Source: Kiritimatiellaceae bacterium
GTDB lineage: Bacteria; Verrucomicrobiota; Kiritimatiellia; Kiritimatiellales; Tichowtungiaceae
DNA: 64,000 nt
Direction: 5' to 3'
Assembly (NCBI GenBank): GCA_013141415.1
Contig: JABFQY010000006.1
Location: 1-64,000 of the forward strand
This document shows, one piece after another, positions 1 through 64,000 of the stretch. Made by a program: the position numbers and the translations under genes. Every line of letters starts with the position of its first letter. Positions within the stretch are counted from its first letter, which is position 1. The notes beneath the pieces are model-generated. The model was not told where the DNA came from. It worked only from the letters and a program-made list of their open reading frames with translations, and did not search any database.

Positions 1-619
1 GATGACGAATCACGACGATGATCATGATCACAGCAAAGATCAGTTGAATAATTCCGCCGCCCTTGCGTGTCTGCTGCTGGGAACTGCTGTAGCGTTCCTG
101 ATTCTGGACACCGGTCAATTCAACTCCGGAAACGGTCGCCGCCACCGAAGCCAGAGCCATCGCGCCGCTGCGCAGTCCGCCGCTATAATCGCCGTTGCGG
201 AACGCGGGCCGGACGTACTGGTCAATCAACCGCCCTGCCGCCGCATCCGGCAAGACACCTTCAAAACCGTAACCGGTTTCGATGCGGACTTTGCGGTCTT
301 CAATCGCGGCGATCAGTAGCAGTCCGTTGTCTTTGCCTTTCTGTCCAATTCCCCAGCGTGCAAAAAGCCGGTTGGCGAAATCGTCAATCTGCCCGCCTTC
401 CAGCGATTTCAGCGTCACCACCGAAACCTGCGCGCCGGTTTTCTGTTCCAGTTCGGCCAGAATTTTTTCCGTCGCGGCGCGATCGGCAGGATTCATCACG
501 TTGGCAAAATCGCTGACGTAACCGGCCGGTTTCAGTGAATTCAGCAGGCGGTCGGAGTCGGCCCGAACCGGCAGAACTCCGGCCAGCAGAACGAGAATTG
601 AAATATAAAATCTACGCAT
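1..619 (-). CDS. TPM-domain (YgcG-like) secreted membrane protein, partial
   Basis: Read leftward from an ATG at 617-619; the stop lies beyond the left edge, leaving about 206 residues. An AAGGTG ribosome site lies just upstream. The first ~20 residues are a signal peptide ending in VRA. The TPM domain follows (residues ~30-150) with the typical YVSDFANVM opening, the QVSVVTL strand, the FARWGIGQKGKDNGLLL block and the VRIETGYGFEGVLPD block. After a short polar linker a hydrophobic stretch (IIQLIFAVIMIIVVI) begins a membrane anchor. The family is exported and anchored; some members act in photosystem repair or in phosphatase activity, but the role here is unknown. The family call is safe, function open. 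Confidence 0.85.
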   Translation of the reverse strand, partial: MRRFYISILVLLAGVLPVRADSDRLLNSLKPAGYVSDFANVMNPADRAATEKILAELEQKTGAQVSVVTLKSLEGGQIDDFANRLFARWGIGQKGKDNGLLLIAAIEDRKVRIETGYGFEGVLPDAAAGRLIDQYVRPAFRNGDYSGGLRSGAMALASVAATVSGVELTGVQNQERYSSSQQQTRKGGGIIQLIFAVIMIIVVIRH

Positions 620-741
620 AAGCCGACACCTTACCGGCTTTCCAACCATTTTGAAACGCATCATTCATTTTTTCCGAGCCTTGTAAATACAGGCCGAAAT
701 GGTAATCCCGTGATTGCTTATCCTTTTCATCAGATTTTTAT

Positions 742-769
742 TTGACAGCCAAAACGAAAAGCGTATCTT
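742..769 (+). promoter_or_regulatory. Sigma-70-type promoter of the metY riboswitch transcript
   Basis: A perfect -35 TTGACA (742-747) is followed, after 16 bases, by a -10-like TATCTT (764-769). The predicted start near 776-777 falls immediately before the first aptamer base (779), which supports both assignments. Bases 620-741 upstream show no gene or recognisable signal. Confidence 0.75.
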
Positions 770-778
770 GCGCTCCAT

Positions 779-927
779 GCATTCAGAGAGGCGTGAGGTA
801 AACGCCCGGCAACCTGACAACCCAAGGTGCCACGGCCTGGCAAAAGGCGATGCGCCCCGTGAGGGGAAAGTTGATGGTCAACCGCATCTCACCTCGCCCT
901 CTCTGGCGGAATATTAAGAAAGAGAGG
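779..927 (+). promoter_or_regulatory. SAM-I-type riboswitch controlling metY (translational)
   Basis: The leader carries SAM-I core signatures in order: AGAGAGG (785-791), CCCGGCAACC, then AAGGTGCCA. P1 would be GCATTC (779-784) with GATGC (849-853, one bulged T). Two mutually exclusive folds are visible. In one, GATGCG (849-854) pairs with CGCATC (883-888), enclosing a CCCC-GTGA-GGGG hairpin and a GTTGA-TGG-TCAAC hairpin, and CCTCTCTG (898-905) pairs with CAGAGAGG (784-791). In the other, P1 forms and CCTCTCT (898-904) is free to pair with the ribosome-binding AGAGAGG (921-927). That predicts SAM blocking metY translation. The aptamer class is judged by eye; a SAM-I/IV variant is the alternative. 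Confidence 0.78.
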
Positions 928-934
928 AATAACC

Positions 935-2209
935 ATGAGCAAGAATACCGAAACGCTGGCGCTTCATGCCGGCTACACCCCGGACTCCACAGGCAGCTGT
1001 GCGGTTCCCGTTTACAGAACCAGTGCCTATGTCTTCCGCGACACCGAGCACGCCGCCAATCTGTTCGGCTTGAAAGAGCTGGGCAATATTTATTCGCGGC
1101 TGATGAACCCGACGAACGATGTGCTCGAACAGCGCGTCGCCGCGCTCGAAGGCGGAGCCGCCGCTCTTGCAGTAGCGTCCGGCACGGCAGCCATCTTCTA
1201 CAGCATCATCAACCTCGCTCAGGCCGGTGATGAAATCGTGGCGTCTAGCAACCTCTACGGCGGAACCTACACGCAGTTCAACAACATCCTGCCGCAGCTG
1301 GGCATTAAGGTGAAATTTGTCGATCCGACCGATCCGCAGAACTTCGCCAAGGCGATCACGGCTAAAACGAAAGCCCTCTATACCGAAACCATCGGCAATC
1401 CGTCGCTAGACGTTTCTGACATCGAGGCCATCTCGAAGATTGCACACGCCCACGGCCTGCCGCTGATCGTGGACAGCACCTTCACCACGCCGCACCTGCT
1501 CCGTCCGATCGAACACGGCGCCGACATCGTTGTGCATTCGCTCACCAAATGGCTGGGCGGACACGGCAACGGCATCGGCGGCATCGTAGTGGATTCCGGC
1601 AAGTTCAACTGGGTAACCGGCAAACATCCCCTACTCTCCGAGCCGGACGACAGCTATCACGGCATCCGCTACGCCATCGACCTTCCGGACGGACTTCGGC
1701 CGCTGGCCTACATTCTGCGGATGAGACTGGTACCGCTACGGAACCTCGGCGCGTGTCTTTCGCCCGACAATGCGTGGCAGTTCCTGCAAGGCATTGAAAC
1801 ACTCGCCCTACGCATGGAGCGTCACAGCGAAAATGCGCTGGCCGTTGCGAAGTTCCTTGAGAAACAGGCCGAGATCGACTGGGTCCGCTTCCCCGGACTC
1901 GAAAGCCATCCATCATACAAGATCGCGAAGAAACTTTTCAAAAACGGTTTCGGCGCGACGGTGGTTTTCGAAGTCAAAGGCGGCGAACAGGCCGGTAAGA
2001 AGTTCATCGAAAAGCTTCAGCTCTTCTCGCACCTCGCCAACGTTGGCGACGCGAAGAGCCTGGCAATTCATCCGGCGACCACGACGCACTCTCAGCTTAC
2101 GGCTGAGCAGCAGGCAGAAGGCGGAATTACACCCGGCCTGATCCGTCTCTCCGTCGGCTTGGAGCACATCGACGATATTCTCGCCGATCTGAAACAAGCG
2201 CTGAAATAG
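935..2209 (+). CDS. metY: O-acetylhomoserine sulfhydrylase (aminocarboxypropyltransferase)
   Basis: A 424-residue PLP-dependent Cys/Met-metabolism enzyme that makes homocysteine from O-acetylhomoserine and sulfide. It shows the N-terminal ALHAGYTPD start of MetY enzymes, YSRLMNPTNDVLEQRVAALEGG, the ASGTAAI phosphate-binding stretch and the Schiff-base lysine K205 in SLTKWLGGHG. The length fits the family (about 425-430). The start follows AGAGAGG by 7 bases, and that site is the predicted riboswitch target. Together with metX downstream it forms the direct-sulfhydrylation route to methionine. Cystathionine gamma-synthase is less likely because the protein is longer and carries the MetY-specific start. 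Confidence 0.95.
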   Translation: MSKNTETLALHAGYTPDSTGSCAVPVYRTSAYVFRDTEHAANLFGLKELGNIYSRLMNPTNDVLEQRVAALEGGAAALAVASGTAAIFYSIINLAQAGDEIVASSNLYGGTYTQFNNILPQLGIKVKFVDPTDPQNFAKAITAKTKALYTETIGNPSLDVSDIEAISKIAHAHGLPLIVDSTFTTPHLLRPIEHGADIVVHSLTKWLGGHGNGIGGIVVDSGKFNWVTGKHPLLSEPDDSYHGIRYAIDLPDGLRPLAYILRMRLVPLRNLGACLSPDNAWQFLQGIETLALRMERHSENALAVAKFLEKQAEIDWVRFPGLESHPSYKIAKKLFKNGFGATVVFEVKGGEQAGKKFIEKLQLFSHLANVGDAKSLAIHPATTTHSQLTAEQQAEGGITPGLIRLSVGLEHIDDILADLKQALK

Positions 2210-2232
2210 CAAATGGAAGAAATGAATGGTGG

Positions 2233-2270
2233 AATACCGGAAGAAATTCCGGTATTTCATTATTTGTTTT
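2233..2270 (+). terminator. Stem-loop with T-rich tail between metY and metX
   Basis: A perfect 10-bp stem AATACCGGAA (2233-2242) / TTCCGGTATT (2247-2256) with a GAAA loop is followed by TCATTATTTGTTTT. It looks like an intrinsic terminator, perhaps leaky, lowering metX expression relative to metY. A mRNA-stabilising hairpin is the alternative. Confidence 0.6.
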
Positions 2271-2277
2271 AAAAATT

Positions 2278-3408
2278 ATGAAAACCGTTGAAACCCAATT
2301 TTTCACCTATGACACGCTGACGCTGAAAAGCGGGGTCCGCTTCGGCCCCGTCACGCTGGCGTACGAAACCTACGGCACGCTGAACGAAAAGCGCGACAAT
2401 GCCATCCTGCTGTTTCACGCGCTTTCCGGTTCGCAGCACGCCGCAGGCTTTAATCCCGCCGTGCCCGGCACCGGTGAAAAATGGAACGCCGATTGCCAGA
2501 CCGGCTGGTGGAGCGACTACATCGGGCCGGGAAAAATTATTGATACCAACCGGTTCTTCGTGATCTGCATCAACTATTTCGGCGGATGCTACGGCAGCAC
2601 CGGCCCGTCCTCCATCAATCCCGCCACCGGCAAACCTTACGGCGGAGGTTTCCCCCGCATTCACTTCAGCGACATTGTGGACTCACAGCTTCCGCTGCTT
2701 GCACATTTCGGCATCAAAAAACTGCACGCAACCATCGGTGCATCGCTCGGTGGAATGCTCGTCGCCAATCTGGCGGCCCGCTATCCGCAGATCACAGACC
2801 GTATCATCGCCATTGCCTGCGGCATCGAGCCGACCACGCTGATCCGCGCCCATAACATCGAGCAGATTCTGGCCATTGAAAACGACCCGAACTTCCGCAA
2901 CGGCGATTATTACGACGGCGAACCGCCACTGCGCGGACTGGCGCTGGCGCGGATGATTTCGCATAAGACATTCGTTTCGCTGGATTTTATCGAAGCGCGC
3001 GCTCAAAACCGCTGGGAGCAGGAATACGACGAATTTTCGTGGTACAAAGTCTGTTCCCCGCTGGAATCCTACATCCTGCATCAGGGACGCAAACTGGTTC
3101 GCCGCTTCGACGCCAACACCTACCTGCAGTTAGTCGCCGCCTGGTCGGAATATCACCTGCTGCGAGACACCGGAGCGCCGGATTACGCCACTCTGTTCAA
3201 AGCCTGCGCAAACCAGCGCTACCTGATTTTCACAATTGACGACGACTACTGCTTCTATCCCGAAGAGCAGGAATACTACCGGAAGAAACTCGAAGAGGGC
3301 CGCGTTCCGGTCAAACATGTCATTGTGCATTCGGACAAAGGTCACGATTCTTTTCTGCTGGAGCCTCACCTTTACGAGAACGATCTCCGCCAAGCACTGA
3401 ACAGTTGA
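2278..3408 (+). CDS. metX: Homoserine O-acetyltransferase
   Basis: A 376-residue alpha/beta-hydrolase-fold acyltransferase that makes O-acetylhomoserine, the substrate of the upstream metY product. Visible features are the LAYETYGTLN start, HALSGSQHAAG, the nucleophile S156 in GASLGGM, the SHKTFVSLDF stretch typical of MetX, and the C-terminal GHDSFLLEP carrying the catalytic histidine. The length is normal. No clear ribosome site precedes the ATG. The gene starts just after a stem-loop, so its transcription probably depends on readthrough from the riboswitch-controlled metY message. A succinyl-CoA preference cannot be excluded from sequence alone. Confidence 0.95.
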   Translation: MKTVETQFFTYDTLTLKSGVRFGPVTLAYETYGTLNEKRDNAILLFHALSGSQHAAGFNPAVPGTGEKWNADCQTGWWSDYIGPGKIIDTNRFFVICINYFGGCYGSTGPSSINPATGKPYGGGFPRIHFSDIVDSQLPLLAHFGIKKLHATIGASLGGMLVANLAARYPQITDRIIAIACGIEPTTLIRAHNIEQILAIENDPNFRNGDYYDGEPPLRGLALARMISHKTFVSLDFIEARAQNRWEQEYDEFSWYKVCSPLESYILHQGRKLVRRFDANTYLQLVAAWSEYHLLRDTGAPDYATLFKACANQRYLIFTIDDDYCFYPEEQEYYRKKLEEGRVPVKHVIVHSDKGHDSFLLEPHLYENDLRQALNS

Positions 3409-3415
3409 ACCCGTT

Positions 3416-4891
3416 ATGCATTTGAGTCTGCACATCTTATGGGCGCTCGTATGGATATGCCATCTGACCGCTTTTGTGCTCGTCACGTTTCACTGCCTTC
3501 AGCGCCGCCGCAACGCCACCTCCACTCTCCTCTGGATATTCATCGCCTGGTCGTTCCCGGCGATCGGCCCGCTCTTCTATCTCAGCTTCGGCATTGATCG
3601 CGTCGGCGACCGCGGCTTTTTGAAGTTCCTCGCCGACGAACATATATTGGAAACCCGCAAAGGAACTCAAATTGCCGCACCGCGCGCCTACTGGCACCAT
3701 CTCACCGGTGCACCGGCCGAAAACGAATTCCAGCGCGAACTCAACCGGACGCTTGACGCTCTGATTCCGGACCATCCCGCGCTCGCCGGCAACCGTCTCG
3801 TGCCGCTGGTGGATGGCGACGAAGCCTACCCGCGCATGCTCGAAGCCATCCGGAGTGCCAAACGCCACATCCATCTCCAGAGCTATATCATCGGTAACGA
3901 TGAGATCAGCCGAAAATTCATGGACGCCCTCGCCGCCAAAGCCGCAGAAGGTGTTCAGGTGCGCCTGCTTTACGACCGCTTCGGCTCCAGCAGCGCTCTC
4001 TTTGGCGGACTATTCCGCCGGGCGCGCAAAGTTCCGAACTTCCGCGTCGCCGGCTGGACACAGGCCAATCCGCTCAAACGCCAGTTTCAAATTAACCTGC
4101 GCAACCACCGCAAAACCCTGGTCGTGGATGGAGAGATCGGGTTTTTCGGCGGCATCAATCTGCTCGACGACCACATCACCCGCCCCGGCAAACCGCCCAT
4201 CCGCGACTACCACTTCGAGGTTGAAGGCCCGATCGTTCAGGAACTGCAATATTCCTTCCTGCGCGACTGGTACTTCATCACGGAAGAATCTCCGGAAAAA
4301 CTGCTGACGGAGGAATACTTCCCGCATGCAAACCCCGCCGGAGAAATCACCGCCCGCCTTATCAGCACCGGCCCTTCCACCGTCGAAGATGTCGCCACCG
4401 AAAGTTTTTTTAACAGCATCGTGCTGGCCAAAAAACAGATTCTCGCCGTCACGCCCTACTTTGTTCCGCCGGAAGATATTCTCCGCGCTTTGCGTTCCGC
4501 CGCCCTGCGCGGCGTGGATGTTCATCTCGTGGTGCCGAAAGAAAACAACCACCGCTACGCCGGTTACGCCAGCCGCGCCCTCTACGAAGAACTCCTGCTG
4601 GCCGGCGTACACATTCATGAACGCCGTCCGCCGTTCATGCATGCCAAGGCGCTTATCATTGACGGAGAATTTTCACTCGTTGGAACCGCCAACCTCGACG
4701 TGCGCAGTCTGCATCTGAACTACGAAACCTGTCTCGCGGTTTACAGCACGGAATTCACCGACGCCATGAAAGAGATTATCCACGAAGATATCGCCTCCAG
4801 CGACGAAGTCCTTCTTGCCGACTGGCAAGCCCGTCCGGCGGCCTACCGCCTGCGCGAAAACCTCGCCGCACTCTTAACGCCGATACTCTGA
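3416..4891 (+). CDS. cls: Cardiolipin synthase (phospholipase D family)
   Basis: A 491-residue membrane enzyme that condenses phosphatidyl groups to form cardiolipin. Two N-terminal hydrophobic segments (about residues 4-27 and 36-58) match the PLDc_N region. Two HKD motifs follow: H231-K233-D238 (NHRKTLVVDGEIGFFGG) and H409-K411-D416 (MHAKALIIDGEFSLVG). Length and domain order match bacterial ClsA. It begins 7 bases after metX with no evident ribosome site, so it is probably co-transcribed, although the pathways are unrelated. Confidence 0.93.
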   Translation: MHLSLHILWALVWICHLTAFVLVTFHCLQRRRNATSTLLWIFIAWSFPAIGPLFYLSFGIDRVGDRGFLKFLADEHILETRKGTQIAAPRAYWHHLTGAPAENEFQRELNRTLDALIPDHPALAGNRLVPLVDGDEAYPRMLEAIRSAKRHIHLQSYIIGNDEISRKFMDALAAKAAEGVQVRLLYDRFGSSSALFGGLFRRARKVPNFRVAGWTQANPLKRQFQINLRNHRKTLVVDGEIGFFGGINLLDDHITRPGKPPIRDYHFEVEGPIVQELQYSFLRDWYFITEESPEKLLTEEYFPHANPAGEITARLISTGPSTVEDVATESFFNSIVLAKKQILAVTPYFVPPEDILRALRSAALRGVDVHLVVPKENNHRYAGYASRALYEELLLAGVHIHERRPPFMHAKALIIDGEFSLVGTANLDVRSLHLNYETCLAVYSTEFTDAMKEIIHEDIASSDEVLLADWQARPAAYRLRENLAALLTPIL

Positions 4892-4927
4892 AAATGTTCT
4901 ATAACTTTTCGCGATTGAGGTGTCGGT

Positions 4928-5133
4928 ATAGCCGGAACTCAGGCGAAGCCGTGGATCCGGCTATTAACACTCATACCAGATGCGTATGAGGTTCGGTCTT
5001 TATGGCAAGGCCGCCGGGACGGCGGCGGTACGTATCGCAACCGTCCCGGTTGCCTTGTTTATAAACCGAATATCATGCGGTTTTTGTATCAGAAGCCGGA
5101 TCTACGGGCGAATACGCTCTAAGTTCCGGCTTT
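4928..5133. repeat. Long imperfect palindrome (MITE-like), about 206 bp
   Basis: The intergenic segment folds back on itself around TACGTA (5029-5034). Matching arms include GCCGGAACT (4931-4939) with AGTTCCGGC (5122-5130), GATCCGGCT with AGCCGGATC, and CGGGACGG with CCGTCCCG near the centre. There is no open reading frame inside. It occupies most of the 264-base gap after cls, at the outer edge of a decayed accessory patch. A non-autonomous mobile element or a long hairpin RNA would both look like this. Confidence 0.7.
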
Positions 5134-5155
5134 ACCTTTTGCGGCGCTTAAATCG

Positions 5156-5284
5156 TTAATGATCCAGCAGCCGTTTCCCTTTTTCAGTCAGACGGTATTT
5201 TTGCGTCGGGCTGTTCGGAGAATCCGGCGCGGTCATTTCAATATATCCGGCGGCCAGGGCTGGATTTAGATAGTCTTGGACAAA
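5156..5284 (-). pseudogene. C-terminal remnant of an AlbA_2-type regulator / ATP-binding protein
   Basis: Read leftward, about 42 codons encode a winged-helix tail containing FVQDYLNPALAAGYIEMT, a proline/serine hinge, then QKYRLTEKGKRLL and a stop at 5156-5158. This is the usual C-terminus of AlbA_2-domain putative transcriptional regulators. A stop lies immediately upstream in frame and there is no start, so only the tail survives. It overlaps the 3' end of the neighbouring small gene in another frame. Family recognition is from memory of the tail motif. Confidence 0.6.
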
Positions 5285-5511
5285 TCAAAGCCGTCTGCTT
5301 CAACTCCATCAGCGGAACAGGCGGGTAGATCGTTTTCATCAATCACGAGTTCTTCCACGGCATAAGGCGGGCCATTTAGCCAGCGCGGGTCATCCTTCGG
5401 AATATCAGCGAGACAGATTGCCGCGACGGTGCGGGTGCCAATGTCTGTGCAAAGCCAGCGTTTGCCGGACATCTCGAATTCCATCCCGATTTTGAAGTCT
5501 GAGGATTTCAT
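5266..5511 (-). CDS. Small hypothetical protein (81 aa)
   Basis: An 81-residue acidic soluble protein with no membrane segment. It begins MKSSDFKIGMEFEMSGKRW and contains TDIGTRTVAAICL and PPYAVEELVIDENDL, a strand-rich pattern that looks conserved, but I cannot name a family. No Shine-Dalgarno site is evident. It lies downstream of the Fic gene on the same strand, separated by 220 bases, and its last codons overlap the regulator-tail relic. It may be cargo of the decayed tmRNA-side island. Confidence 0.55.
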   Translation of the reverse strand: MKSSDFKIGMEFEMSGKRWLCTDIGTRTVAAICLADIPKDDPRWLNGPPYAVEELVIDENDLPACSADGVEADGFDLSKTI

Positions 5512-5524
5512 GTTTTATAGTTCA

Positions 5525-5548
5525 TTACTTGCTGGGTTACTTGCTGGG
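5525..5548. repeat. Two tandem copies of a 12-base unit
   Basis: TTACTTGCTGGG occurs twice head to tail (5525-5536 and 5537-5548) in the spacer upstream of the 81-residue gene. It may be slippage within decaying DNA; no function is evident. Confidence 0.6.
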
Positions 5549-5615
5549 TCGAAAGCTTTTTCATACAGGCAAAACAACCAATTCGCTTTTAATCCATCGG
5601 GATTTCGGGCATATT

Positions 5616-5795
5616 ATGAGCGTGAAAACACTGGTACAGCAAAACCCCTATTTGAGAAATCCAGCCAAGCGACTTGCCATGCTGACCCATAGCGTCCGCG
5701 AGTCTTCGATTTTCGAGGGCGCACGGTGTTTTCATGCCTCCGGTTCCCGCATACGGTCTTCCACGCATGTCCTGAAGAAATCCGCCAAAGGCTGA
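5616..5795 (+). pseudogene. Truncated small gene, N-terminal part only
   Basis: A rightward frame opens with ATG at 5616. Its first ~36 codons look like genuine protein, with MSVKTLVQQNPYLRNP, then AKRLAMLTHSV and RESSIFEGA. The remaining codons to the stop at 5795 have no protein character and run antisense into the 3' end of the Fic gene. The likely reading is that a small gene's 5' part was joined to foreign DNA. I recognise the NPYLR...SSxFEGA pattern as recurring in small accessory-gene proteins but cannot assign a function. Confidence 0.4.
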
Positions 5796-6391
5796 GTTTC
5801 CTGCGAATAGCCTTTGATTACAGCGTTGAGATACTCAATTTTTCTCTTCATAGAACCGCGTCCGGAAAAGTTGTAGAGCGGGAGCGGATACCCGGCTTGC
5901 AGGAACATTAAATCAGCCAGCCAGCGAGCCAGCCTTCCATTGCCTTCCCGAAACGGGTGAACCAGTAAAAGCTCGGCGTGAATGACCGCGACTGCGACGG
6001 AAACTTTTTCCAGCGTTCCCGCCCGGCAAGGGGTGCGTTTTTTCAGAAAGTCCTTTTCCAGCACCGCCATGTTTTGGGAAACACGGATCGCAGGCGGCCA
6101 GCGGAAACTGCCTTTCTGCATTTCAACGGTTCTATAGCGTCCAGCCCACTCATAAATTCCGCCCAGCCAGTCTTTGTGCATTTGGCAGATCAAACCGGCG
6201 GTGAAGGACGTTTCGGCAGTGATAATGCCTAGATAGCGTTCCTGCACGGCAAGCAAGGCATCGGCTTCCGCCCGATCCATTTCTGTTTTACGGGTGATTC
6301 CTTTGAGGTTGCGCAGAACCCGCTTGCCGGAGCTGGGCTGCCACTCGCCTTCAATTCCGGTACTCCAATATCTGGAAGGATTCTTTTTCAT
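5732..6391 (-). CDS. Fic family protein (predicted AMP-transferase)
   Basis: A 219-residue protein with the Fic core motif HPFREGNGRLAR at residues 145-156, which supplies the catalytic histidine and anion-binding loop that transfer AMP (or another nucleotide group) to a target hydroxyl. Near the N-terminus STGIEG (10-15) matches the inhibitory (S/T)xxxE(G/N) motif, so the protein probably carries its own inhibitory helix with the glutamate at E14 and needs no separate antitoxin. The core is intact, unlike its neighbours. Located in the accessory patch next to tmRNA, it could act in signalling or as a toxin; the target is unknown. Confidence 0.88.
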   Translation of the reverse strand: MKKNPSRYWSTGIEGEWQPSSGKRVLRNLKGITRKTEMDRAEADALLAVQERYLGIITAETSFTAGLICQMHKDWLGGIYEWAGRYRTVEMQKGSFRWPPAIRVSQNMAVLEKDFLKKRTPCRAGTLEKVSVAVAVIHAELLLVHPFREGNGRLARWLADLMFLQAGYPLPLYNFSGRGSMKRKIEYLNAVIKGYSQETQPLADFFRTCVEDRMREPEA

Positions 6392-6465
6392 TTTCTAGCA
6401 ATCATCACCTGATTCATTTTCTTGACTGGCTCGATTGTTAACACCGCCCGTTTCTGCATCAATTA

Positions 6466-6612
6466 TCAAAGCAGCTCCCGGATCAACAGCCGAAAATAAA
6501 TGGTGAATATTTCTTCTCGATAGCCGGGGGAAAGATAATGCCGCCGGTTCTCTTCAAAATCTTTGGCGAGCTCTTGGACGGCGGCGAAGGCGGTTTCAAA
6601 GGTGGATTGCAT
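6466..6612 (-). pseudogene. N-terminal relic of a type IIG-like restriction enzyme
   Basis: Forty-eight codons from the ATG at 6610-6612 include VQELAKDFEENRRHYLSPGY, resembling the first 40 residues of large Eco57I-like restriction-modification proteins. Those normally continue with a DFID...ALGWDV block. Here the frame diverges (REEIFTIYFRLL) and stops at 6466. It begins about 60 bases beyond the tmRNA 3' end, where integrated elements often start. It is too short to function. The family link is an inference from motif memory. Confidence 0.5.
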
Positions 6613-6673
6613 GGCAGGAACGTAGCAGACGGACAAAAACAGGGCAACCCCCCGCCAACGAAGAGTTTTAAAA

Positions 6674-7031
6674 TGGTGGAGGTGGGGGGAATCGAACCCC
6701 CGTCCGCCCAAGCGTCACAACAGCTTCTACGTGTGTAGTCTGCCTTTAAGGTCTCGCCTTCGTGACTGTCAGCAGACAGGGCCATCACGAACGCCAGCAG
6801 CCTGTTGGAGTTTCGCCCCGCGGTCCGGCTGCCCGGCTTTGGAACTATCCTGCTGTCGTCGTCTTCATCCTCTCAGCAGGTGTCAGAGGGAAGACGTCGG
6901 GCCTTTATTTAGGCCGCGAGTGCGTACTGTTCGTTGGCACTTATTGTTTTTGCCGGCTTTTTTACGAGGCCAACCGACACCCTCGACACGCCACTGAAGC
7001 TTCAACTTAAACGTCGAAACCAGTCACCCCC
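6674..7031 (-). ncRNA. ssrA: Transfer-messenger RNA (tmRNA)
   Basis: The 358-nt gene reads leftward. The 5' end GGGGGTGACTGGTTTCGACG and the 3' end GGTTCGATTCCCCCCACC...ACCA form the tRNA-like acceptor (7 bp, one G-U) and T-arm, and CCA is encoded at 6674-6676. The tag frame runs from the resume codon GCA (6951-6953) to TAA (6909-6911) and specifies AKTISANEQYALAA, with the ALAA end recognised by ClpXP-type proteases. Stalled ribosomes are rescued together with SmpB, encoded at 47152-47628. The 3' end is a classic integration site, and relics of accessory genes lie just beyond it. Confidence 0.97.
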
Positions 7032-7096
7032 GTTTTTTGAGGCGGGGATATCGTCTCACAAACAGCGTGAAACGCAACCCCGCAGATTTTTTCCGA

Positions 7097-8407
<1,311 letters not shown>

Positions 8408-8583
8408 GAACCTTCTTTTCCGTCCGGAATATATTAAAACTCTCTGCCTGCCGGACGTGTAGGGAAAGAAGATGCCGCGCTGTTCGCGGCGTGTGATTCG
8501 TAAAGCCGAACCAATTGAGCGGAGGGTTGTAGGCTTCTGCCGTCTCCGTGTCAACTGAAGAGTTCTCCCGCAGAACACGCAGA

Positions 8584-8635
8584 AAAACACAGAAGGCTTC
8601 CAACCCTTAAAGAATTCTGCGCCCTTCTGTGTTTT
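8584..8635. repeat. Inverted repeat in the 379-base gap upstream of the helicase
   Basis: AAAACACAGAAGG (8584-8596) and CCTTCTGTGTTTT (8623-8635) form a perfect 13-bp stem with a 26-base loop and extra T residues to 8637. Read rightward it could terminate transcription, but no rightward gene precedes it, so a dispersed repeat is also possible. The rest of 8408-8786 holds only the divergent start regions of the two flanking genes. Confidence 0.5.
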
Positions 8636-8786
8636 TTGCGGGGAAGATTTTCCAAGGTTCGGAAGAAACGTTTTCCAATCATTGAAAACTCTTTGCCGAC
8701 CACAAGACAACCTGCTATAGATTCGGTGCGCCGCAGGCGTTCGTATAAAATATAAATGACTAACTAAACGACTGGAGCTAACGCTG

Positions 8787-9998
8787 ATGAACAAATTCAA
8801 ACAACGCATAATAGAATTCAAAGCCCGCTTGACCTCAGTCAGTAAAGAAGAACCGCTGAACAAACTGTCGTTGGCCACAATTATTATTCTCGATCTCTTT
8901 ATCCTAACGCTAGTTTTTACCGGACTGAATGAGCACACGCAACAACTCACCACGGCTGCAGAATATATGCCGCCTGAAGCCCAGAGTATTTTTATTGATC
9001 AGGAATGGAGTTCCGCCAACCGCATTTCAGAGCTTCAGCCGCTTATTCTGTCAGACAGGAACAACTACAAGTATCGCTATGAAGGCCGTTTTGAAGAGCG
9101 AACAATCAAACTCATGCACCCGGCAAGCCGTACGTTCTACCAACAGGTAAAAACACTCTCGCAAGACAAAGAATTGCACACCCTCTTCCTAAGCCGCCAA
9201 AAATACGTTGAAGAACGGAAGAAAACCGAGATTGCCTTCGACGAGGCCAAAAGATCCTACGATACACAGCTGCTGGAAAACATCGCCAACGCTACCGCAG
9301 GCACGGCGAACGCTATCTCTACAACAGCCCGGCAATATGCACAAAAAATTGACCAGCTCAGCGGAGAAATCCGAACGACGGAACAGAAAATAAACTCTCA
9401 ACCCGACATTCAAAAACTGTGGGTTCTCATTACCCCGGATGACATTGCTCGAGAAAAAATCGTCTCCGATTACAAACATTTCCAATTCTGGTTTCCGCTT
9501 AAGGAACTCGGATGGCAACTCGTCTTTCTGCTACCTATCTTCGGCATTTTTTATGCATGGAGCGCCCGTAGCGTTAAAAATGACAATCCTATTCAGACCC
9601 TTATCGCCTCGCATCTTCTTGTGATCGCCTCTCTGCCTATCATTTTGAAAATCATTGAGCTCGTGGTTGATATTATTCCTAAGCACTTTTTTAAACACCT
9701 GTTCAATATCCTGCAAACCCTTCATCTGATGGCGCTCTGGCATTACTTCGTCATCTTCTTCGCCATAATCGTCGGTCTTTCTCTGGTTTACTTCATTCAA
9801 AGGAAGGTATTCGATAAACAGAAAATGATGCAGAAACGCCTCATGAAGAACGCCTGCATATCCTGTAATAAGCGGTTGCCACCCTGCGCAAAATTCTGCC
9901 CGTTCTGCGGGACCCGACAACTGGAAGAATGCACTGCCTGCAAACAAGAAACTCCGTCCGGCGGCCCCTGTTGCATCCATTGCGGAACATCGCGATAA
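8787..9998 (+). CDS. Membrane protein with coiled coil and C-terminal double zinc ribbon
   Basis: A 403-residue protein; ATG preceded by GGAG. One N-terminal membrane segment (about 29-50) is followed by a large helical, coiled-coil-prone domain (about 100-210). Three further hydrophobic segments follow: near [32 protein letters not shown], and [18 protein letters not shown]. The tail has four CxxC-type pairs (CISC...CPFC, CTAC...CIHC), a double zinc ribbon presumably in the cytoplasm. No enzyme motif is visible and I do not recognise a named family. Base composition looks more AT-rich than the surrounding genes, hinting at foreign origin. It stands alone between unrelated genes. Confidence 0.75.
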
Positions 9999-10107
9999 CA
10001 AAGGATGCTCCTAATGGATGAAAACTTCTTGGCGTCTTGGCGGTCATTTCCCCTGATGTTTGAACTTTTGTATTCCATCGCGACGGAAGGCAGGTAGAAT
10101 CCGGCGC

Positions 10108-10569
10108 ATGAGTTGGTACCTTACTCTTCTGGTTTGCGGATTGTTTCTGGTCGGCGTGGAGATTTTTATCCCCGGCGGCGTGGTCGGTATTGCCGGTGCG
10201 GCGGCGCTGGTCGGTGCGGCGGCAATGGGCTTTATGATTTTCCCGCTCTGGCTCGGCTGGCTGAGCCTGTTCTTCATTCTGGTGCTAACCGCCGTGGCGG
10301 CGTTTGTCTGGATGAAGTATTTCCCGAAGAGCCGGATGGGTAAGGCGCTTTCGCTGACTCAGCATATTTCCAAAAGAGATCAGGACGATTCCGCATGGAA
10401 GCCCGGCATGAGGGGCTCCGCGCTGAGCACATTGCGCCCCGCCGGCAAGGCGACGATTGAAGGCAAACTCGCCGATGTCATTGCCGACAACGGAACATGG
10501 ATCGAACAGAATTCCGCCATCGAAGTCACTAAGGTAGCTGGCAACCGAATTTATGTGAGGAAAATTTGA
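10108..10569 (+). CDS. NfeD-family membrane protein (short form)
   Basis: A 153-residue protein. Two closely packed hydrophobic stretches (about 3-46 and 48-70) are followed by a soluble C-terminal OB-fold (residues ~105-153) with LRPAGKATIEGKLADVIADN and a strand ending IYVRKI, the NfeD C-terminal partner-binding domain. The ATG at 10108 was chosen over upstream in-frame codons because the protein then begins directly with the membrane segment. The short form lacks the ClpP-like protease domain. NfeD proteins pair with flotillin/SPFH proteins, and floA lies two genes downstream. Confidence 0.88.
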   Translation: MSWYLTLLVCGLFLVGVEIFIPGGVVGIAGAAALVGAAAMGFMIFPLWLGWLSLFFILVLTAVAAFVWMKYFPKSRMGKALSLTQHISKRDQDDSAWKPGMRGSALSTLRPAGKATIEGKLADVIADNGTWIEQNSAIEVTKVAGNRIYVRKI

Positions 10570-11702
10570 AACTAAAGATACTTTCTATTCTCGCCCTGCT
10601 CACCGTTCTATCGACCGGTGCAGGCGCGATTGAGTTTGTACAGCGCGATCAGTTTATCAGCGGCGAAGCGGAAACTCTACGGGACGAAACCTGGGTTTCG
10701 GCGCAGAACATTACCATCAGCGGCGAAGCGCTCGACGATCTGTTCGCGGCAGGCAGCATCCTCGATCTGCGCGGAAATTTTAAAAGCGATGTCTGGGGTT
10801 GCGGAAATCAGGTCATCGCGGCGGGACGGTTCAGTGATCATGTGCGGCTGGCGGCCAAAATGCTGCAAATCTCCGGAACGCTCAACGGTTCGCTGACCGC
10901 GATGGGCAATACCGTCAAAATTGATCCGACCGCTGTGATTGCAAAAAATATGCTTTGCTTCGGCGAAACGATTATCAGCGAAGGTGCCGTCGACGGCAAC
11001 GTGGAGGTTGTGGCAAAACAGGCGACGCTCGGCGGAAAAATTTCCGGTAACGTTTCCATTGCGGCGCAGGAAATTGTGATTCTGCCCGGCACGGTGATTG
11101 GCGGAAACCTGAACTACACGGCTCCAAAAGAACTGGTGCTTTCCCCTTCCGTCACGCTCGGCGGAAAACTAAATCGTACGTTTGAGGCTCAGCCGCCGAA
11201 ACAATACTTGAAGCCCGGCCTGATCGGCCACGTTGCTTTTGCTGTTGCCGCATTGCTGACCGGGCTGGCTTTCAGTTCGATCTTCTCCGGCTACAGCGCC
11301 AACGCCGTTCAATTGTTGAGCACCTCACGCACGGCCTGCTTACTAATCGGCTTCGCAGCCCTGTTTCTTATCCCGATCGGTTCGTTTTTTCTGCTGTTCA
11401 CATTCGTCGGACTGCCGCTGAGCATTCTGCTGATTCTCTTTTATCTCATCCTGCTCTACCTCAGTAAAATTGTGGTCGGATTCTGGATCGGCGCGCTGAT
11501 TCTGCGCCGCAAAGAAATTACAAAACAAAACCGGACCGGCGCACTGGCCGTCGGACTGCTGGTGATTTATGCGCTGACGGCTTTCACCGCGATTTCTCTT
11601 ATCATCAATATTCTGGTCGCCGTCGCCGGACTCGGCGCACTGGTTCTGGCTCTTTTTAAAAAACCGGTGCTGATTATTCAGACACCAAGCGATATGAAAT
11701 AA
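10566..11702 (+). CDS. Polymer-forming/bactofilin-like membrane protein
   Basis: A 378-residue protein starting with TTG that overlaps the NfeD stop codon as TTGA and is preceded by GAGG, so translation is coupled. A signal peptide (residues 1-21) leads to a right-handed beta-helix-like region of short repeats (about 40-200: LNGSLTAMGN, VDGNVEVVAK, ISGNVSIAAQ, VIGGNLNYTA), the polymer-forming pattern of bactofilins. Four or more membrane segments occupy about 220-365. Similar proteins combine an exported bactofilin-like domain with a membrane domain. Given the neighbours, a role in membrane organisation beside flotillin is likely but unproven. Confidence 0.75.
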   Translation: MKLKILSILALLTVLSTGAGAIEFVQRDQFISGEAETLRDETWVSAQNITISGEALDDLFAAGSILDLRGNFKSDVWGCGNQVIAAGRFSDHVRLAAKMLQISGTLNGSLTAMGNTVKIDPTAVIAKNMLCFGETIISEGAVDGNVEVVAKQATLGGKISGNVSIAAQEIVILPGTVIGGNLNYTAPKELVLSPSVTLGGKLNRTFEAQPPKQYLKPGLIGHVAFAVAALLTGLAFSSIFSGYSANAVQLLSTSRTACLLIGFAALFLIPIGSFFLLFTFVGLPLSILLILFYLILLYLSKIVVGFWIGALILRRKEITKQNRTGALAVGLLVIYALTAFTAISLIINILVAVAGLGALVLALFKKPVLIIQTPSDMK

Positions 11703-11723
11703 ACAACAACGGAGGAAATCATC

Positions 11724-12731
11724 ATGGGAAACATACTGGGCATCTTTTTACTGGTCGTCGTCTTTGTCTTCTCGGCGGTCATTCTATCCGTACTCGCCGT
11801 CTGGGTTCAGGCCTGGGGTTCCGGCGCGCCAATCAAACTCTATAACCTGATCGGAATGAAAATTCTACGCAAGGTGCCGGTCACGCTGATCGCCCGCGCC
11901 CGCATTCAGGCCATCAAAGCCGGGATTGATATCAGCAGTGACCTGCTCGAAGCGCATTATCTGGCGCGCGGCAATGTCGTCAACGTCGTGCAGGCGCTGA
12001 TCGCCGCCGATAAAGCCAACATCAAACTGAACTTCCAGCAGGCCGCCGCGATTGACCTCGCCGGTCGCGATATTCTCGACGCCGTTACCACCAGCGTTAA
12101 TCCAAAAGTGATCGACTGTCCGAACCCGAAACAGGGCACCACATTCCTCGATGCCGTTGCCAAAGACGGTATTCGTCTTCTCATTAAAGCGCGCGTAACG
12201 GTTCGCACCAACCTTGAACAGCTCGTCGGCGGCGCCACCGAAGAAACCATTATCGCCCGCGTCGGACAAGGCATCGTCAGCGCCGTCGGTTCGATGGATT
12301 CCTACAAAAAGGTTCTCGAAAATCCCGATAACATCAGCCGCAAGGTGCTCGACAGCGGTCTCGACGCGCAGACCGCGTTTGAAATCGTTTCGATTGATAT
12401 CGCCGACGTCAGTGTCGCCGGAACCGCCAATACCGCCAACGTCGGTGCCATGCTCGAAACCGAGCGCGCCGAAGCCGACAAAAAGTTGCGTCAGGCGGAA
12501 GCCGAAGGCCGCCGCGCCATGGCCATCGCTCAGGAACAGGAAATGCGCGCGCGCGTTCAGGAAATGCAGGCCAAGGTGATCGAAGCGCAGGCGCAGGTTC
12601 CGCTGGCCATTGCTCAGGCGTTCAAAGAAGGCAACCTCGGCGTAATGGATTTCTACCGGATGCAGAACGTCATGGCCGACACCTCCATGCGCGAATCGCT
12701 CGCTGGCGGTGACGAACATAAGAAAGACTAG
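11724..12731 (+). CDS. floA: Flotillin-like protein FloA
   Basis: A 335-residue SPFH/flotillin-like membrane scaffold of bacterial lipid-raft-like domains. It has an N-terminal membrane anchor (4-28), the conserved [15 protein letters not shown] and [10 protein letters not shown] blocks, [22 protein letters not shown], and a C-terminal alanine/glutamate coiled coil (about 245-300: [20 protein letters not shown]). The length matches FloA/YqfA (about 330). A good ribosome site (GGAGG) sits upstream. It follows the NfeD and bactofilin-like genes by 21 bases, the usual NfeD-flotillin pairing. Confidence 0.95.
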
Positions 12732-12733
12732 GC

Positions 12734-13309
12734 ATGACTGAACCTGTCAGAGCGGAAGGACTCATTTGGCTGGTCGTCGGCGTTTTCTGGGTTATTGCCC
12801 AGATCGCCGGCGCGGCGGCCAAAAAAAATCAGCCGCGCCCGCCGATAGCGAATTCGGAATCCGATGAAGTTCCTGGCAATCCGCCCGCCCTGAGCAATGT
12901 CGATGGGTTTGCTGAAATGCTTCGTAAAATGGCTGGTGTACAGCCGATTGAGAAACCAGAGCCGGAACGAGAACTGGCACCGGTATTTGTTCCGCAGACT
13001 CCGCGCCGCCGGGTCGCGATTGAAAAACTGCCGGACATCAAGCCGCTTCGCCGTGAGCCTGTTTCGCCGGAACCGGTTGCCAAAATGGTTAAAATTCCGG
13101 AAGCCGACCTCCGACCGAAAATGTCGGCTTTCCGCAACAGTGTTCCGTCGATCAAGATGCCGGCAATGAATTTGAGTTTCCGTGGCACCGAAACCTCCGT
13201 CCATGGAATTCCGAACCTTGGAAAAATCCTGAATCCGGCGGACAAAAGTTCCACCCGCCGTGCCATGCTTGGGCACATCATTTTTTCTCCGCCCAAGGCG
13301 ATGGAGTAA
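12734..13309 (+). CDS. Hypothetical single-pass membrane protein
   Basis: A 191-residue protein two bases after floA, so almost certainly in the same operon. It has one N-terminal hydrophobic segment (about 9-27, GLIWLVVGVFWVIAQIAGAA) followed by a basic, proline-rich, low-complexity cytoplasmic part. A C-terminal short segment (STRRAMLGHIIFSPPKAM) could be a binding peptide. No domain is recognised. Position suggests an accessory factor for the flotillin membrane domain. Confidence 0.7.
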   Translation: MTEPVRAEGLIWLVVGVFWVIAQIAGAAAKKNQPRPPIANSESDEVPGNPPALSNVDGFAEMLRKMAGVQPIEKPEPERELAPVFVPQTPRRRVAIEKLPDIKPLRREPVSPEPVAKMVKIPEADLRPKMSAFRNSVPSIKMPAMNLSFRGTETSVHGIPNLGKILNPADKSSTRRAMLGHIIFSPPKAME

Positions 13310-13381
13310 GGCGAAATTGGCCGCGCCTCTTCCGGCGATTATCGTCGCTATTCAGGTGCAAGTGGTCATACTTATACCGTC

Positions 13382-14818
13382 GTGAATATTGTACCTCCAA
13401 AAATAATCCAAGGCGGAATGGGTGCCAGCATTTCAAACTGGCGTCTAGCACAGGCCGTATCTCGTATCGGCCAACTCGGTGTCATTTCCGGCACGGCACT
13501 TGACGGAGTTTTGACGCGACGGCTTCAGGACGGCGATCCGGAAGGTCTCGTCCGCCGCGCGCTGGATCATTTCCCCTTCCCCGGCATGGCCCAGCGTGTT
13601 TTGGATGCTTTCTTTATTCCCGGTGGAAAACCGGAAGAGACGCCGTACAGGAAATACCCGATGCATGACCTCGAAGGTCGGCGCGAACCACTGGAACTCT
13701 GCATCGTCGGCAATTTCGTCGAGGTTTTTCTGGCCAAAGAAGGCCACTCCAACCCGGTCGGAATCAACTACCTTGAAAAAATCCAGCTCCCTCATCTGGC
13801 TTCCATCTACGGCGCTTTGCTGGCAGGCGTCGCCGTCATCATTATGGGCGCGGGCATTCCCCTGTCGATTCCCGGGGTTTTGACCGCGCTGACCCGGCAT
13901 GAACAGGCGGAATATCCTATCTACATTGCCGGCGCCGACGGCAAAGGCGAAACCATCAACCTGTCTTTTGATCCGGCACAATTCATTGAAGACATTCCTT
14001 TACCGGCGGTGCTTCAGCGACCCGACTTCCTGCCGATTGTTTCATCCGAAGCACTGGCTTCCATCCTCCTGCGCAAAGCCAACGGCCCGATTGACGGATT
14101 CATCGTTGAAGGCAATCTGGCGGGCGGACATAACGCTCCGCCGCGCGGGCAAACAACACTAAGCGCGGGCGGCGAACCGGTTTACGGCCCGCGCGATATC
14201 GCCAATCTGGCGGCTTTCCGCGAGATCGGTCTGCCGTTCTGGCTGGCCGGGTCGTTCGGCTCGGCAGAAGGACTGAAGAGAGCCTTGGCGGAAGGAGCCT
14301 GCGGCGTGCAGGCCGGAACCGCTTTCGCGCTTTGCGAAGAATCCGGTCTGATGCCCGAAGTGCGCCATGAATTAATCCGCCTCGCGCTGGCTGGAAAATC
14401 GCACGTTTTCACCGATCCGCTCGCTTCACCGACCGGCTTCCCGTTCAAGGTCGCGGAACTGGCCGGAAGCCTCTCTGACGACGCGGTTTATCAATTGCGT
14501 CAGCGCGTGTGCGATCTCGGCATTCTCCGTCAGCCGTACCGGCGGGCCGACGGAACCATCGGCTATCGCTGCCCGGCTGAACCCGATTCCGCTTATACAG
14601 CTAAAGGTGGACTGGAAGAAGACACCGTCGGGCGCAAATGCCTCTGTAATGCGCTCATCGCTAATGTCGGAATGCCGCAGCGGCTGTCTGACGGAACCGA
14701 CGAACACTGTCTGATTACGATGGGTGATGACCTCGCCGGCGTCGGCCAGTTCTGTTCACCCGGCAGCCTGGACTTTTCCGCCGCCGATGTCGTACGCACT
14801 CTGCTTGGAAATTCCTGA
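13382..14818 (+). CDS. Nitronate monooxygenase-family flavoprotein
   Basis: A 478-residue TIM-barrel FMN enzyme of the 2-nitropropane dioxygenase family. It starts with GTG and has no clear ribosome site. Signatures are IIQGGMGASIS at the N-terminus, GVISGTALDG, the mid-protein EGNLAGGHNAP (FMN-side histidine) and the flavin phosphate region GLPFWLAGSFGSAEGLKRAL...GVQAGTAFAL. It is longer than typical nitronate monooxygenases (about 320-380), with an inserted region around 85-130 and a cysteine-containing C-terminal extension. It may therefore be a PfaD-like enoyl reductase relative rather than a true nitronate oxidase. Confidence 0.8.
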   Translation: MNIVPPKIIQGGMGASISNWRLAQAVSRIGQLGVISGTALDGVLTRRLQDGDPEGLVRRALDHFPFPGMAQRVLDAFFIPGGKPEETPYRKYPMHDLEGRREPLELCIVGNFVEVFLAKEGHSNPVGINYLEKIQLPHLASIYGALLAGVAVIIMGAGIPLSIPGVLTALTRHEQAEYPIYIAGADGKGETINLSFDPAQFIEDIPLPAVLQRPDFLPIVSSEALASILLRKANGPIDGFIVEGNLAGGHNAPPRGQTTLSAGGEPVYGPRDIANLAAFREIGLPFWLAGSFGSAEGLKRALAEGACGVQAGTAFALCEESGLMPEVRHELIRLALAGKSHVFTDPLASPTGFPFKVAELAGSLSDDAVYQLRQRVCDLGILRQPYRRADGTIGYRCPAEPDSAYTAKGGLEEDTVGRKCLCNALIANVGMPQRLSDGTDEHCLITMGDDLAGVGQFCSPGSLDFSAADVVRTLLGNS

Positions 14819-14869
14819 GGTTGCAGATGGGGACTTGCGGAGCCCGCCGTTCACCGTTACCTTCTCCGG

Positions 14870-15649
14870 ATGAAAACACCGTCAAACAAACAGCTTTTGG
14901 ATGTCTGTATTGAGGCCGCATGCACGGCTGGAAAACACGCTTTAAAAAATATCCACCGCCGCGAAGAAATTGCACAGAGTTTTGACCACGATGTAAAACT
15001 GGTGATGGACAGCGAATGCCAGCGGATTGCCGAAGGCATTATTCACCGGCACTTTCCCGACCACGCGATTCTCGGCGAGGAAGGATCCATCATCAAGGAG
15101 CACGCGTTCGAATGGGTCATTGATCCGATCGACGGCACCGCCAACTACACCCGCGGATTTCCCTACTGGTGCTGTTCCATCGCCGTACGGCGCGACAGTG
15201 AAATTCTAGCCGGGTGCGTTTTTGTTCCGGTGCTGAACGAATGCTACACCGCCACCGTCGACGGCCCGGCTCTTTGCAACGGTGAGCCGGTTCACGTTTC
15301 GGCTGTTCCGAGTCTTCAAAAAGCGGCGTTCTTCGCCGGGCTCACCAAGGATATTGATCCGCGTTCGCTCAGCTTTTTCAGCGATATGGCTCCGCGCGTC
15401 AGCAAAATCCGAATGCTCGGTTCGGCGGCAATCGACATCTGCCACATCGCCTGCGGCCGATCCGACGGCTACTTCGAGGCCGGACTTTATTTCTGGGATG
15501 TCGCCGCCGCCGGGCTGATTGCCGAACGCGCCGGAGCCGTCTGCACCGCTTATCCGCGCGCCGAAGAACACGGCCTGCGTTTTCTCTGTACCGTTCCGCA
15601 CATTCACGCTGCCGCACGGAAACTGGTTGAAAAACATTTTAAGGACTGA
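14870..15649 (+). CDS. Inositol-monophosphatase-family phosphatase
   Basis: A 259-residue Mg2+-dependent phosphatase. The metal-binding motifs are visible: GEEGS (about 68-72), DPIDGTANYTRGFP (about 84-97) and the C-terminal WDVAAAGLIAERAGA (about 205-219). Length is typical. The family acts on inositol phosphate, fructose-1,6-bisphosphate, histidinol phosphate or PAP; the substrate here is not decided by sequence. The methyltransferase gene follows by two bases. Confidence 0.9.
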   Translation: MKTPSNKQLLDVCIEAACTAGKHALKNIHRREEIAQSFDHDVKLVMDSECQRIAEGIIHRHFPDHAILGEEGSIIKEHAFEWVIDPIDGTANYTRGFPYWCCSIAVRRDSEILAGCVFVPVLNECYTATVDGPALCNGEPVHVSAVPSLQKAAFFAGLTKDIDPRSLSFFSDMAPRVSKIRMLGSAAIDICHIACGRSDGYFEAGLYFWDVAAAGLIAERAGAVCTAYPRAEEHGLRFLCTVPHIHAAARKLVEKHFKD

Positions 15650-15651
15650 CC

Positions 15652-16476
15652 ATGGCAAAGAAAAAAAAGTTTCCCGACTTACACCATCTCTACGAAGCCT
15701 CTGTGCAGGGCGTTGAAACCGACGTCGATTTCGCAGCACGGATTTTCAAAAAGAAAAACGGGCGCGGCCCGAACGATCTGCGCGAGGATTTCTGCGGCAC
15801 CGCCGCCCTCGCCTGTGAATGGGTTAAACGCTCACCGCAGCACCGCGCATGGGGCGTAGATTTTGACCGTCCGACACTCGATTGGGGCATTGCACACAAT
15901 GTATCGCAACTCGGCCCGAACGCCGGAAAACTGAAACTGTTCTGCTCCGACGTGCTAAAGGTCAAAACCCCGCCGGTTGACCTGGTAATTGCACTTAATT
16001 TTTCCTACTGCGTTTTCAAAACCCGCCAACTGCTGCTCACTTATTTTAAACGGGTACATGGCTCGCTGAAAAACGACGGTCTGTTCATCATGGACATCTA
16101 CGGCGGGACCGAAGCGATCTCCGCCAAACTCGAACCGCGCAAGGTGGACGCCTTCACGGCCGCCGACGGAACGAAGGTTCCTTCATTCAAATACATTTGG
16201 GATCAGGCCAAATATAACGTGATTGATCACCACGTCGTGAACTACATCCATTTTGACATTCCAAAGGTTGGTAAAATCAAAAAAGCCTTCACCTACGACT
16301 GGCGACTCTGGACTCTGCCGGAGCTGCAGGAACTGCTGATCGAAGCCGGTTTTAAATCAGCCGAAGTCTATCTGCACGACTGGACTAAAGACGGAGAATC
16401 GGACGACATCTACCGCCGGCGCACAACGTATGAAAACGCGCTCGGCTGGGTCGCCTACGTCGTCGGGATCAAATAA
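15652..16476 (+). CDS. Class I SAM-dependent methyltransferase
   Basis: A 274-residue protein with a Rossmann-type SAM pocket: DFCGTAALACEW (motif I, about 44-55), GVDFDRPTLDWG (acidic loop, about 64-75), and LVIALNFSYCVFK (motif IV, about 109-121). A C-terminal extension contains FTYDWRLWTLPELQELL, common to methyltransferases of this class. The substrate is unknown. It starts two bases after the phosphatase gene, so the two are co-translated or co-transcribed. No membrane or signal segment. Confidence 0.85.
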   Translation: MAKKKKFPDLHHLYEASVQGVETDVDFAARIFKKKNGRGPNDLREDFCGTAALACEWVKRSPQHRAWGVDFDRPTLDWGIAHNVSQLGPNAGKLKLFCSDVLKVKTPPVDLVIALNFSYCVFKTRQLLLTYFKRVHGSLKNDGLFIMDIYGGTEAISAKLEPRKVDAFTAADGTKVPSFKYIWDQAKYNVIDHHVVNYIHFDIPKVGKIKKAFTYDWRLWTLPELQELLIEAGFKSAEVYLHDWTKDGESDDIYRRRTTYENALGWVAYVVGIK

Positions 16477-16550
16477 CCTTACACTGTTTTCCGGTTTACT
16501 TTCCCGAGGCTCCTGCCAATAATAAAGACGAAGACAAAGGAGGGCTATCA

Positions 16551-16949
16551 ATGAAAATCTTATCGACTGTGGACTTCTCGACTACGTCGGAAACTATCCT
16601 GAAAATTACGAAAACCTATGCGAGCAAGCTGAATGCCGAGGTATTCCTGATTCATGCAGAGCCATTAGAAGCCGATGTTGACGATCCGGAACATGACACC
16701 AAACCGGAATCCATGCGCTTAAGAAAAGATGCGTTAGCGCTGGAAAAAGCCGGTGTAAAAGTGACGCCTTTGTTTATACAGGGACCGGCTTGTGAAATTA
16801 TTCTTGCGGAAGCCATACGGCTAAAAGTCGATCTGGTTATCATCGGTGCGCATGGACATGGCGGAACGAACTGCAAGGTGTCTGTCGGCAGCATCAGCGA
16901 ATGCATTCTGCTTCGATCAAAGATACCGGTACTGGTTGTTCCTCTTTGA
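16551..16949 (+). CDS. Universal stress protein (UspA family)
   Basis: A 132-residue UspA fold. It starts MKILSTVDFS, and the C-terminal ATP-binding motif reads GAHGHGGTNCKVSVGSIS, close to G2xG9G(S/T). The final strand IPVLVVPL is also typical. An excellent AAGGAGG ribosome site precedes the ATG. It is a single-gene unit ending at a terminator (17064-17100). Confidence 0.92.
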   Translation: MKILSTVDFSTTSETILKITKTYASKLNAEVFLIHAEPLEADVDDPEHDTKPESMRLRKDALALEKAGVKVTPLFIQGPACEIILAEAIRLKVDLVIIGAHGHGGTNCKVSVGSISECILLRSKIPVLVVPL

Positions 16950-17063
16950 TTTCAAACTGACCGGCGGCACTTTTCGGCGCTGATAAAAATCTGAAAATTT
17001 TCCGATATTCGGCGCTTTTTTTCTTGCCTTTTCCAAACTCCAGAAACCTGACCGACTTCACAT

Positions 17064-17100
17064 AAAACCCCCGTAAAATAAGGGGTTTTTTTGTTTTTTT
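17064..17100 (+). terminator. Intrinsic terminator after the universal stress gene
   Basis: AAAACCCC (17064-17071) pairs with GGGGTTTT (17082-17089) across a 10-base loop and is followed by a long T run with a single G. It separates the stress gene from gyrB. Confidence 0.85.
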
Positions 17101-17117
17101 TACCCAGTTTTCGGTAG

Positions 17118-19622
<2,505 letters not shown>

Positions 19623-19643
19623 CGCACAGGAAACTTTACCGCA

Positions 19644-22148
19644 ATGAATACACAACAGCATCAGCGTATTGATCTGGTCAATATCGAAGACGAAATGCAG
19701 CGCGCCTACATCGACTACTCGATGAGCGTGATCATCGGCCGCGCCCTGCCCGATGCGCGCGACGGTCTCAAGCCCGGCAACCGCCGCATCCTTTTCGCCA
19801 TGAAAGAACGCGGCTGGGTCAGCAGCAAGCCTTTCGTCAAGTGCGCAAAAATCGTCGGGGAAGTGATCGGTAACTATCATCCGCACGGCGACACGGCGGT
19901 CTATGACACGATGGTGCGTATGGCGCAGGATTTCTCCATGCGCTGCATGCTCATCAACGGTCAGGGAAACTTCGGCTCCATCGACGGCGACCGCGCGGCG
20001 GCCTACCGGTACACCGAATGTAAACTGCTCCCGCTGGCCGAAGAAATGCTGGCCGACATCGACAAAAACACCGTCGATATGCGCCCTAACTTCGACGAAA
20101 CGCTCATGGAGCCGACCGTTCTGCCGGCTCGCGTCCCCAACCTGCTCATTAACGGCAGTACCGGGATCGCCGTCGGGATGGCTACGAACATTCCGCCGCA
20201 CAATCTGAGCGAGGTGATCGACGGAACCATCCATCTGATTGAAAATCCGAATGCCACCGCAGAGGATCTCTGTCAGTTCATCAAAGGCCCCGACTTCCCG
20301 ACTGCCGGTATCGTTCACGGCCTTGGCGGAATCCGATCCATGTACCTCACCGGCCGCGGCCGCATCCGGATGCGCGGCAAAGCCGATATCGAGGAATTCG
20401 GCAACGGCCGCGAACGCATCATCATCACCGAAATTCCGTACGCCGTAAACAAAGCCGCCATGATCACCCGTATGGCCGAACTGGTGCGCGAAAAAAATCT
20501 CGAAGGCATTTCGGATATCCGCGACGAATCCGGCAAGCTCGGCATCCGCGTGGTCATCGAGCTTAAAAAAGGCGCGATCGGCAAAGTCGTACTCAACAAC
20601 ATTTACAAACACACCCAACTGGCGAGCACCTTCGGCGCGATCATGCTGGCTATCGACGGCAACCGCCCGCGCATCATGAACCTCAAGGAACTGCTGCAGT
20701 GCTTCATCAAACACCGCTTTCAGGTGATCACCCGCCGCACACAGTTCGATCTCGATAAAAACCGCGCCCGCGCCCATATCCTTGAAGGGCTGCTCATCGC
20801 GTTAGACAACCTTGACGAAGTGGTCCGGATCATCCGCGCTTCCAAGTCGCGCGAAGAAGCTCAGACCAAACTGATCGAACGCTTTCAGTTCAGCGAACTG
20901 CAGGTTAAAGCAATCCTCGATATGCGCCTCTATCAGCTGACGGGTCTGGAGCGCGACAAAATCCAGGCCGAGTTCGACGAACTCCAGAAGCAGATTGCCT
21001 ACCTGATCGATCTGCTCGAACATGAAGAGAAGCTTTACGGCGTCATCAAAGACGACCTCGCCGAAATCAAAGCCAAATACGGCGAACCGCGCCGCACGCA
21101 GTTGGAAATCGACGAAGGCGAAATTGATATCGAAGATCTGATCGCCGACGAACCCTGCGCCATCACGCTGTCCAACACCGGCTACATCAAGCGCGTGCCG
21201 GTCGATACCTACCGGCAGCAGCGCCGTGGCGGCAAAGGCGTCATGGGCATGGATACCAAGGACGAGGATTTTGTCGAACACGTTTTCACCGCTTCGACTC
21301 ACGACTACCTGCTCTGCTTCACGCAGGCGGGCCGTATGTATTGGCTCAAAGCCTACCACGTGCCGGAAGGCAGCCGCACAGCGCGCGGACGCGCGCTGGC
21401 CAACGTCATTGAAATGGGTCCGGAAGAAAAGCTGGCCGCCATTCTCTGCGTACGCGAACTCGATGACGATGCACACAATCTGCTGATGGCCACCAAAAAC
21501 GGCATCATCAAAAAGACCGTTCTGTCGGCTTACAAAAACATCCGCGCCGGCGGCATTAATGCCATCAACGTGGATGAAGGCGATCAGCTCATCGGCGTAC
21601 AGCTCACCGGCGGAACGAATGAAATCATTCTCAGCATGCGCAACGGTAAAGCGATCCGCTTCAATGAAGAGGACGCCCGCCCGATCGGTCGTACTGCTCG
21701 CGGCGTCAAAGGCGTTACCCTTGAAGGCGACGATCAGGTCGTCTCCATCGAAATCGTCAACACCGCCGCCACCATGATGGCGATCACCGAAAACGGTTAC
21801 GGCAAACGCACCAACTTCGACGAATACCGTCTGCAAAGCCGCGGCGGTAAAGGGATCATCAGCATCCAGACCACGGAACGAAACGGTAACGTCGTCAGCG
21901 CTCACGCAGTAACAAATGAAAACCGCATCATGCTGATTTCCCAGAACGGACAGATGATCTGCATCGGGGCAAGCGACCTGCGCGTCATCGGCCGCAACAC
22001 GCAAGGTGTGCGACTGGTCAATCTCAACGAAGGCGACAAGATTGTTTCCGCCGCCGTTCTTGACCCGGAAGCGGAAGTTACTGAAACAGTCGCCCCGGTT
22101 TCGACCGAGGTTGTTGAAGCGGACGTTCCGGAAACTGACGCTGAGTAG
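19644..22148 (+). CDS. gyrA: DNA gyrase subunit A
   Basis: An 834-residue DNA-cleaving subunit. Catalytic tyrosine Y123 lies in AAAYRYTE. The GyrA box QRRGGKG (526-532) marks it as gyrase rather than topoisomerase IV. The C-terminal beta-pinwheel repeats follow, and the tail is acidic. In the quinolone region ([11 protein letters not shown]) residue 84 is Thr where E. coli has Ser83, a natural state in several bacteria, and D88 is kept. Forms the A2B2 enzyme with the upstream gyrB product. Confidence 0.97.
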
Positions 22149-22155
22149 GCCGGTC

Positions 22156-22542
22156 ATGCCGATTGATCTGGGCAGTCTTGATCTGACCCCGGAGTGGAGC
22201 AAAACCACTCCGGGCAGTCAGCTTCCGCCGAAAAAAGACAAACCCCATCAAAAGCCGTCCACCCCGCTTGTCCGCCGAAGCTTTAGCGAAGGAGGAAAAG
22301 GCGACGGTATTGTGCGTGTCGGAAGAGAAACCAAAGGCCGCAAAGGTTCCGGCGTTACAGTGATCACCGGGATTCCGTCCCATCCGGAAGGACTGGAAAA
22401 GCTGGCGAAGCAGTTTAAGCAGCAATGCGGAACCGGCGGAACCGTCAAGAACGGCGTCATTGAAATCCAAGGCGATCACCGCGACCTGCTCGTCAAAGAA
22501 TTATCCGCCCTCGGATATACCGTTAAAAAGGCGGGTGGATAA
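22156..22542 (+). CDS. SUI1/YciH-family translation initiation factor-like protein
   Basis: A 128-residue protein with a C-terminal SUI1/eIF1-like fold (about 65-128): GVTVITGIPSHPEGLEKLAK, the GTGGTVKNG turn and LVKELSALGYTVKKAGG. The N-terminal half is a low-complexity linker and contains RRSFSEGG, which is encoded by a repeat-like sequence at 22271-22296. YciH proteins affect start-codon fidelity. The gene begins 7 bases after gyrA. A palindromic array follows the stop. Confidence 0.88.
   Translation: MPIDLGSLDLTPEWSKTTPGSQLPPKKDKPHQKPSTPLVRRSFSEGGKGDGIVRVGRETKGRKGSGVTVITGIPSHPEGLEKLAKQFKQQCGTGGTVKNGVIEIQGDHRDLLVKELSALGYTVKKAGG
22271..22296. repeat. Repeat-like imperfect palindrome within the SUI1 gene linker
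   Basis: TCCGCCGAAGC-TTTA-GCGAAGGAGGA encodes part of RRSFSEGG in frame. I recall the reverse-strand peptide (KASADKRGG type) as recurring in unrelated proteins, which suggests a dispersed intragenic repeat. Only one copy is visible in this window, so the call rests on memory and is tentative. Confidence 0.4.
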
Positions 22543-22555
22543 TTGGTTTTGGACT

Positions 22556-22646
22556 GCGCAGGCTTGCCTGCGCTTTATGAAGTGGAGCTTGCTCCACAAG
22601 TTCACCGAAGCAAGCTTCGGAAAACAAGGCGGCGGCAAGCCGCCGC
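22556..22646. repeat. Array of four perfect palindromes sharing a CTTG/CAAG centre
   Basis: Four perfect palindromes follow one another: GCGCAGGCTTGCCTGCGC (22556-22573), GTGGAGCTTGCTCCAC (22582-22597), CCGAAGCAAGCTTCGG (22605-22620) and GCGGCGGCAAGCCGCCGC (22629-22646). The two left units have GCTTGC at the centre, the two right units GCAAGC. Spacers are 7-8 bases. The array sits between the converging ends of the SUI1-like gene and ppiC, where it may stop transcription from both sides. Confidence 0.85.
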
Positions 22647-22654
22647 ATTCCATA

Positions 22655-22936
22655 TTAATTCGTCCGCATGGTCACTTCGACCAGATGGTAGCCGAATTGC
22701 GTTTTGACCGGCCCCTGCACCTTGCCGATTTCGGCACTGAAAACCACCTGATCGAACTCGCGAACCATCTGGCCGGGTGAAAAAGTTCCCAGCGCCCCGC
22801 CCTTTTGTCCAGACGGACACTGCGAATGCTGTTTCGCCAGCGCGGCGAAATCCGCACCATCGGCGATCTGCTGTTTGAGTTTATTGCACTCTGCTTCGGT
22901 ACTGACGAGAATGTGTCTTGCTGCGGCCTTTGCCAT
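22655..22936 (-). CDS. ppiC: Parvulin-type peptidyl-prolyl cis-trans isomerase
   Basis: A 93-residue single-domain rotamase with ARHILVSTEAEC at the start, FAALAKQHSQCPSG..GGALGTFSPGQMV in the middle, and FGYHLVEVTMR at the end; these hold the parvulin active-site histidines, serine/cysteine and phenylalanine. No signal peptide, so it acts in the cytoplasm, as E. coli PpiC does. Length matches (93 aa). It converges on the SUI1-like gene across the four-palindrome array. Confidence 0.95.
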   Translation of the reverse strand: MAKAAARHILVSTEAECNKLKQQIADGADFAALAKQHSQCPSGQKGGALGTFSPGQMVREFDQVVFSAEIGKVQGPVKTQFGYHLVEVTMRTN

Positions 22937-23043
22937 ATGAATCCCCTTTTGTTTTTAATCTGAAAGGAGGTAATAGCCTTTTGAAATATGGTTTACAAAC
23001 CAATCTTCCAGCGACTATCCTTCGGCAGTTTTTGGAGAATGCG

Positions 23044-23313
23044 ATGCCTGTTATATCCATGTTTTACGGACTTATTATTCATCTATACTTTCTGGACAAC
23101 CAGCGGCACAAAAAGCCCCATATTCACGTGAGTTATCAAGGTCAGGAAGCTGTTGTTTCGATTCCCGATGGAGATTTGCTCGATGGAACCCTGCCGCCAA
23201 ATAAAATGAAGCTTGTGCAGGCATGGATTGAAATTCACCGGGACGAATTGATAGCGGACTGGTCACTGGCAGCAAAAGGACAGTTGCCCTATAAAATTGA
23301 ACCGCTAAAATGA
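23044..23313 (+). CDS. DUF4160 protein
   Basis: An 89-residue protein beginning MPVISMFYGLIIHLYF, followed by HKKPHIHVSYQGQEAVVSIPDGDLL and a C-terminal W-x5-RDEL..DW helix, the typical DUF4160 pattern. The ATG at 23044 has GGAG upstream. A longer version from TTG at 22981 is also in frame and follows a near-perfect AAAGGAGGT; the family normally begins at MPxISMFYG, so I kept the shorter form. It precedes a DUF2442 gene by 4 bases. The two families are often adjacent and have been suspected of acting as a pair. Confidence 0.85.
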   Translation: MPVISMFYGLIIHLYFLDNQRHKKPHIHVSYQGQEAVVSIPDGDLLDGTLPPNKMKLVQAWIEIHRDELIADWSLAAKGQLPYKIEPLK

Positions 23314-23317
23314 TCGC

Positions 23318-23599
23318 ATGAACCCCGATTTAAAAACAGTTAAAGCCCGTAATGACTACAAGCTCGATCTGGTTTTCGAGAATGGAGAAACCGGCGTGTT
23401 TGACTGCGCCCCCCTACTCGACTTCGGCGTATTCAGGGAACTAAACGACCGGAATTATTTCGAACAGGTTTTCGTTACATTCGGAACGGTTGCCTGGCCT
23501 AATGGGCAGGATATCTGTCCTGATACCCTTTACCTCACAGCAACCGGTAAAGAAAAGCAGCTAATGGTTGCAGAAGAACCGGAAGGATATGGAAAATGA
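23318..23599 (+). CDS. DUF2442 protein
   Basis: A 93-residue protein with the family's strand pattern: KARNDYKLDLVFENGETGVFD, PLLDFGVFRELND, FEQVFVTFGTVAWPNGQDICPDTLYL. The function of DUF2442 is not established. Co-encoded with DUF4160 upstream and overlapping hisB by 4 bases (ATGA), which implies translational coupling to a histidine biosynthesis gene. That is an unusual arrangement and may be coincidental insertion. Confidence 0.88.
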   Translation: MNPDLKTVKARNDYKLDLVFENGETGVFDCAPLLDFGVFRELNDRNYFEQVFVTFGTVAWPNGQDICPDTLYLTATGKEKQLMVAEEPEGYGK

Positions 23600-24195
23600 A
23601 ACAGCGGAAAGCAACGATACAGCGCAAAACGAACGAAACGGATATCTGCCTGTCGATCAACCTCGACGGCACCGGAACCTATTCGATTGAAACCGGCGTG
23701 CCGTTTTTCAACCATATGCTGGAACTGCTTTCCAAACACTCGCTAATCGACATGGATATCAAAGCCTCCGGCGATATTCAGGTGGACTACCACCACCTCA
23801 TCGAAGATGTCGGTCTGGCGCTCGGACAGGCTTTCAACGAAGCGCTCGGCGAACGGCGCGGCATTAACCGCTACGGCTTCTGGCTGCTTCCGATGGACGA
23901 TGCGCTCGCCAGCGCCGAAGTATCGCTCGATCTCGGCGGACGCCCCTACCTCGTCTACGAAATTTCCAATAAGAAAAATCTGATCCGCGACTTCGATACC
24001 GATATTCTCGGTCACTTCTGGCGCTCGTTCTGCGACACCGCCAAACTGAACCTTCACATCGATCAGAAATATGGCGACGATCTGCACCACGCCCACGAAG
24101 CCGTCTTCAAAGCCGTCGCCCGCGCTCTGCGCATGGCCTGCACCGCCGACGAACGCGCCCTCGATGCCCTGCCATCGAGTAAAGGGAAAATCTGA
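23596..24195 (+). CDS. hisB: Imidazoleglycerol-phosphate dehydratase
   Basis: A 199-residue Mn2+ enzyme that dehydrates imidazoleglycerol phosphate in histidine biosynthesis. It has the two duplicated histidine motifs FFNHMLELLSKHS...DYHHLIEDVGLALG and DILGHFWRSFC...DLHHAHEAVFKAVARALR. Length fits the monofunctional bacterial form, without the HAD phosphatase half of E. coli HisB. The start ATG overlaps the DUF2442 stop. No other his gene lies in the window. Confidence 0.97.
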   Translation: MKQRKATIQRKTNETDICLSINLDGTGTYSIETGVPFFNHMLELLSKHSLIDMDIKASGDIQVDYHHLIEDVGLALGQAFNEALGERRGINRYGFWLLPMDDALASAEVSLDLGGRPYLVYEISNKKNLIRDFDTDILGHFWRSFCDTAKLNLHIDQKYGDDLHHAHEAVFKAVARALRMACTADERALDALPSSKGKI

Positions 24196-24202
24196 TAGAA
24201 TG

Positions 24203-24261
24203 ATAAGTTATGAACGATAAATACTGAATAACACATTCAGCACTTGTCGTTTAGGACTTAT
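24203..24261. terminator. Bidirectional hairpin between hisB and the GIY-YIG gene
   Basis: Nested complementary segments are ATAAGT (24203-24208) with ACTTAT (24256-24261), AACGA with TCGTT, and CTGAAT with ATTCAG at the tip. It spans the stop codon of the leftward gene and lies just after hisB. Stems are interrupted and there is no long T run, so it may be a weak terminator. Confidence 0.5.
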
Positions 24262-25909
24262 CCCTCGTCGCCGACCCGCTAGCCGTGATTGTCAGATCGG
24301 CGACGGGCAATTCCAAACCATTACAGGGAGTAAGCCCTTCCTTGTCAGCGATATCGCTACCTGCAAAGGAGTCTGCCGGCTCTAGCAATAACTGCCGATT
24401 GATCCATGCATCTTTCTTCGCAGGATCTTCCGCTATTGCTTTTTCGATCAACATACTTTGTCGATACTCTTCCGCCAAGGCAGCCATCGTCCATTTAGCA
24501 ACTAACCCAAACTTCTCGACCTCTTCACGGATATGGCCAATATCAACTTTGAAAAATTCCTTTCGATAGTTAACTTTATTCATCTGCATCATAACGAAAT
24601 GCTTATGTAGTTGATTTTCCAAGGCGGGGGCATCCTCGCTGAAAATCAATGCGTGGACATCGAATTCAAAGGGCACGCTAGAGTCACCAAGCTCTTTAAT
24701 CCGATCCAATGGATCCAATCTTCTGGTCAAACCGATCTTGTAAACATGCTCTCCGAACGAGCCGATATTTGAAATAATATAGACATGACCGCGTTTTGTT
24801 TGTTGCGCCATGGATAGAGCTCTTTGACTCTTTTCTTCAGCGGCTCTTAGTCTCTCCGATAACTCAGTAAGCTGCGCCTCGTATTTCACCTTTTGCTCTT
24901 CGCTTGCTTGAGCAATTTGCGCCTGAGCTTTTTCCATCGCCTTTCTGAGTATATCCTCTTCTTTGGCCGCATCCTTCATTGCACGCTCAAAATCCCGCCG
25001 CGCTTTTTCTTCTTCCTTGATCTGCTCCTTAATCCGTCGTTGCTCTTCTTTCTCTTCCAGTTTGAGCTGCTGAGCCACCGCCGCCCATTTCAATTCATCA
25101 ATACGCGAAGCTAAATACTCGGGAGATATGGCCGCCTCCCTAAAAGCCTTTCCGTTGTGATTAACGAGGGTAAATGCATCCTTGATTTCTTGCTCCAACT
25201 TCCCTGCATTATCATTTTTGATGCGGGACAATATGGAGTCAACCTTACCGTTGAATGCATCGACAACAAAATCCATCGCCGTATCTTTTCGCTTCGCCTC
25301 AACGTACTCACAGGTTGCCGCCGTACTATTACATACCATAGATTTTGTGCGTTCACGGGCGGCCTTGAGGTTGATCCCAGCCTCTGTGAATCCGAAATCT
25401 TCTGCTAAATCATCAAGCAAACTGCGCCGTGGTATGAGATATTCATCACCGTAACCTTCGATGATATTCTTCATCGCTTTTGCTGTTTTCCCCAGTTGCT
25501 CCACGTTCTTCATGGCTTCGTACGCAGAGCCCGCTATCTCTTCCGCCTTCTTTTCAGCTTCAGCGACAATTCCCTTCGCCTGAACTATCGCAGAATCAAG
25601 ACCCCTCAATGCTTCAACTTCTAGGTTTTTTGCTCTTTGGGCGCTTTCAGATATCATAGAGGCGGCCTGAGTCTTAGCATTCTCAAGTTCAGCCTGTGCT
25701 GTGATCAGTATTTCTTTCGCCCTTCCATCGGCATCGTCAACAACCTGCCACTTTGAAAGCCGTGTATTTTCTATTTTTAATCTGGAGAGCGTGGTCCCCA
25801 GTTCAGAAGCTTTTTTTTCTGCCGCGGTTTTTTTAATCGAGATTCGAAACAGAACCGCAATAAGTATAACGATTATTACAGCGAAACTAAGCGCAAGTAT
25901 TTGATTCAT
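24251..25909 (-). CDS. Membrane-anchored DUF4041 / GIY-YIG nuclease (SNIPE-like)
   Basis: A 552-residue protein. In order: an N-terminal membrane segment (3-21), coiled coil rich in A/E/K (about 28-145), a DUF4041-type region (about 150-290), a second highly charged coiled coil (about 285-370), and a T5orf172-like GIY-YIG domain (374-440). In the last, VYI (376-378), VYKIG (389-393), R396/R397, R403 and E431 form the expected nuclease pattern. This is the architecture of SNIPE, a membrane-bound nuclease reported to cut phage DNA during injection. A potassium-channel gene ends 27 bases upstream on the same strand. Base composition is more AT-rich than in hisB. Nuclease activity is inferred. 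Confidence 0.85.
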   Translation of the reverse strand: MNQILALSFAVIIVILIAVLFRISIKKTAAEKKASELGTTLSRLKIENTRLSKWQVVDDADGRAKEILITAQAELENAKTQAASMISESAQRAKNLEVEALRGLDSAIVQAKGIVAEAEKKAEEIAGSAYEAMKNVEQLGKTAKAMKNIIEGYGDEYLIPRRSLLDDLAEDFGFTEAGINLKAARERTKSMVCNSTAATCEYVEAKRKDTAMDFVVDAFNGKVDSILSRIKNDNAGKLEQEIKDAFTLVNHNGKAFREAAISPEYLASRIDELKWAAVAQQLKLEEKEEQRRIKEQIKEEEKARRDFERAMKDAAKEEDILRKAMEKAQAQIAQASEEQKVKYEAQLTELSERLRAAEEKSQRALSMAQQTKRGHVYIISNIGSFGEHVYKIGLTRRLDPLDRIKELGDSSVPFEFDVHALIFSEDAPALENQLHKHFVMMQMNKVNYRKEFFKVDIGHIREEVEKFGLVAKWTMAALAEEYRQSMLIEKAIAEDPAKKDAWINRQLLLEPADSFAGSDIADKEGLTPCNGLELPVADLTITASGSATRDKS

Positions 25910-25936
25910 CTATCGTTCTTCTTTCTTCCAGGCACA

Positions 25937-26731
25937 CTAGGGCAGTTTCTTTCCGCAGTGCGGACAACATGCTGCCCTAGATTCCTTAGACTTCTGGATT
26001 GCCTCAACAAAGCCAGCCCCGAGAATCCCGGTGGGGAGCGCAAACATACCGATACCAAGAACTGCCACTATGCTTGCACATACTTTCCCGAGGACGGTGA
26101 TTGGACACATGTCGCCGTAACCTACAGTTGTTATCGTGGTGACAGCCCACCACATAGTTGCCGGAATGCTTGAAAAGGTTTTTGGCTGTGCTGCGTTTTC
26201 GCAGCAATAAAGCAAACTGGAAGCTACAACGAGGAGAATCCCCATTAAAACCGACGTGAGAACAAGCTCCTCCTTCTTAGAGCGAAGAACGTGTCTTATC
26301 AGATTAAGGGATGAATAATAATGTCCAATCTTGGCAACACGAAGGATCCGAAAGAGACGCAGAACTCGAAGCGTCCGGAGGTCTATGCCAAGGAACGGAA
26401 GATAAAAAGGAAGAATGGATAAAAGATCGACAATAGACATCGCTCTCAAAGCGAAACGAATACGTCCAAAAATATGTCCGCTAAAACGATGATCGGCTGT
26501 GCACGACCAAAGCCTCGCAATATATTCCATAGTGAAAATACTGACCGAAAAAACCTCAAAAATATTTAAAAAAATACCCCATCGATCCTGTATGGATTGA
26601 ACAGATCCTGCAATTACAGCAAGAACGTTGAGAAAAATGAGCGATAAAATGGCTATCATAAATATTCGGCTCACAGGGTCTTCTGGTTTTGCTGCCGAAA
26701 TGATTTCCCATGTGCGTTTACGGATACTCAT
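25937..26731 (-). CDS. Voltage-gated-type potassium channel
   Basis: A 264-residue six-helix channel subunit. S1 about 23-43, S2 about 54-76, S3 about 98-114, S4 about 117-137 with regularly spaced arginines (LRTLRVLRLFRILRVAK), S5 about 155-177, the selectivity filter TTVGYGD (201-207), S6 about 213-245. The tail ends CCPHCGKKLP, a half zinc ribbon. Homotetramers would conduct K+. It lies 27 bases before the GIY-YIG gene, so the two probably form one transcript. In that setting an ion flux or membrane-potential sensor for phage entry is conceivable; ordinary K+ homeostasis is the simpler alternative. Confidence 0.9.
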   Translation of the reverse strand: MSIRKRTWEIISAAKPEDPVSRIFMIAILSLIFLNVLAVIAGSVQSIQDRWGIFLNIFEVFSVSIFTMEYIARLWSCTADHRFSGHIFGRIRFALRAMSIVDLLSILPFYLPFLGIDLRTLRVLRLFRILRVAKIGHYYSSLNLIRHVLRSKKEELVLTSVLMGILLVVASSLLYCCENAAQPKTFSSIPATMWWAVTTITTVGYGDMCPITVLGKVCASIVAVLGIGMFALPTGILGAGFVEAIQKSKESRAACCPHCGKKLP

Positions 26732-26809
26732 GATTGTCCTTTATTCACGTGTACGTTGTGGAATGCCACACAATACGAGGTTGAAACTGACAAGGAAACT
26801 AAATTAGAT

Positions 26810-26910
26810 TCATTTCCCCGCCAACTGCCCGCAGGCGGCGGCGATGTCGTCGCCGAGGGAATAACGCAGCGTCACCTTGAACCCGGCGCGTTTCAGCTCA
26901 TCGCCGACGC
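26810..26910 (-). pseudogene. Duplicate 3' end of rlmN (integration-site copy)
   Basis: Read leftward the segment encodes DELKRAGFKVTLRYSLGDD followed by IAAACGQLAGK and a stop at 26810-26812. This equals the last ~30 residues of the complete rlmN at 28402. The nucleotide match is only about 85%, with nearly all differences silent. It has no start and sits directly behind the abiEii stop. It is best explained as the displaced rlmN end left when DNA joined the rlmN 3' end. Confidence 0.85.
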
Positions 26911-26916
26911 GGGGCT

Positions 26917-27780
26917 TTAAATTGCCTGTCTGATCAAGGCTGCCTGATCCTGTAAATTAAGCAGCAAAAGTTTCCAGAATTCCGGCTGTCCAAGCATTTC
27001 GCGAACGTCTGTAGCAGGAAGAAATCTCTCCATCTCTTTGCGGAAGTCCTGCCGGTGTTCCGGATTATTCCCCAAGTCATCCAACCGGCTGAGCAGAACG
27101 GATAAAAACTCCTGCCGGAGACGCTGGCGGTCGTCGAGCTTGCATAACAACAGCGGGATATCCAGACGGATCCCCTGTCGATCCAGCCAGAGCATGTCCC
27201 ACAGATCACGATACTTGACCCGGTTGGGACGAAACGCCAGAGCAACCCATTTGTCGGCGAGAATTTCCTCGCGGGTCTGCGCCTGTAAGATCAGCCCTTC
27301 GGTTCCCATGTTCACGCCGTAAAAGTTGCGTAGCATTGCAGGTCGCGGCTGGTGACTTGGCACGGCGCAAATATCAATGTGAATGCGCTGTGCAGGAAGG
27401 TGCTTCGTGCCCGGACGGGTCTGAATGCGTACCTTCCAGGTGCACACATTTCCCTCCTCCCGTTCCGGATCGCTGACATCAACAGGCAGGCCGTACTTGT
27501 TGAGAAGAGTTTTTTCCAGCAGCGGTTTCAGTCCCGCCAGCCGGGCAGGATCGAATCTGCTCCCTCCGGCAAAGTCCAGATCTTCGCTCAGCCGGGGCGA
27601 ACCGTAACAGGCGCGCAGACAGGTTCCTCCGATAAACGTCAGGCCCGTCAACAGTCCGTTGCGGCTCATTTCGCGCAGAATGTCGTGATGCAGCAGTTCT
27701 TTCTCAAGAGCCGGACGTACCGTTCCGAGGGCCTGCTCCGATTGCATTGCCTGTTCCACCAGCCGATCAAACAGATTCAT
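26917..27780 (-). CDS. AbiEii-type nucleotidyltransferase toxin
   Basis: A 287-residue protein of the nucleotidyltransferase AbiEii/AbiGii family, the toxin of type IV (AbiE) systems. The active-site signature is at residues 51-70: GGTCLRACYGSPRLSEDLDF, with D67 and D69 as probable metal ligands. A C-terminal helical region contains the IQTRPG/KHLPAQRIHIDICAVP strand and the ADKWVALAFRPNRVKYRDLWD motif common to the family. Its start overlaps the upstream antitoxin gene by 14 bases. The last codon abuts the rlmN tail relic. Such toxins modify tRNA or GTP pools in studied cases; the target here is not known. Confidence 0.9.
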   Translation of the reverse strand: MNLFDRLVEQAMQSEQALGTVRPALEKELLHHDILREMSRNGLLTGLTFIGGTCLRACYGSPRLSEDLDFAGGSRFDPARLAGLKPLLEKTLLNKYGLPVDVSDPEREEGNVCTWKVRIQTRPGTKHLPAQRIHIDICAVPSHQPRPAMLRNFYGVNMGTEGLILQAQTREEILADKWVALAFRPNRVKYRDLWDMLWLDRQGIRLDIPLLLCKLDDRQRLRQEFLSVLLSRLDDLGNNPEHRQDFRKEMERFLPATDVREMLGQPEFWKLLLLNLQDQAALIRQAI

Positions 27781-28315
27781 TCGCCACCTCCTGATTCACC
27801 AGTCCGGTATCTCTACGGGTTGCCCGCATATCTCGCAACGCCAACGGTACCGATGCACGCCACAGATGGAACCGTGGATCGTAGGTCAGCAACGGTGTCA
27901 GCTCTTCGGCCTTTCTGCGGGTGTGCACAAACTCAATACTTCCATATGCCCCGCAGGCCGTAACACCGGATCGGCCCGAGGACATCAGAGTAAGACGGTT
28001 CACGGGAATTTGTGAGATCACTCCCGCTTCGCTCAACACCGTTTCCAAACTCAGATAATTGAAAAAACCAGCGCGCAGGGAAGCGGCCGTATGCCCTAAA
28101 AGATCACTACCGCGAAGGGTTGAATCAGGCAGAATATAAATTCCCCGGCAGACCCGGATTAGATCACCTCTGCGTTCCAGCCGCGTCACCACTGACTTGA
28201 AAGCGCCTTCCCCGTGTCCCGGGAGCAAAGCCCGCAGGTCTGACAAAGCAAACACCCGTGCCTTTGCATCAGCAAAGTCCCGCAAGCTCCTGATTAACTC
28301 AAACATGGGTTGCAT
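27767..28315 (-). CDS. AbiEi-type antitoxin / transcriptional regulator
   Basis: A 182-residue protein. The N-terminal winged helix (about 15-70: FALSDLRALLPGHG...VVTRLERRGDLIRVCRGIYIL) precedes the AbiEi antitoxin domain, with LSLETVLSEAGVISQIPVNRLTLMSSGRSG and EFVHT. AbiEi proteins repress their own promoter and neutralise AbiEii. The start at 28315 gives MQPMFELI; the second Met (28306) is an alternative, since predicted transcription begins nearly at the codon. The operon order antitoxin-toxin and the overlap are typical. Confidence 0.88.
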   Translation of the reverse strand: MQPMFELIRSLRDFADAKARVFALSDLRALLPGHGEGAFKSVVTRLERRGDLIRVCRGIYILPDSTLRGSDLLGHTAASLRAGFFNYLSLETVLSEAGVISQIPVNRLTLMSSGRSGVTACGAYGSIEFVHTRRKAEELTPLLTYDPRFHLWRASVPLALRDMRATRRDTGLVNQEVANESV

Positions 28316-28319
28316 CGGT

Positions 28320-28351
28320 GTTTAGTGTACATTAAGTTCCGTTTAGTGCAA
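28320..28351 (-). promoter_or_regulatory. abiE promoter with overlapping operator repeats
   Basis: On the minus strand TTGCAC (28346-28351) and TACACT (28324-28329) with a 16-base spacer form a promoter. Two direct copies of GTTTAGTG (plus-strand 28320-28327 and 28341-28348) start exactly 21 bases apart, two helical turns, each covering one promoter element. They are the natural candidates for cooperative AbiEi binding. Outer GGTTGCA/TGCAACC arms also make the site symmetric. Confidence 0.6.
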
Positions 28352-28401
28352 CCTTTTGTATAGAAATAACAGCCTTGAATTGCCTCTTACCCTTTCGTTT
28401 T

Positions 28402-29382
28402 TCATTTCCCCGCCAGCTGGCCGCAGGCGGCGGCGATGTCGTCGCCGAGGGAGTAGCGCAGTGTTACTTTAAATCCGGCGCGCTTCAGTTCATCGGCGAA
28501 GGCTTTACGGGTCTCTTCGGAAACCGGTTCGAACTGTGCGCCGGGGTGCGGATTAAACTGAATCAGGTTGATGTGCGCTTTCGTGCCGTGCAGAAAGTCG
28601 ATCAAAGCGGCGGCATCTTCCGGCCCGTCGTTGATGCCCTTCAACAAAAGAAGCTCAACCATAAACTCCCCGACCTCCGGCAAAACAGATTTCAGCTTTT
28701 CCAGCGTATAAACTTTGGCAACCGGCATAATCCGCTCGCGGACTTCCTGCCGCGCGCTGTGCAGGCTGAGCGCCAGCCGGATGGTTGGAAACCGTTCTGA
28801 AAAACGCACCATCGCATCCGGAATGCCGACGGTAGAAACCATCAGGTGGTTGTCGGAGAGATTGAAAAACCGCGGATCGCGCAGGATTTCCAGACATTGG
28901 AAAAGGTTCGCTTCGTTGCGGAGCGGCTCGCCCATGCCCATCACTACGACGTTGCGAAGCGTCCGCCCTTCTTCGCGCAAAAGCCGCTTGGCGAGCAAAA
29001 CCTGATCGAGCATTTCGTCGGCGGTCAGGTTGCGGATGAAACCGAGCTTACCGGTGGCGCAAAACTGACAGTCGGCGGCGCAGCCGATCTGCGATGAAAT
29101 ACAGAGGCTTGTCCGGCCCGAGGCGATCCGTAGAATCACGGCCTCGATCTTGTGTCCGTCAGCTGTCCGCAGGACCATTTTGGTTGCGCCGTCGCGCTGC
29201 GAGTCGTGCCGCTCTATTGTTTCCGATGCGTGGAAAACAAGTTGCCCAGTCAGCTCCGGTGCTTTCTCCAGACATTCTTCGAGCGGCAGTGCCTTCTTGA
29301 AAAAAGCGTTGCGGAAAAGCTTCAGACGGTGCGGTTCCCGGCAAAGGGTTTCCAATGTCTGAATGTCGTACACAGAATTCAT
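28402..29382 (-). CDS. rlmN: 23S rRNA / tRNA (adenine-2)-methyltransferase
   Basis: A radical-SAM enzyme that methylates A2503 of 23S rRNA and A37 of some tRNAs. Motif CAADCQFC (CX3CX2C) binds the 4Fe-4S cluster; the GMGEPLRN and LSLHSARQEVRERIMP blocks and the C-terminal SLGDDIAAACGQLAGK complete the family. The start is uncertain: ATG 29382 (MNSVYDIQTL, 326 aa) was chosen as closest to family length, while 29391 and 29409 also remain in frame. Its last ~100 bases are repeated at 26810-26910 beyond the abiE genes. Genomic islands commonly use the 3' ends of conserved genes this way. Confidence 0.93.
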   Translation of the reverse strand: MNSVYDIQTLETLCREPHRLKLFRNAFFKKALPLEECLEKAPELTGQLVFHASETIERHDSQRDGATKMVLRTADGHKIEAVILRIASGRTSLCISSQIGCAADCQFCATGKLGFIRNLTADEMLDQVLLAKRLLREEGRTLRNVVVMGMGEPLRNEANLFQCLEILRDPRFFNLSDNHLMVSTVGIPDAMVRFSERFPTIRLALSLHSARQEVRERIMPVAKVYTLEKLKSVLPEVGEFMVELLLLKGINDGPEDAAALIDFLHGTKAHINLIQFNPHPGAQFEPVSEETRKAFADELKRAGFKVTLRYSLGDDIAAACGQLAGK

Positions 29383-29424
29383 TTTAACCATGGAATACAC
29401 CGAAGACACTGAACAGGAACGTTT

Positions 29425-29500
29425 ACCAGCGAATGAATAAATCTACGAATGAATCGTTATTCAAAATCCCCGTATTCGTAAATTTTATTCATTCGCTGGT
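29425..29500. terminator. 76-base perfect-stem hairpin between rlmN and topoisomerase genes
   Basis: ACCAGCGAATGAATAAA (29425-29441) pairs perfectly with 29484-29500, and TACGAAT (29444-29450) with ATTCGTA (29474-29480). This is a very stable stem of 17 plus 7 bp. It follows the leftward parC stop and precedes rlmN, so it may end the topoisomerase message. There is no T run, so a repeat element is the alternative. Confidence 0.55.
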
Positions 29501-29548
29501 CAAAATTCTTTTGGCTCCCTCAGCCTTTCGAAGCGCCCGCACACCTCT

Positions 29549-31666
29549 TTAGAGCAGAACGCCTTGCGGAGCTTCTTCGTCATCGCGCCACCAGCGTCCG
29601 GGCTTGGTATCGATATACTGCACCGATTTAGTGGTGAGACGGTTGCCTTTTGCTTTGGAGCCTTTGACGGCGAGGTCTTTGATTTTAAAGAACTGCTGAT
29701 GAATCCGCTGGCCCTTCGCGGGGCGGTAGCGGAGGTAAAGTTCGTCGGGGCAGCCTTCCTGAAAGAAAAGTATTTTTGAACCTTCCGGCGCGAGCTGGTA
29801 GTCGCGATTCATTATAGTGCCGCCGAAGGTGAAACGCTTGATATAGGTTTCACGGTCGTTGGTATAGACACAGGTCATTTCTCGATCCCGGTCGAAGATG
29901 GCGTTGTAGAGCAGGTTGCCGTCCACAAACAGTTTTTCCGGCGGCGGAACCATTTGGTAGCGACCGTCATCCCAGACAAAAATCAGCTTATCGAGCGAGG
30001 AACATTTCAGGAGCGACTCGCCTTTGACTCCGGAGCCGACAAAGTGACTTTCCAGATCGTGCTGGATATGAAGTTCGGTGGCGGTCAGCTCGCGAACCTC
30101 GATCTCCTTGAACGTTTTGATCTGAGTGAGGCGGGGATAGCGGTCTTTGTATTTTTTAATGAGCTCTTTGAGGTAGCGGGTGGCGTACACCGTCAGGCTC
30201 TTGAGGTTTTTCTCCACTTCATCAAGCTCGGCAAGGATTTTCTCGATCTCCTCTTTATTCTTACTCATGTCGAAGAGCGAGATGCGCTTGATCTGGATGG
30301 CGAGCAGCATTTCGATGTCTTCGGTCACAACAGGCCGGCGAAGCAGTTTCTTGAAGGGCTCAAGACCTTCCATGACAGCTTTATGAACCGCTTCATAGGT
30401 TTTACACTGTTCAATTTTTTTATAGATCCGATTCTCGACGAATATCTGTACCAGCGTCTTCGTGTGAAAGGCGTCGAGCAGTTTGTCTTTTCTCAGGTTG
30501 AGTTCCGCTTCAAGAATCGTGAGCAGTTGGTTCGTATTCAGATGCAGAATTTCATCCACCGTCATTTCGACGGGACGATTATTGCGAATCACCACGATGC
30601 GGCTGGTGATGGCCGTTTCACAGGCGGTAAAAACATAGAGGGCCTGTCTGACCTGTTCCGGATCGGCACCCTGCGAAAGAACCAGCTCAATCTCGACGTT
30701 TTCAGCGGTAAAATCATTAATGGCGCGCACGGCCACTTTTTTCTTCCGCACCGCTTCTTCGATGGACGTGGTCAGCGATTCGGTGGTCTGGCCGTACGGC
30801 AGATCGGTGATGATCAGCCGGTTGCCGCCGCGCTCTTCGATTTTCGCGCGGACTTTGACTTTGCCGCTTCCGTTGTCGTATTCGGAAACATCCATGAGTC
30901 CGCCAGTCTGAAAGTCGGGCAACGCGGTGCATTTATGCGGCGTGCGCACTTTCTCGTGGAGAATTTCAATCTGCTCCTGAAGCAGTTCGATAAAGTTGTA
31001 GGGCAGAATTTTGGTCGAAAGCCCGACGGCGATTCCATCGGCACCGAGCATGAGCAGCAACGGCAGTTTACACGGCAGAACAACTGGCTCCTTGTTGCGC
31101 CCGTCGTAGCTGGGAATGTAGCGCGTGAGCTCCTTGTTAAACAGTTCTTCACGGGCCAGCGGAGTGAGTCGGCATTCAATATAGCGCGGAGCGGCGGCGC
31201 GGTCGCCGGTGTAAATGTTGCCGAAGTTTCCCTGTCCTTCGATCAGATAGCCACCGAGATTAGTCAGGTTCACCAACGCATCGTTGATGGATGCGTCGCC
31301 GTGCGGATGATACTGCATGGTGTGGCCGACCACGTTGGCGACTTTAATAAAGCGTCCGTCATCCTTTTCGGACAGCGCATGCATAATGCGGCGCTGCACT
31401 GGTTTCAAACCGTCTTCAACATTCGGAATGGCACGGTCGCAAATGACATAGGACGCGTATTGCAGAAAATTGAAGTCCACCAACTGGCGAAGCGGGCCGT
31501 GTTCCGAATCCAGCGCAAGCCGCGAGCGCTCCCCCTTTTTGAGAACGGGAACTTCGACAAGTTCGTCCTCCGGCGCAACAGCCTTCTTTTTTGCCGCCAT
31601 TTTTTTGGCGGGCTTTCCCGGTTCCGGCAGCACGTCGCCAAAAAGCATTTCCTGTTCTTCGCTCAT
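29549..31666 (-). CDS. parC: Topoisomerase IV-type subunit A
   Basis: A 705-residue type IIA DNA-cleaving subunit. After a basic, alanine/lysine-rich N-terminal extension come the RAIPNVEDGLKPVQRRIMHA winged-helix block, HPHGDASI, and the catalytic tyrosine Y162 in AAAPRYIECRL. There is no GyrA box in the shortened C-terminal region, so decatenation by a ParC-like enzyme is more likely than supercoiling. It overlaps the ParE start region by 4 bases of the upstream gene's stop, in one operon. A full gyrase pair also exists at 17-22 kb. Confidence 0.9.
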   Translation of the reverse strand: MSEEQEMLFGDVLPEPGKPAKKMAAKKKAVAPEDELVEVPVLKKGERSRLALDSEHGPLRQLVDFNFLQYASYVICDRAIPNVEDGLKPVQRRIMHALSEKDDGRFIKVANVVGHTMQYHPHGDASINDALVNLTNLGGYLIEGQGNFGNIYTGDRAAAPRYIECRLTPLAREELFNKELTRYIPSYDGRNKEPVVLPCKLPLLLMLGADGIAVGLSTKILPYNFIELLQEQIEILHEKVRTPHKCTALPDFQTGGLMDVSEYDNGSGKVKVRAKIEERGGNRLIITDLPYGQTTESLTTSIEEAVRKKKVAVRAINDFTAENVEIELVLSQGADPEQVRQALYVFTACETAITSRIVVIRNNRPVEMTVDEILHLNTNQLLTILEAELNLRKDKLLDAFHTKTLVQIFVENRIYKKIEQCKTYEAVHKAVMEGLEPFKKLLRRPVVTEDIEMLLAIQIKRISLFDMSKNKEEIEKILAELDEVEKNLKSLTVYATRYLKELIKKYKDRYPRLTQIKTFKEIEVRELTATELHIQHDLESHFVGSGVKGESLLKCSSLDKLIFVWDDGRYQMVPPPEKLFVDGNLLYNAIFDRDREMTCVYTNDRETYIKRFTFGGTIMNRDYQLAPEGSKILFFQEGCPDELYLRYRPAKGQRIHQQFFKIKDLAVKGSKAKGNRLTTKSVQYIDTKPGRWWRDDEEAPQGVLL

Positions 31667-33489
31667 AGGATTTCTTCGTCCACTACCAGATTTTCCATGA
31701 TATAGGTGCGGCGTTCCTGCGTGTTTTTGCCCATGTAAAAGGTGAGCACCTCCGGAATGGAATGATCTTCATCCACGACCACCGGAGTGAGCCGCATTTC
31801 TTTGCCGATGAAAGCCTTAAACTCGCCAGGAGAAATTTCGCCAAGCCCTTTAAAGCGGGTCATTTCGCAACTGCGCCCAAGCTTTTCAGCGGCCTCATCG
31901 CGTTCTTTCTCGGAATAGCAGTAGAGCGTTTCTTTTTTATTCCGGACACGGAACAGCGGCGTTTCCAAAATCTTAAGATGACCGTCGCGCACCAGTGGCT
32001 CGAAAAAGCGCAGAAAAAAAGTGATCATTAGATTACGAATATGCAGTCCGTCCACATCGGCGTCGGTGGCGAGAATGACGTGGCCGTAGCGCAGATCTCC
32101 GGCAGAGTCTTCAATATTCAGACTGCGCATGAGGTTGTAGAGTTCGACATTTTTATAAAGCGCGTCACGTTTGAGATCCCAGACGTTGAGCGGCTTGCCT
32201 TTCAGCGTGTAGATCGCCTGCCGGGTAACATCGCGACAACTGACCAGTGAGCCAGCGGCGGACTGTCCTTCGGTGATGAAAATCATCGTATCGTCGTGAG
32301 TCCCCTTCTCTTTGCTGAAATGCTGCTTACAGTCTTTGAGTTGCGGGACGCGAATGGAAACCGCTTTGGAACGCTCACGGGCCAGTTTTTTTACATCCTG
32401 AAGTTCTTTGCGCAGGCGCTGGCTGTCTTTGATTTTTTCGATCAGTTTGTCGGCTTCCGGCCGATTACGGTGAAGCATTTCGACAATGGCTTTTTTGATA
32501 TCGGCGACCAGATCGGCACGTATTTCGGTGTTGCCGAGTTTATTTTTCGTTTGCGATTCAAAAACCGGTTCTTTGAGGCGAATCGCGATGGCACCGAGAA
32601 TTCCTTCGCGTACGTCGTCGCCGTCGAACTTGCTGTCAGAGTATTCATTAACCGCCTTAAGAACGCCTTCTTTGAAGGCGCTAAGGTGAGTGCCGCCGTC
32701 AACGGTGAACTGTCCATTGACGAAGGAATAGTAATCTTCGCTAAACCGGTTGGTGTGCGTGAAAGCGATTTCGAGCATTTTGTCGCGGTAGTGGAATGGC
32801 TCATAAACTTTTTCAAACTCGCTTTCGTCGGCGATCAGATCCAGCAGTCCGCCCTCAGAAACAATTTTCTTCCCGTTGAAAACCAGCGTGAGTCCGGCGT
32901 TGAGGTAGGAATAAAAACGCAGACGGCGCTCAATGTGATCCTCGCGGAACTTGTAGATTTTAAAAATTTCCGGATCCGGCGAAAAGCTGATGAAGGTTCC
33001 GTTTTCTTCCGTCTTCGACTTTCCTTTTTCTTCAGTCTCCAGAACACCCTGAGTGAAACGCGCCTCGACAAACTCGCCGTCACGGTGAGATCGAACAGCG
33101 AAGTAACTGGAAAGCGCGTTGACGGCTTTCGTGCCGACGCCGTTAAGTCCGACACTGAACTGAAAAACGTCATCGTTGTATTTGGCACCCGTGTTGATAC
33201 GCGAAACGCATTCGACCACCTTGCCGAGCGGAATGCCGCGTCCATAGTCGCGCACATTCACCGTATCTTCTTCGATGGTAATTTCGACCTTCTTGCCGTG
33301 CCCCATGATGAACTCGTCGATGGCATTATCGACAACTTCCTTGAGCAGAACATAGATCCCGTCGTCGTAGTGATTACCGTTGCCGGTTCGTCCGATATAC
33401 ATCCCGGCGCGGGCCCGGATATGCTCCAGAGACGAGAGAGTTTTGATCTTACTTTCGTCGTAAACGTGTTTTTTGTCTTCGTTGGCCAT
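31663..33489 (-). CDS. parE: Topoisomerase IV-type subunit B
   Basis: A 608-residue ATPase subunit from MANEDKK at 33489; an upstream ATG at 33603 in frame would add 38 residues and overlap the preceding gene by 8 bases. GHKL motifs VVDNAIDEF, DYGRGIPLG and GLNGVGTKAVNALS are intact. The TOPRIM reads E407-G-Q-S-A where most enzymes have EGDSA, while D476/D478/D480 (DADVDGLH) are kept. The metal-binding glutamate is therefore present; the Gln409 change is unusual. It pairs with the downstream subunit A. Confidence 0.9.
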   Translation of the reverse strand: MANEDKKHVYDESKIKTLSSLEHIRARAGMYIGRTGNGNHYDDGIYVLLKEVVDNAIDEFIMGHGKKVEITIEEDTVNVRDYGRGIPLGKVVECVSRINTGAKYNDDVFQFSVGLNGVGTKAVNALSSYFAVRSHRDGEFVEARFTQGVLETEEKGKSKTEENGTFISFSPDPEIFKIYKFREDHIERRLRFYSYLNAGLTLVFNGKKIVSEGGLLDLIADESEFEKVYEPFHYRDKMLEIAFTHTNRFSEDYYSFVNGQFTVDGGTHLSAFKEGVLKAVNEYSDSKFDGDDVREGILGAIAIRLKEPVFESQTKNKLGNTEIRADLVADIKKAIVEMLHRNRPEADKLIEKIKDSQRLRKELQDVKKLARERSKAVSIRVPQLKDCKQHFSKEKGTHDDTMIFITEGQSAAGSLVSCRDVTRQAIYTLKGKPLNVWDLKRDALYKNVELYNLMRSLNIEDSAGDLRYGHVILATDADVDGLHIRNLMITFFLRFFEPLVRDGHLKILETPLFRVRNKKETLYCYSEKERDEAAEKLGRSCEMTRFKGLGEISPGEFKAFIGKEMRLTPVVVDEDHSIPEVLTFYMGKNTQERRTYIMENLVVDEEIL

Positions 33490-33595
33490 TTGCTTAAAAA
33501 CCACCAGATATTGGGCTTTCTCACCCTTGAGGCCGCTAGATATAGCACGGCTCGATACGTTCCGCAACTCCGTCCCATCGGGTTTTCGTAAATAA

Positions 33596-34603
33596 TCAGA
33601 CATCCCGAACAATGTAGCGGGCAATGTCGCGGATATGTAAGAGCCCGACCACCCGAACGGAACGATCCACGACCACCGCCGTCTGTTCGCCGCGTTTCCG
33701 GAGCAGCCGGAAAGCGCGGGTCAGCGGCATGTCGGATGTCACGCGAACGGTTTTGTGCAACAGCGGTTTGACCGGATCGTCGGGACTCAGCGCCGGATCC
33801 ATCAGGTCGAACAGATTGATAAACCCGGTGACAATGCGGGCCGGACCATGATGAACCGCCACCTGATCCACATCGCGGGTACGCATTAGATCGAGCACCT
33901 GCCGAACAGATGCTTTTTCTGAAACCTGCGCCATACTCGCCGCCGGTTTCATGACCTGCTGAGCCAATGTCCGGTGCATGGCAACAAGGTTGTCGATCAT
34001 GCCATGCTGGTGGTCACTTAATGCGGCACGACGCGTGTCTTCAGAAAAATATTCGCGAAGACCCTGAAGAGAAAGTGAGAAACCATCGAGTTCTTCGCGG
34101 CGGCCCCGTCCGCCGGTAAGCAGATTGAACAGCGCTTTCAAAAAACCGGTCAGCGGAAACAAGGCCCATTGCACCAGACGAAGGAAAGCAGAGCAACGGT
34201 ACATGAGCGTTTCAGCGTGGTGTCTGAAAATATTTTTTGGAATCAGTTCACCGAAAAGAAACAGCGGCAACATGAGCGTAAGCGTTGCGGCGGCTTCCGC
34301 ATTCCACGGAATGATTCCTAAAAGCAATTCGCCGCGAACCTGCACGCCGCCTGCAATGTAGAGCCGAGTCACTTCACGGGAGATCACATAGTTCGCAATG
34401 CTATTGCCAATCAATACGGTAAAAATAAACCGGTGTGCATCGCGCAAGCTGTGCTGCAGGCTACGGGCAGAACGGTCACCCTGCCTCGCACGGGAACGCA
34501 ACCGGATCCGGTTGAGAAGATAGCCGCCGGTTTCCAGCCCGGAAAAAAGCATCGAGCCAACCAAGGCCGCAGTGATCAAGCAGATGGACAGCCAACCGCT
34601 CAT
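33596..34603 (-). CDS. CNNM/DUF21 membrane protein with CBS domains
   Basis: A 335-residue protein with an N-terminal DUF21 domain of about four membrane segments (about 5-30, 58-80, 93-115, 130-155: FSGLETGGYLLNRIRLRSR, LIGNSIANYVISREV, LFLFGELIPKNIFRH). A CBS pair follows (about 215-330). It lacks the CorC_HlyC tail. CNNM-type proteins are tied to Mg2+/Co2+ transport or resistance. It shares a 4-base overlap with the upstream paralogue; the two may form a heteromer. Confidence 0.9.
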   Translation of the reverse strand: MSGWLSICLITAALVGSMLFSGLETGGYLLNRIRLRSRARQGDRSARSLQHSLRDAHRFIFTVLIGNSIANYVISREVTRLYIAGGVQVRGELLLGIIPWNAEAAATLTLMLPLFLFGELIPKNIFRHHAETLMYRCSAFLRLVQWALFPLTGFLKALFNLLTGGRGRREELDGFSLSLQGLREYFSEDTRRAALSDHQHGMIDNLVAMHRTLAQQVMKPAASMAQVSEKASVRQVLDLMRTRDVDQVAVHHGPARIVTGFINLFDLMDPALSPDDPVKPLLHKTVRVTSDMPLTRAFRLLRKRGEQTAVVVDRSVRVVGLLHIRDIARYIVRDV

Positions 34604-35874
34604 GCCTGCACCTCAGGTTCATTCAGACTCAGCAGTACGGTGCCGATCCGGCGGTGATGCATCGTCTCCACAGTCAATTGCAGGTTCCGCACGGAAACAG
34701 AGTCTCCCGGACAAGGCATACGACCCAGCAGTGAAATGATGAAGCCGCCGAGCGTATCGAACGCCAGAGTGTCCTTTTCCTGACCGGGAATAAATCCGGT
34801 AAAGAGTTCGCGCCAGGCCCGGATGGGCAACTGTCCGTCCAGACGGTATGTTACTTCATCCAATCTTTGGATTTCTGTCACCGATTCAGGTTCGAAATCG
34901 CCGACCACTTCAGCCAGAAGGTCCTCAATCGTAACCACGCCTGCCAGTCCTCCATATTCGTCAACCACCGCCGCCATCTGCCAGTCATGGGTCATGAAGT
35001 CGCTTAGCAGCGCGTCGGCCCGCTTGGTTTCGGGAACAAAAACAAGCGGATGAATAAATGATTCCAGTGAGTCCGTCTGTCCCCTATCCATATACAGATC
35101 CCGAATACTGACATATCCCAGCGGGTCATCATCCTTGTCGCGATAGATCAGCACATGGCTGTATTCGTTCCGGCGAGCCTCCTCAAGCAGTTCGCGGCGG
35201 TCCGCATCAAGCGGTTTGCGCAATACTTTCACGCGGGGAACCATAACTTCCCGCACGCGGACATCCGGCAGATTGACGATGTCTTCGAGAATTTCTTTTT
35301 CGTGTGAACCGAATCCCGGCTCATGCTGAACGGCATCCAGCAGCTCCTTAAGCTCGCCCGGTGTAAGATAATTTTTCACACCTGCGGCTATGCCGTCGTG
35401 CAGACCAAAACGTTCAAGCAACCAGCGGATAAAAAGACGGAACGGGCGGGTAAAATAAAACCAGCCCCGCAAAGGCGCAGCGGTCAGATGAAGAACACCG
35501 GACGGATGAGTGATGCCGACGGTTTTCGGAATGATCTCTCCAAACAAAATAACCGCCAGCAAAACCAGTGCGCCGCCAAACGCTTCAAACCACCCGCCCC
35601 GGTTTTCTGCCAGCCGTCCGACGGCTTCCGCTCCGGTACAGAAGAACAAAACATTAACAACCAGATTTCCGAATAGAATGGCTGTCAGCAACCCTGAAGG
35701 ATCTTTGTGAAGCACTGTCAGCAGCTCGTCGATCCTCCGGTGTTCCCGGAGGCGGCGGGCTGCCTCAGGAGACAGTGAAAAAAGTGCGGTTTCAGAACAT
35801 GAGAAAAAGGCTGACAGCGCCAGAAGCACCGGCATCAACATCAGGGAAAACATATATTCGTGAATTGAATTCAA
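34600..35874 (-). CDS. CorC/HlyC-type CNNM protein (DUF21-CBS-CorC_HlyC)
   Basis: A 424-residue protein with DUF21 membrane segments (ALSAFFSCSETALFSLSPEAARR; LFGEIIPKTVGITHP), a CBS pair (about 195-320: VNLPDVRVREVMVPRVKV and DEYGGLAGVVTIEDLLAEVVGD) and a C-terminal CorC_HlyC domain (about 330-424, DTLGGFIISLLGRMP). It is the longer of two neighbouring paralogues with 4-base overlap, and shares the divergent promoter region with the DUF721 gene to its right. Confidence 0.92.
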   Translation of the reverse strand: MNSIHEYMFSLMLMPVLLALSAFFSCSETALFSLSPEAARRLREHRRIDELLTVLHKDPSGLLTAILFGNLVVNVLFFCTGAEAVGRLAENRGGWFEAFGGALVLLAVILFGEIIPKTVGITHPSGVLHLTAAPLRGWFYFTRPFRLFIRWLLERFGLHDGIAAGVKNYLTPGELKELLDAVQHEPGFGSHEKEILEDIVNLPDVRVREVMVPRVKVLRKPLDADRRELLEEARRNEYSHVLIYRDKDDDPLGYVSIRDLYMDRGQTDSLESFIHPLVFVPETKRADALLSDFMTHDWQMAAVVDEYGGLAGVVTIEDLLAEVVGDFEPESVTEIQRLDEVTYRLDGQLPIRAWRELFTGFIPGQEKDTLAFDTLGGFIISLLGRMPCPGDSVSVRNLQLTVETMHHRRIGTVLLSLNEPEVQA

Positions 35875-35943
35875 GGTGCGCCGTATCCTTTTTGTGTGCT
35901 ACAGTTTGCCGGTTTCAAAACCTTTATGCAAACAACGATCACC

Positions 35944-36354
35944 ATGAAGCAGCCAAACGACAACCAACTGAAGTGGGAACTGACCCGGGAACGTTTTCAT
36001 ATTGAAGACCGGTTCCCTCCGCCGCAACGGCATCCGGAAAAGTGTATCGGCGATATCCTGTCGGGAATTCTTCGAATAGAAAAAGATGAAGCAGAGGTTG
36101 CGTTGCTGCCGGAAATTATTACCGAACGCTGGCCTGTGATTGTCGGCGATCAGCTCGCAAAACACGTCAGTCCATCTCATATAAAAGGCGGGTTTTTATA
36201 CCTGAACGCAGACCACCCGGGCTGGCTGGCCGAGTTGCGCCGCTTGCCGAAGGCACAACTGCTTAAGAAAATTGCGGCCATTCCGGAACTACAGGAAATT
36301 AAAGATATTCGCTTTCAACTCGATCCGGCCATCCGAAGCCCCAAGCGGAAGTAA
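35944..36354 (+). CDS. DciA-like protein (DUF721)
   Basis: A protein of about 136 residues with the DUF721 core: ILSGILRIEKDEA..LLPEIITERWPVIVGDQLAKHVSPSHIKGGFLYLNADHPGWLAELRRLPKAQLLKKI. In many bacteria DciA loads the replicative helicase DnaB; family membership is clear. Neither ATG 35926 nor 35944 has a ribosome site; I chose 35944 (MKQPNDNQ). Confidence 0.8.
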   Translation: MKQPNDNQLKWELTRERFHIEDRFPPPQRHPEKCIGDILSGILRIEKDEAEVALLPEIITERWPVIVGDQLAKHVSPSHIKGGFLYLNADHPGWLAELRRLPKAQLLKKIAAIPELQEIKDIRFQLDPAIRSPKRK

Positions 36355-36394
36355 AATTCCCGCGAAATGACCAGCGGACTTTCGAAAAGTTTTC

Positions 36395-36970
36395 TTAAAA
36401 CATGGAGCGATGGACGTTAATCCGGTCGCCGGCTTCTATGGGAATATCCTTCTCAGGATGTTTCTCTATATCCATCGCATTGGCTTTGATTATTTTCCCA
36501 TTGCGGGTGATCGTGATGTTCTTTTCATTGGCATATTCTGTATATCCGCTGGCTGCTGCAATGGCCTGCAACAAAGTAATCCGGCGGTTCAGAGGATATT
36601 CACGAGGGCTGCGAACCTCTCCGTCCATATAATAGGATTTCGCCGAAGTCATCACGTTTACCGTAATTGAACGGTAAATCTGTCCATCGGTGTAAATGCG
36701 CTGAATTTTACGTTCCAGCTCCGAAGTTGTCAGCCCTCCGGCTTTCACAGGCTCATCGACAAAGGGAATTGAAATGCTCCCTTTCTCATCGATAACTGTA
36801 TCAATCAGCTTCTCCTCGGGGATGCCAAGCAACCTGATTTGAAGCGGGTCAAGCGAGCGCAGCTGATATCCAGCCACCTCTCCATCGGCTCCCGGTATCA
36901 CTGGACGACTGGTGCATCCGGTAAAAACAAATATCATCAACAAGGCAAAAAATAGTCCTAACTGTCTCAT
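36395..36970 (-). CDS. Polysaccharide export lipoprotein (Wza/PES family)
   Basis: A 191-residue outer-membrane-associated protein. The signal peptide ends in a lipobox TGC (FVFTGCTS). The PES domain covers about 35-110 (YQLRSLDPLQIRLLGIPEEKLIDT, ISIPFVDEPVKAGGLTTSELERKI) and an SLBB-like segment about 110-190. It is shorter than E. coli Wza. Last gene of the leftward export operon, 11 bases after the tyrosine kinase. Confidence 0.9.
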   Translation of the reverse strand: MRQLGLFFALLMIFVFTGCTSRPVIPGADGEVAGYQLRSLDPLQIRLLGIPEEKLIDTVIDEKGSISIPFVDEPVKAGGLTTSELERKIQRIYTDGQIYRSITVNVMTSAKSYYMDGEVRSPREYPLNRRITLLQAIAAASGYTEYANEKNITITRNGKIIKANAMDIEKHPEKDIPIEAGDRINVHRSMF

Positions 36971-36981
36971 CCTTACTCCTT

Positions 36982-39105
36982 TTACGCCTGACCTTGTGCT
37001 CCCTGAGAAACGACCGGATTCGCTTCCTGCGAGCGGTAATAATCATAGTTCGAATAATACGAGTGGTAATAATAGTAGTAATCGTCGCGCATGATATTGA
37101 TGTTATTCAACACCACACCGACCTGCGGAACGCCAAGCGTATCCAGCATTTGTTTGGCGCGGATGATCAAGTCGCGAGGATATTTGCGATATTGCACGAC
37201 CAGTAATACACCGTCCATTTCCTTGGCAATAACCGCCGAGTCGCTGATACCAACCAGCGGCGGCGTGTCGAAGACGATTACGTCATATTTCAGTTTCAAA
37301 CTGTGCACCAGTTCGCTGATACGTTTTGGATCCAGCACGCCGAGTGAAGTGCGCGGCAGACGCCCGCTAGGCAGAAAATGAAGATTCGGAACGCTGGTTG
37401 TTTTGATGGTTTCTTCAACCGGAACGTCGCGCAACAGCACATTGGTTAAACCGAAGCGGTTAGAGACACCGAGAATGGTATGCTGCACAGGCCGACGCAA
37501 GTCAGCGTCCACCAAAAGAACTTTTTCACCTTGCTGCGCACAGACATAGGCCAGATTGAAAGCCGTGGTCGACTTTCCTTCGCCAGCGCCCCCGCTCAGC
37601 ACCGCAAAGGCACCGCGGCTCGGCCCGGAGTCGGTAAAGGCCATGTTGGTACGCAACACCCGGTATCCTTCTGCATGTTCGCTGTCCGGCCCTTCTTCGA
37701 TCAATGGACGCACCTTTTGCGGAATCAGCCCCAGCACGGGAAGCTCAATCCAACGCTCAACATCGTCCGCCGTTTTAATTGATGTATCGAGATATTCAAT
37801 AAAGTAAGCCAGACCGATACCGGAACCCAGACCGATAAAAATACTTAACAGCACATTCATAATAAGATTCGGACTGACCGGGCGGGTTGATTCTTCAGCC
37901 GAATCAACAATTTCAACCGGTGTGCGGGGAACCTTCAGCGTGATTCCCTCCTGAGCAATGCGTGATTTGAGCGCAGTCATAATGGACCGCTGAATGTCGA
38001 ACTCCTGCTGGGCTTTGTTGAAAGGCACAAACTTATCCCGCTGAGAGTCCTGATCACTCGACTTAACGCCGCGCAACTCTTCTTCCAATGCTTCAAATTT
38101 CGATTTGGCGACAATGTACTGCGCCTGAGTTCCTTTTTTAATTCCCCCCAGCGCACGCTGTAGTTTTACTATCAGTTCGTCACGGGCTGCCTGCGTCTTT
38201 TTCACCTCGGGATAATTGGCCCCGTAGGTTTCAAGCATCGAGGTCAGTGCTACATCATAGTCCTTGATCTGGGAGCGCATGGCTTCAACAAAAGGATCCT
38301 GTGTAAGATAGGCAGACGCTGTCCGCAGATCTTCATCGCTCATGGCATCCAGCTGCTCAAAGCGGGCCTTTGCCACCAGCATTTCAACGCGGGCGGCAAT
38401 ACGATCACCTTCCAGTTGCTGTAAACGAAGTTTTTCGACGCTGTTTTCACTTTGCCCGGCGTAGGATCCGGGCAGAACAGTAATATCAAGTTCCTGACGG
38501 AGCTGTTCAACGCGCTGCTGAGCCAAATCAACTTTTTCCTGCTGCTTCTCGAGCTCGCGCGAAAGAGCGTCCATTGCGCGCGTCATTTCTTTGTATTTGA
38601 GATCCAGACGAATGTCCCGATAGACATCAGCCAGCTCATTGGCAATCCGTGCGGCCTCTTTCGGATCCTGACGTTTAGCCGTTAGAGAAATCAGGTTCGT
38701 ATCGCGATACTGGCTCACATCCAGACTCGAAAGGAGGATTTTATAAGCCAGCTCCTTCTGAATTTTTTCGCCGTTCTTCCCCCAGATTTCCTGCAGGTTA
38801 AGCCGGTTGATTACTTCATAAAGAATCGGTTTTGACTGAATAATTTCAAACTGCGTGCGGAGAAAATAGGGATCATATCCTCTCGCGCCACTCATCGCCG
38901 GATTGAAAGGATCGATGTCAACGCTGTCATTATTAACCTGAATGCGGGACTGCGCGGCATAAATTTTCGGCAGAGTGAATGTGTAGGCTGTCCCGGTAAT
39001 CACCACCAGGAAAAGGACAGCCAGAACAATCTCCTTACGGGAACGGATGACCCGCCAGTAATCCAGAAAATGCAATGCGGTTTCTTTCTTCTGATTTTCA
39101 CTCAT
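36982..39105 (-). CDS. Polysaccharide chain-length / tyrosine autokinase (Wzc-like)
   Basis: A 707-residue inner-membrane protein. It starts with a Wzz chain-length domain between two membrane segments (about 30-50 and 415-440) with a long periplasmic coiled coil between. The C-terminal BY-kinase holds Walker A GGAGEGKSTTAFN, A' VLLVDADLRRP and the Walker B motif VIVFDTPPLV. The tail has a dense tyrosine cluster (DDYYYYYHSYYSNYDYYR), the autophosphorylation site. It would coordinate polymerisation and export with the adjacent PES lipoprotein. Confidence 0.95.
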   Translation of the reverse strand: MSENQKKETALHFLDYWRVIRSRKEIVLAVLFLVVITGTAYTFTLPKIYAAQSRIQVNNDSVDIDPFNPAMSGARGYDPYFLRTQFEIIQSKPILYEVINRLNLQEIWGKNGEKIQKELAYKILLSSLDVSQYRDTNLISLTAKRQDPKEAARIANELADVYRDIRLDLKYKEMTRAMDALSRELEKQQEKVDLAQQRVEQLRQELDITVLPGSYAGQSENSVEKLRLQQLEGDRIAARVEMLVAKARFEQLDAMSDEDLRTASAYLTQDPFVEAMRSQIKDYDVALTSMLETYGANYPEVKKTQAARDELIVKLQRALGGIKKGTQAQYIVAKSKFEALEEELRGVKSSDQDSQRDKFVPFNKAQQEFDIQRSIMTALKSRIAQEGITLKVPRTPVEIVDSAEESTRPVSPNLIMNVLLSIFIGLGSGIGLAYFIEYLDTSIKTADDVERWIELPVLGLIPQKVRPLIEEGPDSEHAEGYRVLRTNMAFTDSGPSRGAFAVLSGGAGEGKSTTAFNLAYVCAQQGEKVLLVDADLRRPVQHTILGVSNRFGLTNVLLRDVPVEETIKTTSVPNLHFLPSGRLPRTSLGVLDPKRISELVHSLKLKYDVIVFDTPPLVGISDSAVIAKEMDGVLLVVQYRKYPRDLIIRAKQMLDTLGVPQVGVVLNNINIMRDDYYYYYHSYYSNYDYYRSQEANPVVSQGAQGQA

Positions 39106-39181
39106 TAGTAAGCCCTCTTTTAAATAATGATGGTGAGGCGGCTAACCTCACCATAGTTTGGAATCTCCATCAGGCAGATTT

Positions 39182-40453
39182 CTAATTCAGTTCAACGCGC
39201 CAACCGACATCCATTCTGTTTTCAGTCCAGTCGCCGTCGGCATCGCTGCTTTTCTCACTGTGCTTCACACCTGCTTCAAGGAAATGCATCCGGTTCAACT
39301 TATAGGTCAGGCGGAGTTCCGCATCCATGCGATCCTCGGTTTTTTCTGCCTTACTGCCAGTCGTATTATCCTGTGCATCATACTTTGTATTTGCAAAACG
39401 AACCGTGGCTTTCGCCATCAACTTGGCAGTGAGATCGTGTTGTGCTCCGAAAGCTAATTCCGTCGTATCCTGCCCGCCATACCCAGTATCATCAGATGCT
39501 TTATGACTGAGAGCCAAATCACCCGTCAGCCGCGTTCTAGGTGATGGACTGTAAACCAATCCCATTCTCAGTATCGGGTTCAGCTGAGAATTGTTGTCGA
39601 CTTTGTTCGTTACAAAAGTCGACGAGTTTGTCGGATTCCCGAACCCCGATATTGAATCAGAGAAGTTTGGTGTAACATTGGCCACACCAACCTCCACACT
39701 CCCCTGCCACTGCTGGTTAAAGGTGTGATTCAGTCCGACAGATATATCTGTTTGATCATAAGACGCGCTGTCACCCAGATATGTAACGGAATTGGTATAA
39801 ATGCCATTGGTAACACTCGTAGAATTTTTCGGGCGATTGTCATAGGTGACGTTGCTCTGACGCAGATTAAGGGTCGCATAGGTGCGTTGCGGACTAAGCT
39901 CCCGGCTCCACGATGCCCCGGCTCCGACGGTTGTCGTATCGTTCTCATTAATTGCCTCGTCGTGCCGCAGAATGTCATGACTCAACGATCCGCTTAGCCG
40001 GTCTTTTCCGGTCAGCACATAGTCAGCAGAGCCTTCGATTCTGTTATTAAAATAATTGTAGCGTGCGTTCTTGTCGGATTGATGCACATCACTCCCGGAT
40101 TTTTCACCGCTGCGATAGTATTCGGAAAGACGTAATAGCAAACGCGGGGAAACAGAGTGATTCAGCATCATATACAGATTGGGATAAAAATCGCTTCCGC
40201 TGCTATCATCCAGAAGTGTGAGCTGTGATTTAACCATCACATCCGTGCGATCTGACAGCGCCGCACGAAACGAAAGATCGATGATATCCGTTACAAACGA
40301 TCCAGCCTCTTTAGTAGAAGTGGAACGATATAGATTATCGCTATAACCAACCCGCACGGTATTAACCACTTTGAACGGACGTTCACCCGCCGCGAATATC
40401 TGCCCCGCAATAAGCCCGATCAGAACCGGCATCCAAACTTTTCCTCTGCTCAT
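39182..40453 (-). CDS. Outer-membrane beta-barrel protein of the export cluster
   Basis: A 423-residue protein with a signal peptide (about 1-22, ending IFAAG) followed by many alternating amphipathic strands, typical of a barrel of about 16-18 strands (GYSDNLYRS, VMVKSQLTLLD, RLLLRLSEYYRS, YNYFNNRIEGSADYVL). No plug domain. It lies between the tyrosine kinase and two secreted unknowns, so it may be the polysaccharide secretion pore or a porin specific to this cluster. The C-terminal residue is not aromatic. Confidence 0.75.
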   Translation of the reverse strand: MSRGKVWMPVLIGLIAGQIFAAGERPFKVVNTVRVGYSDNLYRSTSTKEAGSFVTDIIDLSFRAALSDRTDVMVKSQLTLLDDSSGSDFYPNLYMMLNHSVSPRLLLRLSEYYRSGEKSGSDVHQSDKNARYNYFNNRIEGSADYVLTGKDRLSGSLSHDILRHDEAINENDTTTVGAGASWSRELSPQRTYATLNLRQSNVTYDNRPKNSTSVTNGIYTNSVTYLGDSASYDQTDISVGLNHTFNQQWQGSVEVGVANVTPNFSDSISGFGNPTNSSTFVTNKVDNNSQLNPILRMGLVYSPSPRTRLTGDLALSHKASDDTGYGGQDTTELAFGAQHDLTAKLMAKATVRFANTKYDAQDNTTGSKAEKTEDRMDAELRLTYKLNRMHFLEAGVKHSEKSSDADGDWTENRMDVGWRVELN

Positions 40454-40516
40454 ATGGCCCTTTCCGACAAATGGTTCACTAAAATAAGCACAAATTAACT
40501 CTATCAGACCGGTTTA

Positions 40517-41116
40517 CTAAATTGGCGTGGCCGGAGAGCTGATGACTTCACCACCTGTTAAACTTCCCCAGGTAAACGGATTGTCGGGATCAATTACGAT
40601 TTGCGTCGTTGGTGTGTCAATCGGGTAGCTCCCGCCGCCGAGCTCTTTATTTCCACCGCCCAAAGAATCACCGCCACTACCACCCATATCCGCACCTCCG
40701 CTGGCAGCCCCGTCTCCACCGCCGGTCATCAGCATTTCGACCGCGGCGACAGTAACTGCTGTCAGCGACTCATAGCTGGCGAACGCATTACTGTTATTGA
40801 TAGCGGCCTTGCTCGCCGCGAGATTTTCGGTCCCGCCAGCCATCATCACAGCCACGATCGCATAGCGAATGGCCGACTCATTTCCGGTGGCTGCGGCTTC
40901 ATTTAAAATGGCAATCAACTGCTGCTGAATAACGGCCGGATCGGTGTTGTTGGCGTAAACTGCCCGTGCCGCCGTCAGAACCGCCTGACCGACCGCCGGA
41001 GCACCCTGCGATCCCGCCGCAAGTGCTTGCAATCCAAGATCAGCAAACGCCGACGATGTCAAAAGTCCAATGACTGCGATAAGAGCAAAAAACAAACTGG
41101 TTGCATTTCTTTTCAT
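40517..41116 (-). CDS. Secreted Gly-rich hypothetical protein
   Basis: A 199-residue protein with a signal peptide (about 1-25, ending SSAFA). An alanine-rich helical domain (about 30-140) precedes a low-complexity Gly/Ser stretch (GGGDGAASGGADMGGSGGDSLGGGN) and a short proline/threonine tail. No family recognised. Its place in the export operon suggests a cell-surface or matrix-associated role. Confidence 0.7.
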   Translation of the reverse strand: MKRNATSLFFALIAVIGLLTSSAFADLGLQALAAGSQGAPAVGQAVLTAARAVYANNTDPAVIQQQLIAILNEAAATGNESAIRYAIVAVMMAGGTENLAASKAAINNSNAFASYESLTAVTVAAVEMLMTGGGDGAASGGADMGGSGGDSLGGGNKELGGGSYPIDTPTTQIVIDPDNPFTWGSLTGGEVISSPATPI

Positions 41117-41143
41117 TTCCGAATCTCCTTTTGATCCGCCGGA

Positions 41144-41581
41144 CTATCTCTTGAAAAACTTCCTGACCTCCGGAAGATTTCCTTCCGCTGTACATCGGAC
41201 AAACCCGTTCCAAATAGGGTTTAAATCTATATCATTCAACAGACAGTAGTCAACCCACGTTTCTGCTTCTAACGGTTTTTTAATACGGCCATTTACAACT
41301 TCTGCCTCGCCTGAAAACAGTAGCATGGACTGTCCAACGGCTCTTGCCAAATCTTCTCTCGTAACCGCTTTGTTCGGATCCACCAGATCAAACAATGAAA
41401 AGGATACCCCCTTGCCGTTTAAAAACATTGCACATCGTTCCAGTGGAGCATCCCGTTTCACGTAATTCCCGAAATAACCTTTTGCCAGAAGAACCGCCAT
41501 ATCCGCGAAATTCGGCGCAACGGCTCCCGCAATGCCAGCGGTAAAAAGAAGTAAGACCAGAATGTATCTCGCGGTTCTCAT
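41144..41581 (-). CDS. Secreted hypothetical protein, 5' gene of the export operon
   Basis: Begins MRTARYILVLLLF; signal peptide to about residue 20. A mature part of about 125 residues holds two cysteines (CAMF and CLLN) and a C-terminal third (FVRCTAEG). The helix-rich pattern LARAVGQSMLLF is visible but no family is recognised. It starts the leftward operon 27 bases before the Gly-rich gene. An alternative start five codons earlier (41596) has no better ribosome site. Confidence 0.65.
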   Translation of the reverse strand: MRTARYILVLLLFTAGIAGAVAPNFADMAVLLAKGYFGNYVKRDAPLERCAMFLNGKGVSFSLFDLVDPNKAVTREDLARAVGQSMLLFSGEAEVVNGRIKKPLEAETWVDYCLLNDIDLNPIWNGFVRCTAEGNLPEVRKFFKR

Positions 41582-41691
41582 ATTAAACTGTACCAAAGTT
41601 ATCGTATTTTCATTTTTTTATCAATCTGAAAACGCAACTCCGCCATTTTGCGCTCCCATTAAATCAAAATTCTGTTAATAACCTCCGGCAG

Positions 41692-42642
41692 ATGAAACAA
41701 AACTCCTTCACTATTAAACTCACCGATGAACAGCAGGAAAAACTGGCCGCCCTGCTCCGCGCACCGCACTATACCCCCGTTGAGGTTCCTCACACGCAAA
41801 TTGCCGTAAACACAGGAACCTGCTGCGTAAATCTCTACAACTCCGGAAAATGTCTCGTTCAGGGCAAAGGTGCCGAAGAGTGGATCACCTTCACCCTTGA
41901 ACCTGAAGTGCTCGGCGAAGCCCGCCTTGGTTATGACGCAATCCACGACCCTGAAAGTGTTCAGCCTCACATGGGCGTTGACGAGAGCGGCAAAGGCGAT
42001 TTTTTCGGCCCTATGGTGATCGCCTCGGTTTACACCGATGCCAAAAGCGTTGAAATCCTCAAGGAGCTTGGCGCACGCGACAGTAAAAAAATCACCAGCG
42101 ACCGCGTTGCCCTGCAACTCGCTTCCGATATCCGGAAAAAGCTCGACGGCAAATACGCCGTCGTCGCCATCGGCCCCGAAGCCTACAACCGCATGTACGC
42201 CAAAATCGGCAATGTGAATAAGCTCCTCGCCTGGGGCCACGCCCGCGCCATCGAAAACCTGCTCGAAAAAGTGCCCGACTGCCCGCGCGCCCTTTCCGAT
42301 AAATTTGCATCGACCGTCCTGATTGAGCGCGCGCTGATGGAAAAAGGTAAAAAAATTAAAATGGATCAGCGCACCAAAGCGGAGTCCGATCCCGCCGTTG
42401 CCGCCGCCTCCATTCTGGCCCGCGCCGGATTTTTGATGGCACTGCGCAAAATGGAAAAAGATTTCGGCATTGAAACCGTACCGAAAGGCTGCTCCGCTAA
42501 AGTTAAGCAGATTGCGGCTGAACTGATCGCCAACAAAGGCCCCGGCATTCTGCTGAAAACCTGTAAATGCCATTTCAGGACGACGGAAGAAGTGCTTGGC
42601 ATGAACGGGTATAAACTCAGCGATCTGCCTGCCGCCAGTTAG
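41692..42642 (+). CDS. rnhC: Ribonuclease HIII
   Basis: A 316-residue RNase H2-fold enzyme that cleaves RNA in RNA-DNA hybrids. The N-terminal DUF3378/TBP-like domain (about 1-80) distinguishes HIII from HII. The catalytic signature GVDESGKGDFFGPMV, then ARDSKKI, and the LDGKYAVV and DQRTKAESDPAVAAASILAR blocks are present. It is divergently oriented from the export operon. No rnhB is visible in the window. Confidence 0.95.
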   Translation: MKQNSFTIKLTDEQQEKLAALLRAPHYTPVEVPHTQIAVNTGTCCVNLYNSGKCLVQGKGAEEWITFTLEPEVLGEARLGYDAIHDPESVQPHMGVDESGKGDFFGPMVIASVYTDAKSVEILKELGARDSKKITSDRVALQLASDIRKKLDGKYAVVAIGPEAYNRMYAKIGNVNKLLAWGHARAIENLLEKVPDCPRALSDKFASTVLIERALMEKGKKIKMDQRTKAESDPAVAAASILARAGFLMALRKMEKDFGIETVPKGCSAKVKQIAAELIANKGPGILLKTCKCHFRTTEEVLGMNGYKLSDLPAAS

Positions 42643-42835
42643 CGCAACTGCGACAGTTTGGCGCTAACAATCCGGCAGATGGGACAAAGCGGTCGAATAA
42701 ATTCCTGACTGACCCTTTGCGATGTTATTCTCAAAACGCTAATAGCCAACAACTAATAACCAAAAACTTCTCCTCGGCACACTGTCTGCTTTAACCTGAG
42801 ACGGATTTCGAATGTAAACTGAAAGGATCAAAACT

Positions 42836-44764
42836 ATGACAACTGCATCAAAAGTTTTAGGAATCGACCTCGGAACGACTAATTCCTGTATGGCGATTAT
42901 GGAAGGTGGCGAACCCACCGTTATTCCAAACGCTGAAGGCGGGCGGACAACCCCGTCGGTCGTGGCATTCACCAAGGACGGCGATCGGCTCGTCGGTCAG
43001 GCGGCAAAACGCCAGGCCGTTACCAACCCGAAGAACACCATCTTTTCGGTGAAGCGTTTCATGGGCCGAAATTACGCGGAAGTCGCCCACGAAATCGAAC
43101 TGGTGCCCTATCAAGTCGTCAAAGCTTCCAACGGCGACGCGCACATTAAGATTGGCGACAAGACCTACGCGCCGCCGGAAATCTCCGCGATGATTCTTCA
43201 GAAAATGAAGACCGACGCGGAAGCTTACCTCGGCGAAAAAATTACGCAGGCGGTTATCACCGTTCCGGCTTACTTCAACGACCGTCAGCGGCAGGCCACC
43301 AAAGACGCCGGCAAGATTGCCGGGCTCGAAGTGCTGCGTATCGTCAATGAACCGACCGCCGCCTCGCTGGCGTACGGCCTCGACAAAAAGCATGACGAAA
43401 AAATCGCCATCTACGACCTCGGCGGCGGAACGTTCGATATTTCCGTGCTTGATATCGGCGACGGCGTGTTCGAAGTGGCCGCCACCAATGGCGACGGACA
43501 CCTTGGCGGCGACGACTTCGACCAGAAAGTCATGGATTGGCTGGTTCAGGAATTTAAAAAAGAACAAGGAGTCGATCTTTCCAAAGATCCGATGGCTCAG
43601 CAGCGCCTCAAAGAAGCGGCGGAAAAGGCCAAGTGCGAACTTTCCAGTTCGAACTCCACCGACATTAATCTGCCGTTTATCACGGCGGACGCCAGCGGCC
43701 CGAAGCATCTGAACGTCACTCTTTCCCGGGCCAAACTGGAGCAGCTGGTGGACGATCTGATCGCCCGCGCCGAAGGCCCGGTCAAAACCTGTATGCAGGA
43801 CGCCAAACTGACCAACAGCCAGATCGACGAAGTGATTCTGGTCGGCGGTTCGACCCGTATGCCGAAGGTACAGAGTTCGGTGAAAGCGCTCTTCGGCGGC
43901 AAAGAACCGCATAAAGGCGTGAACCCGGACGAAGTCGTCGCGGTCGGCGCGGCGATTCAGGGCGGCATTATGAAGGGCGAAGTGAAAGATGTGCTTCTGC
44001 TCGACGTCACTCCGCTAACGCTCGGTATTGAAACGCTCGGCGGCGTACGCACTCCGCTGATCGAACGCAATACCACCATCCCGACCAAGAAGAGCGAAAT
44101 TTTCTCAACGGCCGCTGACAGCCAGCCTGCCGTGGATATTCATGTTCTTCAGGGCGAACGCAAGATGGCGAAGGACAACAAGACTCTCGGCCATTTCCAG
44201 CTCGACGGTATTCCGTCGGCACCGCGCGGCGTGCCGCAGATTGAAGTAACGTTCGATATCGACGCCAACGGCATTCTGAATGTGAAGGCCAAAGACCTCG
44301 GCACCGGCAAGGAACAGCACATCACCATCACCTCTTCGAGCGGCTTGTCCAAAGACGAGGTCGAAAAGATGATGAAGGATGCGGAAATGCACGCGGCTGA
44401 AGACGAAAAGGCCAAGGAACGTGTTGATCTGCGCAATCAGGCCGACGGCACGGTTTTCCAGACGGAAAAATTCCTGAAGGAAAACGGCGATAAGATTTCC
44501 GCCGACAACAAAGCTGCTGTTGAAGCGGCGATTGAGCCGGTCAAGGAAGCGCTCAAGAGCGACAACGACGAGCAGATCAAGTCGACCATGGAAAAACTGA
44601 ACGAAGCCATGCAGGCAGCGGCCACGGAAATGTATTCCAAGGCGCAGTCCGAAGCGCAGACCCAGCAACAACAGCCGGGCGGCGAACAGCCCAAAGGCGA
44701 AAAACAGGCGGATGGCGATGTGATCGACGCCGACTACAAGATGGACGACGACAAGAAGAAGTAA
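42836..44764 (+). CDS. dnaK: Chaperone DnaK (Hsp70)
   Basis: A 642-residue ATP-dependent chaperone. Motifs: [15 protein letters not shown], the [17 protein letters not shown] phosphate block, [14 protein letters not shown], the substrate-binding region [22 protein letters not shown], and a C-terminal lid plus a Q-rich, acidic tail ending [12 protein letters not shown]. An AAAGGA site precedes the ATG. No CIRCE or other heat-shock operator was found in the 193 bases upstream, and grpE/dnaJ are absent nearby. Confidence 0.97.
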
Positions 44765-44843
44765 TCTCAGATGTTAATTGTATGCGGCGACGCGTCCTGC
44801 GCCGCCGCAAAAAAACTGAAACCAAACAAGGAGGAGTGCATCC

Positions 44844-45131
44844 ATGAACATTAAACCGTTAGGTGACCGCGTATTGGTCGAGCCGATTAAAGAATCCGAA
44901 ATGAAAAAAGGCGGTATCATTATTCCTGACACCGCTAAAGAGCGTCCACAGGAAGGCAAAGTGATTGCGCTGGGAACCGGCAAGCTGGACGACAACGGCA
45001 AAGTCATTCCCTTCAACGTGAAAAAAGGCGACACCGTGCTCATGCCGAAATACGGCGGAACGGAAGTCAAGATGGGCGGCAAGGAATACCAGATCATGCG
45101 CGAAGAAGATATTCTCGCTGTGATCGGCTAA
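44844..45131 (+). CDS. groES: Co-chaperonin GroES
   Basis: A 95-residue Hsp10: [18 protein letters not shown], the mobile loop [33 protein letters not shown] and [11 protein letters not shown] strong AAGGAGG site sits upstream. It follows dnaK by 79 bases that contain a 7-bp GC hairpin (44783-44789 with 44803-44809, no T run), which may process the message. groEL follows by 25 bases. Confidence 0.97.
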
Positions 45132-45135
45132 CTAA

Positions 45136-46791
<1,656 letters not shown>

Positions 46792-46827
46792 GTCGCTGAT
46801 AAATGCCAAATTGCCGTTTGACGGCGG

Positions 46828-46860
46828 AAAGCGGGGCGTGTACATTACGCCCCGCTTTTT
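46828..46860 (+). terminator. Intrinsic terminator after groEL
   Basis: AAAGCGGGGCG (46828-46838) pairs with CGCCCCGC plus TTT (46848-46858) over a 9-base loop and continues into T residues. A clean rho-independent terminator. Confidence 0.9.
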
Positions 46861-46888
46861 AGTTTCCAATGAGAGGATTGAACGCACT

Positions 46889-47149
46889 ATGAACTTCGAA
46901 TATCTGAGCAAAGCAGAAGAAAAAATCGGCAGCATCCCGACACTGGTGAATCTGGTTTCCTACCGTACCCGCCAGCTCATCCGCGGTGAACGTCCGATGG
47001 TCAAGCGCGACTTCCCGGAGCAGGACTATCACGATGTCGTTCTCAAAGAAATTGTCGAAGGCAAGCTGACTGTTGAAATGGGCGTTCAGCCCGTTGATAT
47101 GAGCTCCTCCTTTGACACGTTCGAAGAAGGTTCCGATATCGTTCTGTAA
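46889..47149 (+). CDS. rpoZ: RNA polymerase omega subunit
   Basis: An 86-residue protein from ATG 46889, preceded by GAGAGG. Omega signatures: LVNLVSYRTRQLIRGERPMV and VVLKEIVEGKLTVEMG. It helps assemble RNA polymerase and can bind ppGpp in some bacteria. smpB follows by 2 bases. The family call is by eye, as the protein is short. Confidence 0.82.
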   Translation: MNFEYLSKAEEKIGSIPTLVNLVSYRTRQLIRGERPMVKRDFPEQDYHDVVLKEIVEGKLTVEMGVQPVDMSSSFDTFEEGSDIVL

Positions 47150-47151
47150 AC

Positions 47152-47628
47152 ATGTCCCAAAAGGCAAAAGAATCCCGGGATGCTTCCGGCGTGCTGGCCA
47201 CCAACCGCAAAGCGTTCCGGGATTTTCACGTTCTGGAAAAGCTCGAAGCCGGAATTGAACTGCGCGGCACCGAAGTTAAATCGATCCGCGACGGCCACAT
47301 CCGCATCGACGAAGCCTACGCTCACATCGAAAACGGTCAGGCTGAAGTCCTGCAAATGACCATTCAGCCGTACAGCCACGGCAACGTCCACAACCACACT
47401 CCGACCCGTCCGCGCCGCCTGCTCCTGCATAAAAAAGAAATCTCTCGACTGCAGAGTAAGATCGGCGAAAAAGGGCTGACGCTCGTACCGCTCAAAGCGT
47501 ATCTCAAAGACGGCAAGGTAAAAATCGAACTGGCGCTCTGCAAAGGCAAAGACACGGTCGACAAGCGCGATACCTTGAAGAAGAAAGATGCCGATCTCGA
47601 CATCCGCCGCGCCATGCGCAACCGCTAA
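47152..47628 (+). CDS. smpB: SsrA-binding protein
   Basis: A 158-residue OB-fold RNA-binding protein, partner of the tmRNA encoded at 6674-7031. It has NRKAFRDFHVLEKLEAGIELRGTEVKSIR, HIRIDEAYA, a YSHGN..HTPTRPRRLLLHKKEI stretch and a basic C-terminus (DLDIRRAMRNR) that becomes helical on the ribosome. Length fits. Confidence 0.97.
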   Translation: MSQKAKESRDASGVLATNRKAFRDFHVLEKLEAGIELRGTEVKSIRDGHIRIDEAYAHIENGQAEVLQMTIQPYSHGNVHNHTPTRPRRLLLHKKEISRLQSKIGEKGLTLVPLKAYLKDGKVKIELALCKGKDTVDKRDTLKKKDADLDIRRAMRNR

Positions 47629-47643
47629 ATCAAAACCATATCC

Positions 47644-48054
47644 ATGAGAAGCCGCGAAGCCATGCAGTGGGAGGAAACGCTCAAAGGCGTTTTTGACGCC
47701 ATTGATGCCGAACTCGAAACCGAATACGGCGGGAACTATTCACTCCACCCTTCCCGTCCGGCGCGCGGCATCACCGCCAATCCGGAAGATGATGGACTCT
47801 TCAATGTCGGCGCGGCTTTTTCAGCGGGATTCGGCTCGAAATACGGCCCCGGCTACGTCGTCGAAATCCGCCTCTCCACGCTCATCAATGTGCCGATCGA
47901 AGTGCGGGAGGAGATTAAAGTCAAAGTTTTCCAACGTTTGGAAAAGCGGCTTCCGATCACCTTCCCCGGCAAGGAACTGCACGTCTCCGAAGAGAACGGC
48001 GTCATCCGCATTCACGGCGATTTGAGTTTGGATAATTGGGTCTCAAAATCATAG
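47644..48054 (+). CDS. Conserved hypothetical protein
   Basis: A 136-residue soluble protein, 15 bases after smpB. It has mixed alpha/beta character (VVEIRLSTLINVPIEVREEIKVKVFQRLEKRLPITFPGKEL), no membrane segment and no named family known to me. An internal ATG at 47662 is an alternative start. The last 43 bases overlap the 3' end of the convergent gene. Confidence 0.7.
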   Translation: MRSREAMQWEETLKGVFDAIDAELETEYGGNYSLHPSRPARGITANPEDDGLFNVGAAFSAGFGSKYGPGYVVEIRLSTLINVPIEVREEIKVKVFQRLEKRLPITFPGKELHVSEENGVIRIHGDLSLDNWVSKS

Positions 48055-48410
48055 CCCCAGACCGGCTTGCCGTTGATGTCGAAGTAGAGCCGTTTTGAAT
48101 CATCACTCCAGCGCAGCTGTTCATTCAGCGCTCCGGCCGGCGCGTTGGTGTATTCGGCTAGATAGAACAGCGTGTGCCAAAGATGCCGTTCGCGCACAGC
48201 GATTTTAAAGCCAGGCTTTGAATAATAGTAAACGTGCTGTAACCGCGCATCGCGGCTCCCGTCAGGCGCGGACAGAATCTGCACGGTTTTTACCGGCGGT
48301 GTGAAAATCCGGAACGAAACAAATAGCGCAAAGCCCATCAGCACCAGCAGGCCGATGGCGCGCAGCGGCGGCAAGCCGCTGAGAAACGTCCGCTTATGGA
48401 ACCGATCCAT
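48012..48410 (-). CDS. Hypothetical single-pass membrane protein
   Basis: A 132-residue protein with one membrane segment (about 17-36, AIGLLVLMGFALFVSFRI) and an outside or periplasmic domain with a YYYSKPGFKIAV strand and WSDDSKRLYFDINGK..WGYDF, a WD-like strand pattern. Shares one base with rseP upstream (48410), so it is the last gene of that leftward operon. Function unknown. Confidence 0.7.
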   Translation of the reverse strand: MDRFHKRTFLSGLPPLRAIGLLVLMGFALFVSFRIFTPPVKTVQILSAPDGSRDARLQHVYYYSKPGFKIAVRERHLWHTLFYLAEYTNAPAGALNEQLRWSDDSKRLYFDINGKPVWGYDFETQLSKLKSP

Positions 48411-49801
48411 TACTTCTCTTTTACTTGTTCCGTCTGACCCGACAGTCTGCCGAAAAACTTTTTTACCTGAAACTTCCGGTCGATGTCATTGAAAGAGATC
48501 ATCAGGATCGCGCCGATCAGCAGAACAGCGCACAGATTAATCAGTGCCATCTGCACCTTAACATTTACCTTGCGACGGGTAATGCCGTGCCAAAGTGAGA
48601 AAACAATGTGACCTCCGTCGAGTACCGGAATCGGCAACAGGTTCAGTACCGCAAGGTTAACGTTGAGAAAGCGGATCAGCCCAAACGTGTTCAGGATTCC
48701 CATCTTGATCGACATTGTGAGCAGAGAAAAAATTGCAATCGGCCCGCCAAGTCCGCCCGCCGCCTGCTTGGCTTCTGACGGTGTGATCAGCGCTTTGAGC
48801 ACACGAACAATGGCGAGCGCATCATATTTGAGCTGCTCGACCGGATTGCGGTAGAGCATCCACGGAAGGCCGCTGCCGCCGAGCTGCACGCCGATCATGA
48901 TGCGTTTATATTCCGCGTTGTATTCCGGCACGATAGAAAGCGCGAGCGTTTCACCTTTGCGCCCGATGGTGAGCGCCGCCGGAACCCCCGGCTTAGCCGC
49001 TTGAACCAGTTCGGTGAAATTCTCCCAGCCCAAAATGGCAACGCCGTTGAACGAAAGCACCGTATCGCCGCTTTTTATGCCGGCGCGATCAGCCGGACTG
49101 CCTTTGGTTACCGAACCAAACAAACAGGGAATGGCAGGTTCAATTCCCTCAATCGTTCGTACGCCCTCATCGCCTTTGACCACCGGAATATCCAAATGCC
49201 GTTCAACACCGGCATTGCGAACATCCAGCGCGACGGTATCGCTGTTTTTGAGCAACGCTTCCACGGTGAAGTCATACCAGTTTTTAATGGCGGCACCGTT
49301 AACGGTGATGATTTCGTCGCCTTGGCGCAGACCGGCGGTATAAGCGGCGCTGTTGGTTTCAATGGTTCCAATGATCGGACGGATTTGTGTACCTGCTTCG
49401 TTGCCGGGAATCAGCCAAATGGCGACGGCCAGCAGAGCCGCCAGCACGATATTGCCGAGCGGACCAGAAACGCAGACGGCGATTTTTTTCCACGGTGAAA
49501 TTTCAGGGAATGTTTCTTTTGATTCGCCGCCCTGAATTTTTTCCATCCCTTCCGGATCGAGCTGCGGAAGCGAAACGTAGCCGCCGAACGGAATCCAGCC
49601 GATTTTGTAAACGATGCCGTCCTTTTTCCACTGAACAACGGCGCGACCAAAGCCGATGGAAAAGGTTTTAACAATCAGTCCGCAACGGCGCGCCACGATA
49701 AAATGGCCGAACTCGTGAACAAAGACGGTGACGCCAAAAAGAAACAGCGCGGCGAAAACGGTGTAAAAAACAGTCCAACCGGTGAGGAGCATTTCAAGCA
49801 T
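48410..49801 (-). CDS. rseP: Site-2 intramembrane zinc metalloprotease RseP
   Basis: A 463-residue M50 protease. HEFGH zinc site in the first membrane helix (VTVFVHEFGHFIVARR), PDZ domains in the periplasmic part (about 115-310), and the second active-site motif NLLPIPVLDGGHI near the C-terminus with further membrane segments. In other bacteria it cleaves anti-sigma factors or signal-peptide remnants. Follows cdsA and uppS in the common envelope operon order. Confidence 0.95.
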   Translation of the reverse strand: MLEMLLTGWTVFYTVFAALFLFGVTVFVHEFGHFIVARRCGLIVKTFSIGFGRAVVQWKKDGIVYKIGWIPFGGYVSLPQLDPEGMEKIQGGESKETFPEISPWKKIAVCVSGPLGNIVLAALLAVAIWLIPGNEAGTQIRPIIGTIETNSAAYTAGLRQGDEIITVNGAAIKNWYDFTVEALLKNSDTVALDVRNAGVERHLDIPVVKGDEGVRTIEGIEPAIPCLFGSVTKGSPADRAGIKSGDTVLSFNGVAILGWENFTELVQAAKPGVPAALTIGRKGETLALSIVPEYNAEYKRIMIGVQLGGSGLPWMLYRNPVEQLKYDALAIVRVLKALITPSEAKQAAGGLGGPIAIFSLLTMSIKMGILNTFGLIRFLNVNLAVLNLLPIPVLDGGHIVFSLWHGITRRKVNVKVQMALINLCAVLLIGAILMISFNDIDRKFQVKKFFGRLSGQTEQVKEK

Positions 49802-49819
49802 GGGGAAACGTCCGCCTTT

Positions 49820-50662
49820 CTAGCACAGGAAAAATTTGATGTAGATGTACATGAACGGCGCAGTAAACAGCAGACTGTCGATCATGTCGAGCATACCGCC
49901 CATACCATGAGCAATCGCGCCGGAATCTTTGATATCCACAGCCCGCTTGAAAATCGATTCCACGAGGTCGCCCATGGTTCCGATAATTGGAAGCAGAACA
50001 CCGAGAAGCAGTGCCTGATAAAGAGGGAATGAATGCTGCCCAAGCATATTACCGGTACAGAAACACCAAAGTACACCCACCGTGCAGGAAAAAAGAATTC
50101 CGCCGAAAAGGCCTTCCCAGCTTTTCTTCGGCGAGATGCGCGGAGATAGTTTATGTTTTCCGAAGCGCGAGCCGATGAAATACGCCCCGGCATCGCCCCA
50201 TTTGACGGCGAGCAGCAAGTAGAACGCCGCCTTAGTCGGCTCCGCCAGATTTCCCGCCATGTAAAGGCGCACAAAAAAGCTCCAGAAAAATGCCACATAG
50301 AGAAAACCGAAAATGGTGCCGAGCGCATTGCGCAGCGCCTGCCGTGCATCGGTGTAGCCGAACAGCCGGAAAAAAATAATCATCAGGATAATCAGAAGCA
50401 GCGACCACAACACGTCATCGGAAAAACCGTATTTGGAAACCAGCCAGGTCATGGCGACAAAAAGCAGGCCGCAGGTTATCCCCATCTTCTTGGATGCCGT
50501 CAGACCGCCCAGTTCCATCAGCGCATATACTTCGCGCATCGCCAAACCGCAAACAATCATCAGGCCCAGCAGCACGGCAATGTTTCCGGCCGGAACCAGC
50601 AGAACCGCGCTCGAAAGAACCAACGCGATGGTCAGCCCCAGTAAAATCCGTTTCTTATCCAT
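49820..50662 (-). CDS. cdsA: Phosphatidate cytidylyltransferase
   Basis: A 280-residue multi-pass membrane enzyme making CDP-diacylglycerol from CTP and phosphatidate. The C-terminal CDP-alcohol signature is present: the SPKKSWEGLFGG block and GDLVESIFKRAVDIKDSGAIAHGMGGMLDMIDSL. Operon uppS-cdsA-rseP with gaps of 8 and 18 bases. Confidence 0.95.
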   Translation of the reverse strand: MDKKRILLGLTIALVLSSAVLLVPAGNIAVLLGLMIVCGLAMREVYALMELGGLTASKKMGITCGLLFVAMTWLVSKYGFSDDVLWSLLLIILMIIFFRLFGYTDARQALRNALGTIFGFLYVAFFWSFFVRLYMAGNLAEPTKAAFYLLLAVKWGDAGAYFIGSRFGKHKLSPRISPKKSWEGLFGGILFSCTVGVLWCFCTGNMLGQHSFPLYQALLLGVLLPIIGTMGDLVESIFKRAVDIKDSGAIAHGMGGMLDMIDSLLFTAPFMYIYIKFFLC

Positions 50663-50670
50663 ACGTTCTC

Positions 50671-51414
50671 CTATTTCGTTGTCACTCCGCCATAGCGGCG
50701 ACCGCGCTGATTAAATGCTTCCAGCGCCTTGAAAAATTCCGGCTCACGGAAATCGGGCCAGTAAATATCCGTCACATACAGCTCGGCGTAAGAAAGCTGC
50801 CAGAGCAAAAAGTTACTCAACCGAAGTTCGCCGCTGGTGCGGATCATCAGTTCCGGATCAGGAACGTCCGGCAGATAAAGATGCTTCGCCACCGTTTCCT
50901 CATTCACCGTTTCCGGATCAAGTTCGCCACTGGCGGCTTTACGCGCAATCGCCTTGGCCGCTTCAGCAATTTCCAAACGGCTGCCGTAACTCAACGCGAT
51001 GATGAGCGTATATTCATAATCCTTCGCCGACTTCTCCATCAGCTTCGCGAGCTTCTTCTGAACTTTTTCCGGCAGACGTTCAATCTGCCCCATCACCCGC
51101 AACCGGATTTTATTTTTCAGCAGCTCGCCTTCGTAGCGATCCATAAAAACCGCCAGCAGATTCATCAGCCCTTCGACTTCGTCTTTCGGGCGGATCCAGT
51201 TTTCGGTGCTGAACGCGTAAAGCGTCAAAAATTTAACGCCGGCCTGCCGCGCCGCACGGAGCACCGCGCGCACCGACTCGGCACCCTGCTCATGGCCTTT
51301 CAGTCGCGGCAGCCCGCGCTGTTTCGCCCAGCGTCCGTTGCCGTCCATAATGATCGCAACGTGCTGGGGAACATTGGCGATTGGCGATTTATGATTTTCG
51401 ATTGAAGATGCCAT
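50671..51414 (-). CDS. uppS: Undecaprenyl diphosphate synthase
   Basis: A 247-residue cis-prenyltransferase making the lipid carrier for peptidoglycan. It has HVAIIMDGNGRWAKQRGLPRLKGH, FSTENW, LMIRTSGELRLSNFLLWQLSYAELY and a final WPDF. The first 15 residues before HVAII are unusual because they are encoded partly by the left inverted repeat (51381-51404). The upstream four-helix gene ends 7 bases away. Confidence 0.95.
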   Translation of the reverse strand: MASSIENHKSPIANVPQHVAIIMDGNGRWAKQRGLPRLKGHEQGAESVRAVLRAARQAGVKFLTLYAFSTENWIRPKDEVEGLMNLLAVFMDRYEGELLKNKIRLRVMGQIERLPEKVQKKLAKLMEKSAKDYEYTLIIALSYGSRLEIAEAAKAIARKAASGELDPETVNEETVAKHLYLPDVPDPELMIRTSGELRLSNFLLWQLSYAELYVTDIYWPDFREPEFFKALEAFNQRGRRYGGVTTK

Positions 51415-51815
51415 TTTAAACTTATCGGTTATTGCAGGCCGTCTTATGCGATGCGGTCATAATGGCAGTGATTTCATCGGCTTCCCGATAAAGATCAGCT
51501 ACATGTTCCGCTGGAATCAATCCACCCTCCATAATCAGTTCAAGCCAGTAGCAACACTCATCGGACTCTTCCAGAACAATGCTGAGCTTTGAAATGAACT
51601 CAGCCTGAGAGCGCCCTCGACAGGCGGCCCGGTAATTTGCACCGACAGACGTTGCCGCCTTCATCAATTGATTCGCAACCACCCGCCCTTTGGTCGTGTT
51701 CGGTAATGAATCAATCAACGTCATTACCCGCAATGCGAACTGCTTCGTTCTAGCTTTCAGTTCATCGGCATTCATGGCTGTCTCCAATCGGCAATCGCCA
51801 ATCTTAAATCGCCAA
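51381..51815. repeat. Inverted repeats framing the four-helix-bundle gene
   Basis: The 24-base arm TTGGCGATTTATGATTTTCG.. (51381-51404) lies in the uppS 5' codons. Its partner at 51792-51815, reverse-complemented, reads TTGGCGATTTAAGATTGGCG.. and covers the purA 3' codons plus 12 bases beyond; the arms agree at 21 of 24 positions. The span contains the whole small gene, as in a mobile cassette. Confidence 0.55.
51422..51775 (-). CDS. Four-helix-bundle protein (S23-like family)
   Basis: A 117-residue protein of the 'four helix bundle' family often encoded by intervening sequences in 23S rRNA genes and by isolated loci. It has NTTKGRVVANQLMKAATSVGANYRAACRGRSQAEFISKL and EESDECCYWLELI. The start at 51775 is favoured because GGAG precedes it; an ATG four codons earlier overlaps that site. 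It lies between purA and uppS, unrelated genes, and between inverted repeats. Function unknown, perhaps mobile. Confidence 0.9.
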   Translation of the reverse strand: MNADELKARTKQFALRVMTLIDSLPNTTKGRVVANQLMKAATSVGANYRAACRGRSQAEFISKLSIVLEESDECCYWLELIMEGGLIPAEHVADLYREADEITAIMTASHKTACNNR

Positions 51816-53084
51816 TTCTATTGTGCTCTTACGGTTCGGCCCGACGGATAGGATACTCACCGGAACGCCGGTCAGTTTTTCAAGCCAACGGACATATTTC
51901 TGTGCCTGCTTCGGCAGTTCTTCAAAGGTCGTGGCGTCGCGGGTCGAGCAATTCCAGCCCTTAAACTCTTCATAGACCGGCTTGCAGCGTGACAGCTTGC
52001 TGATGCTGGCCGGAACGGTTTCAACCCGTTCGCCGTCGCATTCGTAAGCGACGCAAACTTTGATCGTTTCAAATCCGTCGAGCACATCCATTTTCATCAA
52101 GGCCCAGCGGTCAATACCGCAAAGCATGGCGGAATAACGTGCGACCACGGCATCGAACCAGCCGCAACGGCGCGGACGGCCGGTCGTCGCACCGAATTCG
52201 CGGCCGACTTTGCGCAGTTCTTCGCCATCGGCGTCGAGCAGCTCCGTCGGGAACGGGCCTTCGCCGACGCGAGTCGTGTAAGCTTTGACAATACCGATCA
52301 CATCATCAATCTGGTGAGGAGGAACGCCCGCGCCGGTGGCGACACCGCCCGCGCCGGTTGACGACGAGGTGACAAAGGGATAGGTGCCGAAATCGATGTC
52401 GAGCATAACGCCCTGCGCGCCTTCGAAAATCACGTTGGTCTTCGGGTCGCGCACGGCGGCGTTAAGCATCGGAACCGGATCGCAAATGAACGGCTTGAGA
52501 TAATCAAACGCCACGCGGTACTTGGCCACGAGCCCGTCGGCATCCAGCGGAGCCGCGCCAAGTACGGCCAGCATCGCGTTCTTGGCCGCGATACGCTCAC
52601 GCAGCATCACTTCAAAATCGGACTCCAGAACATCGCCCATCCGCAGGCCGGAGCGGTCGGCCTTGTCGGAATAGGCCGGGCCGATACCGCGCTTGGTCGT
52701 GCCGATCTTTTTACCGGTCGCCAGCTTGGCTTCCTTCGCGCCGTCGAGTTCCTTGTGGTATTGAATCACCAGATGGGCGCGGTCACTGATGAACAGCCGT
52801 CCGCGAATATCGATGCCGCGCTTTTCCAAATCCTGAAGTTCTTCGGTCAGACCGATCGGATCGACCACCAGACCGTTGCCGATGACACACTTTACGCCGG
52901 GGCGAAGAATGCCGGACGGAGCCAGATGCAAGACGTACTTCTGGTCGCCGATTTCCACCGTGTGACCGGCGTTATTGCCGCCCTGATAACGGACAACCCA
53001 GTCCGCATTTGCAGTCAACACATCAATGACCTTGCCCTTGCCTTCATCGCCCCACTGCGCGCCGATTAAAACTGTATTCGCCAT
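51804..53084 (-). CDS. purA: Adenylosuccinate synthetase
   Basis: A 426-residue GTP-dependent enzyme converting IMP plus aspartate to adenylosuccinate in AMP synthesis. N-terminal GAQWGDEGKGKVIDVLT, QGGNNAGHTVEIG, GIGPAYSDKADR and a C-terminal SVGPNRKSTIELAI. Lies at the 5' end of the envelope operon; the last codons are within the right inverted repeat. Normal length. Confidence 0.97.
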   Translation of the reverse strand: MANTVLIGAQWGDEGKGKVIDVLTANADWVVRYQGGNNAGHTVEIGDQKYVLHLAPSGILRPGVKCVIGNGLVVDPIGLTEELQDLEKRGIDIRGRLFISDRAHLVIQYHKELDGAKEAKLATGKKIGTTKRGIGPAYSDKADRSGLRMGDVLESDFEVMLRERIAAKNAMLAVLGAAPLDADGLVAKYRVAFDYLKPFICDPVPMLNAAVRDPKTNVIFEGAQGVMLDIDFGTYPFVTSSSTGAGGVATGAGVPPHQIDDVIGIVKAYTTRVGEGPFPTELLDADGEELRKVGREFGATTGRPRRCGWFDAVVARYSAMLCGIDRWALMKMDVLDGFETIKVCVAYECDGERVETVPASISKLSRCKPVYEEFKGWNCSTRDATTFEELPKQAQKYVRWLEKLTGVPVSILSVGPNRKSTIELAI

Positions 53085-53215
53085 GCTTAAAATCCCCTGC
53101 TAATGCCTTGCGTCTCAAAGGCGCAGAGAGTAAACGACCGCTCCGGCCCGGTCAATTTCCAAAGCAACTGCGTTGCGGCTTCCAAAGGTTTTAGATTTCG
53201 GGCATTGTTTTTCTG

Positions 53216-54079
53216 ATGATTGAAAAAGTTAAAATAAAAACGGTTTTGGTAACGGGATGTTCATCCGGCATTGGACTGGCGACGGCGCGGCTTCTGCGCG
53301 ACCGCGGCTGGCAGGTCGCTCCGACGGCCAGAAAACCCGCCGACCTCGAAATGCTCCGCGCCGAAGGGTTTGACCCGATCGTACTCGATGTGACCGACAG
53401 CGCGTCGATCGCCGATGCCGCCAACGAAGTATTGCGCCGCTTCGGCGGACAGCTCGGTGCCGTCGTCAATAACGCCGGGTTCGGGCTGACCTCGGCGGTC
53501 GAAGACGCGCCGCGCGTCATGCTCCGCGATATTTTTGAAGTCAACGTCTTCGGCTTGCAGGAACTGACCAACCGCTTCATCCCGCTTTTCCGCAAACAAG
53601 GTTACGGCCGCATCGTCAACGTCAGCTCGGTGGTCGGAGAACTGAGCCTGCCGTTCGCCGGAATCTATTCGGCATCAAAATTCGCGGTCGAAGCGCTTTC
53701 CGACGCACTGCGCCGCGAACTGTTCGATTCCGGCGTCGCTGTCTCGATTGTTCAGCCGGGGCCGATTGAGACCAAGTTTTCTGAAAATCTGGCGCACCGC
53801 ACCGAGCGTTACGGGCTGAATCCAGACTCGCCGTTCACGGAGTTTTATAAGGAAGCGATTGAAACCCGAAAAACCGGACGGGCCGCCCGCACGGCAGAAA
53901 AGTTTATGAAACCGCCGGAAGCCGTCGCTGAGAAAATTTTCCAATGTCTGGAAAGTGCCCGCCCGCCGATCCGATCCCGCGTCACCGCCGTCGCCTATTT
54001 CGGAGCCTTCGTCCGCCGCGCCCTGCCCGCCGCGCTGATTGACGCAGTGATGATCTCCCAGCTGAAAAAGCGGATGTGA
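53216..54079 (+). CDS. Short-chain dehydrogenase/reductase
   Basis: A 287-residue SDR-family oxidoreductase. Cofactor motif TGCSSGIGLA (about 14-23), NNAG (about 87-90), catalytic YSASK with a serine in the preceding strand (VNVSSVVG). A basic residue after the first strand region (ARKPAD) suggests NADP(H). Substrate unknown. Divergent from purA. Confidence 0.92.
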   Translation: MIEKVKIKTVLVTGCSSGIGLATARLLRDRGWQVAPTARKPADLEMLRAEGFDPIVLDVTDSASIADAANEVLRRFGGQLGAVVNNAGFGLTSAVEDAPRVMLRDIFEVNVFGLQELTNRFIPLFRKQGYGRIVNVSSVVGELSLPFAGIYSASKFAVEALSDALRRELFDSGVAVSIVQPGPIETKFSENLAHRTERYGLNPDSPFTEFYKEAIETRKTGRAARTAEKFMKPPEAVAEKIFQCLESARPPIRSRVTAVAYFGAFVRRALPAALIDAVMISQLKKRM

Positions 54080-54085
54080 GATTAC

Positions 54086-54790
54086 TTACTTTGTATTTCT
54101 CTCGCTCAACTCTTTCAGGTGATCCATGTCCTTCAGAAAGCTGGGAGAAGGCGTGTATCCGAGACGTACTGCTTCATCAAGTTTCGCCTTCGCTGAAAGG
54201 TAGTTTCCCCTATAAAGCTCAAGAGCCGAACAGTTGTAGTAAAGGTTGGAGTTCGCAGATTCCGTCTTCATTGCTTCATCAAAAAGATCCTGCGCTTTTG
54301 AGAATTCATCCTCTGCACCTTTCTTCTTCTTAAAATTAAGGAACGCTCCAAGCGTCATATGAGAAACTGCAAGATCGATCGTGATGCGACCATTCTCTGG
54401 AGCCTTCTCTTTGGCTATTTTTAACAGTGTTACAGATTGTCGAATATCAGCTTCCGTTTCTGCACGCCGCCCGACAATAGCTCCAAGCCCCTGATAGGCG
54501 TCTGCGTTGTTTGTATTAAGAAGCCAAGCCTGATTGAAGCGCTTCATCGCCGTACTAAGGTCATTCCGATCATAATATTTCCAGCCAAGTTCGACGTATC
54601 CATCGCTTGCTTTTTCCCTGTTTCCACATTCCTTTACAGCCCAATCGACGAACTCCAGATTCGCCTTCTGAACTTCAGGCGATTTCAATCCTTCGCCGTA
54701 CATGGGAAGTTCATTCGCAGGAGGACTTCCGTAACAACAAAGTAACGGGATAACCACAAACTGGACGATCAGTGCTCTTACTTTCATCAT
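54086..54790 (-). CDS. TPR-repeat protein with N-terminal signal sequence
   Basis: A 234-residue protein from ATG 54790, which has GGAG upstream. A hydrophobic N-terminus (VRALIVQFVVIPLLCCYG) could be a signal peptide or a weak lipobox. Several TPR-like units follow (about 60-220: AYQGLGAIVGRRAETEADI, ALELYRGNYLSAKAKLDEAV). The sequence looks AT-richer than the neighbouring SDR gene. Partner unknown. Confidence 0.75.
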   Translation of the reverse strand: MMKVRALIVQFVVIPLLCCYGSPPANELPMYGEGLKSPEVQKANLEFVDWAVKECGNREKASDGYVELGWKYYDRNDLSTAMKRFNQAWLLNTNNADAYQGLGAIVGRRAETEADIRQSVTLLKIAKEKAPENGRITIDLAVSHMTLGAFLNFKKKKGAEDEFSKAQDLFDEAMKTESANSNLYYNCSALELYRGNYLSAKAKLDEAVRLGYTPSPSFLKDMDHLKELSERNTK

Positions 54791-54911
54791 TTTCAGCTCC
54801 TTAACGTAATTTGAGGTGTCTTCACACCGCGACGTTATAGGCCAAGGAGATGAATTTAAGAAGCTGAATTTGCGCAAGAACCGGCAAGTTGATCTGTTCA
54901 TCATTCCTCGA

Positions 54912-55039
54912 AGGTGGAGCGTGATCGCCGAGCACGCTTCCTCCTTCGGCGGACAAGCAAAACGCGCCCGGCGGTCGCGTTCCACCTTGTAGCCGAGGTC
55001 CTTGACCTCGGTTCCGCGATCGCGGATCGCGGCTACAAT
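54912..55039. repeat. Two adjacent palindromic elements upstream of nifJ
   Basis: The first is an imperfect fold-back: AAGGTGGAGCGTGATCGCCG (54912-) with its partner ending at 54989 (GCGGTCGCGTTCCACCTT). The second (54988-55039) is bounded by TTGTAGCCG and CGGCTACAA and contains inner palindromes GAGGTC..GACCTC and CCGCGATCGCGG. They lie inside the 488-base gap 54791-55278, where no gene was seen. Similar structured repeats are common in PVC intergenic DNA, in my recollection. Confidence 0.7.
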
Positions 55040-55278
55040 GCTTTACGGCGGATAGCCGACACTGACATTTATCTGATTTTCCCGTCAAAAAAGGCTTCTG
55101 TTCGGGAGCAATTTTTGAAATTCTCTCAGCTCCGCATGACAAACAGCGGAAACCGGATTTGCACGAACCTAACTTTTACGGAAAACCGGTAGGAAAGCGG
55201 CAAAGGCAACAAACCGGAGATGAGAGTTTTCACGGATTTTAAATAGAAACGCACAATCCTCAGGAGAAAGAATCAGGT

Positions 55279-58797
<3,519 letters not shown>

Positions 58798-58817
58798 GTA
58801 AAAAGAGGAGATATCTC

Positions 58818-58979
58818 ATGACAAAATATACCTGCGTACCTTGCGGTTACATCTATGATCCGGCTGCCGGTGATCCGGAACACGGTATCGCCCCCGGCAC
58901 AGCGTTTAAAGACATCCCGGATGACTGGGTTTGTCCCGAATGCGGCGTCGGCAAGGAATACTTCGAACCGGCTGCCTAA
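58818..58979 (+). CDS. Rubredoxin
   Basis: A 53-residue electron carrier binding one Fe through C6, C9, C39 and C42 ([22 protein letters not shown]). A strong GAGGAG site precedes the ATG. The gene is too short for most ORF calls. Directly after nifJ and before a terminator, it may accept electrons in oxygen or peroxide detoxification or from PFOR. Confidence 0.96.
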
Positions 58980-58991
58980 CAGGCGGTTCGA

Positions 58992-59022
58992 ACGGCCCCG
59001 AAGTTTCGGGGCCGTTTTTTTT
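58992..59022 (+). terminator. Intrinsic terminator after rubredoxin
   Basis: ACGGCCCCG (58992-59000) pairs with CGGGGCCGT (59007-59015), loop AAGTTT, then eight T. Ends the nifJ-rubredoxin transcript. Confidence 0.92.
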
Positions 59023-59166
59023 GTGCCCAGATGGCCATAAGGTATGGGATCTAAAATTCGTAAATTTTATCCAAACCCTAAAACTATTCCTTCGACAACC
59101 CCACGCGACCTCCTTAAAGTGCCTTCCCGTAGCACGAGCACTCTAAACAGGACTGTGGAACAGAAA

Positions 59167-60771
59167 ATGGCCAAATATCTTATCGTAACCGGCGGCGTTG
59201 TATCTTCACTCGGCAAGGGAATCACCGCCGCATCTATCGGGCGGCTTTTGATTAACCGCGGACTCAATATCCGCATGCTGAAACTCGACCCCTACCTCAA
59301 TGTCGACCCCGGCACCATGAGTCCCTATCAGCATGGCGAGGTGTATGTCACCGACGACGGCGCGGAAACCGACCTCGATCTCGGCCACTACGAGCGCTAC
59401 ACCGGCCAACCCACTTCGCAGAAGAGCAATATCACCGCGGGCCGCATTTACTGGGACGTTCTCCATAAAGAACGGCGCGGCGACTATCTCGGCGCCACGG
59501 TGCAGATGATCCCGCACATCTCCAACGAGATTAAATTTAAAATCCGCCAGCTCGAATCCGAAAACCCCGACGTGATTGTGATCGAACTCGGAGGAACTGT
59601 CGGCGACATCGAAGGCCTCATCTTTCTTGAAGCGCTACGCCAGCTTGGTGCCGATGTCGGCCGCGACAATTCCATGTACATTCACCTGACTTACGTTCCG
59701 TATATCCGCGCCGCCGGTGAAGTAAAAACCAAGCCGACCCAGCAGAGCGTCGCCAAGCTGCGAGAAATCGGCATCCTGCCGCACATCATCGTCTGCCGCA
59801 CGGAAGTGGATCTGAACGACGAGCACCTCGATAAACTGGCCATGTTCTGTAACGTATCCAAAGAGTGCGTCATCGTCGAAAAAGATGTCGAAACCTCCAT
59901 TTACGAAATCCCGCTCGTGCTGGCCGAACAGGGTGTGGACGAGCTGATCCTGAACCACTTCCGCATTGCCAAACCCACCAAGTCGCTCAAGGACTGGCAG
60001 AAACTCATCTCGGTGATAAAAAATCCGAAGGGCAGAGTCAAAATCGGCGTCGTCGGAAAATATTCAGAACTTCAGGACGCCTACAAGTCTATCTACGAAG
60101 CGCTGTATCACGGCGGTTATGCGGCGGAATATCAGGTGGAGATCGTTAAGTTCCAAGCCGAAGAGATTGAGAAGAACCCTGATATTTTAAAAACCGTTTC
60201 CGGCATTCTGATTCCTGGTGGATTCGGTTCGCGCGGCATGGAAGGCAAAATCCGCGCGGCGCAGTATGCCCGAGAAAATAAGATTCCGTTCCTCGGCATT
60301 TGTCTCGGCCTGCAATGCGCCGTAATTGAATTCGCCCGCAACGTCTGCGGTCTCACGGGCGCGGATTCGACTGAATTCGACGAAGAACGCGGTGTGAAAA
60401 CAGAGCATCCAGTGGTCTGCCTGCTCGAAGAACAGCGTACCGTCACCGAGAAAGGCGGCACCATGCGTCTCGGAGCCTGCCCCTGCGTACTTGAAAAAGA
60501 CACGAAAGCGCTTGAAGCCTACGGCGAAAAGAAAATTTCAGAACGCCACCGTCACCGCTACGAGGTGAACAACAACTACCGCGAGCAGCTCGAAAAAGGC
60601 GGACTGATTATTTCAGGCACCAATCCGGACATCGGTGTGGTTGAAATGATCGAACTGGCTGACCATCCGTGGTACGTCGCCACGCAAGCCCATCCGGAAC
60701 TGAAGAGCCAGCCGGTTCTGCCGCACCCGCTCTTCCGCGACTTTATCGCCGCCGCCATTCAAAACGACTAA
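59167..60771 (+). CDS. pyrG: CTP synthase
   Basis: A 534-residue enzyme that aminates UTP to CTP using glutamine. From ATG 59167: [37 protein letters not shown], and in the C-terminal glutamine amidotransferase domain [12 protein letters not shown] and the nucleophile cysteine in [16 protein letters not shown]. The frame is open to 59044 upstream but the family start is at [10 protein letters not shown]. Converges on the DUF2723 gene. Confidence 0.97.
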
Positions 60772-60795
60772 GCCTCTTCCGCTTTCCCGTTTTAA

Positions 60796-63700
60796 TCAGA
60801 ACGAAAGCGCGCCAAACCCGCCGGTCGGCTGCTGTTGCGGCGCGGCACCAAAGGGTGTCCGGATCGACGGGGAAGATGCAGGCGGAACAAGCGTCTGGAA
60901 ACGTGGATCCTTCCATAGCGGCTGGAAACGCTGGTCTTTTCGTAATACAGTGCGAATCGGCTCGCCGCCTTTTTCAACCACGCTCTTAATCGTTTCGAGA
61001 GCCTGTCCGGTGCGGCCCGTCGCCGTGCGTACAGCCGCCAGTTCGATCTGAACATGGAGGTCATCCGGTTTGGCTCCGAGATATTTCAGGATGACCGGCT
61101 CGACCAGATCAACGCGGTTCATTTGCGTCAGCATCTGCGCAAGTTGCAGGTAGATTTCCGGCGGAACATTCAACCGGAGCACTTCGCCAAGAAGCTGCCG
61201 CATCGGCCCCTGCTCCTGTAACGCATTGTAAATCTGAAGAAGCTCAAAGGTCGCGTTGATGTCGGAGGTCTGTCCTCCGCGCAACAGAGATTCCAGCTCG
61301 GCTTTGCGCAGTATCATCTTCTGCATCTGCTCAATCTGCTTCAAAAATCCCTGTGCATTATCATTGTGAACATCCTGAGCAACGAAATCAGAAATTACCT
61401 TATGAGCCGTATCAAGACGGCGTTGGCGCATATAAAGGTCAGCCAGCCGGAAAACAGCTTCCGGGCTGAGCGGATACAGCTCAACGGACTGCTTAAAGGC
61501 GTATTCCGCCTCTGCCATGTTGCCACGTGCTACATACAGTCCGGCAATGGCGCTGCGCAGTTTGGAAAAGGTTTTGCGGGCGCATACATCGCGGGTGAAC
61601 TTCGAGTCGCTAACCAGCCGCTTGGTGTACCAATCCCAGAACTCATGATCGTTTTTAATCATTTCCGGCGTGATTTCCGTCGGCTCATTATTGATTTTCA
61701 TGATGAGTCCGTGCGGCGTCAGATACGGATACATCCAGGGAATGACGTAACTTTCTTCGACATAAAAACTGCGCTTGAGAAGCTTGCCGTCCGGGCCGAC
61801 CGGATTACGCGGAACAACAGCGGAACCGGATTCCCGGGTGGATTCGTCCGTCTTTACTTCTGCGATGTACTGGTTGTGGTCGAAAATCTGTTTACAGAGA
61901 ATCCCATTGATCTTCATGACGCCGCCGACGCCCTGAACCTGTACGCGACCGCCTTCGATCTTCACATCCGCGTCGGCGGTATTTCCGCTCTGAACGCTCT
62001 GTATGTATTCCTGAAAGGCGCGGTTGCTGTCGGCCAGCGACGGAATCCAAAGCTGGTCGCCGTAGAGGTCACGGGTGGTGTTCATGAAGGTATTGTCGGC
62101 CAGCGCGTTCTGGGTGATAAGGTAAACGTCAGGCCGAACACCCGGACAGTAGATCATGTAGGTCGGCACAAACCGTCCCGGATCGGTACCGCCGAAGAAA
62201 AGCGCATTGGTTTCCATCGGCGGCGGATAATTATTTTTGCGCAACGATTCGGGATACTCGTTCCAGACCTTTTCAAACTCGGCATCGGAAAGGCGCCGTT
62301 CAAAAGGAAAATATCCCTCGTAACTGAGATCCTCTTTGATCCCTTCGATCCCGCGCAATTCCCAGTTGCCGAACTGCCAGCCGAAGTCGTGGCCGTTTTG
62401 TTCAGAACCGCCAACGACCTTGAACTGTTCTTCGTTGTAATAGTTTTTATGAATCAGAGAAAACGGCAGCAGGAAAACAAGCAATGTGCCGACCCATTTC
62501 GTAACCGGATTATTCCCGACCAGCGCTTCGAGCCACGCCATCAGCAGCAGCAGACCGTAGCCGATCCAGACCGCATAAATGGCGTGCGACTGGATGTATT
62601 GAACGCGGGCAATAAACAGCGTCTGAATGTCGAGTTTCGGATTCTGCAGGATGATGAAAAGAATTCCCACACCGACAAATGCCGCCACGGTTGTCAAAAG
62701 CCAGTCGCGGTTTTTCCGTCCGATGCGCACAATGAAGGCGAATGGCAGAACGGCCAGCAGGGCCACCGGCCCGAAAAACTGTGCGCGCAAGTCGTGAAGG
62801 TAAGCACCAACCTGCTTCAGGAACATGGGCGAAAAAACGTCGGTCAGCGTGACTTTTTCATACTGCCCGCGGGTGATGGCGTGCATGAACCCTTCCCATG
62901 TGCGCGGATAGCCCCAGTTGATCGGCGGGTTCTGCTCCGAAGAGAGCGGCATATAAAGATAAAAAGACAGGCCCAGAAGCATCAGCAAATAGGTGGCGCA
63001 ACCCGTCTTTCCGTTCGGCAGAACCAGTCCAAGCACCGGAACGGCCACCGCATAGATCGTCCAGAACCAGAATCCGATATTTTCCGGTCCTGACACCCAG
63101 CACCAGTTCGCATACTGCGGGTCGGCGGCCATCACTTTGTTGAGGATGACCATAACAACATAAAACAACCCGACTGCCGCGAAGTCACGGGCAAGCCGGA
63201 TGTGGCGCAGCAATACGGCCAGAGCCACGCCAGCACCCATGAACAAAAGAGTCTGGTGGTTGGTCAAGCCGAGTCCGAAGGTGAAGGCCATCAGGAAAAG
63301 CGGTTTGGGGTTTTCCGGCTCCATCATCCAGCGGTAGAGAAATAACAGCACGGCGGTCTGGAAAAGAATGTTGAGCGCGTAAACTTCAGCGATCACCGAC
63401 TGCGACCACATACCCTGACTGAACGCCAGCAACAGTCCGCCGGAAATACCGGCCACACAGCAGAAAAGGCTTTCCGTTTTCTCGCCGAGCACATTGGTTT
63501 CTTTTTTCAGACTGTGCAGGATGTCTATACCGGAACGGCTCACCAGCAGAGCCAGGACGCTGCAGGCCAGCGCGCCCGCAAAAGCGGAACAGAATCCGAC
63601 ACCCCATGCAGGGTTCGGATAACCACGATAGGTTACACCGTTGAAAACCCATTGAAAAAACCAGGTTAAAAGAGACCAGATCGGGTAGCCCGGAGGGTGC

Positions 63701-63855
63701 GGCACGCCGAGATAGTCGGATGCAACGATCAGTTCGCCGGAGTCCTCCAATGTAACCGTAGGCGCGAGCGTCAGAGTATAGATGACGAGAGCAATCAAAA
63801 ATGTCAGTCCGAAAGATATCCAGTCGGCGCGGCGGAAAAACGGTTTCGTATTCAA
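60796..63855 (-). CDS. DUF2723 multi-pass membrane protein with C-terminal TPR region
   Basis: A 1019-residue protein. The N-terminal half has about 10-12 membrane helices, with the family motif DSGELIVASDYLGVPHPPGYP near residue 40-60, characteristic of DUF2723 (GT-C-like fold, possible protein or lipid glycosyltransferase). The C-terminal half (about 700-1000) is soluble with TPR-like repeats (AEYAFKQSVELYPLSPEAVFRLADLYM). Common in Bacteroidota and PVC bacteria. Substrate not known. A short proline/glutamine-rich tail ends the protein. Confidence 0.9.
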   Translation of the reverse strand: MNTKPFFRRADWISFGLTFLIALVIYTLTLAPTVTLEDSGELIVASDYLGVPHPPGYPIWSLLTWFFQWVFNGVTYRGYPNPAWGVGFCSAFAGALACSVLALLVSRSGIDILHSLKKETNVLGEKTESLFCCVAGISGGLLLAFSQGMWSQSVIAEVYALNILFQTAVLLFLYRWMMEPENPKPLFLMAFTFGLGLTNHQTLLFMGAGVALAVLLRHIRLARDFAAVGLFYVVMVILNKVMAADPQYANWCWVSGPENIGFWFWTIYAVAVPVLGLVLPNGKTGCATYLLMLLGLSFYLYMPLSSEQNPPINWGYPRTWEGFMHAITRGQYEKVTLTDVFSPMFLKQVGAYLHDLRAQFFGPVALLAVLPFAFIVRIGRKNRDWLLTTVAAFVGVGILFIILQNPKLDIQTLFIARVQYIQSHAIYAVWIGYGLLLLMAWLEALVGNNPVTKWVGTLLVFLLPFSLIHKNYYNEEQFKVVGGSEQNGHDFGWQFGNWELRGIEGIKEDLSYEGYFPFERRLSDAEFEKVWNEYPESLRKNNYPPPMETNALFFGGTDPGRFVPTYMIYCPGVRPDVYLITQNALADNTFMNTTRDLYGDQLWIPSLADSNRAFQEYIQSVQSGNTADADVKIEGGRVQVQGVGGVMKINGILCKQIFDHNQYIAEVKTDESTRESGSAVVPRNPVGPDGKLLKRSFYVEESYVIPWMYPYLTPHGLIMKINNEPTEITPEMIKNDHEFWDWYTKRLVSDSKFTRDVCARKTFSKLRSAIAGLYVARGNMAEAEYAFKQSVELYPLSPEAVFRLADLYMRQRRLDTAHKVISDFVAQDVHNDNAQGFLKQIEQMQKMILRKAELESLLRGGQTSDINATFELLQIYNALQEQGPMRQLLGEVLRLNVPPEIYLQLAQMLTQMNRVDLVEPVILKYLGAKPDDLHVQIELAAVRTATGRTGQALETIKSVVEKGGEPIRTVLRKDQRFQPLWKDPRFQTLVPPASSPSIRTPFGAAPQQQPTGGFGALSF

Positions 63856-63920
63856 GACAGTGCCTTTCGTTCGAATATTGGAGTCCGAAAGATAAGCCCT
63901 TTTTGGGCCTAAAGGTCAAG

Positions 63921-63949
63921 TTTACAGACAGCGCAAACTCCTGTATGTT
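63921..63949 (+). promoter_or_regulatory. Putative promoter of the gene at the right edge
   Basis: TTTACA (63921-63926), 17 bases, TATGTT (63944-63949). The start codon is only 7 bases beyond the -10, so transcription would begin at or near the ATG at 63956, consistent with a leaderless message. Confidence 0.4.
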
Positions 63950-63955
63950 CAATTC

Positions 63956-64000
63956 ATGAACAACGAAAAAATCAGCCCCCGCTTTGCAAAAGTTTACGGC
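63956..64000 (+). CDS. Start of a gene truncated at the right edge
   Basis: ATG and 14 further codons read MNNEKISPRFAKVYG with no stop. No ribosome site, but a possible promoter lies just upstream. Too short to assign a family. Confidence 0.4.
   Translation, partial: MNNEKISPRFAKVYG

Follow-up and report, generated by a model that had tools for sequence, protein, structure and literature searches.

The window, that is the whole stretch of 64,000 nucleotides analysed here from a Kiritimatiellaceae bacterium, carries an insertion between hisB and rlmN, in which a gene for a voltage-gated-type K+ channel is followed on the same strand by a gene for a predicted membrane nuclease of the SNIPE (PD-lambda-1) type. 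The locus comprises the following features:

23596-24195, plus strand: hisB, left border of the insertion (sequence)
24251-25909, minus strand: SNIPE (PD-lambda-1) predicted membrane nuclease gene, 552 aa (PADLOC, PHROG, Pfam, AlphaFold model)
24512-24790, minus strand: GIY-YIG nuclease domain (T5orf172/MUG113) of SNIPE, residues 374-466 (Pfam)
24617-24619, minus strand: codon of E431, the residue aligned with the catalytic E414 in E. coli SNIPE (L301, pairwise alignment)
25103-25270, minus strand: DUF4041 of SNIPE, residues 214-269 (Pfam PF13250, E 2.2e-13, above cut-off)
25847-25903, minus strand: N-terminal transmembrane segment of SNIPE, residues 3-21 (hydropathy scan)
25910-25936, minus strand: 27-nt gap from the channel stop to the SNIPE start, with a purine-rich putative ribosome-binding site (GGAAGAAAGAAG) (sequence)
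25937-26731, minus strand: gene of the voltage-gated-type K+ channel (264 aa), which precedes SNIPE in the pair (Pfam, structure match, alignment)
25940-25966, minus strand: C-terminal tail of the channel, CPHCGKKLP, half of a zinc ribbon (sequence and alignment)
26111-26131, minus strand: K+ selectivity filter TTVGYGD, residues 201-207 (sequence and homologue alignment)
26321-26377, minus strand: S4 voltage-sensor helix of the channel, residues 119-137 (homologue alignment)
26809-26907, minus strand: duplicate of the rlmN 3' end (99 bp; 88% identity with 28401-28499 by sequence comparison)
26917-28315, minus strand: AbiEi/AbiEii toxin-antitoxin pair, a neighbour outside the channel-SNIPE pair (Pfam, PADLOC)
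26917-27780, minus strand: AbiE toxin
27767-28315, minus strand: AbiE antitoxin
28402-29409, minus strand: rlmN, right border of the insertion (sister-genome comparison)

Profile matches and alignments confirmed the gene at 24251-25909 as that of an intact SNIPE/PD-lambda-1 homologue, the assignment made in the earlier note. The protein matches the PADLOC PD-Lambda-1 model over its full length (residues 5-495, E 5.2e-113) and PHROG 1847 (E 6e-124), and shares with SNIPE/PD-lambda-1 the N-terminal membrane helix (a single strongly hydrophobic helix at residues 3-21, hydropathy 3.0), a coiled region, DUF4041, and GIY-YIG with its catalytic glutamate. The residue ranges proposed for a profile search stood for GIY-YIG (T5orf172, residues 374-466, E 2.5e-14; MUG113, 390-466, E 1.5e-16), but DUF4041, also detected, was narrower in Pfam (214-269) than the 150-290 claimed. 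E. coli SNIPE (L301, 500 aa) has a glutamate at the published position 414, which aligns to E431 of the window protein. E431 is invariant across the SNIPE homologue alignments made here, and the GIY-YIG catalytic residues, whose loss had been named as a refutation, are kept. Plasmid-derived sequences were left out of the alignment for structure prediction. The AlphaFold model of SNIPE (mean pLDDT 76) runs from a long N-terminal helix through a helical core and a second long helix to an alpha/beta domain (374-465), and its predicted elongated shape agrees with the elongated protein described in the SNIPE paper (PMC13190303).

The gene at 25937-26731 was likewise confirmed as an intact Kv-type K+ channel gene, in agreement with the six-helix channel previously proposed, and a voltage-gated K+ conductance is predicted from its sequence. 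Pfam Ion_trans matches residues 22-248 across the whole six-helix core (profile 2-240 of 241, E 6.8e-27), Ion_trans_2 matches as well (E 4e-15), and the nearest solved structures are Kv7/KCNQ channels (KCNQ4 7byl, E 2.6e-30). In an alignment with 12 homologues, R122, R125, R128 and R131 of S4 and the charge-transfer residues F66 and D102 (S2/S3) are invariant, and K134 is nearly so. The filter shows almost no variation across the aligned homologues (L170 has TTIGYGD), and no cyclic-nucleotide or RCK domain was detected in the channel. The protein thus has the six-helix fold region, S4 arginines, charge-transfer residues and TVGYGD filter of bacterial 6-TM voltage-gated K+ channels (Kv/KCNQ-like, PF00520), but differs from them in its short C-terminal half zinc ribbon and in the adjoining nuclease gene. 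The CPHCGKKLP tail is retained in L058 and L084, altered in L170 and missing from the paired channels of family f12 (in the window's class), G248 and L112. Related channels on Natrinema and Salinibacter plasmids (L449, L450) lie amid TrkA/NAD-binding potassium-transport genes, which marks part of the family as ordinary genes of K+ homeostasis. DUF4236 or DUF4236-like proteins are repeatedly encoded just upstream of channels (L058:2225-3403, L064:4249-4854, L345, L360, L448:1822-2142) and, in L170:716-2062, just upstream of SNIPE and channel.

The spacing and strand given in the earlier note agree with the coordinates (channel stop codon 25937-25939, SNIPE ATG 25907-25909, both minus strand), and no terminator-like site was called inside the 27-nt gap. 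The pair is AT-richer than its surroundings, as had been noted (GC 0.46-0.48 vs about 0.54). In the genus sisters G448 and G079, hisB and rlmN abut convergently with nothing between them, and their coordinates also abut in G442, G029 and G444, whereas in the window about 4.2 kb separate the two genes. The borders of this insertion show, at the level of sequence, that the channel-SNIPE pair arrived horizontally as a unit. The second rlmN 3' end, also found as a protein match (91% identity), splits the insert, leaving channel and SNIPE on the hisB side and AbiE on the rlmN side. The AbiE system described beside the pair is recognised, though set apart; we read the site as a hot spot holding two accessory cassettes, one of which would be exactly channel plus SNIPE. 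AbiE was considered as a component of the system and rejected, because the rlmN remnant intervenes and no other listed AbiEii adjoins a channel. The duplicated rlmN 3' ends (26809-26907 and 28401-28499) flank the AbiE pair as signs of successive cassette insertion. Between hisB and rlmN of the window no integrase was found. In G441 the hisB/rlmN site holds two different accessory genes of 367 and 278 aa (L442 = G441:C32, 718-2753), and this other cargo marks the site as an insertion hot spot. Directly upstream of hisB lies a DUF4160 and DUF2442 pair of toxin-antitoxin-like small genes (22918-23599, plus strand).

Adjacency in the window alone was not accepted as proof of pairing until gene neighbourhoods had been surveyed. 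The phylum sample of 388 genomes comprised 17 with SNIPE (counted when the match was stronger than E 1e-30) and 158 with a related channel, and a listed channel lay within 5 kb of SNIPE in 4 of the 17 (window, G196, G202, and G248, with a spacing of 21 nt). As a control from the same genomes, none of 150 listed AbiEii genes, a list from which the window's own AbiEii is absent, lay within 5 kb of a listed channel; Fisher's test of SNIPE against AbiEii gave P 0.0007 without the window and 0.008 with G196 and G202 counted once. Across the whole class (346 genomes) a convincing SNIPE was present in 20, and a channel was nearby at 12 of these 20 loci. Outside the class, the best 80 of at least 584 genomic relatives included two adjacent pairs, channel then SNIPE 34 nt apart in L112 (Oscillospiraceae) and SNIPE then channel 122 nt apart in L170 (Saprospiraceae). 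The survey proposed earlier thus found that a minority of SNIPE genes adjoin a channel; that they would never do so was the outcome that had been named as contrary. Pairing as a general property of SNIPE was rejected, being absent in 77 of the 80 closest genomic relatives (best 80 of at least 584) and on all 80 viral SNIPE contigs; in turn, the 78 viral contigs with a channel that could be read all lacked SNIPE. The majority of related channels lie without a SNIPE beside them, and the nearest relatives of both window genes are solo (L023 for SNIPE, L058 for the channel), a call that is limited by how far the flanks extend (a median of 5.7 kb in the survey of genomes, which are mostly MAGs). 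L163/L290 (G463) was not counted as a pair, the channel lying on the opposite strand at a distance of about 1.4 kb, beyond one intervening gene. The record concerned (CAMBQV010000019.1), titled Akkermansia muciniphila, matches in length and gene order G463:C19, which is placed in the window's class; the explanation may be a wrong title or a mixed MAG.

A SNIPE tree built from 58 sequences requires the paired state to change five times, and every one of these changes is forced by branches with support of 95 or more (the level counted as forcing). Solo sisters stand beside the window (L023), G248 (L077), L170 (L171) and L112 (L123), and f12 has solo sisters too. The channel tree needs seven changes of the paired state, at least 3 of them forced, and places the window channel among solo channels, away from those of f12; the placement of L075 and L112 in this tree is unsure because of their long branches. 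As judged from the SNIPE tree, pairing arose on at least five occasions, among unrelated bacteria and in separate SNIPE lineages, and this recurrence suggests that the channel is a real part of some SNIPE defences, so that some SNIPE systems probably include a dedicated voltage-gated K+ channel.

Within f12, ten genomes have a channel near SNIPE, and an eleventh locus is ended by the contig edge. The order is channel, SNIPE, third gene in seven genomes and SNIPE, third gene, channel in three, and neighbouring genes mostly overlap by 4 nt (two genomes instead have gaps of 5 or 12 nt). By its gene spacing, the f12 locus is a translationally coupled operon that includes a third, unnamed, predicted membrane protein. 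Its gene is found at:

L082:942-1982, minus strand: third gene of the f12 operon
L083:7164-8198, plus strand: third gene of the f12 operon
L291-L299: further copies of the third gene

Eleven genomes of the class carry the third gene at full length, and in every one it adjoins SNIPE. The protein (about 345 aa) has two hydrophobic helices and a charged coil, and its C-terminal helical domain is conserved; it gave no Pfam match above cut-off, no NCBIfam match, no PDB profile match and a weak PADLOC match (E 0.005), and its fold was uninformative as to identity (AlphaFold pLDDT 72, pTM 0.33; Foldseek best E 1.4). Its C-terminal domain also occurs in proteins of 414 aa (L413:4633-5877, minus strand) and 392 aa (L414:4302-5480, minus strand), the former with an N-terminal half that, by eye, resembles a DnaQ-type exonuclease. 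A similar exonuclease-like ORF, again by eye, lies near the solo SNIPE of L023 (5470-6213). For the close f12 pairs that could be measured, dN/dS was 0.04-0.18 in all three genes, which shows, as an estimate from coding sequence, co-inheritance of channel and SNIPE under purifying selection in one lineage. The divergence of f12 channels follows that of their SNIPEs (r 0.96), a co-divergence that could come from linked vertical inheritance alone. No hidden SNIPE was found among the checked neighbours of 'solo' f12 channels.

These results bear on the simplest alternative, also raised in the earlier note, that channel and nuclease are unrelated genes made adjacent by coincidence or by crowding in a defence island. 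Most SNIPEs and most channels are indeed solo, and the pair sits beside an AbiE system in an insertion hot spot. Against this stand at least five separate same-strand pairings, the conserved three-gene operon with its 4-nt overlaps and the AbiEii control, while the rlmN remnant sets the AbiE cassette apart from the pair. Because of the recurrent pairing, the operon and the control, we regard mere neighbourhood as highly improbable.

Temperate phages commonly carry Kv-type channels (viral contigs L327-L406), which lie between a CI/Cro repressor and the integrase, a slot shared with SNIPE. Around 49 dereplicated viral-contig channels, tyrosine integrases (15) and serine recombinases (5) are found among the two downstream genes, and about 25 HTH proteins of the CI/Cro type among the two upstream genes. 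Viral SNIPE genes also adjoin CI repressors and integrases, separately from channels. Two prophages of the same Lactobacillus strain illustrate this: PLE2 (L452) has the order HTH, metalloprotease, channel, further genes, integrase, and PLE3 (L453) has HTH, metalloprotease, further genes, a DUF4041 protein, further genes, integrase. It is possible that the temperate-phage channels are superinfection-exclusion genes, and the channel may by itself act against phages. This position in the repressor-integrase slot keeps alive the explanation that two independent defences share a cassette, SNIPE cutting DNA and the channel acting alone, upon depolarisation by the phage, as a superinfection-exclusion protein or as an ion-leak effector, the role proposed for RexB; linkage would then reflect joint mobility and no joint mechanism. 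The many viral contigs with a channel alone, in a slot used by superinfection-exclusion genes, and the division of channel and SNIPE between PLE2 and PLE3, agree with it. A closer tie is suggested, however, by the translational coupling and common third gene in f12, and by the repeated SNIPE-channel pairing when no AbiEii adjoins a channel. We therefore hold two separate defences to be rather unlikely, though the most serious of the alternatives.

SNIPE was described by Saxton et al. 2026 (PMC13190303), and had first been found as PD-lambda-1 (PMC9519451). The E. coli protein is located in the membrane, where it is auto-inhibited, associates with ManYZ and cuts incoming phage DNA, probably after binding tape measure proteins (PMC13190303, PMC12904381), and its variable N-terminal region is thought to be an adapter that binds a host membrane protein (PMC13190303). 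There, SNIPE/PD-lambda-1 appears as a one-gene system that uses the host's ManYZ, whereas the window adds a Kv-type K+ channel and f12 also a third membrane protein. In the accessible text of the SNIPE paper, 'channel' occurs only in microscopy passages and the homologue section gives N-terminal domains and no partner genes; that of the PD-lambda-1 paper contains no SNIPE-channel pairing, and a literature search for the combination, with bioRxiv and most subscription papers outside its scope, returned nothing relevant. Thus SNIPE itself is known, and its pairing with an accessory voltage-gated channel, as the earlier note supposed, is undescribed in the literature searched, as far as its accessible text goes. 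In PADLOC the channel had no match at E 0.1 and the nuclease matched only the PD-Lambda-1 and GIY-YIG models PDC-S57; neither ZorA/ZorB of Zorya (window pair) nor KwaA/KwaB of Kiwa (window pair and other paired proteins tested) was matched. By analogy of working, the pair may resemble Zorya (ZorAB with ZorC/D/E), which combines an inner-membrane ion-conducting complex with a DNA-cutting effector at the site of phage entry (PMC11890865, PMC12904381) and in which ion flow through ZorAB is linked to the nuclease (PMC11890865). ZorAB is a MotAB-like motor, unlike the tetrameric-type K+ channel of the window. Kiwa, with the membrane sensor KwaA and its DNA-binding partner KwaB (PMC12904381), would be similar in having two genes, for an infection-sensing membrane protein and a partner that acts on injected DNA, but KwaA is outside the window channel's family and KwaB binds DNA without cutting it. 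Zorya, Kiwa and SNIPE-ManYZ thus provide precedent for a membrane partner joined to a DNA-acting protein.

Taken together, we think it rather probable that channel and SNIPE form one anti-phage module, with the Kv-type channel as a dedicated membrane partner that likely acts upstream of the nuclease. We infer a defence activity for the window SNIPE, a physical contact with the channel and a role of the channel as sensor or docking partner, which we favour over that of an ion-leak effector or repolariser. SNIPE would reside in the inner membrane, kept off the chromosome, and cut phage DNA during injection, with the channel most likely contributing docking, voltage sensing, or both. As a docking protein it would replace the host protein (ManYZ for E. 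coli SNIPE) and place the nuclease at the site of DNA entry; the channel next door might most simply be an adapter target that travels with the nuclease. As a sensor it would detect the local loss of potential when the phage opens the membrane, and license the nuclease. SNIPE in general can function without the channel, because most SNIPE genes lack one and the E. coli protein works with none encoded in its locus. A role as anchor for an anchorless SNIPE was rejected, because each of the paired SNIPEs checked retains its own hydrophobic membrane helix.

Injection of phage DNA depolarises the membrane; a literature search on this point returned unrelated papers only. Since the voltage sensor of the channel is intact, depolarisation at the injection site is a plausible signal. 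We tentatively put forward, as a possibility of low probability, an electrically gated entry defence in which the Kv-type channel would sense the injection depolarisation and activate or position the membrane-anchored nuclease, so that the voltage sensor might be a bacterial innate immune receptor. The same sensor and K+ filter would also suit host protection, in which the channel opens upon depolarisation by the phage, K+ exits, the potential is restored and the cell survives while SNIPE destroys the genome, since a K+ channel opened by depolarisation would repolarise the membrane. Infected cells do survive under SNIPE defence (PMC13190303). Protection of this kind leaves the choice of SNIPE as partner unexplained, and we consider it improbable.

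Little is established about the means by which bacteria perceive phage entry: Kiwa still lacks a defined trigger, Zorya is believed to answer envelope perturbation, and SNIPE is believed to use contacts with tape measure and host proteins. The recurrent channel-nuclease operon offers a testable case of membrane voltage or ion flow as the trigger. In the f12 operon the third protein, which belongs to no assigned family of Pfam, NCBIfam or PADLOC, is a further candidate for a role in defence. Pairing with SNIPE may in addition suggest what the many orphan Kv-type channels of bacteria and temperate phages could do.

Follow-up and report, generated by a model that had tools for sequence, protein, structure and literature searches.

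Displaced, protein-silent gene ends beside single accessory genes in the draft genome of a Kiritimatiellaceae bacterium

Introduction

How did a toxin–antitoxin gene pair come to lie between two copies of the end of rlmN, and is the arrangement peculiar to this gene? The question is raised by a 64-kb stretch of DNA, referred to below as the window, from a 2.2-Mb draft genome in seven contigs. The first-pass annotation reported that about 100 bases of the rlmN 3' end occur there twice and frame exactly the genes abiEi and abiEii, and it proposed that one copy came from a related species and that rlmN serves as an island target site without a visible integrase. Here the duplication is described, followed through related genomes and placed beside similar arrangements at other genes.

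Results

The repeated rlmN tail and its cargo

A repeat search of the window revealed a 99-nt direct repeat (26809–26907 and 28401–28499; 88% identical), the only one of at least 45 nt with more than 75% identity; it cannot be a product of chance (self-BLAST E = 6e-29), and the positions given in the first-pass annotation were correct to within 1–2 bases. One other repeat family listed in the window matches at only 62–71%. Copy A (28401..28499, minus strand) is the 3' end of the intact rlmN gene (RlmN1, 335 aa; 28402..29409, minus strand), which contains a Radical_SAM domain (PF04055) and has orthologues in all 13 other genomes of the genus. Copy B (26809..26907, minus strand) comprises the last ~32 codons of the gene and its stop codon. 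There is no second full-length rlmN at 26809–26907, the homology being restricted to the tail. In the source genome the tail peptide matched the intact tail, the displaced copy and, more weakly, the rlmN paralogues.

The region between the tails contains abiEi and abiEii and nothing else. The putative antitoxin gene abiEi (27767..28315, minus strand) was recognised by AbiEi_4 (PF13338) and the PADLOC AbiEi model (3.7e-56), and the putative nucleotidyltransferase toxin gene abiEii (26917..27780, minus strand) by AbiEii (PF08843) and PADLOC AbiEii (9.7e-100), the latter match extending to residue 282 of 287. By gene content, the adjacent genes are predicted to form an AbiE (type IV) toxin–antitoxin system. 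A gap of 10 nt separates the AbiEii stop (26917), at the junction, from the displaced tail, and one of 86 nt separates the end of rlmN from the AbiEi start (28315); the two tails thus bracket exactly this pair. Over 31 codons the tails differ by 11 synonymous changes and one nonsynonymous change, with 1, 1 and 10 mismatches at codon positions 1, 2 and 3, respectively. The divergence is therefore nearly all silent (11 of 12 coding differences), as had been noticed earlier, but it amounts to 12% rather than the roughly 15% first estimated.

The rlmN–hisB interval in related genomes

Among named records, the nearest rlmN genes belong to drafts assigned to Pontiellaceae, Kiritimatiellales and Verrucomicrobia. 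In most stretches from the genus that are long enough, the gene order is gyrA, rotamase, hisB, rlmN, parC and parE, with hisB and rlmN convergent. The interval between the two could be compared in nine of 14 genus genomes, including that of the window; the stretches from G001, G005, G006, G007 and G011 do not contain both genes. In five of the nine the site is empty, as the proposal of an inserted island requires, and rlmN ends 13–84 nt from hisB: about 70 nt in G013, 13 in G009, 84 in G003, 57 in G012 and 13 in G010. The interval is occupied in the window (4.2 kb), G002 (2.1 kb), G008 (0.6 kb) and G004 (0.4 kb), and among these nine genomes a second rlmN tail is found in the window only.

Beyond the displaced tail, and extra in comparison with the empty sites, the window carries an adjoining ion channel gene (PF00520; 25937..26731, minus strand) and a gene with T5orf172 and DUF4041 domains whose best PADLOC match is PD-Lambda-1 (24251..25909, minus strand), followed by hisB (23596..24195, plus strand), identified by domain search and by gene order in relatives, where it is the native convergent neighbour of rlmN. 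The ion channel gene has no counterpart between rlmN and hisB in any relative compared. With these two genes in addition to abiE, the interval is a small accessory and defence spot. The spacer beside hisB resembles, by eye, that of G013, and since it is still next to hisB no deletion is visible at rlmN.

Displaced gene ends elsewhere in the source genome

Displaced 3' and 5' gene ends were sought in 1.16 Mb, or 52%, of the source genome (1097 ORFs), and cases were accepted by eye. The scan yielded eight displaced tails behind intact genes and one displaced head (L142), the latter being a match of 62 nt that is largely upstream sequence (8:1; sign test, 0.039). Besides rlmN1 with its abiE cargo (99 nt, 88%), the second rlmN gene (rlmN2, C2) is followed at a distance of 1.2 kb by a further copy of its tail (128 nt, 84%), the two enclosing a single membrane-protein gene (P0008) with no Pfam family above the cut-off; four orthologues of rlmN2 have a single tail, and no relatives of P0008 were found in the order. 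The remaining tails lie behind a pgmB-like HAD gene (211 nt, 92%; cargo, an AAA/DUF4143 ATPase), another HAD gene (87 nt, 87%; an FAD oxidoreductase), leuS (270 nt, 95%; a 202-aa protein with no Pfam match), mnmA (45 nt, 96%; a PNPOx-like protein), a HEAT-repeat gene (92 nt, 92%; a TPR protein) and an aminotransferase gene (47 nt, 89%; a 111-aa reading frame with no Pfam match). The last of these (L211), whose tails differ by one indel, is the weakest hit kept, and its small reading frame looks like an antitoxin gene. Names such as pgmB reflect our reading of the sequence together with the HAD match.

The displaced tails, which come from different genes and range from ~45 to 280 nt, begin 0.6–1.5 kb past the gene stop, and each insert consists of one gene or gene pair. 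In the sequence fetched from this genome every tail is present in exactly two copies, overlapping stretches aside. No integrase or recombinase is encoded between the tails at any of the eight loci, which for rlmN1 agrees with the first-pass annotation, and the cargo genes at the two G008 loci described below include none either. No k-mer of the shortest tail occurs in more than two of the ten tails, a comparison that would overlook any motif that is weak, structural or absent from the shortest tail. The idea of rlmN as the target site must be given up: the arrangement recurs at seven other genes of the source genome and two of G008, so the process is a general one that affects the 3' ends of genes, and its presence at six genes other than rlmN rules out rlmN-specific integration.

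A number of further hits were set aside. In the source genome, where they were judged by eye, these were tandem paralogues (L148, L208 and L210), the heads of two related genes (L147), a paralogue with 76% identity (L200), a small gene in tandem copies (L201), a type I modification gene beside which a tandem repeat has its copies ~100 nt apart (L214), a multi-copy repeat (L150 and L151, the L151/L099 pair being weak) and repeats within one reading frame (L146, L149 and L154); two further hits in L099 were also dropped, as were L157, L172 and L205, where the hits are weak. In the G009 and G013 sequence, a repeat around a pcm-like gene was observed at L232. An apparent rlmN case in G027 represents two contigs overlapping by ~140 nt, and tail matches in G117, G148 and G340 are not free fragments but parts of longer frames, or fall where a contig ends or adjoin a run of N; a tail-like fragment occurs in G223 (C114). 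A repeat at L220 of G008 (185 nt, 8 kb apart), which reads as a gene head encoded by the opposite strand, was left out; a 76% head match was also seen at this locus.

Congeners and controls

Two displaced tails were accepted among 151 ORFs of G008, one of a histidine kinase gene (100 nt, 84%) behind a Bro-N gene resembling dinD, and one of mnmA (70 nt, 89%) behind a SOUL gene. When the mnmA tail was compared with 43 genomes of the order, 40 matched, and displaced copies were present only in the source genome (G000), G008 and G007, in the last by coordinates only. The spacing differs among the three, and both cargo and tail length differ between G000 and G008, suggesting that these events were independent or have been remodelled. 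The order of gene and cargo expected in a donor, with no displaced tail, was not found for abiE, PNPOx and SOUL among the genomes of the order: relatives of AbiEii in G036 and G006 are on contigs other than that of rlmN, and those of the PNPOx and SOUL proteins do not adjoin mnmA.

No displaced tail was accepted in G009 (361 ORFs) or G013 (174 ORFs), where the hits were judged to be paralogues, repeats or spurious ORFs, four of them upon inspection. The contrast between the source genome with G008 (10 of 1248 ORFs) and G009 with G013 (0 of 535) is modest (Fisher, 0.038), part of the G008 sequence having been added after its first case was known. In the E. coli control (147 ORFs) the only case was icd with the prophage e14, found at a 20-kb limit and missed at 6 kb, and in N. 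gonorrhoeae (47 ORFs) there were no displaced tails. These samples are too small to say whether the genus is special.

Divergence between the tail copies

Nine tail pairs, seven from the source genome and two from G008, were pooled, the aminotransferase pair being omitted because of its indel. Synonymous differences number 71.8 in 258.8 sites and nonsynonymous ones 28.2 in 779.2 sites, which gives a pooled omega of 0.13; for rlmN1 alone the value is 0.021. If one copy had evolved neutrally (omega of at least 0.5), 60 of 100 differences should be nonsynonymous, compared with the 28 observed (P = 8e-11, differences taken as independent). Most of the divergence thus appears to have built up under selection, with both tails in separate genomes, and the earlier view of the rlmN tails as diverged alleles, not a copy decayed in place, is borne out. 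The pairs of the second HAD gene (0.41), mnmA (0.31) and the HEAT-repeat gene (0.33) are less tightly constrained, as would fit a silent copy that began to decay afterwards. In both rlmN1 and rlmN2 the intact copy is equally close or closer to most relatives. Differing sites compared with relatives give no more than a hint of a switch of ancestry along the two tails, in the direction of a single crossover in rlmN2 (p = 0.055) and in the opposite direction in rlmN1 (p = 0.067).

Discussion

Origin of the displaced tails

What began as an observation at rlmN is confirmed as one of a series. The explanation that we consider probable is that short fragments from related species were anchored by homology in gene 3' ends and closed by illegitimate joining. 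The abiE pair would have arrived on a fragment carrying an rlmN end and the genes behind it; part of this fragment would have paired by homology with the recipient rlmN tail, while its other end was joined illegitimately. This would leave rlmN unbroken, with the cargo behind it and, on the far side, an extra rlmN tail that is silent. It could have occurred in either of two ways, neither of them firmly preferred here. The fragment ends may have been joined into a circle that entered by one RecA-type crossover in the tail, or the far junction may have formed inside the recipient tail by homology-facilitated illegitimate recombination (HFIR). The same process would then have operated at numerous loci in this genome and in one or more congeners, and the repeats, being diverged and short, would be protected from looping out, so that the scars could persist.

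A homology-anchored, integrase-free acquisition is favoured because neither a recombinase between the tails nor a widely shared word from the shortest of them was found and because there are precedents in laboratory crosses and in the Rhs and type VI secretion (T6SS) loci. One end of the region of homology flanks the insert as a direct repeat, as a single crossover predicts. HFIR would be expected to leave microhomology of 3–10 bp at the illegitimate junction; at rlmN, read by eye and without statistics, there is a TAAAGCC match with a 4-nt offset. ComEC, encoded in the source genome, would be a weak sign of DNA uptake, as this protein is common. Several observations sit less easily with acquisition by homology. 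No donor order of gene and cargo was found in the genomes searched, and the hints of an ancestry switch run in opposite directions in rlmN1 and rlmN2. Under plain HFIR the displaced tail would be the native one, whereas the intact copy of both rlmN genes is as close or closer to most relatives; all accepted cargo is a whole gene or pair, which is tidier than random joining predicts unless selected; and the 8:1 excess of tails over heads is not predicted by the model itself. This one-gene tidiness and tail excess need either selection or an unknown directing system. The mechanism itself is probably known chemistry, at an unusual density.

Insertion of the islands by a site-specific integrase that supplied a replacement 3' end, the enzyme being since lost or distant, would give the same anatomy. 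In E. coli K-12 the displaced icd tail lies 15 kb away behind e14, with 94.5% protein identity and intE annotated inside, and its recovery by the same scan indicates that an integrase is able to leave this scar; the two rlmN paralogues are also alike at the C-terminus. We nevertheless hold it to be unlikely, since eight genes are involved, their tails are unequal in size, words from the shortest one do not recur across them, and the 0.6–1.5-kb gaps are integrase-free. Phage and plasmid records, many of the phage ones unannotated, yielded no recognisable short tail-only attP source, all annotated matches being whole rlmN- or cfr-like genes. Little credence is given to a dedicated integrase-free route in the genus that would place single accessory genes immediately behind core genes, with the protein-neutral tail copy as a landing patch usable at any gene end, so that the genome would grow by tail-anchored single-gene cassettes. 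An undescribed insertion system of the genus that puts single genes behind core genes, together with a patch restoring the gene end, is improbable: it would account for the bias towards tails, for inserts that each hold a single whole gene or pair and for the repeated use of mnmA in three congeners, but a candidate enzyme was not found, and the 3' bias is explicable by selection, because displacement of a tail is silent, whereas that of a head need not be.

The tails might also be remnants of full-length tandem paralogues or chimeras of two strains in the assembly. The genome is a draft and contains true tandem paralogues elsewhere, as among the hits set aside; however, only tails are seen, all shorter than ~280 nt and at eight genes, the pattern recurs in the congeneric drafts G008 and G007, and a strain chimera would require an overlap-free join, which makes this origin very unlikely. 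Long target duplications have been reported at restriction–modification genes, and in-place duplication by a staggered cut with subsequent decay of the dead copy is compatible with the second HAD, mnmA and HEAT pairs taken singly. A dead copy should, however, gain nonsynonymous changes, contrary to the pooled omega, and the reading is disfavoured for rlmN1, rlmN2, pgmB, leuS and G008 mnmA; as a general account it is barely credible.

The entry of single accessory genes, including toxin–antitoxin and defence genes, into chromosomes by means other than an integrase or transposon has mostly been deduced in retrospect. A displaced silent tail is a scar that can be read and counted, and it marks the borders of an insert and shows a relative to be the DNA source. 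If the density of eight in half a genome holds, this route of gene gain would be measurable across bacteria and its preference for 3' ends testable. The literature searched, which mostly did not extend to subscription papers, contained no description of displaced silent tails around acquired genes; the density of natural scars, their protein-silent divergence and the recurrence at mnmA appear new to us.

Comparison with known systems

Acquisition anchored by homology has counterparts in several described systems. When a linearised plasmid was transferred by conjugation in E. coli, 56 of 60 clones had a partial lacZ duplication, measuring 109–950 bp in the 14 sequenced, which was explained by re-circularisation and a single crossover, HFIR proper accounting for 4 of 60 (Amarir-Bouhram, Goin and Petit 2011, PMC3240628). 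In that system, as here, a partial duplication of the target gene surrounds foreign DNA and one homologous event is combined with one illegitimate event; however, it involves laboratory conjugation with a selectable marker and a cloned lacZ segment, whereas the present duplications are natural, diverged, fixed and spread over many loci of one genome. HFIR is described in S. pneumoniae, A. baylyi and P. stutzeri (PMC3240628, PMC2884548), and its inserts of ~1 kb with a one-sided anchor resemble those found here, although in these accounts its products generally have a deletion of similar size, whereas here a gene end is duplicated. The e14 prophage at icd of E. coli K-12 shares the intact gene and the displaced 3' copy beyond the insert, but it is a 15-kb element with its own integrase and one site, in contrast to short integrase-free gaps at many genes. 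Finally, in the displacement of Rhs C-termini (Jackson et al. 2009, PMC2935791) and of T6SS effectors (Kirchberger et al. 2017, PMC5361080), for which the corresponding sections propose homologous recombination via circular intermediates or HFIR, acquired DNA likewise shifts gene 3' ends downstream. There the variable C-terminus of a polymorphic toxin is swapped, whereas here the protein encoded by the tail of a housekeeping gene remains nearly constant and it is the neighbouring gene that is new.

The interval between the convergent genes rlmN and hisB is a small defence spot: the abiEi-abiEii pair (26917-28315) lies two genes apart from a T5orf172/DUF4041 gene (24251-25909) that matches PD-Lambda-1 in PADLOC (5e-113). 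Immediately 5' of the rlmN start, a 25-nt inverted repeat (29417-29508) is 88% complementary, with its arms 42 nt apart. A fragment resembling the RlmN tail was also observed in another family of the same class (genome G223, contig C114, stretch L104:6659-6742), and the sequence 5' of it reads as non-coding.

In the window's own genome, a type I modification gene that encodes a fusion of N6_Mtase and Methylase_S has its 3' end tandemly repeated (L214:2487-2700), with three partial copies and a palindromic spacer. In the congeneric genome G013, 75-nt repeats (84%) within L232:4100-5120 bracket a pcm-like methyltransferase gene; no tie of these repeats to a convincing ORF end was found. The plasmid collection lists NZ_CP119140.1 of Neisseria gonorrhoeae as a plasmid, but this 2.17-Mb record, annotated with 12 features, appears to be a chromosome filed in the wrong category. 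A 116-nt repeat pair (92%) in the window's own genome (L099:8543-8658 and 8944-9058), with weaker partial copies at other places in the genome, is REP-like.
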